From positions 1 through 54,526 of the forward strand of contig JAIRPF010000089.1 in assembly GCA_031257115.1 (NCBI GenBank): 54,526 bases of DNA, given 5' to 3'. The stretch comes from Accumulibacter sp. GTDB lineage: Bacteria > Pseudomonadota > Gammaproteobacteria > Burkholderiales > Rhodocyclaceae. Shown piece after piece: positions 1 through 54,526 of the stretch (position 1 is its first letter; every line of letters begins with the position of its first letter). A model generated the notes under the pieces. It had not been told where the DNA came from, did no database searches, and was given only the letters and a program-made list of their open reading frames with translations. A program made the translations under genes and the position numbers.

Positions 1-106
1 GCTGGAACCCCGGCCTGGAAGGCCGGGGTTTCGACCGTAGCTACTTGGGAGGGGTGCAAACCCCTTCCAAGTTCGTTCACAGCGACAGGCATGAATGCCT
101 GTCGCT
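1..106 (+). repeat. Structured three-hairpin repeat, copy A
   Basis: Three hairpins follow one another. Hairpin 1 pairs 6-15 with 21-30. Hairpin 2 pairs 44-54 with 61-71 (CTTGG.. with ..CCAAG, loop tgcaaa). Hairpin 3 pairs 81-92 with 95-106 (agcgacaggcat and its complement). The linkers tcgaccgtagc and ttcgttcac recur in copies B (10503-10613) and C (12228-12366). The left edge is cut by the window start, so the full unit may begin earlier. Hairpin 1 could also terminate whatever gene lies to the left. Confidence 0.75.
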
Positions 107-204
107 AATTAGTTGCTATTTCACTTTTCACGGCGGTTGGAGTTCCCTCCGTGTCTGTGGTAAAAAGGGTTTTGCGTCAATCCGCCGTTGGAGAAAAAAC
201 GAAA

Positions 205-1218
205 ATGAGCAAGGCAATCCGTCTGGCCGTGACCTTGGGGGATCCCGCCGGTATCGGCCCCGAAATCGTGGCGAAGGCGGCGTCCCGGATGCGCGCGGAA
301 ATTTCGGCCGGACGCATCGAATTCCTTGTCCTCGGCAGCGCTTCGGCGCTGGACGAAGCCTGCGAACGGACGGGTCTGTCGCGGGAGAGCCTGCCGCTGC
401 GTCTCATCGACGTCGGCCCCGTGGAGGGCGAAATCGTCACGGGGACGATCTCGGCCGTCGGCGGCGAATGGGCTTACCGCGCGGTCGAGCGCGCCGCGAA
501 AATGGTTCTGGCCGGAGAGGCCGACGCCATCGTCACCGCGCCCCTGTCGAAAGAAGCCCTGCACCTGGCCGGACATCGCTTCGAGGGGCACACCGAATTG
601 CTGGCGCACCTCACCGGAATGCGGGACGCCGTCATGATGCTGGCGCACGGCGAGATGCGGGTGAGCCACGTGACGACGCACTGCGCCATCGCCGACGTGC
701 CCGGCCGCGTCACGCCGATCCGGCTGCGCCGCGTCATCGACGCCACGCTCGACGCCCTGCAATGCCTGGGCCTCGAAAAGCCGCGCCTCGGCGTCGCGGG
801 ACTCAATCCGCACGCCGGCGAAGGCGGCATCCTCGGCCAGGAAGACAGGCGGATCATCGCGCCGGTCATCGCGGAGTATGCCGGCAAGGGCCACGACGTC
901 ACCGGGCCGGTGCCCGGCGACACGGTTTTCATCAAGCTGCGCGCCCGGCAATTCGACGCGGTGGTTGCCATGTACCACGATCAGGGGCATATTCCGGTCA
1001 AGCTGCTGGGATTCGACGTCGATCCGGCGACCGGACGGTGGCAGACCGTCGGCGGCGTCAACGTGACGCTCGGCCTTCCGATCCTGCGCACGTCCGTCGA
1101 CCACGGCACCGCCTTCGACATCGCCGGCCGGGGCGTCGCCAACGCGGACAGCCTGGTCGACGCCGCCGGATACGCGATGAAATTGCTGGAAGGACGCCGA
1201 AATCGGCATCCAGTATAG
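205..1218 (+). CDS. pdxA: 4-hydroxythreonine-4-phosphate dehydrogenase
   Basis: NAD-dependent oxidation of 4-phosphohydroxy-L-threonine in pyridoxal 5'-phosphate synthesis; cytoplasmic dimer. The 337-residue product opens with the family signature AVTLGDPAGIGPEI (residues 8-21). It keeps the three metal-binding histidines in their motifs: TTHCAI (H159), NPHAGEGG (H203) and YHDQGHIP (H258), spaced as in the E. coli enzyme. I chose the ATG at 205 because the conserved domain starts there; an in-frame ATG at 151 would add 18 unconserved residues. In relatives the gene often follows surA, which would lie outside the window. A HupE-like gene follows 46 bases later. Confidence 0.95.
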   Translation: MSKAIRLAVTLGDPAGIGPEIVAKAASRMRAEISAGRIEFLVLGSASALDEACERTGLSRESLPLRLIDVGPVEGEIVTGTISAVGGEWAYRAVERAAKMVLAGEADAIVTAPLSKEALHLAGHRFEGHTELLAHLTGMRDAVMMLAHGEMRVSHVTTHCAIADVPGRVTPIRLRRVIDATLDALQCLGLEKPRLGVAGLNPHAGEGGILGQEDRRIIAPVIAEYAGKGHDVTGPVPGDTVFIKLRARQFDAVVAMYHDQGHIPVKLLGFDVDPATGRWQTVGGVNVTLGLPILRTSVDHGTAFDIAGRGVANADSLVDAAGYAMKLLEGRRNRHPV

Positions 1219-1264
1219 AGAGACACGAACAACATCTTTACATTCATAACCGAAGGAGTCCGTC

Positions 1265-1840
1265 ATGAACAAACTCGTTCCAAACGTCGCAATCCTGGCT
1301 CTGGCCTGTCTCCCCGCCGTCGCCCTCGCCCACATCGGCCAGGGCGACCACGGTTTCATGGATGGCCTCGCCCATCCCTTCCTCGGCATGGATCACTTGC
1401 TGGCCATGCTGGCCGTCGGCGTCTGGGGCGCTCTGTATACCGCCCGCGCCTGGCTGGCTCCGGCCTGCTTCGTTGCTTTTCTGGCCGTCGGCGCCCTTCT
1501 CGGCCAGCACGGTTTCGTCCTGCCGCAGCTCGAACCGCTCGTCGCCGTCTCGGTGCTCGCCCTCGGCCTGATGCTGGCGCATCCGCTGAAACCTGGGCTT
1601 GCGGCCTCGCTCGCGCTCATCGGCGGCTTCGCGGTTTTCCACGGAATGGCGCACGGCGGCGAACTCTCGGTCGGCGCCAGCGTCCTCGCGGGCATCGTCC
1701 TCGGCTCGGCGGCGCTGCACGCGGCGGGCATCGGCCTCGCCTGTTTCCTCATGAAAAACCGCCCGCAAGCCCGCCGCCGTTTCGGCCAGCTGCTCGCCCT
1801 GCTCGGCGGGGGGCTTATTCTTTCAAGCGTCCTGGGTTGA
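1265..1840 (+). CDS. hupE: HupE/UreJ family membrane protein
   Basis: Small integral membrane protein of the HupE/UreJ family, whose members are linked to nickel or cobalt uptake. The 191 residues start with a hydrophobic leader ending near ALAHIGQGDHG. The family motif HPFLGMDHLLAMLAVG follows (about residues 38-53), then five or so hydrophobic segments with the second histidine motif FHGMAHGGEL (about residues 125-134). A purine-rich site (gaaggag) lies just before the ATG. No nickel enzyme genes are near and no cobalamin or nickel riboswitch is visible upstream, so the metal is undecided. The symbol is a family label rather than proof of function. Confidence 0.85.
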   Translation: MNKLVPNVAILALACLPAVALAHIGQGDHGFMDGLAHPFLGMDHLLAMLAVGVWGALYTARAWLAPACFVAFLAVGALLGQHGFVLPQLEPLVAVSVLALGLMLAHPLKPGLAASLALIGGFAVFHGMAHGGELSVGASVLAGIVLGSAALHAAGIGLACFLMKNRPQARRRFGQLLALLGGGLILSSVLG

Positions 1841-2090
1841 TATTCCTTTGCCGGCCATCGGATGATTGCCTTTAATTGCCCTGCGAGCGATCCTTCCTCG
1901 CCTAGCGCGTTTTTCATCGCGTCGGCAATGGAATTTCTCGCTCGCCGGATGCTGTGCGCAAGGTGAAAAAAACCCGCAAGAAGAGTTAAAACAGTTTTCC
2001 GGCGGCAGGTGGCAATCGCCTTGGCGGCGCGCGGTTTCGCCACGCCCTTGGGATACGCTTGCCCTCTCAAGTCCCGGCTTTGCCGGGGGC

Positions 2091-2369
2091 AACGAGCGTT
2101 TTAACGGATATATCGCGCCGCACAGCCTCACGAACATTTTCTATATCCTGCGCCATGCGTTTCCCGCAGCACAAAGGCGTGACCTGTTTCCTGGTCTGTG
2201 TATGCTTTTCGGCGCTGTCGAAGTCAATGAAGAAAAAATCATTGCCGCCATTCACAAGGAAAATTTCGCCGATTTCGAGGACTGCCTGCAAGCGGAATGC
2301 GCGGAATACGTCGGCGCGGATGTCACGACCGTAACGCCCGAGGAGTTTTTGAAGAATTACGTCGAATAG
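2091..2369 (+). pseudogene. 3' fragment of a PIN-domain toxin-like gene
   Basis: The reading frame ending at 2369 encodes IAPHSLTNIFYILRH, then AAIHKENFADFEDCLQAECA and VTPEEFLKNY. This is the middle and end of a small PIN-domain nuclease, the toxin of VapBC-like pairs. The N-terminal strand with the first catalytic aspartate (VDTNV type) is absent; sequence before about 2091 in this frame does not resemble the family. No antitoxin gene lies upstream. I therefore call it a remnant, probably inactive. The frame stays open to 1866, so a short fusion product cannot be excluded. Confidence 0.6.
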
Positions 2370-2943
2370 GCGACCCGAACGGTTTGGTGTGAACGTAGCG
2401 CCCCCAACCAGTCAAGGCCATAGACTGACTGAGCAAAGCGAAAATCCGGCAAAACGCGGAATCGAGGCAGATGTTTCCGTCTCGCTTCGATCCAGTCTAC
2501 GAGCTTTTGACGGAAAGATGATTCAATTGTTGGAGTTCGCTTTGCTTACCCCAATCCATGATCCGTCACTGAATTTTCGCTGCTCCGATCCAGCCCACGC
2601 GCTGGACAAGCCTACCTCTTGAGAAGTAGCTCGCGGCAAAGCCACAGGGCGGAGAGAGTCGGGTGATTGTTTTTTCCAACCGTATCCGGACATCCGAACC
2701 GCCGAACTCCTTCCGTCATGCCTTCGGTGCGACACTTTCCTCAGGAGGGAGGCCTGGCTTGCGGCGCTGCGCGCCGGAAGGCACGTTCCTGGATTCCCGC
2801 GTTCGCGGGAATGACGACGGCGATGGAACGGCGAAGGCAATGGCGAACCGGATTCCCGCTTTTCAAGGGAATGACGGGGGCTTTCTTCGTTTTTCGCCGT
2901 GTTCGTCGTGATCATCGCTTTCCCGTTCTCCGCATTTTGGGTG
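2370..2943. other. Intergenic stretch with decayed repeats
   Basis: No convincing gene. From about 2648 to 2816 it carries a copy of the ~168 bp repeat also found at 35375-35542. A second dRS3-like palindrome sits at 2851-2876. 2370-2640 is unassigned; its frames match nothing I recognise. Confidence 0.6.
2648..2816 (+). repeat. ~168 bp repeat family 2, copy 1
   Basis: Runs from gagagagtcgggtgattgtt through the inverted match ccgaactccttccg, then a ctcaggaggga hairpin, then a GCGCTGCGCGCCGGAAGG box, and ends in the palindrome ATTCCCGCGTTCGCGGGAAT (2793-2812). The same order with few differences is found at 35375-35542. Related pieces occur near 24797, 32518, 37126 and 47672. Confidence 0.75.
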
Positions 2944-3313
2944 GGAAGCCGGCCGATAAGCCGGGTTCTGTCGTGGGCAACCATTCCTCTAGGCGCGCCG
3001 TTACCGGCGCGCTCAAGCAGCCTACCCGGAAGCGGCGCGAGCCACGCCATGCGCTTCCCTATTTGGCCTTGCTTCGGATGGGGTTTGCCGTGCCGTCCGT
3101 GTCGCCACGTCCGCGGTGGGCTCTTACCCCACCGTTTCACCCTTGCCGTTCCGGGTTGCCCCGGACTTGGGCGGTCTCCTCTCTGTTGCACTTTCCGTCG
3201 CTTTCGCCTCGCGGCTTATGGCGCCCGGCCGTTAGCCGGCATCCTGCTCTGTGAAGCCCGGACTTTCCTCCCCGCGCCGAAAGACGCGCAGCGGTTGCCT
3301 GACCGACTTCCCG
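2944..3313 (-). ncRNA. rnpB: RNase P RNA, bacterial class A
   Basis: Catalytic RNA that matures tRNA 5' ends. Read on the minus strand, the 5' region has the universal GAGGAAAGTCCGGGCT (near 3255-3275) followed by agagcaggatgccggctaac. The 3' region gives cttgagcgcgccggtaacgg and ends with the pairing partner ccggcttatcggccgg. The length of about 370 nt fits the family. The ends are approximate by some bases. A TATAAT -10 box lies directly upstream (3319-3324). Confidence 0.93.
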
Positions 3314-3318
3314 CCGGC

Positions 3319-3324
3319 ATTATA
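3319..3324 (-). promoter_or_regulatory. -10 box of rnpB
   Basis: The minus strand reads TATAAT, a perfect -10, placing the RNA start near 3312, which agrees with the expected 5' end. No good -35 hexamer is seen at 16-18 bases upstream. Confidence 0.6.
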
Positions 3325-3466
3325 CGCCGGAGCGCCGCCGCGCCGGGATGTTTCGCGCTTTTTCATCGCGCGCGGGAAAGGACTTTGGGCCACGGAGTTC
3401 ACGGAGGACACGGAGAAAATCTCGCGGGCAATCCGCGCGGGCGGGAATCCTGTGCCTACGCATCCC

Positions 3467-3588
3467 CGTCATTCCCGCGCAAGCGGGAATCCAGTTCGTT
3501 GTCTCCAGACCGAAGGGCTGCAATTCAAAAGATGCGGCGCTACACGCCGAAATGCATGCCCTGGATTCCCGCTTTCGCGGGAATGACG
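3467..3588 (+). repeat. 122 bp palindrome-bounded element, copy 1
   Basis: Starts with CGTCATTCCCGCGCAAGCGG and ends with GCTTTCGCGGGAATGACG, which are dRS3-like palindromes. The core carries a CCGAAGGGC hairpin, ATTCAAAAGATGCGGCGCT and CGCCGAAATGCATGCCCTGG. Sister copies: 14009, 24924, 32844, 37213 and 52836. Confidence 0.85.
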
Positions 3589-3643
3589 GGAATTTTCGGG
3601 TGAATGACGGGAATTGGCGGGCGAATGACGGGAATTGGCGGGA
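3581..3643 (+). repeat. Three 21-nt tandem repeats
   Basis: Units at 3581-3601, 3602-3622 and 3623-3643 share gaatgacgggaatt followed by ttcgggt, ggcgggc or ggcggga. They look like stuttered copies of the end of the neighbouring palindrome element. Confidence 0.85.
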
Positions 3644-3811
3644 GGCTGATTAAAAACGCTCCAACGTTTTTTGCTTTTCGCCGTGCCTGCTGTGCCCGCC
3701 GTGGTTGATTGCTTTTGATCACGGAGGAAAACCTTCTGAAAATTTTCGCTTTTCTCCGTGTTCTCCGCGCTCTTCGTGGTCAAAGCCTTGCCTTTCGCCG
3801 GGGTCGATTAC

Positions 3812-4888
3812 TCAAAGCCGGCGCGCCATGAAGCGGGCCAGCGCCGGGCCGATGAGCGTGGCGAGCAGCAGGCGCGCCGTCTGGAAAGCCATGACGAAGG
3901 GGAGGTCGACGCCCGACGTGGCGGCAATGATGGCGACGGAGTCCATGCCGCCCGGACTGGTGGCCAGATAGGCCGTTAGCGGATCGATGTCGACGACCCG
4001 CGTGAGCGCCGCCGCGATGCCGGCGCACGCCAGAACCAGGCAGGCGATCGAGACGAGTATCGAGGGCAGCGCCCTCGACGCCTGGCGCAGGGCCTGGCGC
4101 GTGAAGCGCAGGCCGATGCCCCAGCCCAGGGTGACGTAGGCGGGAGCCAGTATCCAGGGCGGCAGGGTGATCGTCAGAAGGCCGTTGGCTTGCAGGACAC
4201 TGCCGACGACCAGCGGCGTGAGCAGGGGGCCGCCGGGGATTCTGAAAGAGTTCGCCAGCAGCGCGCTCGCGCCGGCGAGCAGCAGCGTGGCGGCCAGGTC
4301 GGTCCACGGGACGCCGGACAGCCAGTTCGAGAACACGCCGTGATCGGGATGAGCGCCGCCCATCCAGAAATGGGAGACGATCGTGGCCACGAGGCTGACG
4401 ATGACCACGCGCATGTACTGCATCAGGGCCACCAGGCGCATGTCCGCGCCGTACTCGTCCGCCATCAGCGTCATGACCGAGGCGCCTCCGGGCGAGCAGC
4501 CCCAGACGGCCGTCGTCCCCGGAAGGATTTTTTTGCGCGCGAGAATCCATCCCATCCAGGCGCAGGCGAAGATGACCGTGAGAGTGACCGAAACGAAGAT
4601 CAGCCAGCCTTCGCGCAGGGAAACCAGGATTTCCGGGGTGATGCCGCGAGCCACGAGACAGCCCACGATGCCTTGCGCCACGACGAAGGGCTTGCGCGTG
4701 ACGCGCGGCGAGCCGTCGGCGATGGCGACCAGGATCGCGGCCAGCATGGCTCCGAGCAGCAGGGCGGCGGGGAGCCGGATGGCGTCGAACAGGCCGGAAA
4801 AGGCCAGGGACAGGACGGACAGGACGATCCAGTGAACGAAGCGCGGCCGGCCGTTCAGGGAAAAATACGCGCTACCGGGGGTGGGCAT
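3812..4888 (-). CDS. AbrB family membrane permease
   Basis: Inner-membrane protein of the AbrB/duplicated transporter family (once mislabelled ammonia monooxygenase). The 358 residues form two similar halves of hydrophobic helices. Each half carries the family motif: CSPGGASVMTLMADEYGADM (about residues 130-149) and ATSPGGMDSVAIIA (about residues 309-322). Substrate is unknown for most members. It is transcribed alone toward the rnpB repeats. A strong hairpin at 4915-4944 separates it from the pepA-holC unit upstream. The ATG at 4888 is the only start that keeps the first helix. Confidence 0.85.
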   Translation of the reverse strand: MPTPGSAYFSLNGRPRFVHWIVLSVLSLAFSGLFDAIRLPAALLLGAMLAAILVAIADGSPRVTRKPFVVAQGIVGCLVARGITPEILVSLREGWLIFVSVTLTVIFACAWMGWILARKKILPGTTAVWGCSPGGASVMTLMADEYGADMRLVALMQYMRVVIVSLVATIVSHFWMGGAHPDHGVFSNWLSGVPWTDLAATLLLAGASALLANSFRIPGGPLLTPLVVGSVLQANGLLTITLPPWILAPAYVTLGWGIGLRFTRQALRQASRALPSILVSIACLVLACAGIAAALTRVVDIDPLTAYLATSPGGMDSVAIIAATSGVDLPFVMAFQTARLLLATLIGPALARFMARRL

Positions 4889-4914
4889 GATCGATTCGAG
4901 AGTGGCGACACGGC

Positions 4915-4944
4915 GCGCCTCGCCGGAACCTTTCGGCGAGGCGC
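4915..4944 (-). terminator. GC-rich hairpin after the pepA-holC unit
   Basis: gcgcctcgccg (4915-4925) pairs perfectly with cggcgaggcgc (4934-4944). It lies between the end of the 5044-5436 gene and the abrB-like start, where termination is expected. No U tract follows on the minus strand, so it may be weak or factor-assisted. Confidence 0.45.
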
Positions 4945-5043
4945 GTCATGACAGGACGCGGACATTATACGGACTGGAACCCCCGAACGCCGCCGGGCGC
5001 GAAAAACACATCGCGGACGATCCGGAACCGGATCGGGCGGCGG

Positions 5044-5436
5044 CTATTTGCGGCGGGCCACGAAATCGCGCAGCGCGGCTTCCATCGTCGACGTGATTCC
5101 GCTGCGCAACTCCTCGCTGATGTTGAGCAAGGTGGCCTCGATCAGCGTCGGCAGCTCGTAGGCCATCTGCTCCTGGATGGCCTGGGTCATCTGCGCGGCG
5201 AGTTCTTCGAGGGAAGCGTCGGGCGGCGGCGGCGAATCCGCTTCCGGCGCGCCGGCGGCCGGCGTTTCGGGCGGCTCCTCGCCGACGGCGACGATCTCGG
5301 TCAGGACGGGGATGTCGTCCTCTTCCGTTTCGGCCGGAAACGCGCCGGCGCCGGGAATTTCGTCCCGCCGGTTGGCCAGGAAGCTGCGCCGCCTCGGCGG
5401 CGTCGCGGGATTTTCGGCCTTGCCGCCAGCGTTCAT
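5044..5436 (-). CDS. Acidic proline-rich hypothetical protein after holC
   Basis: A 130-residue protein of unknown function. The N-terminal two thirds are low complexity with many Pro, Ala, Glu and Asp. The last 50 residues look helical (ASLEELAAQMTQAIQEQMAY, then a second helix ending DFVARRK). Its ATG overlaps the holC stop in an ATGA, so the two are translationally coupled. A similar small protein follows holC in Burkholderia-type genomes (DUF2486), and I believe this is its counterpart. A role with DNA polymerase clamp loading is only suggested by position. Confidence 0.75.
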   Translation of the reverse strand: MNAGGKAENPATPPRRRSFLANRRDEIPGAGAFPAETEEDDIPVLTEIVAVGEEPPETPAAGAPEADSPPPPDASLEELAAQMTQAIQEQMAYELPTLIEATLLNISEELRSGITSTMEAALRDFVARRK

Positions 5437-5861
5437 GAGGATTTCTCCGCAAGATCGAAGTATTGGATCGCGTAGCCGCGATCCTTGTAGAACCGGACGC
5501 GCTCGCGCGCCGCCTGCCGCTCGCCGTCGCTCCGGCCGACCACTTCGATGAGGCTGGCGAAACGCGAGAAAGTCGGCGGTATTTCGGAAGACAGATTGAG
5601 CAGGCGCTCGTTCCACGCCGCCGCCGTGGAATCCGCCGTGATGACGATCGGCGTTTCCGCCGCGAGCGGGGACGTATCGCGCACGTGCGGGACGAAACCG
5701 GTCGGCGGGGAAACCCACAATTGCCGGTCGAGCGCCCCCGCGAGTTCGGCCTCGGGCGCGTAGACCAGCACCGTCTTCCCCTGCCGGCAAGCCTTGCCGA
5801 GCAGGGCGGCGGCCGCGGCGACGCGGTCGGCGGCGTTGTGGTAGAAGAATATCCGGGTCAA
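5433..5861 (-). CDS. holC: DNA polymerase III chi subunit
   Basis: Chi links the clamp loader to single-strand-binding protein. The 142-residue product begins LTRIFFYHNAADRV and contains the family stretches GKACRQGKTVLVYA, LWVSPPTGFVPH and FYKDRGYAIQYF near the end; length matches E. coli chi (147). The likely start is a TTG whose bases overlap the pepA stop codon (TTGA); no ATG fits the conserved N-terminus. The gene is the middle of pepA-holC-hypothetical, joined by overlaps on both sides. Confidence 0.9.
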   Translation of the reverse strand: MTRIFFYHNAADRVAAAAALLGKACRQGKTVLVYAPEAELAGALDRQLWVSPPTGFVPHVRDTSPLAAETPIVITADSTAAAWNERLLNLSSEIPPTFSRFASLIEVVGRSDGERQAARERVRFYKDRGYAIQYFDLAEKSS

Positions 5862-7348
5862 CGAAGTTTCCCGGCGAGCGCGAGCAGATAATGCGTCAGG
5901 AGCGGCACGGGCCGCCCCGTCGCGCCCTTGTCCGCCCCGGATTTCCAGGCCGTTCCGGCGATGTCCAGGTGCGCCCAGGCGAACTTTCCGGCGAAGCGCG
6001 ACAGGAAGCAGGCGGCCGTGACGCTCCCCGCCGGCCGGCCGCCGACGTTGGCCATGTCGGCGAAATTGCTCTTGAGCTGTTCCTGGTAATCGTCCCACAG
6101 CGGCATCCGCCAGGCCCGGTCGAAGGCCGCGTCGCCGGCGGCGAGCAGCGCGCCCGCCAGTTCGTCGTCGTTGGCGAACAATCCGCTGGCGACGTGGCCG
6201 AGCGCGATGACGCAAGCGCCGGTCAGGGTGGCGACGTCGATGACCGCCTGCGGCTTGAGACGCTCGGCGTAGGTCAGCGCGTCGCACAGGACGAGGCGGC
6301 CCTCGGCGTCGGTGTTGAGGATTTCGACGGTTTGCCCGGACAGCGAGGTGACGATGTCGCCGGGCTTGCCGGCCGCGCCGCCGGGCAGGTTCTCCACGCA
6401 CGGGGCGAGCGCGGCGAGGTTGATCGGCAGGCGCATCCGCGCGGCCGCGTCGAGGGTTCCGAGCACGCTGGCGGCGCCGCACATGTCGAACTTCATTTCG
6501 TCCATGCCCTCGCCGGGCTTGAGGGAGATGCCGCCGCTGTCGAAGGTGATCCCCTTGCCGATCAGGACGATGGGCTTGCCGTCCGGCGGGCCGCCCCGGT
6601 AGCGCGCGGCGATGAACTTCGGACTCTGCCGCGATCCCTTGGCGACGGAGAGCAGCGCGTTCATGCCGAGCGCCTCCATGTCGGCCTGTTCGAGAATATC
6701 GCAGTCGAGCCGGTGCTCGCCGGCGATCCGTTGCGCCGCCTCGGCCAGATGGGCCGGCGTACACACGTTGCCCGGCAGGTCGCCGAGCGTCCTCGCCAGG
6801 GCGACGCCCTCGCCGATCGCCAGGCCTTGCGCCAGCGCCTGCGCGGCGGCGGCTTCCCCGGTCTTTTCATCGACCGCGAAGGCCAGGCGCCCAAGCGGGC
6901 GCGCGTCCTCTTTCCTGCTCTTGAAGCGATCGAAGCGATACAGGGTTTCCCGCGCGGCCATCGCCGCCTGACGGATGCGCCAGGCGGCGCTGCGTTTTCT
7001 TACCGGAATGCGCGTCAGGAGCAGCGTGGCGTCCGTGGCGCCGCTGTTCCCGGCCGCCCGGACGGCGGCGCGGATCGCCGCGATGTAGGCTTTGTCGTGG
7101 AATTCCTTTTCCTTGCCGAGTCCGATCAGCAGCAGGCGTTCGCCGCCGAACGCCGGGACGTTGCGCAGCATGAGCGCGGTTCCGGCCTTGCCGTCCATGT
7201 CGCCGCTGGCGAGAACCCCGTCGAGGAAACGCCGGGCGCTCTCGCCGAATTCCCCGCCCGCGGCCAGGCCGCGCGATTCGAAAACGCCGGCGACGACGCA
7301 GGATTCGCGCCGTTTCGTCGCGTCCGGAAGTTTTATGCTAAATTCCAC
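5858..7348 (-). CDS. pepA: Leucyl aminopeptidase
   Basis: Cytosolic dizinc/manganese aminopeptidase of family M17; some homologues also bind DNA at recombination sites. The 496 residues contain IGKGITFDSGGISLKPG (metal and catalytic lysine region), MKFDMCGAASVLG and the signature NTDAEGRLVLCDAL. The start is taken as GTG at 7348, preceded by AGGAG at good spacing; an ATG 13 codons upstream lacks such a site. It is divergent from lptF, the usual betaproteobacterial arrangement, with about 64 bases between them. Confidence 0.95.
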   Translation of the reverse strand: MEFSIKLPDATKRRESCVVAGVFESRGLAAGGEFGESARRFLDGVLASGDMDGKAGTALMLRNVPAFGGERLLLIGLGKEKEFHDKAYIAAIRAAVRAAGNSGATDATLLLTRIPVRKRSAAWRIRQAAMAARETLYRFDRFKSRKEDARPLGRLAFAVDEKTGEAAAAQALAQGLAIGEGVALARTLGDLPGNVCTPAHLAEAAQRIAGEHRLDCDILEQADMEALGMNALLSVAKGSRQSPKFIAARYRGGPPDGKPIVLIGKGITFDSGGISLKPGEGMDEMKFDMCGAASVLGTLDAAARMRLPINLAALAPCVENLPGGAAGKPGDIVTSLSGQTVEILNTDAEGRLVLCDALTYAERLKPQAVIDVATLTGACVIALGHVASGLFANDDELAGALLAAGDAAFDRAWRMPLWDDYQEQLKSNFADMANVGGRPAGSVTAACFLSRFAGKFAWAHLDIAGTAWKSGADKGATGRPVPLLTHYLLALAGKLR

Positions 7349-7412
7349 CCGCTTCTCCTGCTTGAGATCAAAGAAGCCGATTATCACTTTAGTTTTTCCA
7401 TCAAGTCAAAAA

Positions 7413-8492
7413 ATGATCTTTCAGCGCGCCATCCGGCGCGAATTCACCCAGTCGGCGGCTGGCGTGTTCATCGCCCTGTTCGCCATCCTGATGACGACCC
7501 AGCTCATCCGTCTGCTGGGAGAAGCCGCCGAGGGAGCGATCGCTCCGGAAGCCGTGGCCGCCCTGCTCGGATTCTCGGCGCTGAACTATATTCCGACGCT
7601 GCTGGCGCTCTCGTCCTTCATCGCCATCCTGCTGGCCCTGTCGCGCAGCTACCGGGATTCGGAGATGGTGGTGTGGTTTTCCTGCGGCGTGCCGCTCACC
7701 GCCTGGCTGCGCCCGGTGCTGGTCTTCATCATGCCCCTGGTGCTGGCGATCGCGGCGCTCTCGCTCTTCGTTTCGCCCTGGGCCTTGTCGAAAAGCGCCG
7801 AATACCGGGGCAATCTCGAAACGCGCCGGGACGCCGGCCAGGTGACGCCGGGCACCTTCCAGGAATCGTCATCGGGCGAACGGGTGGTTTTCGTGGAAGG
7901 CGTCTCCGAGGATGAGCGTTACGTCAGGAACGTGTTCGTCAGCGCGATGCAGAACCAGCGGCTCGGCGTGACGATGGCGGCGACCGGACACCAGGAATTC
8001 GCCGGGAACGGCGACCGCTTCATCGTGTTGCAGAACGGCCGGCGCTACGAAATGCAGCCGGGGTCCGTCGAATTCCGGATCATGGAGTACGCGCGCTACG
8101 CCGTGCGCGTCGAGACCAGGGAAGCGCGCGGCATCGAAAAAACGCCGAAAAACACGCCGACGCTGGATTTGATCGGCAACGATTCCCGCGCCAGCCAGGC
8201 CGAGCTGCTTTGGCGCATCGGAATGCCGGTGTCCGCCGTTATCCTGGCCATGCTGGCGATCCCGCTCTCGTTCGTCAACCCGCGCGCCGGCCGGTCGGCC
8301 AATTTCCTGCTGGCGCTGTTCGTCTACATGGTCTACAACAACATGATGACCATCGGCCAGGCGTGGGTCGCCAGCGGCCGGATTTCCTTCCTCGCCGGCC
8401 TGGCCGGAATCCACCTGCTCATGGCCTGCCTGCTGCCCCTGCTGTTCTTCAGACGCATCGCGGTGTTCTCCTTCACGCGGTTTTCCCGATGA
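7413..8492 (+). CDS. lptF: LPS export ABC permease LptF
   Basis: Inner-membrane subunit of the LptB2FG complex, which extracts lipopolysaccharide and passes it to LptC-A-D. The 359 residues show the YjgP/YjgQ layout: two to three N-terminal helices, a periplasmic domain of about residues 125-260 (opening after SLFVSPWALSKSAEYRG), then three C-terminal helices including IPLSFVNPRAGRS. The ATG at 7413 precedes MIFQRAIRREF. The stop overlaps the lptG start (ATGA), so the pair is coupled. Confidence 0.93.
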   Translation: MIFQRAIRREFTQSAAGVFIALFAILMTTQLIRLLGEAAEGAIAPEAVAALLGFSALNYIPTLLALSSFIAILLALSRSYRDSEMVVWFSCGVPLTAWLRPVLVFIMPLVLAIAALSLFVSPWALSKSAEYRGNLETRRDAGQVTPGTFQESSSGERVVFVEGVSEDERYVRNVFVSAMQNQRLGVTMAATGHQEFAGNGDRFIVLQNGRRYEMQPGSVEFRIMEYARYAVRVETREARGIEKTPKNTPTLDLIGNDSRASQAELLWRIGMPVSAVILAMLAIPLSFVNPRAGRSANFLLALFVYMVYNNMMTIGQAWVASGRISFLAGLAGIHLLMACLLPLLFFRRIAVFSFTRFSR

Positions 8493-9565
8493 AAATCTAT
8501 CGCCGCTACCTGGCGCGGGAAGTGACCGCGGGCGTTCTGCTGGTGCTGGCGGCGTTCCTGGCCCTGTTCAGCTTCTTCGACATGATCACCGAGGTCAAGA
8601 ACGTCGGCAACAACGCCTCGTACCAGCTTCACCACGCGATCATTTTCGTCCTTCTGCGCGTGCCCGGCCGGGTCTACGAACTGATGCCGGTCGCCGTCCT
8701 GATCGGCACCCTGTACGCGCTGTCGTCGCTGGCGCGGCATTCGGAAATCACGGTGCTGCGCGCCTCCGGGATGTCGACGAAGGATTTGCTCTCCGGCCTG
8801 CTGCTCGTCGCGGCGGCGTTCGCGCTGGCGACTTTCCTGGTGGGCGAGGCGGTCGCCCCGCCGGCGGAACGGATGGCCCAGCGGGTGAAACTGCAAAGCC
8901 GGGGAAAAGCCATGGCGCAGGAACTGCACAGCGGCCTGTGGGTCAGGGACGAGCGCAGCTTCATCAACGTGCGCACCGTGCTGCCGGACACCCGCCTGCT
9001 GGGCATCCGCATCTACGACTTCGACAAGGATTCCAGGCTGTACTCGGTGACCGAGGCGGAAGAAGGCGTCTACGTCCCTCCCGCGAGCTGGCGGCTTTCC
9101 GGCGTGGCGCGCACCTACATCGAGGACGACCGCGCCCGCCTGGTGAAGCTGCCGGACATGGAATGGCGCTCCGCGCTCAATCCGGACATTCTCTCGGTAT
9201 TGATGGTCTCCCCCGAAAAAATGTCGCTGGCGCACCTCTCGGCCTATACGCGGCACCTGGCCGAAAACAGGCAGAAGACGCAACGCTACGACATCGCCAT
9301 GTGGAAGAAAGTGATCTATCCGCTGGCCGCGCTGGTGATGGTGGCCCTGGCGCTGCCTTTCGGCTACACCCACAACCGGGTGAGCGGCGTCAGCCTGAAG
9401 ATTTTTTCCGGAGTGATGATCGGCGTGCTGTTCCACATGCTGAACGGACTGTTTTCCAACCTGGGCGCCATCAACGGCTGGTCGCCCTTCCTCAGCGCGA
9501 TCGCCCCCTCCGCCCTGTTCATGCTGGCGGCCATCGCCATGATCGGATGGTTCGAACGGCGATGA
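8489..9565 (+). CDS. lptG: LPS export ABC permease LptG
   Basis: Partner of LptF in the lipopolysaccharide exporter. The 358 residues start MKIYRRYLAREV and include the coupling region LARHSEITVLRASGMS (about residues 80-95), a periplasmic beta domain, and C-terminal helices with LPFGYTHNRVSGVS and FSNLGAINGWSPF. It begins within the lptF stop. No clear terminator follows; the next 400 bases are repeat-filled. Confidence 0.93.
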   Translation: MKIYRRYLAREVTAGVLLVLAAFLALFSFFDMITEVKNVGNNASYQLHHAIIFVLLRVPGRVYELMPVAVLIGTLYALSSLARHSEITVLRASGMSTKDLLSGLLLVAAAFALATFLVGEAVAPPAERMAQRVKLQSRGKAMAQELHSGLWVRDERSFINVRTVLPDTRLLGIRIYDFDKDSRLYSVTEAEEGVYVPPASWRLSGVARTYIEDDRARLVKLPDMEWRSALNPDILSVLMVSPEKMSLAHLSAYTRHLAENRQKTQRYDIAMWKKVIYPLAALVMVALALPFGYTHNRVSGVSLKIFSGVMIGVLFHMLNGLFSNLGAINGWSPFLSAIAPSALFMLAAIAMIGWFERR

Positions 9566-9983
9566 AAACGATCCCCGGCCACGGCGGGCGCGGCGAAAAA
9601 CAGAAAGTGGCCACGGAGGGCGCGAGGAACACGGAGAAAAACCTGAAAGAGGAAAATTGATCACGGCGGGCGCGGCAAAAGGCGAAAAGCAAAAAGCGAG
9701 AGAAAAACCCGTCATTCCCGCGAAAGCGGAAATCCAGCGCGTAGACTCCGGCGCGAAGCGCCGCCGTTCCTGCCTCCCTCTTGAGGGAGTCAGGCAATCA
9801 AGGAAAAAGCAGGGAGACGAGCACGGCAGACCGGGCTGGAATATGGAGAAAAACCGGATGCCGGCCTTCGCGGCATGACGGATTCCTTCTTTCGCCTTTC
9901 GCTTTTTCGCCGCGCCCGCCGTGGCAAATCTTTTTGCCTTTCGCCGTATCCGCCGCGCCAGCCGTGGCTGACGCCTCCCGGAA
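9566..9983. other. Intergenic repeats between lptG and cinA
   Basis: No gene. CACGGCGGGCGCGGC spacer repeats lie at 9578-9690 and 9895-9970. A partial palindrome-bounded element starts at 9709 (CGTCATTCCCGCGAAAGCGG) and decays after about 70 bases; a CCTCCCTCTTGAGGGAG hairpin sits near 9774-9790. Confidence 0.6.
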
Positions 9984-10508
9984 TCAGGCGAGCAAGCCGC
10001 CCGTCGGCGGGGCCAGGCGTTCGAGCAGGCCGGCGAGGGCGCGGGCGGCCGATCGCGCTCGTACCGCCTGGCGGTCTCCGGCGAAATGACAGGTCTCGGT
10101 CGTCGTTCCGCCGTCGCGGGCGGCCCAGGCGAAGCAGACCGTTCCCACCGGCTTTTCGGCCGATCCGCCGCCGGGGCCGGCGATGCCGGTGACGGCTACC
10201 GCCCAGTCGGCGCGGCTGTGGCGCAGCGCGCCTTCGGCCATGGCCACGGCGACGGGCTGGCTGACCGCGCCGTGCGCGGCGAGCGCCGCCTCCGGCACGC
10301 CGAGCGTTTCCTGCTTGGCGGCGTTGGAGTAGGTGACGAAGCCGCGTTCGAACCACGCCGAGCTGCCGGCGATGGCCGTCAGGCACTGGCTTATCCAGCC
10401 GCCGGTGCACGATTCGGCGGTCGCCAGCGTCAGACCGCCGGCGAGCAGGGCCGCGCCGACGCGCCCGGCCAGCGATTCCAGCGAGGATTGATCGGGGATA
10501 TTCATCAT
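9984..10508 (-). CDS. pncC: Nicotinamide-nucleotide amidase (CinA C-terminal family)
   Basis: Deamidates nicotinamide mononucleotide to nicotinate mononucleotide in pyridine nucleotide recycling. The 174-residue stand-alone CinA domain has [14 protein letters not shown] (about residues 27-40, catalytic serine region), [12 protein letters not shown] and [20 protein letters not shown]. Two start ATGs lie side by side (10508 and 10505) behind GGAG. The ribosome site, spacer and ATGATG are all part of structured repeat copy B, and the same GGAG..ATGATG occurs in copy C at 12348-12365. The leader may thus be repeat-derived or regulatory. Confidence 0.9.
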
Positions 10509-10613
10509 AAAACTGACTCCGGTTTGAAAATCCGCCTCCAGGGTAGCCGCCTGGAAAGAGACGCAAACCCTTTCCAGATTCATTCACGGCGGCGGGCGCG
10601 AATGAGCGCCGCC
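10503..10613 (-). repeat. Structured repeat, copy B, in the cinA leader
   Basis: On the plus strand, hairpin 2 pairs ctggaaag (10551-10558) with ctttccag (10570-10577). Hairpin 3 pairs ggcggcg (10588-10594) with cgccgcc (10607-10613). The linker attcattcac and the end box actccggtttgaaa match copies A and C. Hairpin 1 is reduced here. The element sits immediately before cinA and contains its start codon. Confidence 0.75.
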
Positions 10614-10651
10614 AATTTTTTGCCGCGCCCGGACTCATCCAGAACGTCATT

Positions 10652-11155
10652 TCACTGCGAAATGAAATGACGCAGCGCGGCCAGCGTCAGGACGGCGTAG
10701 AAGCCCGCGACGAAATCGTCGGCCATGACGCCGAAACCGTTCTTGACCCGCTCGTCGAAAAAATTCGCCGGCGGAGGCTTGACGATGTCGAAAAAACGAA
10801 AGGCCAGGAACGCCGCCGCCTGCCACGGCCAACCCGGCGGACAGAAGAACAGGACCAGCCAGAACGGCACGATTTCGTCCCAGACGATGCTGCCGTGATC
10901 GATCACGCCGAGGTCCTCGCCGGTGCGCTGCACGGCGAGGATTCCGAGCGCGGAACAGACCAGCAGGAAGGCCAGGAGTTCGAAATCCGCCATCGCGCCG
11001 CGCAGCAACGGGTAGAGCGCCCACGCGAAGAGCGTGCCGGCGGTTCCCGGCGCGAACGGCGAGAGGCCGCTGCCGAAACCGCAGGCCACGAGGTGCGCGG
11101 GATGCGAAAAGAGAAAGCGCGGCGGCGGCGCCTTGCCGTTCTTGTCACTGGCCAA
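10652..11155 (-). CDS. pgpA: Phosphatidylglycerophosphatase A
   Basis: Dephosphorylates phosphatidylglycerophosphate in cardiolipin and phosphatidylglycerol synthesis; inner membrane. The 167 residues have the PgpA pattern: FGSGLSPFAPGTAGTLFAW (about residues 27-45), GSIVWDEIVPFW (about residues 88-99) and FDIVKPPPANFFDE, plus three or four hydrophobic helices. It overlaps the end of thiL by 11 bases, the usual thiL-pgpA pair. Confidence 0.93.
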   Translation of the reverse strand: MASDKNGKAPPPRFLFSHPAHLVACGFGSGLSPFAPGTAGTLFAWALYPLLRGAMADFELLAFLLVCSALGILAVQRTGEDLGVIDHGSIVWDEIVPFWLVLFFCPPGWPWQAAAFLAFRFFDIVKPPPANFFDERVKNGFGVMADDFVAGFYAVLTLAALRHFISQ

Positions 11156-12107
11156 AGTGGTCGAATCCTTTCGCGCCGGCGGCGAGCGGCTCGCCCCGCT
11201 CGCCGATCAGACGGACTTCTCCACGGCCCGCGGCGGCGAACCGGCCGATGCGCCACAGGGGGAGATCGAGTTCGGCCGCGAGGGCGGAGAGTTCCCCGCG
11301 CTTTTCCGCCGCCGCCGAAAACGCCAGTTCGTAATCGTCCCCGCCGGCCAACTGGCATTCGCGCGCCAGACCGGCGTCGGCGTTCTCCGGCGGCGGCGGC
11401 AGCCGCGCGACGAAAATCTCGGCGTCGAGCGCCGAGCGTTCGGCGATGTGCCCGATGTCCGCCAGCAGGCCGTCCGAAACGTCGATCGCCGAGCGCGCCA
11501 GCTTGCGTTGCCGCAGCGCCATGCCCAGTTCGACGCGCGGAAACGGTTTTTGCAGCAGGCCGACGCACGACGCGGCGAGATCGTCCGGCAGCGCGATCCG
11601 GCCTTGCAGGTGCGCGAGGCCGAGCGCCGCCAGGCCGGGACGCCCCGATACCCAGACGTCGTCGCCGGCGCGCGCGCCGTCGCGGCGCAGCGCCTCGCCG
11701 GCGGGAACTTCGCCCAGCGCGGTGACGCACAGGTTGAGCGGCCCGCGCGCCATGTCGCCGCCGACGAGATCGACGCCGTAACGCCCGGCGCAAGCGAAAA
11801 TCCCCCGGCTGAACGCGCCGATCCACGCCTCGCCGGCCTCCGGCAGGCTGCCCGCCAGCAAGGCCCAGCGCGGCCGCGCGCCCATCGCGGCCAGGTCGGA
11901 CACATTGACGGCGAGCGTCTTCCAGCCCAGCTGGAACGGATCGGTATCGGCGAAAAAGTGCGTTCCCGCCACCAGCATGTCCGTGGTCGCCGCCAGTTCC
12001 ATCCCCGGCGACGGCCTGAGCAGCGCGCAATCGTCACCCGGCCCGAGGACGGCCTGCGGCGTCGGGCGAACGAAATGACGGTCGATCAGTTCGAATTCGG
12101 AAGACAT
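11145..12107 (-). CDS. thiL: Thiamine-monophosphate kinase
   Basis: Phosphorylates thiamine monophosphate to thiamine diphosphate. The 320 residues start MSSEFELIDRHF and contain the family motifs GPGDDCALLRP (about residues 22-32), TTDMLVAGTHF, NVSDLAAMGARP, GGDMARGPLNL and AIDVSDGLLADIGHI. It leads the thiL-pgpA unit. About 120 bases upstream lie structured repeat copy C and a spacer repeat. Confidence 0.95.
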   Translation of the reverse strand: MSSEFELIDRHFVRPTPQAVLGPGDDCALLRPSPGMELAATTDMLVAGTHFFADTDPFQLGWKTLAVNVSDLAAMGARPRWALLAGSLPEAGEAWIGAFSRGIFACAGRYGVDLVGGDMARGPLNLCVTALGEVPAGEALRRDGARAGDDVWVSGRPGLAALGLAHLQGRIALPDDLAASCVGLLQKPFPRVELGMALRQRKLARSAIDVSDGLLADIGHIAERSALDAEIFVARLPPPPENADAGLARECQLAGGDDYELAFSAAAEKRGELSALAAELDLPLWRIGRFAAAGRGEVRLIGERGEPLAAGAKGFDHFGQ

Positions 12108-12227
12108 GGGATACGGTGAAAAACAAGAACTTTAACCATGAAGGGCGCGGAAAACACGAAGGGAAGCAAAAATCTTTTTAACCACGGCGGACACGGCGAA
12201 AAGCAAAACTTTAACCGGCCACCAATT

Positions 12228-12366
12228 GGCGTCAGGCATTCATGCCCGCCGCCGTGAACGAACCTGGAAGGGGTTCGCGCCCATCCCAGGTGGCTACCGG
12301 TCGAAACCCCGGCCTTCGCGCCGCCCTGAAGGGCGGGGTTTCAAACCGGAGTCCGTTTTATGATGA
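12228..12366 (-). repeat. Structured repeat, copy C (complete)
   Basis: The fullest copy, in opposite orientation to A. In plus coordinates, hairpin 3 pairs 12228-12239 with 12242-12253 (10 of 12 pairs), hairpin 2 pairs 12263-12273 with 12280-12290 (CCTGG with CCAGG), and hairpin 1 spans about 12304-12342 (aaaccccg with cggggttt). It ends in caaaccggagtccgtttt followed by ATGATG, which matches the cinA leader end. Confidence 0.75.
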
Positions 12367-12400
12367 AAAGCGCGAAGAACGCGGAGAGAAACGAAAATTT

Positions 12401-13570
12401 TCAAAAGTTTTTCTCCATATCCTCCGTGAACTCCGCATCCAACTTTTGCTCTCGTTTTTCGCCGTGCCCGTCGTGGTCACCGCGGTTAAAAAGATTTTTC
12501 GCCTTTCGCCGCATCCGCCGTGGCGGAACACGCCGCATGGCGCGCAGCCGCCGGATGCGTTCGCCGGTGGCGGGGTGGGAGGAAAGCCAGTCCAGGTAGC
12601 CGCCGGCGGGGCCGTCTTCGTTCCGGCGCGTTTTGGCGCGGTGGGCCGTTTCCAGCTTTTCCAGCGCGCTGGCGAGCAGGGCGGGCGATTGGCCCTGGCG
12701 CTGGAGCGCGGCGGCGGCGTAATCGTCGGCTTCGCGCTCCATGTCGCGCGAATGGCCGGAGTCGAGCAGCGCCGCGGCAAGAGCGGCGGCGGCGGCGGAA
12801 ACGTCGCCGAACCACGCGGCGCCGAACGCGGCGACGACCGAGGACTGGATAAACTGGCGGACGCCGTGGCGTCCGGCGAGATGGCCGAGTTCGTGCGCGA
12901 GGACGGCGAGAATTTCCGCGTCATCCATGTCCAGGCCGGCCAGCTCGTCGAGCAGCGCCACCTGTCCGCCGGGAAGCGCGAAGGCGTTGGGGCCGAGCCT
13001 GGGCGCGGCGCGGAAAAGGAGGATGACGCCCTCGCCGTAAGCCGCCAGCGCGGGATCGTTCGCCGCCAGCGCGCGGAATCCGCCGGTCAGCCTTTGCCGC
13101 CGCGCTTCCGGCAGGGCGGTCGGCTTGAACAAGTGTTTGTCCAGCCGTTCCAGCGCCTCTTTGGAAACGCCGCGCATGAGAGCGATGGGCACATGCGGGG
13201 CGATCATCCTCGCGCCCCACGGCAAACCCCAGAAATAGGCGGCGGCCAGCATCGCGCCGATGACGGCGAGCGAGCCGATCGTCCAGCGCCAGCGTTTTTG
13301 CAGGCGCACGGCAATGGAGTCGCGTTGGCCGAGCGCCGCGAGCAGGGCGTCGAGTTCCGCGCTCTGCCCGATTTCACAGAACGCGGCCTCGCCCGCGAAG
13401 CGCAAGGTGCGCGGGGCGCGACCCTGCGGTTCGGAAGCGCGGACATTCGCCGCCGGAACCGCGCGCGCGCCGTTTTCGCCCTCGATCAGCAAGCAACCGT
13501 CGCCCGCCGCGAGCCGCACCGGATGGCGGCGCGAGCCGCGACCGTCGAAATAAAAGGCGTCGAGTGACAT
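12401..13570 (-). CDS. M48 family metalloprotease, membrane-anchored
   Basis: Zinc endopeptidase of the M48/HtpX-Oma1 type. The 389 residues have an N-terminal soluble domain of about 95 residues, one hydrophobic helix (about residues 98-120, IGSLAVIGAMLAAAYFWGL) and a protease domain. The zinc motif HELGH is at residues 226-230, and EREADDYA supplies the third ligand. The ATG at 13570 precedes MSLDAFYFDG. The last 30 or so residues (DHDGHGEKREQK and beyond) are translated from an intergenic spacer repeat, so the original stop seems to have been lost and the tail replaced. Substrate unknown. Confidence 0.88.
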   Translation of the reverse strand: MSLDAFYFDGRGSRRHPVRLAAGDGCLLIEGENGARAVPAANVRASEPQGRAPRTLRFAGEAAFCEIGQSAELDALLAALGQRDSIAVRLQKRWRWTIGSLAVIGAMLAAAYFWGLPWGARMIAPHVPIALMRGVSKEALERLDKHLFKPTALPEARRQRLTGGFRALAANDPALAAYGEGVILLFRAAPRLGPNAFALPGGQVALLDELAGLDMDDAEILAVLAHELGHLAGRHGVRQFIQSSVVAAFGAAWFGDVSAAAAALAAALLDSGHSRDMEREADDYAAAALQRQGQSPALLASALEKLETAHRAKTRRNEDGPAGGYLDWLSSHPATGERIRRLRAMRRVPPRRMRRKAKNLFNRGDHDGHGEKREQKLDAEFTEDMEKNF

Positions 13571-14008
13571 GACAAGCCCTGAGTGTTTTTGAATCGAGCA
13601 TCTATACATTTCCGTTGCGCTCCTGGCAAGCGGGAATCCGGTTCACCGCCGCCATTCCCATCACCGCCGCCTTCGCCGCTCCCATCCCCCTCGTCATTCC
13701 CGCGTTCGCGGGAATGACGAGGTAACGGAAATAGGCGGGCGGATGATGGGGATTCGTGGGCGGGTGGTTCAAAAACGCGCTGCCGCGTGGGTCGGAAAGA
13801 GTCGGGCGGTTGGAGTTCCGAAAGCGGTTGGGGAAACGATGAAGGCGTGAGGCGGTTGAGGATCGGGAAACGCGTATCGGGATACCAGACCGTCAAGTCG
13901 CTTCGTCATTTCCTTGACGAATGGGAATCCGGTTCGCCGTTGCCCCGCTCCTGCCCCCGTCCTTACCCCCGCCTCCAACCTTTCCATCCCCCTCGTCATT
14001 CCTCCTCC

Positions 14009-14135
14009 CGTCATTCCCGCGAAAGCGGGAATCCAGGGCGTACCTTCCGGCGCGTAGCGCCGCATCCTTTGAATTGATTGGCAGCCCTTCGGGCTGGAGG
14101 CAAGGCGCTGGATTCCCGCGTTCGCGGGAATGACG
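14009..14135 (-). repeat. Palindrome-bounded element, copy 2 (inverted)
   Basis: The same unit as 3467-3588 in reverse: GGGCGTACCTTCCGGCGCG, ATCCTTTGAATT and AGCCCTTCGGGCT between two ATTCCCGC..GCGGGAAT palindromes. It has 127 bases because of a short insert in the core. Confidence 0.85.
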
Positions 14136-14150
14136 GGGTTTCTTGCTTTT

Positions 14151-14251
14151 CGTCCCTCCGTCCCTCCATCCCTCCGTCCCTCCGTCCCTCCGTCCCTCCG
14201 TCCCTCCGTCCCTCCGTCCCTCCGTCCCTCCGTCCCCCCCATCCCCCCCCC
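14151..14251 (+). repeat. Octamer tandem array CGTCCCTC and C tracts
   Basis: Ten units of 8 bases run from 14151 to 14230; the third reads CATCCCTC and the rest are CGTCCCTC. They are followed by C7 (14234-14240) and C9 (14243-14251). All lie 130-230 bases upstream of the autotransporter ATG. Such arrays change length by slippage and can alter promoter activity. Confidence 0.9.
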
Positions 14252-14377
14252 GCAAAAAAGCAAACGGCGAATCATCCTGCCGGGATGCGAGATTTGCTTT
14301 TCTCGCGGCGATCCGTGCGTTATCATTCGACGAGCCGCGCATTGGGCGCGCGTATTCATCTCGAAGGGAGAAAAACC

Positions 14378-17300
14378 ATGAGAAACACGGCCAATACACT
14401 TGATTTTTCGGCAAACCCGATGCCCTCCCCGAAGGCGAACAGGGTGAGCGATGAATGCTTTTCGCGGCCTTTCCCGGGCGATGGAGCGGGCGTTTCGCGG
14501 GGCGCGCGCGGGCCTTCGGTTTCCTCTTTTTCCCTTCCTCCCTCCCGGCCCGCTCCGCGCGGCGCGCGCGCGGAACCGGGGCGGGCGTTCCTTTTCCGTT
14601 CCGGTTTTCCGTCGATTCCCCCGTTTCCGCGCCGCGTCCTGTTCGCGGCGTTTTTATTGGCGCTCGCGCCCGCCGCGCCCGTTCTGTCGGCCGGCCCCAT
14701 GACTCAGGGCGGCGGTGACGGCGGCAACACGGCCACGGGGAGCGGCGGCCTGGGCGGTCTGGGCGGCGGCGGCGGCGGACTGGGGAGCGGCGGCGGCGGT
14801 GCCCAGGGCGGCGCGGGCGGCCTGGGCGGCGGCGGCGGCGCGGGCGCGGCGAATTGCAATGGCGGCGCGGGCGGACTGGGCGGCGGCGGCGGTTGCGCCG
14901 GCGATCAGGGAACGGGCGTGGGCGGCGCGGGCGGCGACCTCTCCCATCCCGGCGGCTATAACGGCACCCAGGGCTCTGGCGGTTTGGGTGGTCAGCCGGT
15001 CGTCCTGCCCGACGGCAGCGGCGCGACCGGCGGCAGCGGCGCTTACGGCGGCGGCGGGGGCAGCGGCTTCGACGGCACGAATGCCTACGGCGGCGGCGGC
15101 GGCGCGGGCGGCAACGCCGGTCCCCGGGGCGGCAACGGCGACGGCGGCGGCGGCGGCGGCGCGGCCCGTGTGCTGGTGGCCACGGATGACAATCACAGCA
15201 TCAGCGCACATATAAACAGCGGCAGCAACGGCAGCCATGGCGCCGGCGGTGGCGGCGGCGGAGCCGGGGTGGTCATTGTCAGCGCCCCGGCCACGGGCTT
15301 TCATCTTGGCATGGCAAGCGGCGTAAGTATAACCGGCGGCGACGGCTTGGATGTCGCCGCCGGCGCTTCCGGCGGCGGCGGAGCCGGTCTGGCGGCCAAC
15401 GCCTTGAGCCATATCACCCTGAGCGGCAGCCCTATATACGGCGGGAGTGGCGGGAACGTCACCGGCACAACGGGCGGCACGGGCGGCGGCGGCAGCGCGG
15501 TGTTTTTGAGCGTTGACGGCAGCACGTTTCAGAGCACCGGGGCGACCCTGCGCGGCGGGGAAGGCGGGAGCATCAACAACGCCAGCAATCCTTATGACGC
15601 CGGTCAGGGCGGGGACGGGGTACGGGCGAACAACAGTCAAATCACCTTGAACGGCGGCTTGATTCGAGGCGGGGACGGCGGCAAAACCGACGGCACGGGC
15701 GCGGGCGGGGCCGGCGGCAGCGGCCTCCATGTCTGGAGCACGGACGCCGCGACCCATAGCGAAATCACCGTCAACAGCGGGGCACAGGTGCGCGGCGGCA
15801 CGGGCGGGAGCAGCTCAAACGGCGTGGCGGGCGCGGGCGGCGCGGGTGTGCTTCTCACTGGCGATTACGGCGTTCTCACCAACTTCGGGATAGTTTTCGG
15901 CGGCGTCGGCGGAAGCACCACCAGCGGCACGGCGGGCGCGAACGGCGCGGGCGTCCAGATCGACGGCAACCACAACCGGCTCATCAACGCCAATGTGGTT
16001 GTCAGCGCCGTCGGTGTCGGACCATCCGTCAGCATCACGGGCGACAGCAACATCGTGGAGCTGCGCGACGGCTACGATTTTCCCGGCAACGTCGCCGTGC
16101 TCTCCGGCACGGGGAACATCCTGCGGCTGGGCGGGACGGCCAATGGCAGCTTTAACGCCGACGACATCGGCAACGGGACGAGCGCGAAATACCGGGGCTT
16201 CGACGCCTTCGAGAAAAACGGCGCATCGACCTGGACGCTCACCGGCGCGGACACGAGCGGCAAACCCTGGACGGTTTCCGAGGGAACGCTGCAAATCGGC
16301 AACGGCGGGACGAGCGGAAGCGTGACGGGCAACATCCTCGACAACGCCACGCTGGTGTTCAACCGCTCCGACGCGCTGACCCACGGCGGCGCGATCACCG
16401 GCACGGGCAGCCTCGCCCAATCCGGCGCGGGAACGCTCACGCTCACCGGCGCCAACACCTACAGTGGCGCGACAACGGTTTCCGGCGGCATCCTCTCCAT
16501 CGCCTCCGACGGCAACATCGGCGTCGGCACGAACACGCTCTCCGGCGGGACGCTGCTTTTGACGGGAACGAGTTACACCAAGGGCTGGACGCTCGTCGCG
16601 GGAAGCAACACCAACACCATTGACGACAACGGCGGAACGGTCAATTTCAGCGGCGTTCTTTCCGGCAACGGCGACTTCGAAAAAGCCGGCGCGGGCACGC
16701 TCACGCTCACGAACCCGAACAATACCTACGGCGGCGGGACGGCTGTCCTCGGGGGCACGCTCAAGGCAGGCGCGGCGGGCGCGCTTGCGGGCGGGTGGTT
16801 TTCGATCGGCAACAACGCCACGCTCGACCTCAACGGCTTCGATCTGACCATGACGTTCTTGATCGGAGGCGGAGCCACCTCCAAAATCGCCCTCGGCGGC
16901 GCGACGCTCACGGTCAATTCGAGCAGCGACATCGCCTACGACGGCACCATCACCGGCGATGGAAACTTCGTCAAGTCCGGCACGGGCCAACTGAGCCTCC
17001 TCTACACGAACACCTACACGGGCAGCACGACGGTAAACGGCGGAACGCTGACGGGAGGTATCCCCGACGGCACCGACCTCACCGTGGAACTCGGCGCGAC
17101 CTACAACGCCGCCACTACCGCTGGCACGGCGCAGACCGTGAACACGCTGAACGGCGCGGGGAATGTCGCCCTCTACGACGACCTCACCGTGGGCAGCGGC
17201 ACATTCTCCGGCAATATCAGCCAACTCGGCGGCGCGGGCGGCCTCACCAAGACCGGCCCCGGCACCCTCACCCTCACCGGAACGAACACCTACATCGGCG

Positions 17301-18682
17301 GCACCACCGTTTCCGGCGGCACGCTCATCGGCAACACGACGAGCCTGCAAGGCGGCATCGCCATCGCCAACACCGCCACCGTGGAATTCGCGCAAACGGC
17401 CAACAGCGCCTTCAGCGGCCTCCTCACCGGCGCGGGCAACCTCATCAAATCCGGCGCGGGCACATTGACGTTCACCACCGACAACAACTACACCGGCCTC
17501 ACCGAAATCCAGGGCGGAACGCTCGCCCTCACCGGCGCCGGAAAGATTTCCGATAAACTCAAGCTCCACGAAGCCACGGCCCTCGAGACCAACGGCGCGG
17601 CCCTCGCCCTCGCCCAACTCGACGTTCTCGGCCACGCCACCTACGAGGGCGACCTGAACACGAACGGCGCCGCGATGGCCTTCTACCTCCCGGCAACGCT
17701 GCTGGATGGCGAAACGCTCCTCACCGTCACCGGCGGCGCCGACATCACCGGCGCCACGCTCGATATCAACGACTACATCAACGGCAACACCCACACGCTC
17801 ATCGCCACGCAAAACGGCCTCACCGGCGACCTCGCCGGCGTCACCGCCGGCGGCGCCCCCCTCGCCACGCCGCACCCCTTGGCCGACGACTCCTTCCTCC
17901 TCGCCACGGTACGCAAAACCAACAGCGACAAAGACCTGGAAGTTACCGCGAGCCTCGTCTGGGAACTCACCGCCGACGCCCACGGCACCTTCAACGTCAC
18001 GACGAGTTTCGACGTGGAAAGCGACCTTGCCGACAACACCCAGACCGGCGCCGGAACGACGCACGGCTGGGACGGCCAATCACTCACCAAGACCGGCGCG
18101 GGCACACTCAAGCTCTCCGGGAACAACACCTACACCGGCGGCACGACGGTTTTGGCCGGAACGCTGGAAGTAACCGGCACGCTCGGCGGCGGCGCTTACG
18201 CGGGCGCCATCGCCAACGCGGGCACGCTGATTTTTGACCAGACCGCCAACCAGACGCTCTCCGGCGACATCACCGGCGCGGGCGCTCTCGTGAAGGACGG
18301 CGCCGGAACGCTCACGCTCTCCGGCGCCAACACCTACACCGGCGGCACGACGGTTTCAGCCGGAACGCTCGCGGGCAATATCGCCGACAACACCGATCTG
18401 ACGGTAGAAAGCGGCGCCACCTACGACGGCACGGGCGCGGCGCGGATCGTGGGCGCGCTCTCCGGCGCGGGCAACGTCATCAACACCCACGGCCTCACCG
18501 CGCAAAGCGGTACATTCAGCGGCGTCATCTCCGGCGCGGGCAGCCTCACCAAAACCAGCGCGGGAACGCTCACCCTCTCGGGCGTCAACACCTACACCGG
18601 CGCGACGGCCGTCAGCGCGGGAACGCTCATGGGCAACATCGCCGACAACACCGACCTCACGGTAGAGAACGGCGCGACCTAA
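14378..18682 (+). CDS. Autotransporter passenger, cut short by in-frame TAA
   Basis: Secreted adhesin-like passenger of a type V autotransporter. The ATG at 14378 has AAGGGAG before it. A long N-terminal extension of about 85 residues precedes a hydrophobic export helix ending APAAPVLSA near residue 107. Next come about 300 residues of Gly-rich sequence (GGGG, GGLGG, GGAGG runs), then parallel-beta repeats. At least eight autotransporter-associated repeats of the form GTLTLSGxNTYTGGTTVSAGTL are present, as well as a module ending in VTGGADITGATLDI. Translation stops after NGAT at 18680-18682, where the parallel repeat has TAC (Tyr). The frame continues open to 20260, so the 1434-residue product lacks its outer-membrane barrel. 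Confidence 0.85.
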   Translation: MRNTANTLDFSANPMPSPKANRVSDECFSRPFPGDGAGVSRGARGPSVSSFSLPPSRPAPRGARAEPGRAFLFRSGFPSIPPFPRRVLFAAFLLALAPAAPVLSAGPMTQGGGDGGNTATGSGGLGGLGGGGGGLGSGGGGAQGGAGGLGGGGGAGAANCNGGAGGLGGGGGCAGDQGTGVGGAGGDLSHPGGYNGTQGSGGLGGQPVVLPDGSGATGGSGAYGGGGGSGFDGTNAYGGGGGAGGNAGPRGGNGDGGGGGGAARVLVATDDNHSISAHINSGSNGSHGAGGGGGGAGVVIVSAPATGFHLGMASGVSITGGDGLDVAAGASGGGGAGLAANALSHITLSGSPIYGGSGGNVTGTTGGTGGGGSAVFLSVDGSTFQSTGATLRGGEGGSINNASNPYDAGQGGDGVRANNSQITLNGGLIRGGDGGKTDGTGAGGAGGSGLHVWSTDAATHSEITVNSGAQVRGGTGGSSSNGVAGAGGAGVLLTGDYGVLTNFGIVFGGVGGSTTSGTAGANGAGVQIDGNHNRLINANVVVSAVGVGPSVSITGDSNIVELRDGYDFPGNVAVLSGTGNILRLGGTANGSFNADDIGNGTSAKYRGFDAFEKNGASTWTLTGADTSGKPWTVSEGTLQIGNGGTSGSVTGNILDNATLVFNRSDALTHGGAITGTGSLAQSGAGTLTLTGANTYSGATTVSGGILSIASDGNIGVGTNTLSGGTLLLTGTSYTKGWTLVAGSNTNTIDDNGGTVNFSGVLSGNGDFEKAGAGTLTLTNPNNTYGGGTAVLGGTLKAGAAGALAGGWFSIGNNATLDLNGFDLTMTFLIGGGATSKIALGGATLTVNSSSDIAYDGTITGDGNFVKSGTGQLSLLYTNTYTGSTTVNGGTLTGGIPDGTDLTVELGATYNAATTAGTAQTVNTLNGAGNVALYDDLTVGSGTFSGNISQLGGAGGLTKTGPGTLTLTGTNTYIGGTTVSGGTLIGNTTSLQGGIAIANTATVEFAQTANSAFSGLLTGAGNLIKSGAGTLTFTTDNNYTGLTEIQGGTLALTGAGKISDKLKLHEATALETNGAALALAQLDVLGHATYEGDLNTNGAAMAFYLPATLLDGETLLTVTGGADITGATLDINDYINGNTHTLIATQNGLTGDLAGVTAGGAPLATPHPLADDSFLLATVRKTNSDKDLEVTASLVWELTADAHGTFNVTTSFDVESDLADNTQTGAGTTHGWDGQSLTKTGAGTLKLSGNNTYTGGTTVLAGTLEVTGTLGGGAYAGAIANAGTLIFDQTANQTLSGDITGAGALVKDGAGTLTLSGANTYTGGTTVSAGTLAGNIADNTDLTVESGATYDGTGAARIVGALSGAGNVINTHGLTAQSGTFSGVISGAGSLTKTSAGTLTLSGVNTYTGATAVSAGTLMGNIADNTDLTVENGAT

Positions 18683-20260
18683 GACGGCACGGGCGCGGCC
18701 AGAAGCGTCCATGCGCTCACCGGCGCGGGCCAAGTCATCAACACCGGCGGCCTCACCGTCCAAAGCGGAACATTCGACGGCGTGATCAGCGGCGCGGGCG
18801 ACCTCATCAAATCCGGCGCCGGAACACTTACCCTCACCGGGAACAACACCTATACCGGCCTCACCGAAGTGCGGGAAGGCACGCTCATCCTCGACGGCGC
18901 CGGCGCCGCGTTCTCGAACACACTCGCCCTCTTCGGGAACACGACGTTCGGACTCGCCAACGGCGCGGCGGCGACCCTCGCCCGGCTCGACGTCCACGGC
19001 GGCGCGACCTACGCGGGCACCCTGAACATCGCGGGCGGCACGATGAACTTCTACGTCCCCGCCACGATGCGAGACGGCGACACGCTGCTCACCGTCACCG
19101 GCGACGCCGACATCACGGGGAGCCAGGTCAACGTCGGCGTCGAAGGCGCCACGAAAATCCTCCAGCCCGGCGACACCCTGACGCTCCTCGACGCCACGGG
19201 AAGCCTCGCGAGCGACCACGACGGCCAAACCGCGAAGAAAGGCGCGGGCATGGCCGGCCTGCTCGACTACGACTTCAACCTCACGACCGACGCCAACCGG
19301 CTCTACGCCACCGTCGCCCACGTGAGCGCGACGGCCGCGAGCACGGCCCTCTCCGAGGGCTTCCTCGGCGGCCTCTCGCTCCTCAATCAGACCGCCGACG
19401 CCGTCGCCGGCGAAGCCATGAGCCAGGCGATCGAATCCGGCCGTCGCGGACGCGGCACCTTCGCCACACTCACCGGAGGAAGCCTGCGCCACGACACCGG
19501 AAGCCGCTCGCGCACCAATCTCGACAGCGTCGCGCTCCTCGCCGGAATCGCCAACGCCTTCGATCTCGCGCCCGGACGCTTCACGCTCGGCGCCTTCATC
19601 GAAGTCGGCACCGGCGATTACGATACCCATAACCGCTTCGCCCGGGTAAAAGGCAGCGGCGATCTGAAGCACCACGGTCTCGGCGTTCTCGGAAGGCTGG
19701 ATACCGCGAGCGGCGCCTACGCCGAGGGGAGCCTCCGGACCGGGAGAGTCGACAACGACTTCGGCGGCCACCTCACGCCGGGAAGCCAGACGAAGTACGA
19801 CGCGAAATCCACCTACTACAGCGCCCACGTCGGCGGCGGGAAACTCTGGAACCTCGATGACACCGGAAGTCTCGATCTTTACGGCAAGCTCTTCTGGACG
19901 CGCCAGGAAGGCGACCGCGTGAGACCCGACACCGGCGACCCGATCCGCTACACGGTGAAGTTCAAGGACATCGACTCCACCCGCGCCCGGATCGGCGGCC
20001 GCTACACCCGGACGCTCGGCACGAACCTCAAGGGCCACGCCGGACTCGCCTACGAACACGAATTCGATGGAAAAGCGAAGGCGACAATGAACGACCACGA
20101 AATCCCCAACGCTCCGAAACTGAAAGGCGGCACCGGCATCGCCGAACTGGGCCTCACCCTCACCCCCACCCGCCCCGTCTCCATCGACCTGAGCCTGCAA
20201 GGCCACGCCGGAAAACGCGAAGGCGCCACCGGAAGTCTCAGGGTGAGGTATGAGTTCTGA
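18683..20260 (+). pseudogene. Stranded C-terminus and beta-barrel of the autotransporter
   Basis: Same frame as 14378-18682 after the TAA; with Tyr restored the gene would encode 1960 residues. It starts DGTGAARSVHALTGAG, has one more repeat (GTLTLTGNNTYTGLTEV) and a junction module similar to one before the stop (VTGDADITGSQVNV). The autotransporter barrel takes about the last 250 residues and ends in VRYEF with the expected terminal Phe. A GTG at 18782 could restart translation, but there is no ribosome site or signal peptide, so export would fail. A sequencing error or readthrough is possible. Confidence 0.8.
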
Positions 20261-20335
20261 GGGGGGGGGCCGGGGGAAAGGGGAAAGTTCTGGGGTCTGG
20301 GGTCTGATCCCCGGGTTCTGATCCTCGGGTTCCGA

Positions 20336-20391
20336 GTTCCGGGTTCTGAGTTCCGGGTTCTGAGTTCCGGGTTCTGAGTTCCGGGTTCTGA
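20336..20391 (+). repeat. Four 14-nt tandem repeats
   Basis: Four exact units of GTTCCGGGTTCTGA, flanked on both sides by degenerate copies (gttctgatcc, gttccgaggg). No coding role seen. Confidence 0.9.
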
Positions 20392-20607
20392 GTTCCGGGG
20401 GCCGGGTTCCGAGGGGTGACCTCCGAGAGGTGATTTCCCCCACCCCCAACCCCACCCCCTCTCCCGGAGGGAGAGGGAGGAGGGGAAGTTATTTGGCGGC
20501 GCATAGTGCCGGAGGGTACGCCCTGGATTCCCGCGTCCGCGGGAATGACGAGGTTTTTGGGAAAGTAGCCGCGCACTGGTTCCAACCCGCGCGAAGCGCC
20601 CCCGCGA

Positions 20608-20638
20608 CCCCGCCTTTTTCCGGGAAAGGCGGGTTTTT
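20608..20638 (+). terminator. Rho-independent terminator after the autotransporter
   Basis: cccgccttt (20608-20616) pairs with aaaggcggg (20625-20633), followed by TTTTT. It points along the plus strand. About 350 bases of repeats now separate it from the autotransporter stop. Confidence 0.85.
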
Positions 20639-20770
20639 ACGCGCGGAAATCGAGGCGGTTTTGCGGGGACGGCTTTGGGGTGTCAGCGACGGCGTGTGAA
20701 AACCGATGGGCGGGCACGATCTCGCCGCCCCGCGACCCCGGCGAACGGAGCCGCCGCGCCCGTCCGGATA

Positions 20771-21757
20771 CTACCTGGCCTTGGCGACCGCGAGAGTCCA
20801 GAGGCTGATCAACTGTTCGTATTCCTCGGCGGCGGCGGCTTGGTCGAGCGGGAAGACCTTGATCGATTTCATGTCGGGCAGGGAGGTCAGTTTCGAGACC
20901 AGGATGTCCGTGCGGGTCGGCCGGCGGAACGCCTTGACCAGCAGTTCCTGCTGCATTTCCTTGCTCAGGAGGATGTTGTAGAAGGTCCTGGCCGCCTCGG
21001 CGTTTTTCGCGTCCTTCACGATGAACATGCCTTCCGGCGCGAGGTAGCTGCCTTCGCTCGGATAGACCAGCTTGATTTCTTTCTGGCCGCCGGCGACGTA
21101 TTCCTGCGCCGCGTATTCGAGGGTCAGGCCGACGGGATATTCGCCCATCGCCGTGCCCTTGTACGTCGCGCCGGAGGAGGCGGTCACGACCGCGTTGGCG
21201 GCGATCTTTTCCAGACCCTCGCGGCCGAATTGCTTGAGCAGGCCATAGACCAGCATGTACGCGGTTCCGCTCTTGGATGGGTCGGTGATGGCGAATTTTC
21301 CCTTCCATTCGGGCTTCATGAGGTCGGACCACGTTTTCGGCGCGGGCTGCCCCTTGAGCTGTTTCTCGTTGACCATCAGCACCATCAGATGGACGTTCGT
21401 TCCCACCCAGAGGTTGTCCGGGCCGCGAAATTCTTCTGGAATCGCCGCGAGGTCGGGCGATTTGTACGGTTCCATGTATTCCTTGTAGGCGCCGAGGGTG
21501 CCGAATCCGCCGCTCCACAGGATGTCGCCGCGCGGATTCTTGGACTCGGCCTGGATGCGCTTCATCAACGTGCCGGTTCCGCCCGTCACCTGCTGCACGT
21601 TGAGCGCCGGCGCTTTCTTCTTGGCCACGTTCACGGCGGCTTCGATGGTTTCCGTGTTGTTGGAGGAATAAAGCACGACGGTTTGAGCCTGCGCCCACGT
21701 TGCCGCCACGGAGAAGATCACGGTTGCCGCGACTTGCGGCAGGAGTTTCAGTTTCAT
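20771..21757 (-). CDS. Periplasmic binding protein of an AfuA/FbpA-type importer
   Basis: Solute-binding protein of an ABC importer. The 328 residues begin with a signal peptide (cut near ATWAQAQ, about residue 24), then VVLYSSNNTETIEAAV and the sections ESKNPRGDILWSGG, PKTWSDLMKPEWKGK and AFRRPTRTDI. These are typical of the ferric, 2-aminoethylphosphonate and hexose-phosphate binders. The tandem tyrosines of classical ferric-binding proteins are not visible (the region reads VGLTLEYAAQEY). I therefore favour a phosphorylated organic ligand over Fe(III), with low certainty. It is last in the ATPase-permease-binding protein operon, 23 bases after the permease. Confidence 0.85.
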   Translation of the reverse strand: MKLKLLPQVAATVIFSVAATWAQAQTVVLYSSNNTETIEAAVNVAKKKAPALNVQQVTGGTGTLMKRIQAESKNPRGDILWSGGFGTLGAYKEYMEPYKSPDLAAIPEEFRGPDNLWVGTNVHLMVLMVNEKQLKGQPAPKTWSDLMKPEWKGKFAITDPSKSGTAYMLVYGLLKQFGREGLEKIAANAVVTASSGATYKGTAMGEYPVGLTLEYAAQEYVAGGQKEIKLVYPSEGSYLAPEGMFIVKDAKNAEAARTFYNILLSKEMQQELLVKAFRRPTRTDILVSKLTSLPDMKSIKVFPLDQAAAAEEYEQLISLWTLAVAKAR

Positions 21758-21780
21758 GGAAAAACCTCGCTGGTTGAGAA

Positions 21781-23436
21781 TCATCGGTTGGAAAAAAGGT
21801 TGATGCGAAACAGTTTGATCGAGACGACGATCGGCGCCAGGATCACGGTGATCATGACCGCGCCGTAGGCCGACGCCAGGCCGAGCCGCCCGCCGTCGAT
21901 CTGGCGGAAAATGGCGATCGGCATGGTTTCCAGGCCGCCGGTATAGACGACGATCGTCGCCGCCAGTTCGGCGATGGTCGTGACCCACATCAGGATGGCC
22001 GCCGAGACGATCGACGCCTTCATCACCGGCAGCACCACCTTGAAGAAGGATAACAAAGGCGAGACGCCGAGGCTGATGGACGCTTCCTCGATCGAGTCCG
22101 GAATGTTGAACAGCGTCGACGAGGCGTTGCGCACGGCGAAAGGCAGGCGCCGCACCGCGTAGCACAGCACCATGATGGCGCTGGTGCCGGCCAGTACGAG
22201 CCAGCCGGTGTTGAAGGTCTGCACCAGGGCGATGCCCATGACGGTTCCGGAGATGGTCAGCGGCATGACCACGACGTAGTCGAGCGTCTGGGTGAGTCCG
22301 TTGCGTTTCTTGATGATGAGATAGCTCGCCAGCACGGCGAAAACGACGCCCGCCAGCGTCGCCAGCGACGCGAAGGTCAGCGAGTTGACGACGGGTTCGG
22401 ACGCGCCGTTGATGATGCGCAGGAGGTTCGCGCAAGACCAGACGCCCCAGCGCATGACCGGGCCGCTGGTCTCCGTGAAGGCGGCGACGAAAACGACGAT
22501 CAGCGGCAGAATGGAAAGAAAGATGATGAAGCCGACGCAGCCGGTGAAGACCGCGGCCGCGCCGGAGCGCACGCGTGCCGCCGGGGGGGCGCGCCCCGGC
22601 GTCATGGTATAGAGCTTGCGTTCGACGACCCTTTTCTGCAAGAACAGCACGATGCCGACGATGGAGATCGAAACCACGGACATCGCGCTTTGCAGGAGCG
22701 GCGAGCCGCCCATTTCGTTGACGAATTCGTTGTAGGTCATCACCGAGAGCAGCGGCACCCGGCTGCCGAGCAGCGTCGCGAGCACGAAATTGCCCACCAC
22801 CAGGGAAAAGACCACCAGGGCGTTGACCGCCACCGCCGGCAGCATCAGGGGAACCAGCACGCGCCATTTCGTCACCAGCGGCGAGGTGCCCAGGCTCAGG
22901 CCCGCTTCCTCCAGTTGCCCGTCGAAACCGCGCAGCGCGGCGAGCACGCCCAGATAGATGTAGGTGTAATAAACCAGGGTCATTGAGAAGACCAGGCCGT
23001 TCCAGCCGTAGAACGACGGCAATTCGACGCCGATTCCCTCCATGAAATTGGTCAGCAGGCCGTTGTTGCCGAGGATCAGCAGCCAGGACTGGGCGACGAT
23101 CACTTCGGGAATCACGATCGTCACCACCGGCAGGATGGCGACCAGATTCTTCAGCGGGAATTCGTAGCGCGCCACCATGTAGGCCAGCGGTACGCCGATC
23201 GCCGCCGACAGCGCCGTGACGCTGACGCCGAGCACGAGCGTGTTGCGCAACGCCTCCAGAAAGAGGCTGTTGTCGATGAGCTGCGCGAACCCCGCGAGCG
23301 ACAGCGCCCCGGACTCGTCGCGCACGCTGTTGTTGAACAGGACGCCCAGCGGGTAGAGCACGAAAAAGCCCAGGATGACGAGCGAAATCACCGTCAGAAC
23401 ACGCCACGGCCACCAGTTGGACTTGAGAATGCCCAT
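21781..23436 (-). CDS. Fused two-domain ABC permease (AfuB/FbpB type)
   Basis: Inner-membrane channel of the importer. The 551 residues hold two similar six-helix permease halves. The first has the coupling motif EEAGLSLGTSPLVTKWRVLV (about residues 196-215) and the second EEASISLGVSPLLSFFKVVL (about residues 453-472), both EAA loops that dock on the ATPase. The length is usual for iron(III)/phosphonate/hexose-phosphate class permeases. The ATG at 23436 follows the ATPase stop by 15 bases. Confidence 0.92.
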   Translation of the reverse strand: MGILKSNWWPWRVLTVISLVILGFFVLYPLGVLFNNSVRDESGALSLAGFAQLIDNSLFLEALRNTLVLGVSVTALSAAIGVPLAYMVARYEFPLKNLVAILPVVTIVIPEVIVAQSWLLILGNNGLLTNFMEGIGVELPSFYGWNGLVFSMTLVYYTYIYLGVLAALRGFDGQLEEAGLSLGTSPLVTKWRVLVPLMLPAVAVNALVVFSLVVGNFVLATLLGSRVPLLSVMTYNEFVNEMGGSPLLQSAMSVVSISIVGIVLFLQKRVVERKLYTMTPGRAPPAARVRSGAAAVFTGCVGFIIFLSILPLIVVFVAAFTETSGPVMRWGVWSCANLLRIINGASEPVVNSLTFASLATLAGVVFAVLASYLIIKKRNGLTQTLDYVVVMPLTISGTVMGIALVQTFNTGWLVLAGTSAIMVLCYAVRRLPFAVRNASSTLFNIPDSIEEASISLGVSPLLSFFKVVLPVMKASIVSAAILMWVTTIAELAATIVVYTGGLETMPIAIFRQIDGGRLGLASAYGAVMITVILAPIVVSIKLFRINLFSNR

Positions 23437-23451
23437 CGCGCCCTCCGCCGC

Positions 23452-24531
23452 CTATTCGCCGATGATCCGGCCATGCGCCGGAAACGACACCTGAACCGGA
23501 TCGCCGGGATGGAAATCGGTGGTCCGGTTGACGGCGGAAAGATCGACGCGAATCTCCGGGCCTTCGCGCAGGCGGACGCGGTAACTCGTCTTGAAGCCCA
23601 GGTATTGCCGGCGCACCACGGAAGCGGGCACGGCGTTCTCCACGGCGGCGTCGGGCGCGGCCAGCGACAATTCTTCCGGACGCGCGACCAGGATCGCGTT
23701 TTCGCCGCCGCCGGCATACGCCCGGACGCCTTCGAGCAGCCGCCCGCACAGGCGGTAGCGCGCCTTCCCGCTTTCGGCGGCGGACGGGTCGGCGGGTTCG
23801 AGCGAAACCGGAATCGTATTGGCCGAGCCGACGAAATCGGCGACGTAGGCGCTGGCCGGCATCCCGTAAAGCTCCTCCGGCGTTCCGAGCTGGGCGATCC
23901 GGCCGCGATCCATGATGGCGATCCGGTCGGACATCGCCAGCGCCTCTTCCTGGTCGTGGGTGACGAAAACGGTCGTGATGCGGGCCTCCTGCACGAGGTC
24001 GAGGATCACGTCGCGCATCTGCGTGCGCATCTTGGCGTCCAGGTTGGAGAGCGGCTCGTCCATCAGCAGCACGCGCGGACGGATCACCAGCGCCCGCGCC
24101 AGCGCCACCCGTTGCCGCTGCCCGCCGCTCATCTGCGCCGGATAGCGTTCCGCCAGGCTGGAGAGGCCCACGCTCCCGATCGCCCGGTCGACGCGCCGCC
24201 CGATTTCGGGTTTCGCCACGCCGCGCGCGCGCAAACCGTAGGCCACGTTGTCGAAGACGGTCTTGTCCGGAAACAGCGCGTAGTCCTGGAACACCATGCC
24301 GATGTCGCGGCGGTGCGTCGGAACGCGGGTCATGTCGTCGTCGTCGAACAGGAGGCGTCCGGCGTCCATTTCATAAAACCCGGCGATGCAGCGCAGCAAG
24401 GTCGTCTTTCCGCAACCGCTGGGGCCAAGCAGGGTATAGAACGCCCCATCGGGAATTCGCAGGGATAAATCCTCCAGCACCTTGTTGCCGCTGAATTCTT
24501 TTTTTATGCCTTCGATGCGGATTGAAGCCAC
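23452..24531 (-). CDS. ABC transporter ATPase (AfuC/FbpC type)
   Basis: Energises the importer. The 359 residues have Walker A GPSGCGKTTLL (about residues 36-46), the signature MSGGQRQRVALARAL, Walker B RVLLMDEPLSNLD and the switch histidine in VFVTHDQEEAL. A TOBE-type C-terminal domain (about residues 240-359) ends VSFPAHGRIIGE. The start is GTG at 24531 with GGAG upstream. It is first in the operon; a candidate promoter is at 24558-24586. Confidence 0.93.
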   Translation of the reverse strand: MASIRIEGIKKEFSGNKVLEDLSLRIPDGAFYTLLGPSGCGKTTLLRCIAGFYEMDAGRLLFDDDDMTRVPTHRRDIGMVFQDYALFPDKTVFDNVAYGLRARGVAKPEIGRRVDRAIGSVGLSSLAERYPAQMSGGQRQRVALARALVIRPRVLLMDEPLSNLDAKMRTQMRDVILDLVQEARITTVFVTHDQEEALAMSDRIAIMDRGRIAQLGTPEELYGMPASAYVADFVGSANTIPVSLEPADPSAAESGKARYRLCGRLLEGVRAYAGGGENAILVARPEELSLAAPDAAVENAVPASVVRRQYLGFKTSYRVRLREGPEIRVDLSAVNRTTDFHPGDPVQVSFPAHGRIIGE

Positions 24532-24557
24532 TCGATCTCCCTCAATGCAGTGCGCGA

Positions 24558-24586
24558 TTCATAGTGATAAGCAAAACTGACGCCAA
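24558..24586 (-). promoter_or_regulatory. Candidate promoter of the ABC operon
   Basis: On the minus strand TTGGCG (24581-24586) and TATGAA (24558-24563) are 17 bases apart, about 30 bases before the GTG start. The hexamers are only fair matches. Confidence 0.4.
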
Positions 24587-24923
24587 TGTCCATGTCTCCG
24601 ACCTGGCATCGGACTATGATACAACGCGTCGCGCCCGAACGGTTCTCGCCATGCCCATCCGGAGGTTCAAACGAACGCGCGAAACGGAGCGCGGCCGTCC
24701 CGTCCGCAAAAAAGCGGACGAAGCGAACGAGACGCCCGCGCTCCATCTGTTCGCCGAATTCAAGAGAAGGCGACACCACCGGCGCGAGGCGCCGCAAGCC
24801 AAGCCTCCCTCCTGAGGGAGGTGTCGCGCCGAAGGCGGACGGGGAGCGGTGGGATTACCAAGCGCCGATGAACAGGAAACCATCATTTCCTTGATGAGCG
24901 TGAATCCAATGCCCAAAAATTCC

Positions 24924-25046
24924 CGTCATTCCCGCGAAAGCGGGAATCCAGTTCCCTGTTTTCAGCCCGAAGGGCCGCCAATTCAAAGAATGCGGCGCTG
25001 CGCGCCGGAAGGTACACGCTGGATTCCCGCGTTCGCGGGAATGACG
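24924..25046 (+). repeat. Palindrome-bounded element, copy 3
   Basis: CGTCATTCCCGCGAAAGCGG to GTTCGCGGGAATGACG, 123 bases, with the AGCCCGAAGGGC hairpin and GCGCTGCGCGCCGGAAGGTA box in the core. Confidence 0.85.
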
Positions 25047-25247
25047 ACACCAATGGAATCGGCGAGGGGTGCGGCGAAGGTCACGGTGAACTGGATTCCA
25101 GACTGTCAAGGGAACGACGAAGATCAAGGTTTTTCCGTGATCTCCGTGTTTCCCGTGATTAAAGATTTTCGCCCTTCGCCGTGGCCGCCGTGGTTAAAGT
25201 TTTTCGTTCTCGTTTTTCGTCGTGCCCGTCGTGGGTGGCCTCATTTT

Positions 25248-25679
25248 TCAGTGGCGGGATTTCTGGTTTTTCTTGAGCGCGTGCAGTTGCAACTGCGTGA
25301 TGGCCTGCGCCAGTTCGGCTTCGGCGCTGGCGTAGTTGACGCTTACCGAGCGGTCGCGCAGCGCGGCCTCGGCCTGCTGTCTGGCCTTGATCGCCTTGGC
25401 TTCGTCGAGGTCCTTGGCCCGGATCGCCGTGTCGGCAAGCAGCGTGATCAGCGTCGGCTGGACTTCGAGAATCCCGCCGGAAACATAGACCAGTTCGAAT
25501 TCATCGCGGTCGGCGAGTTTCACGCGCACGGTGCCCGGCTGGACGCGGGTCAGGAGCGGCGCGTGGCGCGGGAAAATTCCGAGTTCCCCCATTTCGCCGG
25601 GGAACACGGCGAATTCGGCCTCGCCGGAAAAAATCTGCTCCTCGGCGCTGACGACATCGACATTGATTCTGAGCGGCAT
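25248..25679 (-). CDS. atpC: ATP synthase epsilon subunit
   Basis: Central-stalk subunit that couples and inhibits F1. The 143 residues start [19 protein letters not shown] and show the beta domain ([31 protein letters not shown]), then the two-helix C-terminus ([20 protein letters not shown]). It is the last gene of the atp operon, 14 bases after atpD. The conserved N-terminus sets the ATG at 25679; the frame is open further upstream into atpD. Confidence 0.95.
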
Positions 25680-25693
25680 GTTTTTCCCTTGGC

Positions 25694-27231
<1,538 letters not shown>

Positions 27232-27255
27232 TTTTGCCTTTCACAGATTCCAAAA

Positions 27256-28122
27256 TCAAACCGCCGCCGCGCCACTGACGATTTCCGTCAGCTCGGTGGT
27301 GATCGCCGCCTGGCGCGCCTTGTTGTAGGCCAGACGAAGCTCGCCGATGACGCTCTTGGCGTTGTCCGATGCCGACTTCATGGCCACCATGCGCGCGCTC
27401 TGCTCGGAGGCCATGTTCTCGGCGACCGCCTGGAACAGGACGATCTCCACGTAGCGCAGCAGCAGGTCGTCGATGACCGCCTTGGCGCCCGGCTCGTAGA
27501 TGTAATCCCAGCGGTTGTGGGTGCTGCTGCCCGCGAGGTCGCCCGACAACGGCAGCAGCTGCTCGATCACCGGCTCTTGTTTCATGGTGTTGACGAAGCG
27601 CGTATAAGCGATGTACAGAACGTCGATGTCACCATCCATGAAAGCGTCGATCTGGACCTTGGCGGGGCCGATGAGTTTCTCCAGCCGCGGCTCGTCGCCC
27701 ATGCCGGCGAGGTGCGAAACGACTTCCGCGCCAGCGCGCGTCATGAACCCTAGGCCCTTGTTGCCGATGGCGGTGACTTTCAGCTTTTTGCCCTGCGCGT
27801 CCCATTCCTTCATCCGGCCCAAGGCCAGGCGCAGGACGTTGGTGTTCAGTCCTCCGCACAGCCCTTTGTCCGAAGTGACGACGATCAGGCCGACCGTGTC
27901 GATCTCCGCGCGCTCTTCCAGGAACGGATGGCTGTAATCGGTCAGCGCGTGCGACAGGTTGCCGGCCACGCGCCGGATCTTCTCGCTGTAAGGACGGGCC
28001 GCGCGCATCCGGTCCTGCGCCTTGCGCATCTTGGAGGCGGCGACCATCTCCATCGCCTTGGTGATCTTGCGCGTGCTCTCCACGCTCTTGATCTTGTTGC
28101 GAATCTCCTTGCCGCTCGACAT
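27256..28122 (-). CDS. atpG: ATP synthase gamma subunit
   Basis: Rotor shaft of F1. The 288 residues start [20 protein letters not shown] and contain [31 protein letters not shown] and the C-terminal helix with [19 protein letters not shown]. The ATG at 28122 matches the conserved start; it lies 20 bases after atpA. Confidence 0.96.
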
Positions 28123-28142
28123 GCCGTCTTCTCCCCGGCGCT

Positions 28143-29681
28143 TCAGGCCAGCGTCGCCTTGAACGCTTCGATCGCTCCGGAGAGCGCCTGCTCGGAATCC
28201 GCGTCGAGTTCCTTGGTCGTCTCGATCCTGTCGACGAGATCGGCGTATTTCTCCTTGAGGAAAGCGTGCAGCTGGCGCTCGACCTCCAGCGCCTTTTTCA
28301 CTTCGACGTCGTCGAAATAGCCCTTGTTGACCGCCAGCAGCGTGATCGACATCTCCGCCACGGACATCGGCGAATACTGCGGCTGCTTCATCAGTTCCGT
28401 CACCAGCCGCCCGCGATCGAGCTGTTTGCGCGTGACCTCGTCGAGGTCGGAGGCGAACTGCGCGAAGGCCGCCAGCTCGCGGTACTGGGCCAGCGCCAAG
28501 CGCACGCCGCCGCCGAGCTTCTTGATGATCTTGGTCTGCGCCGCGCCGCCGACGCGCGACACCGAAATGCCGGCGTCGATAGCCGGCCGCACGCCGGAGT
28601 TGAACAGGTCGGTATCGAGGAATATCTGCCCGTCGGTGATCGAAATGACGTTGGTCGGCACGAAGGCGGAAACGTCCCCGGCCTGCGTCTCGATGATCGG
28701 CAGCGCGGTGAGCGTCCCGGTCCTGCCCTTGACTTCGCCGTGGGTGAAACGCTCCACGTAGGCTTCGTTGACGCGGGCGGCGCGTTCGAGCAGGCGCGAG
28801 TGCAGGTAGAACACGTCGCCCGGATAGGCCTCGCGCCCCGGCGGGCGGCGCAGCAGGAGCGATACCTGACGATAGGCCCAGGCCTGCTTGGTCAGGTCGT
28901 CGTAAATGATCAGCGCGTCTTGCCCGCGGTCGCGGAAATACTCGCCCATCGTACACCCGGCGTAGGGCGCGATGTATTGCAGCGCGGCGGATTCGGCCGC
29001 CGTCGCCGCGACGACGATGGAGTATTCCATCGCGCCGTATTCTTCGAGCTTGCGCACGACGTTGACCACGGTCGAGGCCTTCTGGCCGATCGCCACGTAG
29101 ATGCAGATGAGATCCTTGCCCTTCTGGTTGATGATCGTGTCGACAGCCACGGCGGTCTTGCCGGTCTGGCGGTCGCCGATGATCAGTTCGCGCTGGCCGC
29201 GCCCGATCGGCACCATCGAGTCGACCGATTTCAGACCCGTCTGCACCGGCTGGGAGACCGATTTGCGCCAGATCACGCCCGGCGCCACTTTCTCGATCTT
29301 GTCGGTCAGCTTGGCGCCGATCGGCCCCTTGCCGTCGATCGGCTGGCCCAGCGAATCGACCACGCGGCCGAGCAATTCCGGGCCGACCGGTACTTCCAGA
29401 ATGCGCCCGGTCGTCTTGACCGTGTCGCCTTCGCTGATGTGTTCGTACCCGCCGAGCACCACCGCGCCGACGGAATCGCGTTCGAGGTTCAGGGCCATGC
29501 CGAAGGAGCCGCCCGGAAATTCGAGCATTTCGCCCTGCATGACGTCGGCCAGTCCATGCACGCGGCAAATGCCGTCGGTCATGGAGACGACCGTGCCCTG
29601 CATCCGGGTTTCGGCGCCCATGTCCAGGTTCCGAATCTTGTTCTTGATCAGTTCGCTGATCTCGGAAGGATTCAACTGCAT
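28143..29681 (-). CDS. atpA: ATP synthase alpha subunit
   Basis: Non-catalytic nucleotide-binding subunit of F1. The 512 residues start [20 protein letters not shown], with P-loop [15 protein letters not shown] (about residues 169-183), the signature region [20 protein letters not shown] and [12 protein letters not shown]. The length is standard. The start is 9 bases after atpH. Confidence 0.97.
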
Positions 29682-29690
29682 CGATTTCTC

Positions 29691-30227
29691 CTAATTCTTG
29701 AGCGCCACGGCCATGGCGTCGAGCTTGCCGCGCACGGAAGCGTCGAGCACCCGGTCGCCGACCGCCGCCACCACGCCGCCGATCAGCGCGGGATCCACCT
29801 CGACCCGCGCCCGCAGGCGACTGTGAAAGTGCGCTTCGAGCTGCTTCAACAAATCGGCCAACTGGCGCTCGTCGAGCGGAAAGGCGCTGGTGATCGCGGC
29901 TTCCCGGACGCCTTCGTCCTCGTCCTTGAGCGTCTCGAAAAGCGCGCCAATCTCCGCGAGCCGGTCGAAGCGGCCGTTTTCGGCGAGCAGGCCAACGAAA
30001 GAGGACAATTCACGGTTTTCCGGCTCGCCCGACAGCGCGATGAACAGGTCGGCGACCTGCCGGGCGGAAAATTTCGGGCTGCCGATGACCTTGCCCATTT
30101 CGGGATCCGCGGCGATCGCCGCGAGACGCCGCAGCCGTCCGGACCATTCGGAGAGCGATCCGCTCTCCCTGGCCAGGCGGAAAACCGCTTGCGCATAAGG
30201 CCGGGCGATGGTGACGGATTCGGACAT
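29691..30227 (-). CDS. atpH: ATP synthase delta subunit
   Basis: Peripheral stalk subunit joining F1 to subunit b. The 178 residues start [19 protein letters not shown] and end in [20 protein letters not shown] and [11 protein letters not shown], as in the OSCP/delta family. It is 3 bases after atpF, so probably coupled. Confidence 0.95.
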
Positions 30228-30230
30228 GGA

Positions 30231-30701
30231 TCACAGTTCCTGCTTGATGGCGGCCAGCATGTCGGCATGCGCCCCGGCGTCCACTTCGCGGCGGAGGATT
30301 TTTTCCGCGCCGGCCACGGCCAGGTCGGCGACGCGATCGCGCAAGGCGTCGCGCATCCGCGCCTCCTCCTGCTCGATCTCCGCATGGGCGGCGGCGATGA
30401 CCCTTTCGGCTTCGAGCCGCGCGTCGGCCTTGGCTTTCTCGATGATCTGCTCGGCGCGCCTTTCCGCCTGGGCGATCACCCCGGCGGCCTTTTCCTTGCC
30501 TTCACGCACCGCTTCCGCGGCATGTTGGGCGGAGAGGGCGAGGCTCTGCCGTCCGCGCTCGGCGTCCGCGAGGCCCTCGGAAATCTTGGCGGCGCGTTCG
30601 TCGAGCGCCCTGACGATCGGCGGCCAGACGAACTTCGCGGTAAACAGCGCCAGAATGATGAACACAGTGATCTGTGCCAGTAAGGTCGCGTTCAGATACA
30701 C
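30231..30701 (-). CDS. atpF: ATP synthase subunit b
   Basis: Peripheral stalk dimer of Fo. The 156 residues have one N-terminal membrane helix ([20 protein letters not shown]), then [18 protein letters not shown] and a long charged helix rich in Ala and Glu ([20 protein letters not shown]). Typical length for betaproteobacteria. Confidence 0.96.
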
Positions 30702-30744
30702 GTCGGATACCTCTTCCGCAGGATGGACGGAATTCCCTCGAGCG

Positions 30745-31002
<258 letters not shown>

Positions 31003-31055
31003 TTAATGACACCAACGAAGCAACAAACGAAAAGACAACCGCCAACCGCCGCCGG

Positions 31056-32975
<1,920 letters not shown>

Positions 32976-33815
32976 TCACGGAGAATTTTTTCTTCCAGGT
33001 ATTTTGTGCGAACAGGAAACGCGCACCTGGCATTTGCCGCAGCCGTAGCGCGGCCTGTGCTTTTCGCGGGTTTCATCCAGGAACTCCGAGCGCAGGGAAT
33101 GGCTTTTCCCGGTGTCGAGGGATATCGCCTTTACCGGGCAGTTCCGGACGCAAAGGCCGCAGCGGGTGCAGTATTCGTACACATCGGAATAAGCGCGGCC
33201 CGTCGGGGCGAATTCCGCGGCGGTCACGAGGCTGATGAACCGTCCCGCCACGCCCTTTGCCGTAATCAGCCCCTTCGAGACTCCGAAAGTCCCCAGTCCG
33301 CAGACATAGGCGACGTGGCGCTCCGACCAGTTGCTCGTATAAAAATCCTGGCGCGTCTTGTCGGTAATCGCCGCGGTCCCGGTTCTGAAGCGCGGGTCCA
33401 GCGGCGGCGCCAGCGCCGCGAAGCCCGCGTCTTCGAGAACGTCCGCCAGATAGCGCGACAGTTCGTTTTGAAAAACCTGCCCTTCGATTCTCGCGTGCAG
33501 CCATTCGTCGCTGGGCCGGATCATGTCTTTTCTGTTCGATCGCTTGATCTGCGCCGTAAATGGCAGAAACACCGAAATCACGGTTTTCGCGCCGGGCAGC
33601 CATTCTCGCGGCGGAATGAAGTGGCCGCCGATCGCTTCGGGCCGTCCGAGCAGGGAAAAATACCCGTCGTCCGGCGCGGCGTAGCCGGCGAGCGGGGCCT
33701 CGAAAAACCGCATCCCCGCCAGATCGGGTCGCAGGGCGATCTCCGCCCGCAATCGGTTGCCGGGCGCGGATTCGACGTAAGCGCCGAGCAGCGCCTCGAA
33801 CCGCGGTTTGTCCAT
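32976..33815 (-). CDS. QueG-like 4Fe-4S protein
   Basis: A 279-residue iron-sulfur protein related to the epoxyqueuosine reductase group but without a recognisable full QueG layout. The ferredoxin motif CTRCGLCVRNCPVKAI lies about residues 219-234, and a second cysteine group CGKCQVRVSCSHKIP is at the very end. Upstream parts (YVCGLGTFGVSKGLITAKG) resemble the cobalamin-binding part of QueG relatives. The ATG at 33815 begins MDKPRFEALLG. It follows corA by 11 bases, so the two may be cotranscribed. Substrate unknown; tRNA modification is only one option. Confidence 0.75.
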   Translation of the reverse strand: MDKPRFEALLGAYVESAPGNRLRAEIALRPDLAGMRFFEAPLAGYAAPDDGYFSLLGRPEAIGGHFIPPREWLPGAKTVISVFLPFTAQIKRSNRKDMIRPSDEWLHARIEGQVFQNELSRYLADVLEDAGFAALAPPLDPRFRTGTAAITDKTRQDFYTSNWSERHVAYVCGLGTFGVSKGLITAKGVAGRFISLVTAAEFAPTGRAYSDVYEYCTRCGLCVRNCPVKAISLDTGKSHSLRSEFLDETREKHRPRYGCGKCQVRVSCSHKIPGRKNSP

Positions 33816-33826
33816 GTTTCCGCGCT

Positions 33827-35110
33827 TCAGCGCAGCCAGCCTTTTTTGTAGAAGAACCAGAACGGCACCGCCACCGACACCATCATCAGCAGCAGCGAGA
33901 AGGGATAGCCGTATTCCCATTGGAGTTCCGGAAACCATCCCTGGAAGTTCATGCCGTAGATGCTGGCGATCAGCGTCGGCGGCAGCATGGCGACCGAGGC
34001 CACCGAGAAAATCTTGATGATCTTGTTCTGGTTGATGTTGATGAAGCCCACCGTGGCGTCCATCAGGAAGTTGATTTTTCCGAACAGGAAGGACGTGTGC
34101 CCGTCGAGCGATTCGATGTCGCGCAGGATTTGCCGCGCGTCGTCGATCTGGCCGGATGAGAGCGATTTGCCACGGATCAGGAAGGAGACGGCGCGGCGCG
34201 TGTCGTGCACGTTGCGCCGGATGCGGCCGTTCAGGTCCTCCTCGCGGGCGATGTCGGCCAGGATCTTGGCCGCTTCGTCGTCGGTGATCTTGGTGCCCAG
34301 CACGTGCCGGCTCACTTCTTCCAGCGCGGCGTAGACGTCTTCAAGCGCGTCGGCGGAATATTCGGCGTCGGCGGCGTAGAGGTCGAGCAGCACATCCTTG
34401 CCGTCGGTCACGTAACCCGGCTGGGTGCGCGCGCGCAGACGCTGCAAACGGAAGATCGGCAACTCCTCGGGGCGCACCGAGAACAGCACGTCGCGGTGCA
34501 GGATCAGCGCCACCGCCACGTTGCGCGAATCGTCCTTGGTGGCGAGCAGGAAATCCGAGTGCAGGTGTACCTCGCCGTTGTCCTCGACGTAAAAACGCGC
34601 GGAAGCCTCCAGGTCGGTCAGATTGCTCGGATTGGGCAATTGCACGTCATAGTAGCGCCCGACCCAGGCGCGGATTTCCGGCGTCGGCGCGACCAGGTCG
34701 ATCCAGATCGGCTTGAGGCACCTCAGATCGTAGGGCGTCGCCACGCGAATCTGGCTCAGGCGTCCGTTGCGCAGCTCGAAGGCGGTCACCGACGTCTTTT
34801 CGTTGCGCAGGTGGCTGTCGCACAGCAAATCCTCCCGCACTTCGTCCGAGAGGATTTCAAGGATCGCCTCGCCGCGCTCTTCGCGCACCTCGTGCCAGAC
34901 GGCCAGGCGCTCCTCGGGTTCGAGCGCCTCGACGACACCCGAGATCTCTTCCAGTGACAGCCTTTCGAGCAAGGCGCGCAGTTCGGCCTCGCACTCGGCG
35001 TCTTCGAACGAATTGCCGCGCGGCATATCCTGCGAATCGTCGACGCGGCTTTGCCTGGCGAGCAATTCGCGCACCGCCGCGAGATCCAGGCTGTTCTTTT
35101 CTTCGCTCAT
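33827..35110 (-). CDS. corA: CorA family magnesium/cobalt transporter
   Basis: Pentameric inner-membrane divalent cation channel. The 427 residues are longer than E. coli CorA (316) owing to an N-terminal extension of about 100 acidic residues (EERGEAILEILSDEVREDLL) resembling a MgtE-N/Mg sensor-like region. The C-terminus has two membrane helices with the selectivity motif YGMNFQGWFPELQWEYG. The ATG at 35110 (MSEEKNSLDL) has a fair upstream site. Confidence 0.93.
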   Translation of the reverse strand: MSEEKNSLDLAAVRELLARQSRVDDSQDMPRGNSFEDAECEAELRALLERLSLEEISGVVEALEPEERLAVWHEVREERGEAILEILSDEVREDLLCDSHLRNEKTSVTAFELRNGRLSQIRVATPYDLRCLKPIWIDLVAPTPEIRAWVGRYYDVQLPNPSNLTDLEASARFYVEDNGEVHLHSDFLLATKDDSRNVAVALILHRDVLFSVRPEELPIFRLQRLRARTQPGYVTDGKDVLLDLYAADAEYSADALEDVYAALEEVSRHVLGTKITDDEAAKILADIAREEDLNGRIRRNVHDTRRAVSFLIRGKSLSSGQIDDARQILRDIESLDGHTSFLFGKINFLMDATVGFININQNKIIKIFSVASVAMLPPTLIASIYGMNFQGWFPELQWEYGYPFSLLLMMVSVAVPFWFFYKKGWLR

Positions 35111-35654
35111 CGGGAATACCCCCGTGGATAAGGGCCGTCGAACCGAAGCGCCGTGCGCGACGGATCGGTTTTTACCGGCGGCGATTCTAGCAGACTCACG
35201 CCGGCGAGGCGCGCCGGGCGCGGCAAGAAGCAAGGAAAGAATCCGTCATTCCCTTGGCAAGCGGAAATCCGGTTCGCCGTTGCCTTCGCCAATTCCGTCG
35301 CCGTCGTCATTCCCGCGAACACGGGAATGACGGAAATTTGTGGGCGGCTGATTCAAAAACGCGCTGCCGCGCGGGCCGGAAGGAGTCGGGCGATTGTTTT
35401 TTCCAACCGCTTTCGGAAATCCGAACCGCCGAACTCCTTCCGTCACGCCTTCGGCGCGACACCTCTCTCAAGAGGGAGGCTTGGTTTGCGGCGCTTCGCG
35501 CCGGAAGATACGTTCCTGGATTCCCGCGTTCGCGGGAATGACGGGGCTTTCTTTGCTTTTCGCCGTGCGCGTCGTATTCGTCGTGGTTACTGCTTTTCGC
35601 CCTTTTTTCCGCCGCGATCGTCGTGGTCAAGGGATTTTTCGAGATTCCCGGACG
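35111..35654. other. Intergenic repeats between corA and hemG
   Basis: Contains a short palindrome (35308-35333), the second copy of the ~168 bp repeat (35375-35542) and a spacer repeat (35560-35640). No gene or terminator that I can support. Confidence 0.6.
35375..35542 (+). repeat. ~168 bp repeat family 2, copy 2
   Basis: Order: GGCCGGAAGGAGTCGGGCG, TTGTTTTTTCCAACCG, CCGAACTCCTTCCGTCACGC, a CTCTCTCAAGAGGGAG hairpin, GCGCTTCGCGCCGGAAG and a terminal palindrome. Near-identical to 2648-2816. Confidence 0.8.
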
Positions 35655-36182
35655 TCACAGCTCGGCCACTTGCCGGGCGAAGGCGTCGACCCGCGCCCAG
35701 TCGGTGAATTCGACGACCGTGGCCGGGTCCGTCGGCCCCTTGGTCATCCACAGGATGAAACGGATCGCCAGACGGTCGAGCGGGCGGTAGCTCGGATAAT
35801 CGAGCCGTCCGGCGAAAACGTCGAGCAGGCGCGGTTTCCAGCGCGTCCGGCGCAGGAACTTGCGCAGGTAGGGATTGGTTTCCGGGCGGTTCTTTCCGGG
35901 TTTCCGGGCGACGACGTTGACCGTGAAAAAGGCGCTCGGCCGGCTTTCGAGCGCGTCCAGGCGGGCCTCGATGAAATCGAATACCGAGCGGCGGTGCCTT
36001 CCGTAGCGGATGCTGGCGCCGATGACGACCTTGTCGTAAGCCGCCGGGTCGACGCCGCCGGCATCCTCGACGCGCGACAGGACGACGCCGTGGCCCGCGG
36101 CTTCGATCACGCGCGCGATCCGTTCGCAGATCGCGCGCGTGTGGCCGTCGACGGTGGAGTAGAGGATGAGAATGGCGGCCAT
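35655..36182 (-). CDS. hemG: Flavodoxin-like protoporphyrinogen oxidase
   Basis: Menaquinone-linked oxidation of protoporphyrinogen IX in haem synthesis. The 175 residues start with the flavodoxin FMN loop ILYSTVDGHTRAICERIA (residues 5-22). They contain VIGASIRYGRHRRSVFDF and VNVVARKPGKNRPETNPYL, which are specific to HemG. The length matches E. coli HemG (181). A UPF0173 hydrolase gene lies 16 bases upstream on the same strand. Confidence 0.92.
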   Translation of the reverse strand: MAAILILYSTVDGHTRAICERIARVIEAAGHGVVLSRVEDAGGVDPAAYDKVVIGASIRYGRHRRSVFDFIEARLDALESRPSAFFTVNVVARKPGKNRPETNPYLRKFLRRTRWKPRLLDVFAGRLDYPSYRPLDRLAIRFILWMTKGPTDPATVVEFTDWARVDAFARQVAEL

Positions 36183-36198
36183 GTCCGGCGGCGCGCGG

Positions 36199-36858
36199 TC
36201 AAAACTCGAATTCTCCGCCGACCCGGAGGACGACGACCCTGGCGTCGCCCGAATCCTCGACTGCTTTCCTGAAAAGTTCGGGGTCCTGCGCCACGATGGG
36301 CCACGTGTCGTAGTGCATGGGGATGACGATTTTGGGCTTTATCATCCCGACGGCCCGCGCGGCGTCCCTCGGCCCCATGGTGAAGCGGTCGCCGATGGGC
36401 AGCAGCGCCACGTCGATCCGCTCGTATTCCAGGAGTCCCATGTCGGCGATCAGCCCGGTGTCTCCGGCGTGGTAAATCTTCTTGCCTTCGATCGTGATGA
36501 GGAAACCGCAGGCGAGTCCTCCGGCGATCCCGCTGCCGTGCGCGGCCGCCGTGAATTTGACCCCGCCGAAATCCGACGCGACAAAGCCGCCGATCTGGCC
36601 AACCTCGACGGACGCGCTCTTGGGGAAGCGGCCCGCCGTTTCGACCGTCGCGTAAACGGTGGAACCGCAGCGCGCCGCGATCTCCACCGCGTCGCCGATG
36701 TGGTCGTCGTGCCCGTGAGTCACCAGCACGTGAGTGGCGTCGATCTCGCCAGGCTTCGCCGCCGCGCCGGGATTGCCCGACAGGAACGGATCGACGATCA
36801 GCGAGTATTTGCCCGCCGAGACGAGGAAGCAGGAATGGCCGAGGAATTTGAGCTTCAA
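36199..36858 (-). CDS. UPF0173 metallo-beta-lactamase fold hydrolase
   Basis: A 219-residue metal-dependent hydrolase of unknown substrate. The metal motif HGHDDHIGDA lies about residues 50-59; LGHSCFLV opens the domain, and YHAGDTGLI and PMHYDTWP supply later ligands. No ATG fits the conserved start, and TTG at 36858 (LKLKFLGHS) has AAAGGAG at good spacing, so I choose TTG. It lies just before hemG on the same strand. Confidence 0.88.
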   Translation of the reverse strand: MKLKFLGHSCFLVSAGKYSLIVDPFLSGNPGAAAKPGEIDATHVLVTHGHDDHIGDAVEIAARCGSTVYATVETAGRFPKSASVEVGQIGGFVASDFGGVKFTAAAHGSGIAGGLACGFLITIEGKKIYHAGDTGLIADMGLLEYERIDVALLPIGDRFTMGPRDAARAVGMIKPKIVIPMHYDTWPIVAQDPELFRKAVEDSGDARVVVLRVGGEFEF

Positions 36859-37596
36859 ACCGGATTCTCCTTTCGATGTTTCGATCGTTCCCGAAGCGCG
36901 CGCGCCGCCCTCGCCGGCACACGAGAATACCAAAATCCTTGGCTGCGGAGAACACGGAGAAAATCAAAAGCGAAAATCATTGGTCACGACGAATACAACG
37001 GCACGACGGGCACGATGAGAAGCAAAAACCATTTTCAAGAGTTCTCTCCGTAGCCGGGGCGTTTTCGGTTCAACCCCATACGTCATGGAAGGCGAAAAGG
37101 CGAACGCCCGCCGCCGCGCCGCGAGGATCGGCCTCCCTCTGAGGGAGGTGTCGCGCCGAAGGCATGACGGAGGGAGTCAGGCGGTCGAATCCCCAAACGC
37201 GGATAAATAGACCGTCATTCCCGCGAAAGCGGGAATCCAGTTCGTGGCCTCCAGCCCGAAGGGCCGCGAACTCAAAGGATGCGGCGCTGCGCGCCGGAAG
37301 GTAGGCGCTGGATTCCCGCTTTCGCGGGAATGACGGCGACGATGGAAGCAGCGAAGGCGACGGCGAGCGGGAATGACGGCATCGATACCCCGCTCGCAGG
37401 CGCGGCGGGTCTGAATTTCCGCTTGTCAATGGAATGGCGAGAATTTTCGCGGCTTTTCTCTTCGCCGTGGCCGTTGTGCGCGTCGTGGCCGACTTTATTT
37501 TGCGACACGGCGAGCACGGTAGAAGGCGAAAGAAAAAACCCGCCGTATCGGCGCAATTCCGCTCTGCCGCGGTTTCGCCGTGCCAAGGATTTTCGT
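36859..37596. other. Repeat-rich intergenic region
   Basis: No gene. Spacer repeats (36940-37050, 37430-37590), a CCTCCCTCTGAGGGAGG hairpin (near 37132) and the palindrome-bounded element (37213-37335). Confidence 0.6.
37213..37335 (+). repeat. Palindrome-bounded element, copy 5 (best preserved)
   Basis: 123 bases; both ends are intact ATTCCCGC..GCGGGAAT palindromes. The core reads AGCCCGAAGGGC, AACTCAAAGGATGCGGCGCT, GCGCGCCGGAAGGTAGGCGC. Confidence 0.87.
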
Positions 37597-38784
37597 CTAA
37601 AGGCTCGCGCTCCGGTCGGCGGTGGAAAATCCGGCGAGCGTCGCGGAGAAGTCCTTGCCGAGCGCCATGACCTTGAACAGTTCCCCCATTTCGGCGGGGG
37701 AAAGCAGTTTCTGGACGGCGCGGGCTTGCGGCAGGTAGCGCGCGGCGTCTTCGCAGGGCGTGCGGGCGAGGATATCCGTGACGCCGTTGTCGAGCAGGAA
37801 CGCCGCCTGGGGCGCGTAGCCGAGGAGATCGAGGCCGGCGTCGTATCCGGATTCGACGATCGCGGTGAAATCGACGTGGGCGGTGATGTCCTGCAATCCG
37901 GGCAGGAAAAAAGGATTGCCGTGCGCGCGGTGGCGGTAGTGGCACATCAGCGTGCCGCCCGATCGCTGCGGGTGGTAGAACTCGTGGCGCGGGAAGCCGT
38001 AATCGATGAGCAGCAGCGCGCCGCGCGTCAGGATGCCGCCCCACGCCGCCGTCCATTCGGCGGCGGCCAGGCCGATCTCGCTGACGTAATCCGCGGGCAA
38101 GGGATACTCGGCCGCGATTCTTCGCGCGCGTTCGAGGAGGCGTCCCCGCGCCGGGCGGTCTTCCCACGCGAACGCCTCTTCCCGCCAGGCGACGCCGCGC
38201 TCGAAAATCGTCCCGGACGCTTCCTCGCCGCGCCAGCGGACGAGATGCGCGGGCAGGGCATCGAGCAGTTCGTTGGCCAGCACCAGGCCCTCGAAGTGTT
38301 CGGGCAGGCGGTCGAGCCAGTCGACGCGGCCGAGCAGATGCGGCGCGCGTTCGGCGAGCGTTTCGCGCTGGCGCGCGCGCAGTTCGCCGGACAGGTCGAG
38401 GATATGGTAGCTGTCGGGAAGAGTGCCGAGCCGTTCCAGTTCGAGCAGCAGATCGGCGGCCAGCCGGCCCGATCCCGCGCCGGCCTCGACGATGCGCGGC
38501 GCGCTCGCGGCCATGATTTGCCGCGCCGGCGCGGCGAGGGTCTGCGCGAAGATCGGCGTCAGTTCGGGGGCGGTGACGAAATCGCCGGCCGCGCCGAATT
38601 TCCGGGCGCCGCCAGAGTAATACCCCAATCCGGGCGTATACAGCGCCATCTCCATGAAACGGTCGAAACCGATCCAGCCGCCGGCGGCGGAAATTTCGTC
38701 GCGGATGCGGGAAGAGAGCGCCGCGCTGGCGCGTTGCGCGTCGGCATCGGGCCACGGCAGGCGGCGGGAGTCGGCCTGGTTCAC
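37597..38784 (-). CDS. MidA/NDUFAF7-type SAM-dependent methyltransferase
   Basis: Class I methyltransferase family whose eukaryotic member NDUFAF7 methylates an arginine of complex I; the bacterial target is unknown. The 395 residues have the N-terminal GFDRFMEMALYTPGLGYYSG (about residues 39-58), the SAM loop IVEAGAGSGRLAADLL (about residues 98-113), LANELLDALPAHLV and LLLIDYGFPRHEFYHPQR. A histidine phosphatase gene begins upstream with 10 bases between, so it probably ends the cob unit transcript. Confidence 0.9.
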   Translation of the reverse strand: MNQADSRRLPWPDADAQRASAALSSRIRDEISAAGGWIGFDRFMEMALYTPGLGYYSGGARKFGAAGDFVTAPELTPIFAQTLAAPARQIMAASAPRIVEAGAGSGRLAADLLLELERLGTLPDSYHILDLSGELRARQRETLAERAPHLLGRVDWLDRLPEHFEGLVLANELLDALPAHLVRWRGEEASGTIFERGVAWREEAFAWEDRPARGRLLERARRIAAEYPLPADYVSEIGLAAAEWTAAWGGILTRGALLLIDYGFPRHEFYHPQRSGGTLMCHYRHRAHGNPFFLPGLQDITAHVDFTAIVESGYDAGLDLLGYAPQAAFLLDNGVTDILARTPCEDAARYLPQARAVQKLLSPAEMGELFKVMALGKDFSATLAGFSTADRSASL

Positions 38785-38794
38785 GGGGCCTGGC

Positions 38795-39325
38795 TCACGG
38801 CGACCGTTCCGCGCGCCGGATGTCGAAGCGCGCCAGTTCGCTGAAAGCGAACTCCAGACGGGACCAGTCGGCCACGGGCAATCGCCGCCAGTGGCCGGTC
38901 AGGGCGCGCATGACGCCCGCGTGGGTCACGACGATGGCGTCGTTTTCGAGCGAGGCGGCAAAATCGAGCGCGCGCGCGTACAACGCGGCGACGGATTCGC
39001 CGCCGGGAGGCGCGAAGCCGGACACGTCGGCGGCCCAGGCGTCGATTTCCCGGCGGTCGATGTCGTCCCAGCGCCGCCCTTCCCAAGCGCCAAAGTCGAT
39101 TTCATCGAGCCTCGGATCGACATTGACGGGGGTTTGCGGAAACAACGCCACCGCCAGCCGCAGGGCGCGCCGCGCCGGACTGGAATGAACCGCGACGCCT
39201 GCGGGAAGTCTTGGGCGAAGCGCGCGCGCGGCGGCTTCCGGGTCGCGGCAATCGACGTCGAGACGGCCGTAGCAGGTTCCGGGCGCGATGATCGGCGGCG
39301 GATGGCGGATCAGGAAAACCTGCAC
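38795..39325 (-). CDS. cobC: Histidine phosphatase, probable alpha-ribazole phosphatase
   Basis: Removes phosphate from alpha-ribazole phosphate (or adenosylcobalamin phosphate) in the lower-ligand pathway. The 176 residues start with the catalytic LIRHPPP, a variant of RHG common in betaproteobacterial cobalamin clusters. They go on with SSPARRAL, LDEIDFGAWEGRRWDDI and VVTHAGVMRAL. The start is GTG at 39325, overlapping the cobS stop by 16 bases. Confidence 0.88.
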   Translation of the reverse strand: MQVFLIRHPPPIIAPGTCYGRLDVDCRDPEAAARALRPRLPAGVAVHSSPARRALRLAVALFPQTPVNVDPRLDEIDFGAWEGRRWDDIDRREIDAWAADVSGFAPPGGESVAALYARALDFAASLENDAIVVTHAGVMRALTGHWRRLPVADWSRLEFAFSELARFDIRRAERSP

Positions 39326-40068
39326 AGCAGGCCGCCGTAGAACGCCACTTCGGCCAACTGCTGCACGGCGCCCAGGCAATCGCCGGTGTAGCCGCCGATG
39401 CGCCGCTTGAACAGGCGATAGAGCCAGAACGTCGCCCCGGCGGCGAAAAGCAGGGCGAGGATCGATTGCAGCGGCGAGAACAGCAGCAGCAGCAATACCG
39501 GCGGCAGGGTCATGACCGTGGCGAAGACGAGATCGCTCTTGCCGAGCTTGTCGGTAAACGGCGCGGCCTTGCCGTCCGGGCGCGCGTAATCGAGCAGATG
39601 GAAAACGCCGGTCGCGCACAGGCGGGATACGGCGTGCCCGGCGACCAGCGCCACGATCACCAGATCGATTTCGATCAGCGTGAAAAACCGCGCCGCCAGC
39701 AGCAGGACGAGGGCGATCGCGCCGAAATTGCCGACGCGCGAATCGCGCATGACGTCCAGCGTCTTTTCCCGCTCGCAAGCGCCGCCGAAGCCGTCGGCCA
39801 TGTCGCTCCATCCGTCCTCGTGCATCGCGCCGGTGACGAGGACGGCCACGATCATGGCGGTCAGCACGGCGAGCGTCTTCGGCCAGAAAAAGAGGGTGAT
39901 GCCGAACGCGAAGGCCGCGATCACGCCCACGATCAGTCCGACCGTGGAAAAATACCGCATCGCCCCGGCCAGCGCGTCCGCGTTCCCGCTGGGAGCCATG
40001 GGGCCGGGCAGGCGGGTGAAGAAACGAATTGCCTCGGAGAAGGTTTCCCATTGCGAGTGTGTGGTCAT
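39310..40068 (-). CDS. cobS: Adenosylcobinamide-GDP ribazoletransferase
   Basis: Joins adenosylcobinamide-GDP with alpha-ribazole; integral membrane. The 252 residues have FFTRLPGP at the start, the conserved HEDGWSDMADGFGGACEREKTLDVMRDS section (about residues 83-110) and GGYTGDCLGAVQQLAEVAFY near the end. Sits between cobT and cobC in one transcript. Confidence 0.94.
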   Translation of the reverse strand: MTTHSQWETFSEAIRFFTRLPGPMAPSGNADALAGAMRYFSTVGLIVGVIAAFAFGITLFFWPKTLAVLTAMIVAVLVTGAMHEDGWSDMADGFGGACEREKTLDVMRDSRVGNFGAIALVLLLAARFFTLIEIDLVIVALVAGHAVSRLCATGVFHLLDYARPDGKAAPFTDKLGKSDLVFATVMTLPPVLLLLLFSPLQSILALLFAAGATFWLYRLFKRRIGGYTGDCLGAVQQLAEVAFYGGLLCRFS

Positions 40069-40077
40069 GATCGTTTC

Positions 40078-41124
40078 TCAGCAAATGTTTTTACTGACGC
40101 CGGCCGAATCGAAACTGGCCATTTCATTGAGAAAGGCCAGCGCTGAACAGACCAGCGGATAGGCGAGCGCCGCGCCGCTGCCTTCGCCCAGGCGCAGGCC
40201 CAGATCGAGCAGGGCTTCGCCGCCGAGGGCGCGGATTTGCGCCCGGTGGCCGGGTTCGGCCGAGCAATGGCAGAAGACGCAGTAATCGCGGATCGCCGGC
40301 GCGATGCGCGCGGCGGCCAGCAGCGCCGACGTGGCGATGAAGCCGTCGATGAGCAGCGTCATGCGACATTCCGCGCCCGCCAGCAGGGCGCCGGTCATCA
40401 TGGCGATCTCGAAACCGCCGAATTCCGCCAGCGCGTCGAGCGCGCCGGCGTCCGCCGGCAGCCTGGCGCGGGCGGCGGCGCGCGCGAGCAGTCCGCGCTT
40501 GCGTTCGAGGCCCGCGTCGTCGAGGCCAGTGCCGCGCCCGACGCAATCGGAGAGCGGCGCGCCGGTGAATACGTGCGTCAACAGCGCCGCCGACGCCGTG
40601 TTGCCGATGCCCATTTCGCCGACCGCCAGCGCGTTGCAGCCTTCCGCCGCCAGTTCGCGCGCGATCCTCGCCCCGGTTTCGACGGCGGTTTCGCATTGCT
40701 CGCGGGTCATCGCCGCTTCGTCGAGGTAGTTGCGGGTACCGGCCGGCGCGACCTTGGCGTCGACCAGGCCGGGCCGCTTGCCGAAATCGTGCGCCACGCC
40801 GGCGTCGACGATCTTCACCGCCAGCCCGTTCTGCCGCGCGAACACGTTGGCGCCCGCGCCGCCCGCCAGATAGTTTTCGACCATCTGCCAGGTGACGTCC
40901 TGCGGATAAGCCGACAGACCCGCCCTGGCGGCGCCGTGGTCGGCCGCGAAGATCAGCAGCGTGGGCCGGCAAAAACGCGGCGACAGGGTGCGCTGGATGC
41001 GCCCGACGCGCCACGCGACCCGCTCCAGCGCGCCCAGCGATCCGCGCGGCTTGGTCTTGTTGTCGATCGTTTCCTGCAACGCCTGGTCGAGCGCCGCATC
41101 GATGGGGGGAATCGTGAAATTCAT
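40078..41124 (-). CDS. cobT: Nicotinate-nucleotide-dimethylbenzimidazole phosphoribosyltransferase
   Basis: Activates the lower ligand of cobalamin to alpha-ribazole phosphate. The 348 residues contain [17 protein letters not shown] (about residues 24-40), [29 protein letters not shown] and the catalytic Glu region at [13 protein letters not shown]. The ATG at 41124 starts [12 protein letters not shown]. First gene of cobT-cobS-cobC and divergent from cobU, with an 81-base shared gap that has a minus-strand TATAAT at 41171-41176. No cobalamin riboswitch is visible. Confidence 0.95.
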
Positions 41125-41205
41125 GGAGTCGAATGAAAAAGATGAGGACGCGGAGCGCCGGAGGAATCCGATTATACCTGCGCGCGCCGTGCTAAGCTCA
41201 GCCGC

Positions 41206-41769
41206 ATGAGAGAACTGATTTTTGGCGGCGCCCGTTCGGGCAAGAGCGCGCTGGCCGAGCGGCGGGCCGCGGAAAGCGGCCTGCGCGTGATCTACGTGGC
41301 GACCGCGCAGGCGCTCGACGACGAGATGCGGCGGCGCATCGCGCACCACCGGGCGCGGCGGCCGTCGTCGTGGGGACTCGTCGAATCGCCGCTGGGTCTC
41401 GCGGCGGCCCTGCGGCGGCACGCGGCGGCGGACGCCTGCCTGCTCGTCGATTGCCTGACGCTGTGGCTGTCGAATCTCCTTTTCGCCGGCGAAGCGGCGC
41501 GGCAGGCCGAGGCCGGTCAGGCGATCGATTGCCCGCTGCTGCGCGGCGAAACACAGGATCTGGTCGACGCCCTGCCGCGATTGCCGGGCCGGATCGTCCT
41601 GGTCTCCAACGAAGTCGGCTGGGGCATCGTGCCGATGGCCCCCGTCTCGCGCCTGTTCGCCGACGAACAGGGACGCCTCAACCAGCGCGTGGCCGCCGTC
41701 TGCGAGCGCGTCACGCTGGTCGCCGGGGGACTGCCGCTGACGCTCAAGCCGCGAGCCGGCGAGCCTTGA
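41206..41769 (+). CDS. cobU: Adenosylcobinamide kinase/guanylyltransferase
   Basis: Phosphorylates and guanylylates adenosylcobinamide. The 187 residues start [18 protein letters not shown], with the P-loop GGARSGKS at residues 7-14, then [26 protein letters not shown] and [12 protein letters not shown]. Divergent from cobT. Completes the salvage branch together with CobT, CobS and CobC. Confidence 0.95.
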
Positions 41770-41770
41770 G

Positions 41771-41802
41771 AAAAAACGCCGGTCTTGACTTCGACCGGCG
41801 TT
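41771..41802 (-). terminator. Terminator of the HAF lipoprotein gene
   Basis: aacgccggtc (41775-41784) pairs with gaccggcgtt (41793-41802). Read on the minus strand the stem is followed by TTTTTT (41776-41771), so it ends the minus-strand gene. On the plus strand, after cobU, it lacks a T run. Confidence 0.8.
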
Positions 41803-41838
41803 CTCCGAAAGGCGCGGAGCGCGCGCCCGGGATGGTTT

Positions 41839-43017
41839 TTATTTGTATTCGGCGATGAACCCGTGCGCGGGATCCGCGGGGTCATAGGCGGGGCCGTAGT
41901 AATAAGTCCCGCAGAAAATCCGCCCCGATGCCGTGATGTTGTGCAAATAAGTTTCATGCACCTTTACATTCGGATCCTGATAATCGATGGAAGTATATCC
42001 CTTGCCTTCTTCTTTACCCGTTTTCACGAACATGTGTTCCTCGTCACCAGCATTGGGGGAGTATTCGGTGGTGTAGCCCCCAATGAACTCCCCGGCGCTA
42101 TTGACACCGAGAACATAGGTGTCGTAGGCGCCCGGATAATCGATGGGGATGTATCCTTTATCCTTTTCCTTTCCCTCTTTCACGAATCCATGCTGCCTGT
42201 TGCCGGTTTCGTAATATCCGAAAATCCGGAAAACCGGGCCGGAAGCGGCGATATTGATGATTCTGGTTTGCTCCGCCCCTGGGTAAGCGACGTCGATGTA
42301 TTCCCCGCCGTCTTTCACGAAGGCATATTCCACAGGCTGTCCTGAAAGGTTGGCGAATTGAGGCGGGGTGTAACTTCCGTAAACCCGGCCGGAAGCGTCA
42401 ACGCCGGAAATTTCGGCGCTCACCCCCTGATAAACAATGGAGACACAAGCCGCGCCCACACCGTTTTTCTCGAATCCTCTCACAAGCCCGACATCCCCGG
42501 TAATTTTGTAATTTCCGAAAATCTTGCCGGAAGCGTCGATGCCTATGATTTCAGTCTCTATCGCGCCCAGTTCCGGACAATCGACGGTAACAAGGCTGTC
42601 AAAGCTCTCCCCGACCTGCACGAACCCATGCCAAGCGCCTCCGGCAGTCTCGTAATCTCCGAAAATCCGGCCTGAAGCATCAAAGCCTCTGACATAAGTA
42701 GAGACCGCTCCCGAATAATTGACGGAAGTATAGCCGGCATCGTCCTCGCCGACTTTCACGAACCCATACCTCTTGTCATCGCCGGAATTCAAGTACCACC
42801 CGGAAACTCGGCGGGATTCGTCAACATTCTCAACGTAAGTAAAGTACGCGCCCGGATAGTCGATTCTCGTGAAAACGAGCGATCCGCCGGGTTCGCCGCC
42901 ATTTCCATCGCTTCCGCCCCCTCCGGTATCACTACCGCCGCCATCGCCACCGCCGCCGCAACCGGCCAGCGCGGCCGCGAGAACAATGGCCGACAGAACA
43001 CTCCATAACCGTTTCAT
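41839..43017 (-). CDS. Lipoprotein with HAF-type extracellular repeats
   Basis: Predicted surface or periplasmic lipoprotein of unknown function. The 392 residues begin with a signal and lipobox (AAALAGCGGGG, Cys about residue 19), then a Gly/Ser-rich linker. Seven or eight repeats of about 45 residues follow. Each has the form YPGAxxTYVxGxDASGRIFGxY followed by HGFVKxG and GYTSIDY, as in the HAF family of probable extracellular repeats, which likely form a beta-propeller. Its codon use is less GC-rich than neighbours. It splits cobU from the cobQ remnant and has its own terminator. The ATG at 43017 has GGAAAGGA before it. Confidence 0.8.
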   Translation of the reverse strand: MKRLWSVLSAIVLAAALAGCGGGGDGGGSDTGGGGSDGNGGEPGGSLVFTRIDYPGAYFTYVENVDESRRVSGWYLNSGDDKRYGFVKVGEDDAGYTSVNYSGAVSTYVRGFDASGRIFGDYETAGGAWHGFVQVGESFDSLVTVDCPELGAIETEIIGIDASGKIFGNYKITGDVGLVRGFEKNGVGAACVSIVYQGVSAEISGVDASGRVYGSYTPPQFANLSGQPVEYAFVKDGGEYIDVAYPGAEQTRIINIAASGPVFRIFGYYETGNRQHGFVKEGKEKDKGYIPIDYPGAYDTYVLGVNSAGEFIGGYTTEYSPNAGDEEHMFVKTGKEEGKGYTSIDYQDPNVKVHETYLHNITASGRIFCGTYYYGPAYDPADPAHGFIAEYK

Positions 43018-43068
43018 AATCAATTCCTTTCCGATAAAAACACTCAATCACGAGGAGCATGAAAAGCG

Positions 43069-43106
43069 CGGGGAAAGCCCGTAAAAATTTCTTCGGGCTT
43101 TCCCCG
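43069..43106 (-). terminator. Perfect 13-bp hairpin between cobQ remnant and lipoprotein
   Basis: cggggaaagcccg (43069-43081) pairs fully with cgggctttccccg (43094-43106). Only short T runs follow on either strand. It could stop transcripts from the cobQ remnant. A TATAAT at 43140-43145 on the minus strand would instead place it in the lipoprotein leader. Confidence 0.5.
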
Positions 43107-43188
43107 TTTGTTCCGCAATCCTGCTCCGAACGGAATTTGATTATAAATAGCCTCTCTAACATATCAGCGAGAACTTTTTCACATATTG

Positions 43189-43439
43189 TCACATACCTTT
43201 CAGCGCCGGCAGCCGCTCCGCCAATAATTCGAGCTTCAGATGCCGTTCGACGGCATCGGCCAGGCGGTCGATGTCGTTTTCGCGCCGTTCGTCCGGGTTG
43301 AAATCGGCGATGGGTTTGTGTCCGGCCCATGCGAGCAGCGCGGCGAGCGCCTCCGTCCGGTCGAAGAGGCCGTGGCAATACGCGGCGAGGATTTGGGCGT
43401 CTTCCGAAATCGCGCCTTCGCCGATGCCGTCCAACGGCG
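43189..43439 (-). pseudogene. cobQ: 3' end of cobyric acid synthase gene
   Basis: The frame encodes GEGAISEDAQILAAYCHGLFD and DRLADAVERHLKLELLAERL, the C-terminal tip of CobQ/CbiP, whose glutaminase domain ends with a conserved HGLFD region. The other 400 or so residues are missing. The upstream boundary is a dRS3-like palindrome (43443-43468), so the frame begins in repeat. The gene order (next to cobU/T/S/C) supports a former cob cluster member. Not functional as seen. Confidence 0.75.
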
Positions 43440-43442
43440 TAC

Positions 43443-43468
43443 TGGATTCCCGTTTTCGCGGAAATGAC
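43443..43468 (+). repeat. dRS3-like palindrome at the cobQ break
   Basis: ggattcccgttttcgcggaaatgacg, an imperfect ATTCCCGC/GCGGGAAT palindrome exactly where cobQ similarity ends. Confidence 0.75.
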
Positions 43469-43672
43469 GAAAAAAATGAAAACTCCATCATTTGAATCGA
43501 AAACGCTCCAGGAATGTGGGTTCGCGGACTTCCAAATGCTCGTTACCGCGCTTCGGGCATCGATCGAAGTGGGTTACTGGTGAGCACGACACGCGGCCTG
43601 TAGTGGCGCGCATGCCAGCGGGCAAGGAACAGCAGACACGGAGTTTGGCGTTCGTGCTTTGCGACAGCCAAC

Positions 43673-43697
43673 AAAAAAGCCCGCTGGGCGGGCTTTT
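43673..43697 (-). terminator. Terminator of the 43731-44159 gene
   Basis: aagcccgc (43677-43684) pairs with gcgggctt (43688-43695), with TTTTTT following on the minus strand. Classic rho-independent form. Confidence 0.88.
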
Positions 43698-43730
43698 CGG
43701 TGGGCGGCGGGCGGGTCGTCTAGCAAGTTC

Positions 43731-44159
43731 TTAGCTCGTCACGGTTGCGCGCCCGCTGATGCCATTGAACTTGCGCCACTGGTACAGCTCGATCTGGACG
43801 TTGTTGATGTTCCACCCCTTCGCCTCCGCGACCGGCTGCAAGTCCTTCGGCTTCATGTTGCCGTGCTGGTCTAGGTACTCCCACACCTCCAAGCACTTGC
43901 CGGGGCCGGGACGCTTCACCCCGTTCTGCTCGACACGCTCCACCTTCGGGGCTGCTTCCTTCTTAGGCTTGCCTGTGGTCACCACAGCGTCGGCGGGCGC
44001 AGCTTCGGCAGCGGGTGCCGGTGCTTCCATCGCCTTCCAGCCGAAGCGCACACCATCCGCAGATTTATGTACGGTGATTTCCACCAGTTCGGCGGGCACC
44101 CCTGCGGCAACACCAGCGCGGCGGGCGTTCTCGCGTTTCGTGTAGGTCTTGGCTTCCAT
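43731..44159 (-). CDS. Small basic protein with helix-turn-helix-like C-terminus
   Basis: A 142-residue protein I do not recognise. The N-terminal third has ENARRAGVAAGVPAELVEIT and the centre is an Ala/Pro/Lys-rich linker. The last 60 residues (CLEVWEYLDQHGNMKPKDLQ, NINNVQIELYQWRKFNGISG) look like a winged-helix or SAP-type DNA-binding fold. Own terminator downstream. It lies in the foreign patch beside a tRNA-Ser and a DUF3800 gene, and such proteins are common on phage-like islands. DNA binding is inferred only. Confidence 0.65.
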   Translation of the reverse strand: MEAKTYTKRENARRAGVAAGVPAELVEITVHKSADGVRFGWKAMEAPAPAAEAAPADAVVTTGKPKKEAAPKVERVEQNGVKRPGPGKCLEVWEYLDQHGNMKPKDLQPVAEAKGWNINNVQIELYQWRKFNGISGRATVTS

Positions 44160-44287
44160 GTCGTTGCTCCTGTGCGGGTTGAAGTACGCACATTGCAGGA
44201 CAGGTCTCCGGGAAGCGGCAAGCGATATTTGGGCATGCCATCTCGATGAAGCTGGCGGCGCTCTAGCCTATTGCAAACATGGTTGCG

Positions 44288-44989
44288 CTAGGTTCGCACG
44301 TACAGCCCATGCTCAACGCCCCCCTCAGTATCGAAGCAGTGCTTGATCACATCATAGAAACTGTTATCACCATACTCATGGAGGCGGAACAGCGCGTAGG
44401 CGACCAAGTCCGCGAGTTGGATCAACCGAGACGCCTTAGAGTCCAAGAACACGGGAACCTCAGCGTAGTTGCTGGTTTTGCCCCACGTATGCCCTGTGTA
44501 TTTGAACTCGCGTGCAAGCGTTTGAATGCGCTGTTCTGTTGAGGACTCATCAAACAACATGATCCCCCGCTGGCTGTCCTGGTGCTTATGATGGAGCCGC
44601 TTCAAGAACAGATCGAATCGGCTAGTTAGCTGCTCAAAAGCGTGCGTGACAGGGTCTTGCCCGGCAATCGCATCTTTTTTGATCACAGCGCCAAACAGAC
44701 GAACCCCTTTGGGGTAGTGATCAGCAACGCCGAATTGGAGCGCATCTTTAATGGCGGTCAGACGATCAGGAAGGGGGTGCGCTTTCCAGCCATCACGTCC
44801 TGCGCGCATTGGGGAGCCATGCAGCTCAATTGCATGAGGATTGGCAGGGGAGAACCTCAATGCTACTTCATTGAGTTTTTGTTCGATCCAGTGGGTCTTG
44901 CGCTCAAACACAGCAACCCCTGCCAGCACAAAATACTTCTGTGCTGGATCTGTTACTGACCCTGACTCATCAACGTAGAACAGATGCAT
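44288..44989 (-). CDS. DUF3800 domain protein
   Basis: A 233-residue member of DUF3800, an RNase H-like fold family often found in mobile and defence islands, with no defined role. It shows the family's acidic motifs: FYVDESGS at residues 4-11, LFDESS near 145 and LIQLADLVAYALFRLHEYGD near 195-215. It has a lower GC and different codon use from the flanking genes. Upstream lie a promoter (45106-45134) and a hairpin with a U tract (45009-45032) between promoter and gene, so expression may be attenuated. Confidence 0.85.
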   Translation of the reverse strand: MHLFYVDESGSVTDPAQKYFVLAGVAVFERKTHWIEQKLNEVALRFSPANPHAIELHGSPMRAGRDGWKAHPLPDRLTAIKDALQFGVADHYPKGVRLFGAVIKKDAIAGQDPVTHAFEQLTSRFDLFLKRLHHKHQDSQRGIMLFDESSTEQRIQTLAREFKYTGHTWGKTSNYAEVPVFLDSKASRLIQLADLVAYALFRLHEYGDNSFYDVIKHCFDTEGGVEHGLYVRT

Positions 44990-45002
44990 CCATTGCCCCT
45001 AA

Positions 45003-45099
45003 ACGAAAACAGGCCGCACAACGGCGGCCTGTGGAATTAGGTAAGCCAGGAGGGAAAGAATCCCAACGCACCGCAAAAAGGTCAGCGCATCCCGACTTG
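45003..45099 (-). ncRNA. Candidate small RNA or attenuated leader
   Basis: From a predicted start near 45099, transcription on the minus strand would reach a perfect 9-bp hairpin (acaggccgc 45009-45017 with gcggcctgt 45024-45032) followed by TTTTC. This yields an RNA of about 95 nt. It could be a stand-alone small RNA or the leader of the DUF3800 gene. Confidence 0.4.
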
Positions 45100-45105
45100 C
45101 TTTGA

Positions 45106-45134
45106 ATTGTACACCTGCCTGCGTGTGCGAGCAA
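45106..45134 (-). promoter_or_regulatory. Promoter upstream of DUF3800
   Basis: Minus strand TTGCTC (45129-45134) and TACAAT (45106-45111), spacer exactly 17. Confidence 0.6.
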
Positions 45135-45150
45135 GCGAGTAGCTGCTAGA

Positions 45151-45240
45151 TGGCGGTGGGTCAGGGATTCGAACCCTGGAAGGACTTACATCCTTGCTAG
45201 TTTTCAAGACTAGTGCATTCAACCGCTCTGCCAACCCACC
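45151..45240 (-). tRNA. tRNA-Ser (anticodon UGA)
   Basis: Complete 90-nt class II tRNA with CCA encoded. The acceptor stem GGTGGGT pairs with ACCCACC, the anticodon arm is ctagt-cttgaaa-actag, a long variable arm follows, and the T arm is CAGGGTTCGAATCCCTG. Its acceptor stem differs from the tRNA-Ser(UGA) fragment at 45356-45397, so it is a separate tRNA, probably brought by the island. Confidence 0.95.
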
Positions 45241-45355
45241 TAATTCTGTGACGCGCTAAGAATCTGCTAAACGGCGCAAAAGCCAGCGCTAGGAGAATCT
45301 TTGCAACACGTTGTTTTTACTGCAATTTGCGTCGTTCGCGTGCCGTCTGAACGCA

Positions 45356-45397
45356 AGTTTTCAAGACCGGTGCAATCGACCACTCTGCCACGCTTCC
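45356..45397 (-). pseudogene. 5' half of a native tRNA-Ser(UGA), broken at the anticodon loop
   Basis: Read on the minus strand, GGAAGCG opens the acceptor stem, then the D arm and caccggtcttgaaaac, after which similarity ends (ttgcgttcag). The 12 bases agttttcaagac (45356-45367) are shared with the complete tRNA (45199-45210), consistent with an integration core in the anticodon loop. Confidence 0.82.
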
Positions 45398-45536
45398 CCG
45401 CGAACCGTCGCGCGGGGCCAGCCGCGCGGCGGCGCGGATGATACCACGTTACATATGGTTACTTCTTTCCCTTGCATCTCGCGGGGGGGTTCTGTAGTCT
45501 TACGCCCCGCAATGGCTTTATTTTGAGGAGGACTCG

Positions 45537-46229
45537 ATGCAAACACAATTTCGGATGACGGGCCAGGCGGCACGGGTGGGTACGCTGCAACAGAACAGGG
45601 TGCTGCGGAATACGTACCTGCTGCTGGCGGTCTCCATGCTGCCCACCGTGGCGGGCGCCGTTCTGGGCGTCAACATGGGATTCTCGCTTTTCGCGGGCAG
45701 CCCGATGGTTTCTTTCCTGCTGTTCCTGGGGATCGCGTTCGGTTTCATGTGGGGCATCCGGCGCGCCAGGAATTCCGGGCTGGGCGTCGCGCTCCTGCTG
45801 GGATTCACGTTCTTCATGGGCCTGATGCTTTCGGGCATCCTGCGGGCGGCGCTCGGCTTTTCCAACGGCCCGGCGCTGATCGCCACGGCCGCCGGCGGGA
45901 CCGGCGCGATCTTCTTCACGCTGGCCGGAATCGCCACCGTGACGAAGCGGGATTTCAGCTTCATGGGCAAATTCCTGTTCATCGGGCTGGTGGTGATCCT
46001 GCTGGCCATGCTGGCCAACCTGTTCTTCCAGATTCCCGCGCTGGCGCTGACGGTTTCGGCGATGGCGGTGCTGATTTTCTCGGGCTACATACTGTTCGAC
46101 ATCAGCCGGATCGTGAACGGCGGCGAAACCAACTACATCATGGCGACGCTGGCGGTCTATCTGGATATCTACAACCTTTTCGTGCATCTCCTGAATCTGC
46201 TGATGATCCTTTCCGGTCGAAGGGACTGA
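45537..46229 (+). CDS. Bax inhibitor-1/YccA family membrane protein
   Basis: Seven-helix inner-membrane protein; the E. coli homologues YccA and YbhL relate to FtsH control or calcium leak. The 230 residues begin MQTQFRMTGQAARVGTLQQN and contain family stretches AAGGTGAIFFTLAGIATVTK (about residues 121-140) and SGYILFDISRIVNGGETNYI (about residues 182-201). GAGGAGG precedes the ATG, and a good terminator follows at 46258-46285. Confidence 0.92.
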   Translation: MQTQFRMTGQAARVGTLQQNRVLRNTYLLLAVSMLPTVAGAVLGVNMGFSLFAGSPMVSFLLFLGIAFGFMWGIRRARNSGLGVALLLGFTFFMGLMLSGILRAALGFSNGPALIATAAGGTGAIFFTLAGIATVTKRDFSFMGKFLFIGLVVILLAMLANLFFQIPALALTVSAMAVLIFSGYILFDISRIVNGGETNYIMATLAVYLDIYNLFVHLLNLLMILSGRRD

Positions 46230-46257
46230 TTCGCGGAAGATCCGCGACACCGACGCG

Positions 46258-46285
46258 ACGGGCAGCCAGTCTGCCCGTTTTTTTT
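46258..46285 (+). terminator. Terminator of the YccA-like gene
   Basis: acgggcag (46258-46265) pairs with ctgcccgt (46271-46278) and T8 follows. Strong rho-independent terminator. Confidence 0.92.
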
Positions 46286-46434
46286 CGGCCTCACGCGGCC
46301 TCATTTGGCCTCATTTCTTCCCTGACGGACGCGACCGCCAGTCCCGGAATCGCCGCCGGGGCGTTTCTTTGGCGGCAAGCGTGGACTGGCGGCGGTGCGC
46401 GTTCCTGTTTTGTGACTTCCCGAAAAGCCGCGCC

Positions 46435-47517
46435 CTAGCGTTGGACGCGCGCCGATCCGCCCTGGGCGAAGGCGCGCACTTCGGAGAGCGAGGCCATCGT
46501 CACGTCGCCCGGAAAGGACGTCAGCAGCGCGCCGTGCGCCCAGCCGAGTTTCAGCGCCTCTTCCGGCTTCTCGCCGGCCAGCAGGCCGTAGAAAAAACCG
46601 GAGGCAAAACCGTCGCCGCCGCCGATCCGGTCGTATACGTCCAGTTCCGCCGTCGGCGCGATGCAGGTCTCGCCATTGACCCAGGCCACCGCGCTCCAGC
46701 CGTGGCGGTTGGTCGAGCGGACTTCGCGCAGGGTCGTCGCCACGATCTTGATCTGCGGATGCTTTTTGATGACATTGTCGATCATGCCGAAAAAGGCGCC
46801 CGGATCGAGCTTGGATTTCGCCGCCACTTCCGGCCCCGGAATGCCCAGTCCCTTCTGCAAATCTTCCTCGTTGCCGACCAGCACGTCGACGTGCCTGAGT
46901 ATCCGGTCGAGCACCGCCACGGCCCGCGCCTCGCCGCCGGCCACGTTCCAGAGCTTGGCCCGGTAGTTCAGATCGAGGGAGACGACGGCGCCGGCCGCCT
47001 TGGCGGCTTGCATCCCCTCGACGATCACGTCCGGCGTCGTCCCGGAAAGCGCCGCGAAAATCCCGCCGCTGTGAAACCAGCGCACGCCGCCGGAAAAAAT
47101 CTCCCGCCAGTCGAAATCCCCCGCCTTGAGCAAGCCCGCGGCCTCGTTCGCCCGGTTGTAGAAAACGACGGGCGGGCGCACGCCGAAGCCGCGATCGCTG
47201 TACACGGTCGCCATGTTGGGGCCATTGACGCCGTTGTGTCCGAAACGCTTGTAGAAAGGCTTGACGCCCATCGCGCGGACGGCGCGGTCGATCAGTTCGC
47301 CGACGGGATAGTCGACGATGGCCGTCACGATGCCCGTCTTCATGCCGAAGCCGTCCGCCAGATTCGCCGCGCAATTGAATTCCCCGCCGCTCACGTGGAT
47401 GCGGCATTCCTGAGCCTTGCGGAACGGCACCACGCCGGGATCGAGGCGATGCACGAGCGCCCCGAGCGAAACGAAATCCAGTGCGCCTTTGGAAGGAATG
47501 GATAATCCTGTATTCAT
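46435..47517 (-). CDS. PfkB family sugar kinase (KdgK-like)
   Basis: ATP-dependent kinase of the ribokinase/PfkB family, closest in feel to 2-keto-3-deoxygluconate kinases. The 360 residues have VSGGEFNCAANLADGFGMKT (about residues 43-62), VVSLDLNYRAKLWN and the C-terminal signature DRIGGGDGFASGFFYGLL, which carries the catalytic aspartate. The ATG at 47517 (MNTGLSIPSKG) is the first plausible one. It is the distal gene of the FGGY kinase-DeoR-PfkB set; 339 bases of repeats separate it from deoR, so it may have its own promoter. It would fit downstream phosphorylation in a sugar-acid route. Confidence 0.88.
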   Translation of the reverse strand: MNTGLSIPSKGALDFVSLGALVHRLDPGVVPFRKAQECRIHVSGGEFNCAANLADGFGMKTGIVTAIVDYPVGELIDRAVRAMGVKPFYKRFGHNGVNGPNMATVYSDRGFGVRPPVVFYNRANEAAGLLKAGDFDWREIFSGGVRWFHSGGIFAALSGTTPDVIVEGMQAAKAAGAVVSLDLNYRAKLWNVAGGEARAVAVLDRILRHVDVLVGNEEDLQKGLGIPGPEVAAKSKLDPGAFFGMIDNVIKKHPQIKIVATTLREVRSTNRHGWSAVAWVNGETCIAPTAELDVYDRIGGGDGFASGFFYGLLAGEKPEEALKLGWAHGALLTSFPGDVTMASLSEVRAFAQGGSARVQR

Positions 47518-47856
47518 GTTTTCTCTGTCCGATAGAAAATAGACTACCGGCCGCGACATGCGCGCGGGCGCGGCGAAAAACCAGCGCTCAGCCCGTGCGC
47601 GCCAGCGCATGGAGTTTGTTACTCAACAAGGATCATGTCAATAGGATTGCTGCGCCATGAGCACCGCGGTAATGATGAGCCTCCCTCTTGAGGGAGGTGG
47701 TTCGCGCGTAGCGCGAGACGGTGGGATTTGGGCGGTTGTTTTTTCTGGCCGTATTCGATAATTCCGCCGCCAAACTCCCTCCGTCACGCCTTCGGCGCTG
47801 CGCGCCAGCATGACGAGTTCTTTCGCTTCTCTTCGTGCGCTCCGTGGCCAATTTTG
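47518..47856. other. Gap between pfkB-type and deoR-type genes
   Basis: No gene. A CCTCCCTCTTGAGGGAGG hairpin with flanking parts of repeat family 2 (47672-47815) and a short spacer repeat (47820-47855). Confidence 0.6.
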
Positions 47857-48672
47857 TCAATCGCCATCCTCGACGCGCGCGATGCGGATGCCGAGTTCTT
47901 CGATTTCCTGGCAGAAGGCGGGCGGGGCCATCCAGTCGGTGACGATCATGTCGATGCGGTTGAGCGGGCAGGTCAGGAAGCTCGATACGCAATTCATCTT
48001 GGTGTGATCGGCGACGATGATGACCTTGCCGCTCGAATTTTCGATCATCGCCTTGTTGACCGCCGTTTCCTGGTGCACGGCCGTCGTGCAGCCCTTTTTG
48101 ATGTTGACGCCGTTGATGCCGAGGAAGGTGACGCTGGAAAAGATGTTGCGCAGCCCGGCGACGGTCATTTCGCCGACCAGCGATTTCGACGGCGCGCGGT
48201 AGTCGCCGCCGAGCAGGATCAGTTCCTGTTCCGGATCGATGTCCAGGGCGAGGCAGGCGGCGTTGTTGGTGACGATGCGCGCTTTTTTGCCGCGCAGATG
48301 ACGGATGACTTCCAGCGTCGTCGAACCGGCGTTGACGAAGACGGTTTCGTTCTCGCCGATGAGCGACGCGGCGTGGCGTCCGATCAGGCTCTTTTCCCGC
48401 TTGGACAGATGATCCTTGCGGTCGAACAGCTCTTCCAGACGCAGGCCGGAGGCCAGCACGGCCCCGCCGCGCGTGCGTTCGAGCAGGTTTTCCCCGGCCA
48501 GCGCGTCGAGATCGCGCCGGATGGTGATTTTCGAGACGCCGAACTCGGCCGCCAGTTCGTCGGCCGAGACGGATTGGCGGCGGTAGAGCATTTCCAGGAT
48601 TTTTCTGTGCCGGTAGTTGCCGATTTTCATTGCCGCGTTCCCGTCCGCGCCGCCGGATGTTTGCTCGCTCAT
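47857..48672 (-). CDS. DeoR family transcriptional regulator
   Basis: Sugar-phosphate-responsive repressor. The 271 residues have an N-terminal winged helix (RHRKILEMLYRRQSVSADEL, about residues 22-41, then GVSKITIRRDLDALAGENLL). The sensor domain follows with VNAGSTTLEVIRHL, GINGVNIKKGCTTA and ADHTKMNCVSSFL. Its ATG overlaps the kinase stop (ATGA), so it is coupled to it. It is the obvious candidate to bind the repeated CGATCRTTTTGAT sites at 50354-50372 and 51503-51540. UlaR of E. coli is also a DeoR protein. Confidence 0.93.
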   Translation of the reverse strand: MSEQTSGGADGNAAMKIGNYRHRKILEMLYRRQSVSADELAAEFGVSKITIRRDLDALAGENLLERTRGGAVLASGLRLEELFDRKDHLSKREKSLIGRHAASLIGENETVFVNAGSTTLEVIRHLRGKKARIVTNNAACLALDIDPEQELILLGGDYRAPSKSLVGEMTVAGLRNIFSSVTFLGINGVNIKKGCTTAVHQETAVNKAMIENSSGKVIIVADHTKMNCVSSFLTCPLNRIDMIVTDWMAPPAFCQEIEELGIRIARVEDGD

Positions 48673-50177
48673 TTGATTTTCTCCCGGAATTCTGGCGCCG
48701 ACAGCGCCTGGTAAAGCGCCCGCGCCCGCCGGCACTGGCGTTCATAGACCGGCCGGTTCGCGGGGTCCGGCCGGTAGGCGACCGAGGCGCGCGAGTCCTG
48801 GGCGCGCGCGAAGGCCCGCGCGTGGGACGCATCGATGCCGCAGGCCGCCGCGCCGGCGATCCACGCGCCGAACGAGGTCGCCTCGGCGTTGCCGAAACGG
48901 ATCACCGCGCGGTCGAAAACGTCGCTCTGGATCTGGTTGAACAGCTCCGAGCGGGTCAGGCCGCCGGATACGCTGACGGAGGCGACGCGGCCGCACAAGG
49001 CTTCGACGAGTTCCAGGCTTTCCTTCATTTCGATGGCGATGCCTTCGAGGATCGCGCGCGCCATTTCGCCGCGCGTGCTGCCCAGCGTCAGGTCGTAGAA
49101 AACGCCCTTCGCCGCCGGGTCCCAGTACGGCGCGCCGCAGCCCCGGAAGTGGGGCAGAAGGATGAGGCCGTTGGCCCCCGGCGGCGCGGCGGCGGCTTCC
49201 GCGTTCAGGCGGGAGAACGCCCGCTCGTCCGCGTTTTCGCCGTCCAGGCCCAGTTCGGAAAACCAGCGGTAGATCATCCCCGAAGTCAATACCGCCGCTT
49301 CGACGATGTAGGCGTCCGGCACGGCGGAAACATTGCAGGCGGTGCGCATCCGATCGTCGAGCGCGGGCCGGTCGCTGTGCCCGATCAGGTAGGAGCCGGT
49401 GCCGGTATTGGCCACCGCGCGCTCTCCGGAAAACAGGCCGAGACCCAGCGCCGCGCACTGCTGGTCGCCGCCCGCGCTGACCACCGGCAGCCCCCGTGGC
49501 AGGCCGGTTTCGTCCGCCAAGCCAGGAAGCAGCCCCCCGACGACCGATCCGGGCGCGGTGAGTTCGCAGAGCATTTCGGGCGGCACTCCGAAGAGCCGCA
49601 GCAGTTCCGCGTCCCATTGCCGGGATTCGAGATTCAGGAGATTGGTGCGGCTGGCAAAGCTGTGGTCGGTGATCCAGCGGCCGGTCAGCAGATGGAGCGC
49701 CCAGTCCTGGATGCCGATCATCCTGCGCGTCCGCTTCCAGATGTCGGGCCGCTCGCGCCTGAACCAGGCCATCTTGATGGCCGAGAACACCGGCGAAATT
49801 TTCAGCCCGGACGCGCGGTAGACCCGCGTCTCGCAGCCGCCCATCGCCCGCGCGAGATCGGCGGTGCGCCGATCCTGCCACATGATCGCGGGATGCAGCG
49901 GATTTCCGTCGCCGTCGACGGGAATGACCGAGGAACGCTGCGCGGTCACGGAAACGCACGCCGGATCGAGATGAGCGGCGGCGGCGGCCCGCGCGCAGCT
50001 TTTCAGCGCGCCGGGCAAAAGCCTTTGCCACGACGAAGCGTCCTGCTCGACCCGGCCGTCGCTGAAATGGCCGGGCGCGTTCTCCCGCGCTTCCATGTGG
50101 ATCAGGCGTCCGTCGGCGTCGTACAGCGCGCCGCGCAGGCTCGTCGTTCCGATATCGACGGTGACGATCCCTTTCAT
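48669..50177 (-). CDS. FGGY family carbohydrate kinase
   Basis: ATP-dependent kinase of a sugar, polyol or sugar acid; substrate unknown. The 502 residues start with the phosphate loop VDIGTTSLRGALYDADG (residues 6-22), then IMWQDRRTADL, the catalytic Asp in SAGGDQQCAALGLGLFSGE (about residues 266-284) and the second phosphate section SVSGGLTRSELFNQI. The GDQQ segment resembles glycerol kinases; the rest is xylulokinase-like. First in the minus operon, divergent from the FG-GAP gene. It could make the phosphorylated substrate for UlaG without a PTS. Confidence 0.9.
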   Translation of the reverse strand: MKGIVTVDIGTTSLRGALYDADGRLIHMEARENAPGHFSDGRVEQDASSWQRLLPGALKSCARAAAAAHLDPACVSVTAQRSSVIPVDGDGNPLHPAIMWQDRRTADLARAMGGCETRVYRASGLKISPVFSAIKMAWFRRERPDIWKRTRRMIGIQDWALHLLTGRWITDHSFASRTNLLNLESRQWDAELLRLFGVPPEMLCELTAPGSVVGGLLPGLADETGLPRGLPVVSAGGDQQCAALGLGLFSGERAVANTGTGSYLIGHSDRPALDDRMRTACNVSAVPDAYIVEAAVLTSGMIYRWFSELGLDGENADERAFSRLNAEAAAAPPGANGLILLPHFRGCGAPYWDPAAKGVFYDLTLGSTRGEMARAILEGIAIEMKESLELVEALCGRVASVSVSGGLTRSELFNQIQSDVFDRAVIRFGNAEATSFGAWIAGAAACGIDASHARAFARAQDSRASVAYRPDPANRPVYERQCRRARALYQALSAPEFREKIK

Positions 50178-50353
50178 TCCGCGACTCCGGGCGAAACCCT
50201 TTCCGGCGCGAGGATCGCGGGCGCGCGGGGAAAATCCGCGACGCCGCCCCGATTTTCCCGGTTTTCCTTGCGTTCCGCGTGCAGGCGGTTTTTCAGGCTC
50301 ATCCGTTCGACTTCCATATTTTGCCGCAGTTTTGCCGCAATTTTTTACCATGA

Positions 50354-50372
50354 TTCGATCGTTTTGATCGAT
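50354..50372. promoter_or_regulatory. Putative DeoR operator 1
   Basis: ttcgatcgttttgatcgat, a near-palindrome overlapping the plus-strand -35. The motif CGATCRTTTTGAT recurs at 51503-51540. Confidence 0.6.
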
Positions 50373-50392
50373 ATATGGTTTTATAGTATACA
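50364..50392 (+). promoter_or_regulatory. Promoter of the FG-GAP gene
   Basis: TTGATC (50364-50369) and TATACA (50387-50392), spacer 17. The AT-rich segment also probably holds the divergent kinase promoter. Confidence 0.55.
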
Positions 50393-50457
50393 TTATGATA
50401 TTGAGGCGGACGCCAAAAAGTTCGCTTGCCGATCGACGAATTCCACGGGGTCATCGC

Positions 50458-51492
50458 ATGAAAATCGAAAAACACTCCCTTGGCACACTGGACAAGTGCT
50501 ACGCCTGCAACAGCCTCGAAGTGGGCGGGCGGACGCGAATCCTGCTGGCTTCCGAGGCGAACGACCGGTGCCTGGCCTGGAAGGCGCCCGCCTATGACAC
50601 GGCCCATACGGTCTGGGACGGCCCCGGCGGCACCATGTCGATCGTGCCGATCCCCGGCACGGACGGCGAATTCCTCGCCGTGCAAAAGTTCTACCGCTTC
50701 TGGGACTGGGAAGAAGCCAAGGTCGTCCATGTCCGCCCGACCGGGGAAGACGGCTACGAAGTCACCGACATCCTGCACCTGCCCTACATCCACCGCTTCG
50801 ACCTGCTGACCGTCGGCGGCAGGCACTACTTCATCGCCGGCACCCTCACCACCCGCAAGGCCACCCGCGACGACTGGTCGAGTCCCGGCAAGATATGGAT
50901 CGGCGAATACCAGGGCGTCGGTCCGCTCTCCGTCTCCGTGCTGAAGGACGGCATCACGCAAAACCACGGCTACAGCCGTCTGGAGCGGGAAGGCGTGATG
51001 CGCGGACTGATCACCGGACGCGAAGGCGCGTTCGAAGTCACGCCGCCGCGAACGCCAGAGAGCGATTGGCGGGTACGCCAATTCATGGACTGGCCGATCA
51101 GCGACATCGCCGCGCTCGACATCGACGGCGACGGCGAACTCGAATTCGCCACGATCGAACCGTTCCATGGCGAGTATTTCCGTATCTACAAAAAGATCGG
51201 CGGGCGTTACGAAAGGATTTTCGAACATCCCGAAGTGACCGAGTTCTACCACGTCGTGGTCGGCGCGAAGTTGGCGGGCGAGCCGGTATTCATCGGCGGC
51301 TGCCGGCGCGGCAGACAGCAGCTCTTCTACGTGCGGGCCAGACAGACCGATCCGCTGATTCTCGAAGCCGTGCTGATCGAAGAAGGCGTCGGGCCGAGCA
51401 ACGTCCATGTCCTGCACGAGAAAGACCGTGACATCCTCGTCGCCGCCAATCGGGAAACGGCCGAGGCCGCGGTGTATTTCGTGACGCCTTGA
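50458..51492 (+). CDS. Uncharacterised FG-GAP-like cytoplasmic protein
   Basis: A 344-residue protein I cannot name. No signal peptide or membrane helix is visible, so it is probably cytoplasmic. It has calcium-type FG-GAP features: SDIAALDIDGDGELEFATIE (D221, D223, D225, E227) and repeated beta segments with FDLLTVGGRHYFIAG, EFYHVVVGAKLAGEPVFIGG and VHVLHEKDRDILVAANRET, suggesting a beta-propeller. It shares an operator-like motif with ulaG just downstream and is divergent from the kinase. A lactonase, epimerase or binding role in the same pathway is possible but unproven. The ATG at 50458 is chosen; an upstream in-frame ATG at 50395 lies just 3 bases past the -10 box. Confidence 0.75.
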   Translation: MKIEKHSLGTLDKCYACNSLEVGGRTRILLASEANDRCLAWKAPAYDTAHTVWDGPGGTMSIVPIPGTDGEFLAVQKFYRFWDWEEAKVVHVRPTGEDGYEVTDILHLPYIHRFDLLTVGGRHYFIAGTLTTRKATRDDWSSPGKIWIGEYQGVGPLSVSVLKDGITQNHGYSRLEREGVMRGLITGREGAFEVTPPRTPESDWRVRQFMDWPISDIAALDIDGDGELEFATIEPFHGEYFRIYKKIGGRYERIFEHPEVTEFYHVVVGAKLAGEPVFIGGCRRGRQQLFYVRARQTDPLILEAVLIEEGVGPSNVHVLHEKDRDILVAANRETAEAAVYFVTP

Positions 51493-51502
51493 TGCGTTTG
51501 AA

Positions 51503-51540
51503 ACGATCATTTTGATATTGAAATCGATCATTTGATTCGA
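51503..51540. promoter_or_regulatory. Putative DeoR operators 2 and 3
   Basis: acgatcattttgat (51503-51516) and tcgatcatttgattcga (51524-51540). The second fills the 17-base spacer of the ulaG promoter exactly. Both match operator 1 (50354-50372). Confidence 0.65.
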
Positions 51541-51546
51541 TACAAT
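51518..51546 (+). promoter_or_regulatory. Promoter of ulaG
   Basis: TTGAAA (51518-51523) and TACAAT (51541-51546), spacer 17, about 50 bases before the ribosome site GGAG at 51592. Confidence 0.75.
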
Positions 51547-51601
51547 TCATGCCATTGTTTCAAATAGATTCTTTCCTCCGGCGAGGCGATTGGAGAACGG
51601 C

Positions 51602-52666
51602 ATGGCAAAAGTGGACGAAATAACGCGCGAATCGTGGGTACTGGGCACCTTTCCGCAATGGGGCACGTGGCTGAACGAGGAAATCGAGCGCGAAGTGGTC
51701 AAGCCCGGCACCTTCGCCATGTGGTGGCTGGCCTGCACGGGAATCTGGGTAAAGACCGAGGGCAACGCCAACCTCTGCATCGATCTGTGGTGCGGCACCG
51801 GCAAGCGGTCGATGAAAAAGCCGCTGATGGACCCGCATCACCAGATGGCGCGCATGAGCGGCTGTGTCGCGCTGCAACCCAACCTGCGCCTCTCGCCGTT
51901 CGTCATCGATCCCTTCGCCATCCGGGAGATCGACGCGGTCGTCTCCACGCACACGCACAACGACCACGTCGACATCAACGTCGCCGCGGCGGTGCTGAAG
52001 AATTGCAGCGCCAGGGTGCCGTTCATCGGCCCGAAATCCTGCGCCGAGCTGTGGAAAAAGTGGGGCGTGCCGAAGGAGCGCATCATCGAGGTGAAACCCG
52101 GCGATTTGGTCGGAATCGGCGACACCGAGCTGCTGGCGCTCGAATCCTTCGACCGCACGATGGCGCTCACCCTGCCTCCGGAGCAAAGCGCCAGGGACAA
52201 AATGCCGGCCGCCCTCGACGAGATCGCGGTCAATTACCTCGTCAAGACGCCGGGCGGCAACCTCTATCACAGCGGCGATTCGCACTATTCGAACGGCTAC
52301 GCCAGGCACGGCAACGAACACCGGATCGACGTCGCGCTCGGTTCCTACGGCGAAAATCCGCGCGGCATCACCGACAAGATGACCTCGTCGGACATCCTGC
52401 GCATGGCCGAGGCGCTGAACACCAAGGTCATCATCCCCTTCCACCACGACATCTGGACGAACTTCATGGCCGACCCGATGGAGATCGTCGCGCTGTGGAA
52501 GATGAGGAAACATCGCCTGAAATACCGGTTCAAGCCCTACATCTGGCAAGTCGGCGGCAAGTTCGTCTATCCCGGCGACGAGAACGGCATCGAATACCAC
52601 TACCCGCGCGGCTTCGACGACGTGTTCACCAAGGAAACCGACCTGCCCTTCCCGTATTTCCTGTAG
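51602..52666 (+). CDS. ulaG: L-ascorbate-6-phosphate lactonase UlaG-like
   Basis: Metallo-beta-lactamase fold phospholactonase, in E. coli opening L-ascorbate 6-phosphate to 3-keto-L-gulonate 6-phosphate. The 354 residues equal the E. coli length. Metal motif HTHNDH at residues 117-122 (H117, H119, D121, H122); other family stretches are [40 protein letters not shown] and [18 protein letters not shown] at 51602 with GGAG six bases upstream; an alternative TTG at 51590 has no such site. No ulaABC PTS or ulaDEF genes are in the window, so the real substrate may be another phospholactone. Confidence 0.92.
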
Positions 52667-53093
52667 ACGCGGCGCTTCCCTCTCGCCGACCGTCTCCCGG
52701 TTCCCGCCGCCTTCCACCACGGGGAAAGACAAGGATCATCGACCGCGACGGGCGCGGCGAGCGCGACAAGCGCGATGGCCGTGGCAAACGCGATGGCCGT
52801 GGCAAACGCGACGAAGAACGGAAGCGAAAAATACCCGTCATTCCCGCGCAAGCGGGAATCCAGCGCGTACCCTCCGGCGCGCCGCGCCGCATCCTTTGAA
52901 TTCGCGGTATTTCGGGTTGGAGGCAAGAGGCTGGCCCCACGCCTGTCAAGGCAATAGCGAAAATCAGGATTTTTCTCCGTGTTTCTCCGTGGACAAAAAG
53001 ATTTTCGCCTTTCGTCGTGGCCGTCGTGCCGTTTTTCGCCCTCAATCCCTGCTAACATTCTCATGTCCTTTCTTTTTTCACGGGGAGTTTTCG
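52667..53093. other. Intergenic repeats between ulaG and the DHH gene
   Basis: Two 18-base units cgcgatggccgtggcaaa (52771-52806), a decayed palindrome-bounded element (52836-52957) and a spacer repeat (52975-53045). No gene. Confidence 0.6.
52836..52957 (-). repeat. Palindrome-bounded element, copy 6 (decayed)
   Basis: Starts CGTCATTCCCGCGCAAGCGG and keeps the CGTACCCTCCGGCGCG and ATCCTTTGAATTCG core in inverted orientation, but its distal palindrome is lost. Confidence 0.75.
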
Positions 53094-54026
53094 ATGTCTC
53101 AGGAAAAATACCGGCTGGTGACGCGCAGTGATTTCGACGGCCTTGTGTGCGCCGTGCTGTTGAACGAACTGGAACTGATCGACGACATCAAGTTCGTTCA
53201 TCCCAAGGACATGCAGGACGGCAAGGTGCCCATCACCGCCCGCGACATCACCACCAACCTGCCCTACGTGCCGGTGGCGCATCTCGTCTTCGACCACCAT
53301 TTCTCGGAAACCCTGCGCAACCCCGGCGAGCATACGAACTACATCGTCTCGCCCGACGCGCCCTCCGCCGCGCGGGTGGTCTACGACTACTACGGCGGCC
53401 GCCAGCGTTTTTCCGCCGAGTTCGACGACATGATGGCGGCGGTCGACCAGGGCGACAGCGCGCAGTTCAACCGCGAGGAAATCCTCGATCCCACCGGCTG
53501 GGTGCTGCTCAATTACCTGATGGACGCCCGTACCGGGCTGGGGCGATTCCGGGAATTCCGCATCAGCAACTACGCGCTGATGATGGATCTGATCAAGTAT
53601 TGCCGCCATCATTCCATCGACGAAATCCTGGAACTGCCCGACGTGCGCGAGCGGGTCGAGCTGTATTTCGAACACGCGGCGAAGGCGAAGGAGCAAATCA
53701 AGCGCTGCACGACGGTTTATGGAAACCTGGCCGTGCTGGACCTGCGCGCGGAAGAAACCATTTTCGCCACCAACCGCTTCACGATCTACGCGCTCTTCCC
53801 GGAAACCAACATTTCCATCCACGTGCTCTGGGGCCTGCGCCAGCAGAACACCGTCTTCGCCGTCGGCAAGTCCATCCTCGACCGCTCCAGCAAGACCAAC
53901 ATCGGCGAACTGATGCTGCAATACGGCGGCGGCGGGCACCATGCCGCCGGAACCTGCCAGATCGACAACGACAGGGCGGAAGACGTGCTGAAGGCGCTGA
54001 TCCGGAAAATCAACGCGGACGGCTGA
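53094..54026 (+). CDS. DHH family phosphoesterase
   Basis: Manganese-dependent phosphoesterase of the DHH/DHHA1 superfamily (exopolyphosphatase, oligoribonuclease or cyclic dinucleotide type). The 310 residues have VTRSDFDGLVCAVLLNEL (residues 8-25), LVFDHHFSETLRNPGE (about residues 64-79) with the DHH motif, AAVDQGDSAQFN and the DHHA1 signature YGGGGHHAAGTCQI (about residues 278-291). ATG at 53094 with GGGGAG upstream. Substrate undecided. Confidence 0.9.
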   Translation: MSQEKYRLVTRSDFDGLVCAVLLNELELIDDIKFVHPKDMQDGKVPITARDITTNLPYVPVAHLVFDHHFSETLRNPGEHTNYIVSPDAPSAARVVYDYYGGRQRFSAEFDDMMAAVDQGDSAQFNREEILDPTGWVLLNYLMDARTGLGRFREFRISNYALMMDLIKYCRHHSIDEILELPDVRERVELYFEHAAKAKEQIKRCTTVYGNLAVLDLRAEETIFATNRFTIYALFPETNISIHVLWGLRQQNTVFAVGKSILDRSSKTNIGELMLQYGGGGHHAAGTCQIDNDRAEDVLKALIRKINADG

Positions 54027-54038
54027 ACCGCGCAAAAA

Positions 54039-54526
54039 ATGGAAATCGGCCGCGGCGAACGCGGCGGCAAGCCCGAAAGGCGCGGGACGGCCAAACCCGC
54101 CCCCGCCGCCGGTTCGCGCCCGCGGCTCGACAAGGACGCCCAAGTCACCCTAGACCTTCTGGAAAACGCTCACGACCCGGATGGCGATACCCTGACCGTC
54201 ATCATCCTTACCGCGCCCCGCCACGGAAAACTTGTCGCCAACCCCGACGGCACTTATACCTATATCCCCGACGAAGGCTACCTTGGCGAAGACAGTTTCA
54301 CCTACAAGGTTAACGACGGCAAGCTCGATTCCAACATCGCTACTGTTACCCTTGTGGTCGCTCTGGCTGAAGAAAGCGCGGAAAACAATGGAACAGAACA
54401 CCCCGGCAAGAGCGCGACGATCACGATTCAATCAAAGTTGGCCTACGCTTCGGCCATACCAAAGAACGATCCTTACATCCTTCTGAATAAGGGGAAAAGC
54501 GAGACAAAACCCGAAACACCGAGGAT
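54039..54526 (+). CDS. Cadherin/Ig-like domain protein, incomplete at window end
   Basis: The frame stays open from the ATG at 54039 to the last base (at least 162 residues). Residues about 47-110 form a bacterial cadherin-like/VCBS-type domain: DPDGDTLTVIILTAPRHGKL, DGTYTYIPDEGYLGEDSFTY and KVNDGKLDSNIATVTLVV. Such domains are repeated in large secreted adhesins. Here the N-terminus is basic (ERGGKPERRGTAKP) with no signal peptide, and it begins only 12 bases after the DHH stop. It may be a fragment, or a protein exported by a C-terminal signal beyond the window. Confidence 0.7.
   Translation, partial: MEIGRGERGGKPERRGTAKPAPAAGSRPRLDKDAQVTLDLLENAHDPDGDTLTVIILTAPRHGKLVANPDGTYTYIPDEGYLGEDSFTYKVNDGKLDSNIATVTLVVALAEESAENNGTEHPGKSATITIQSKLAYASAIPKNDPYILLNKGKSETKPETPR

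Follow-up and report, generated by a model that had tools for sequence, protein, structure and literature searches.

The window, that is, the whole 54,526-nt stretch of Accumulibacter sp. DNA analyzed here, very probably carries the degraded remnant of a small integrative element that entered the anticodon loop of the host tRNA-Ser(UGA) gene, left that gene broken and supplied a complete tRNA-Ser(UGA) of its own. Since the integrase, attR and the 3' half of the target are missing, the window taken alone is suggestive, and we infer its integration event from relatives that retain the complete anatomy.

On the minus strand, positions 45397 to 45357 read GGAAGCGTGGCAGAGTGGTCGATTGCACCGGTCTTGAAAAC, which corresponds to the 5' half of a tRNA-Ser(UGA) gene; tRNA sequence is lost just past the anticodon loop. 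An intact tRNA-Ser(UGA) gene, mostly of the GGAAGCG acceptor type, divergently adjoins Bax1-I in most members of the genus with a readable site (one genome, G010, was left out of the counts: no broken half was found in it, and its Bax1-I and tRNA genes lie ~40 kb apart). Thus, the fragment in the window, which lies beside the same Bax1-I gene, is the native gene, broken in place, and not a chance match; a break in the anticodon loop is what the original prediction had claimed. That prediction also placed a complete tRNA with the same anticodon and a different acceptor stem 116 bases away. ARAGORN and Rfam located it at 45240-45151 as the one tRNA of the window, a complete tRNA-Ser(UGA) (58.6 bits) with an encoded CCA. 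Its acceptor stem is GGTGGGT...ACCCACC, unlike the GGAAGCG of the broken half, and the gap between the two is 116 nt (118 nt counted from the loop). They do share the predicted 12-base sequence, but most of it is conserved anticodon-arm sequence; judging from related attL/attR pairs, the core that was exchanged is probably the 7-nt loop CTTGAAA.

Table 1 Features of the element remnant and its site (positions in the window unless stated otherwise).
Feature	Position	Strand	Remarks
Remains of the integrated element	43571..45365	-	Integrase and attR lost by deletion; similarity to related elements ends at 43571
142-aa backbone gene of the element family	43731..44159	-	Homologues in 10 complete elements
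DUF3800 cargo gene	44288..44989	-	In the variable cargo slot adjoining the rescue tRNA
Intrinsic terminator-like hairpin	45009..45032	-	Downstream of the rescue tRNA; consensus match only
Complete element-borne rescue tRNA-Ser(UGA)	45151..45240	-	Sole one in the genome
Element left end, core to rescue tRNA	45241..45358	-	118 nt; conserved blocks TAAAAACAACG and CGCCGTTTAGCAGATTCTTAGC
Broken 5' half of native host tRNA-Ser(UGA) (attL, host side)	45357..45397	-	Acceptor and place beside Bax1-I same as in the relatives' intact gene
CTTGAAA, 7-nt anticodon loop, putative crossover core	45359..45365	-	Shared by attL and attR in every complete relative
Host Bax1-I (YccA-like) gene, ancestral-site anchor	45537..46229	+	Divergent from the tRNA
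tRNA-Ser(GCU) site of Sphingobium MAG L211 (own coordinates)	3305-3396 and about 11480	reverse-complement	

tRNA-Ser(UGA) is the reader of UCA and is taken as essential in the host of the window. A pattern search of its whole genome (42 tRNA matches, estimated 100% complete, 212 contigs) revealed the broken half and one complete gene for tRNA-Ser(UGA), and nothing more; the remaining serine tRNAs read GGA, CGA and GCU. The prediction had held that an intact second GGAAGCG gene, together with the lack of a 3' half, would point to a simple duplication remnant. No intact second GGAAGCG gene is present in the genome. The native 3' half (T arm plus CGCTTCC) was not found in the 212-contig draft at up to 3 mismatches; a copy in an unassembled gap is conceivable, although the contig runs past the element without it. 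Nor was a close integrase found in this genome. The proposed check for an integrase near the displaced 3' half thus found neither in the genome itself, and in 13 complete relatives the integrase adjoins the lone 3' half. The relatives show a later deletion of the 3' half in the window genome and not a duplication.

The relatives were collected with the integrases of Zoogloea sp. 1C4 and Niveibacterium sp. 24ML and a partial one from an IMG/VR element as queries, which yielded 18 related loci in named genomes. The three-row alignment of these integrases worked in genome contigs, and a lone integrase query in viral contigs gave one weak match. Twelve of the 18 loci, together with that of G006, form the set of 13 complete elements. 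These measure 4,757-12,950 bp and reside in Zoogloea, Niveibacterium, Denitromonas, Dechloromonas, Comamonas, Magnetospirillum, Sphingobium and other hosts; the family spans Alpha-, Beta- and Gammaproteobacteria. Starting from attL, their order is the host 5' half, the rescue tRNA, variable cargo, backbone genes, a tyrosine integrase and the lone host 3' half. The integrase, a tyrosine recombinase with an arm-binding domain, occurs in all 13 (truncated in G006), and an HTH_17 excisionase-like gene precedes it in 8.

The stretch common to attL and attR is the CTTGAAA anticodon loop alone, with one additional A in some elements. When the flanks were joined at this core, an intact tRNA-Ser(UGA) resulted in 13 of 13 cases; attL alone and attR alone each gave none. 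A complete tRNA-Ser(UGA) lies inside attL in the window and in every complete relative. Each of the 15 carrier genomes searched has one complete tRNA-Ser(UGA), and a lone 3' half accompanies it in all but the window genome (14 of 15). In each of those 14, the 3' part of tRNA-Ser(UGA) has two true matches, namely the rescue gene and the lone half, whereas the window genome has the rescue gene alone; the Sphingobium carrier has one extra match, which is not tRNA-like. None of the ORFs in the complete elements examined was recognizable as a gene for a capsid, portal, tail or large terminase protein, and representative element proteins match integrase, excisionase and primase/helicase families. 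The cargo slot of other members holds restriction-modification genes and similar; next to the rescue tRNA of G557 (L187 4122-5785), it encodes a DNA methyltransferase and a BamHI-type restriction enzyme. The predicted event, in which an element equipped with a rescue tRNA integrates into the anticodon loop and leaves the host gene unrestored, is thus seen in full in the 13 complete relatives. The spacer and tRNA of the window are homologous to those of elements in Comamonas kerstersii, a Rhodocyclaceae MAG, a Dechloromonas MAG and IMG/VR.

These relatives bear directly on other origins of the two genes. A tandem duplication of tRNA-Ser(UGA) followed by truncation of one copy, with no mobile element involved, would account for two related sequences lying 116 nt apart in the same orientation and for a genome without the 3' half. 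However, the acceptor stems are not alike, element DNA from other genera matches both the second tRNA and the spacer preceding it, and the lone 3' half of the 13 relatives lies 4.8-13 kb off, beyond the integrase; we consider such a duplication very improbable. Ordinary integration, restoring the 3' half of the tRNA at the junction, with the 5' half a fragment from some later event, is the usual mode at tRNA genes. It is also what we observed for a related integrase (48% identity) in the Sphingobium MAG L211, which has a classical layout at tRNA-Ser(GCU), with the intact tRNA at one end and a lone 3' half at the other; the rescue mode consequently lies within an integrase group that has classical members too. 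Against this stand the 13 complete relatives, none of which has a functional junction or shares more than the loop between attL and attR, and restoration in the window is hardly credible. Finally, a chimeric contig in which a host tRNA fragment was joined to unrelated phage or element DNA might be feared in a 212-contig draft, but the junction coincides precisely with the loop here and in 13 other genomes, isolates included, and the ancestral neighbor is kept on the host side, so that an assembly artefact is just as hard to credit.

Integration of an element with its own rescue tRNA also fits the remnant left in the window. Its spacer is 77-86% identical to those of four related elements and 55% identical to a fifth, and spacer and tRNA together show 90-92% identity over about 215 bp to the Comamonas kerstersii and IMG/VR elements. 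Window positions 45151-45367 and 43571-44184 are 90% and 92.5% identical to the C. kerstersii element, and 92% and 92.5% identical to the IMG/VR contig. The rescue tRNA itself shows 100% identity to its counterparts in the IMG/VR element, in C. kerstersii and in a Rhodocyclaceae MAG, and 98.9% identity to that of a Dechloromonas MAG. As the 118-nt spacer differs by 14-19% from those of the three with the identical tRNA, the tRNA is under constraint. The two conserved blocks of the left end are likely integrase arm sites. The 142-aa protein has a 98% identical counterpart in the IMG/VR element and homologues in 10 complete elements.

Phage matches of the DUF3800 protein had initially pointed to the remnant of a prophage, but attL and the 142-aa gene, both shared with the small-element family, assigned the remains to that family instead. 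No relatives of the DUF3800 protein were found among viral contigs. Position 43571 is adjoined by a putative C-terminal cobQ fragment and a REP-like repeat, and this is the presumed deletion junction; the short ORF read as cobQ had no Pfam match. G+C content is 55-59% over 42-46 kb, near the low end of the range in the window (55-72%). A repetitive 402-aa ORF at 41839-43047, without a Pfam match, adjoins cobalamin genes.

The arrangement recurs in the family. Within the genus, G006, G015, G019 and G002 each have a broken 5' half, after which comes a different, complete tRNA-Ser(UGA), and G032, from another genus of the family, also has a broken half and a complete gene. A family-wide scan found the arrangement in 5 of 200 genomes, adding five genera. 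The order-wide scan for tandem broken and complete genes (399 genomes) returned chance matches and one true tandem duplication only; beyond the family, such a pair is thus uncommon with this spacing. G006 keeps the lone 3' half with a decayed integrase adjoining it. In G019, the 5' half is more decayed and the sequence after the rescue tRNA reads as host housekeeping genes, with no element genes recognized downstream, as if the rescue tRNA were the lone survivor of its element. The broken half of G002 is of the GGAGGTG type, which other elements carry as their rescue tRNA; this suggests serial replacement. The attL regions of G015, G002 and G019 (L104, L084 and L109) belong to a second element type, with the junction CTTGAAAGCCG and repeated TTCCGCAA motifs, which also brings a complete tRNA-Ser(UGA) and for which no integrase was identified.

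In our model, which we regard as very probable, a tyrosine integrase catalyzes recombination between the 7-bp anticodon loop of the single-copy host tRNA-Ser(UGA) gene and a matching attP core. Because this core has no tRNA 3' half joined to it, as the related complete copies show, the target gene is permanently split. The complete tRNA-Ser(UGA) just inside the left end would then be expressed and charged and take over the lost function, and survival of the cell would require it. Once integrated, the rescue tRNA would be indispensable to the host, and for that reason kept while the remaining element decays; from the window genome, deletion has since removed the integrase, most of the backbone genes and the 3' half.

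How the rescue tRNA is transcribed may differ between two branches. In half of the elements, it lies 9-29 nt inside attL: the distance from core to tRNA is 9 nt in Niveibacterium and Lampropedia, 19 nt in Zoogloea and S. stutzeri, 20 nt in Denitromonas, Brachymonas, D. agitata and G006, and 29 nt in G540. Such a spacer is too small for a sigma-70 promoter, which points to read-through from the host tRNA promoter; most likely, the tRNA would be released from this transcript by RNase P trimming. For the long-spacer branch, including the window (118 nt), a promoter of the element is possible. Long-spacer relatives have a TATAAA-like sequence, a weak indication, which is altered to TGCAAA in the window, and no sigma-70 consensus was found in the window spacer. 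The conserved blocks TAAAAACAA and CTTAGCGC lie 3' of the tRNA in the short-spacer branch and 5' of it in the long-spacer branch; read as integrase arm sites, they place the tRNA inside attP. We tentatively hypothesize, at somewhat less than even confidence, that small non-phage elements carry a rescue tRNA within attP, that the short-spacer tRNA, having no room for its own promoter, is turned on only beside the host tRNA promoter, and that integration both destroys and replaces an essential gene, permanently fixing the element tRNA, with successive replacements of tRNA-Ser(UGA) across Rhodocyclaceae as the result.

tRNA-dependent lysogeny has been described and experimentally shown in actinobacteriophages, with its frequency elsewhere raised as a question; Fionnbharth, the cluster K4 and L phages and Gaia are named cases (Guerrero-Bustamante and Hatfull 2024, PMC10865867). 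As in those phages, the present family combines a tyrosine integrase, an attB overlapping a tRNA gene (single-copy here and presumably essential), junctions without a functional tRNA, a short core and an element tRNA of the same isotype. The stretch common to attP and attB is about 8-10 bp in the actinobacteriophages, and the core is CTTGAAA(A) here. The carriers described there are full temperate phages, for example at tRNA-Lys(TTT) or tRNA-Leu(CAA) (PMC10865867), whereas the present elements are 4.8-13 kb long, reside in Proteobacteria, use tRNA-Ser(UGA) and place the rescue tRNA beside the core inside attL. In its strict sense, the term denotes a temperate phage with virion genes, which were not recognized in the complete elements examined; we therefore regard the family as working like tRNA-dependent lysogeny, yet do not class it as phage.

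The Lactobacillus johnsonii prophage Lj965, from Firmicutes, leaves its tRNA unrestored and encodes the cognate tRNA, as cited in PMC10865867; the likeness follows that description. In Sinorhizobium, tRNA substitution by prophages has been reported (PMC11476347, PMC12429752): as in our family, a tRNA gene of the element takes the place of the host gene for the same isoacceptor, and the authors liken this to tRNA-dependent lysogeny. The available text of these reports concerns alphaproteobacterial prophages and describes no small-element family having complete att pairs.

With classical tRNA-targeting islands and P4-like satellites, the family shares an arm-binding tyrosine integrase, an HTH_17 excisionase-like gene, a replication ATPase and variable defense-type cargo; classical islands, in contrast, restore the 3' half of their target. 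The small size, the integrase with HTH_17 and AAA_25/DUF3987 genes and a DUF5681 gene are suggestive of a P4-like or PICI phage satellite, for which mobilization by a helper would be hypothetical. In one viral contig (L216/L217, IMGVR_UViG_2574180211_000006, 1-37155), a small rescue-tRNA element with the core GACTTGAAAAC stands directly behind an apparent tailed prophage, a layout that suggests tandem integration and perhaps a helper relationship.

In our literature search, in which most subscription papers were outside reach, no description was found of small non-phage elements acting in this way or of tRNA-Ser(UGA) as the target. What appears new is the small size without recognized virion genes, the proteobacterial range, the tRNA-Ser(UGA) target and, in half of the elements, the rescue tRNA 9-29 nt inside attL. 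With this family, tRNA-dependent integration reaches beyond actinobacteriophages to satellite-like elements of small size in three classes of Proteobacteria, and it is testable because complete att pairs exist in sequenced isolates. It also explains how a tRNA gene that is essential and as a rule passed on vertically can be replaced horizontally and why a spare tRNA outlives its element, by which tRNA annotation and gene trees can be misled. A core that targets the loop and has a tRNA embedded in it could also be used as a tool for integration in which selection is built in.

A different kind of interruption was observed in L085 (G003:C291, minus strand near 2071), where tRNA-Ser(UGA) is split inside the anticodon by an insert of ~213 nt. 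The insert, over which no Rfam intron family scored above threshold, looks like a small group I intron, and its flanks rejoin to a full tRNA.
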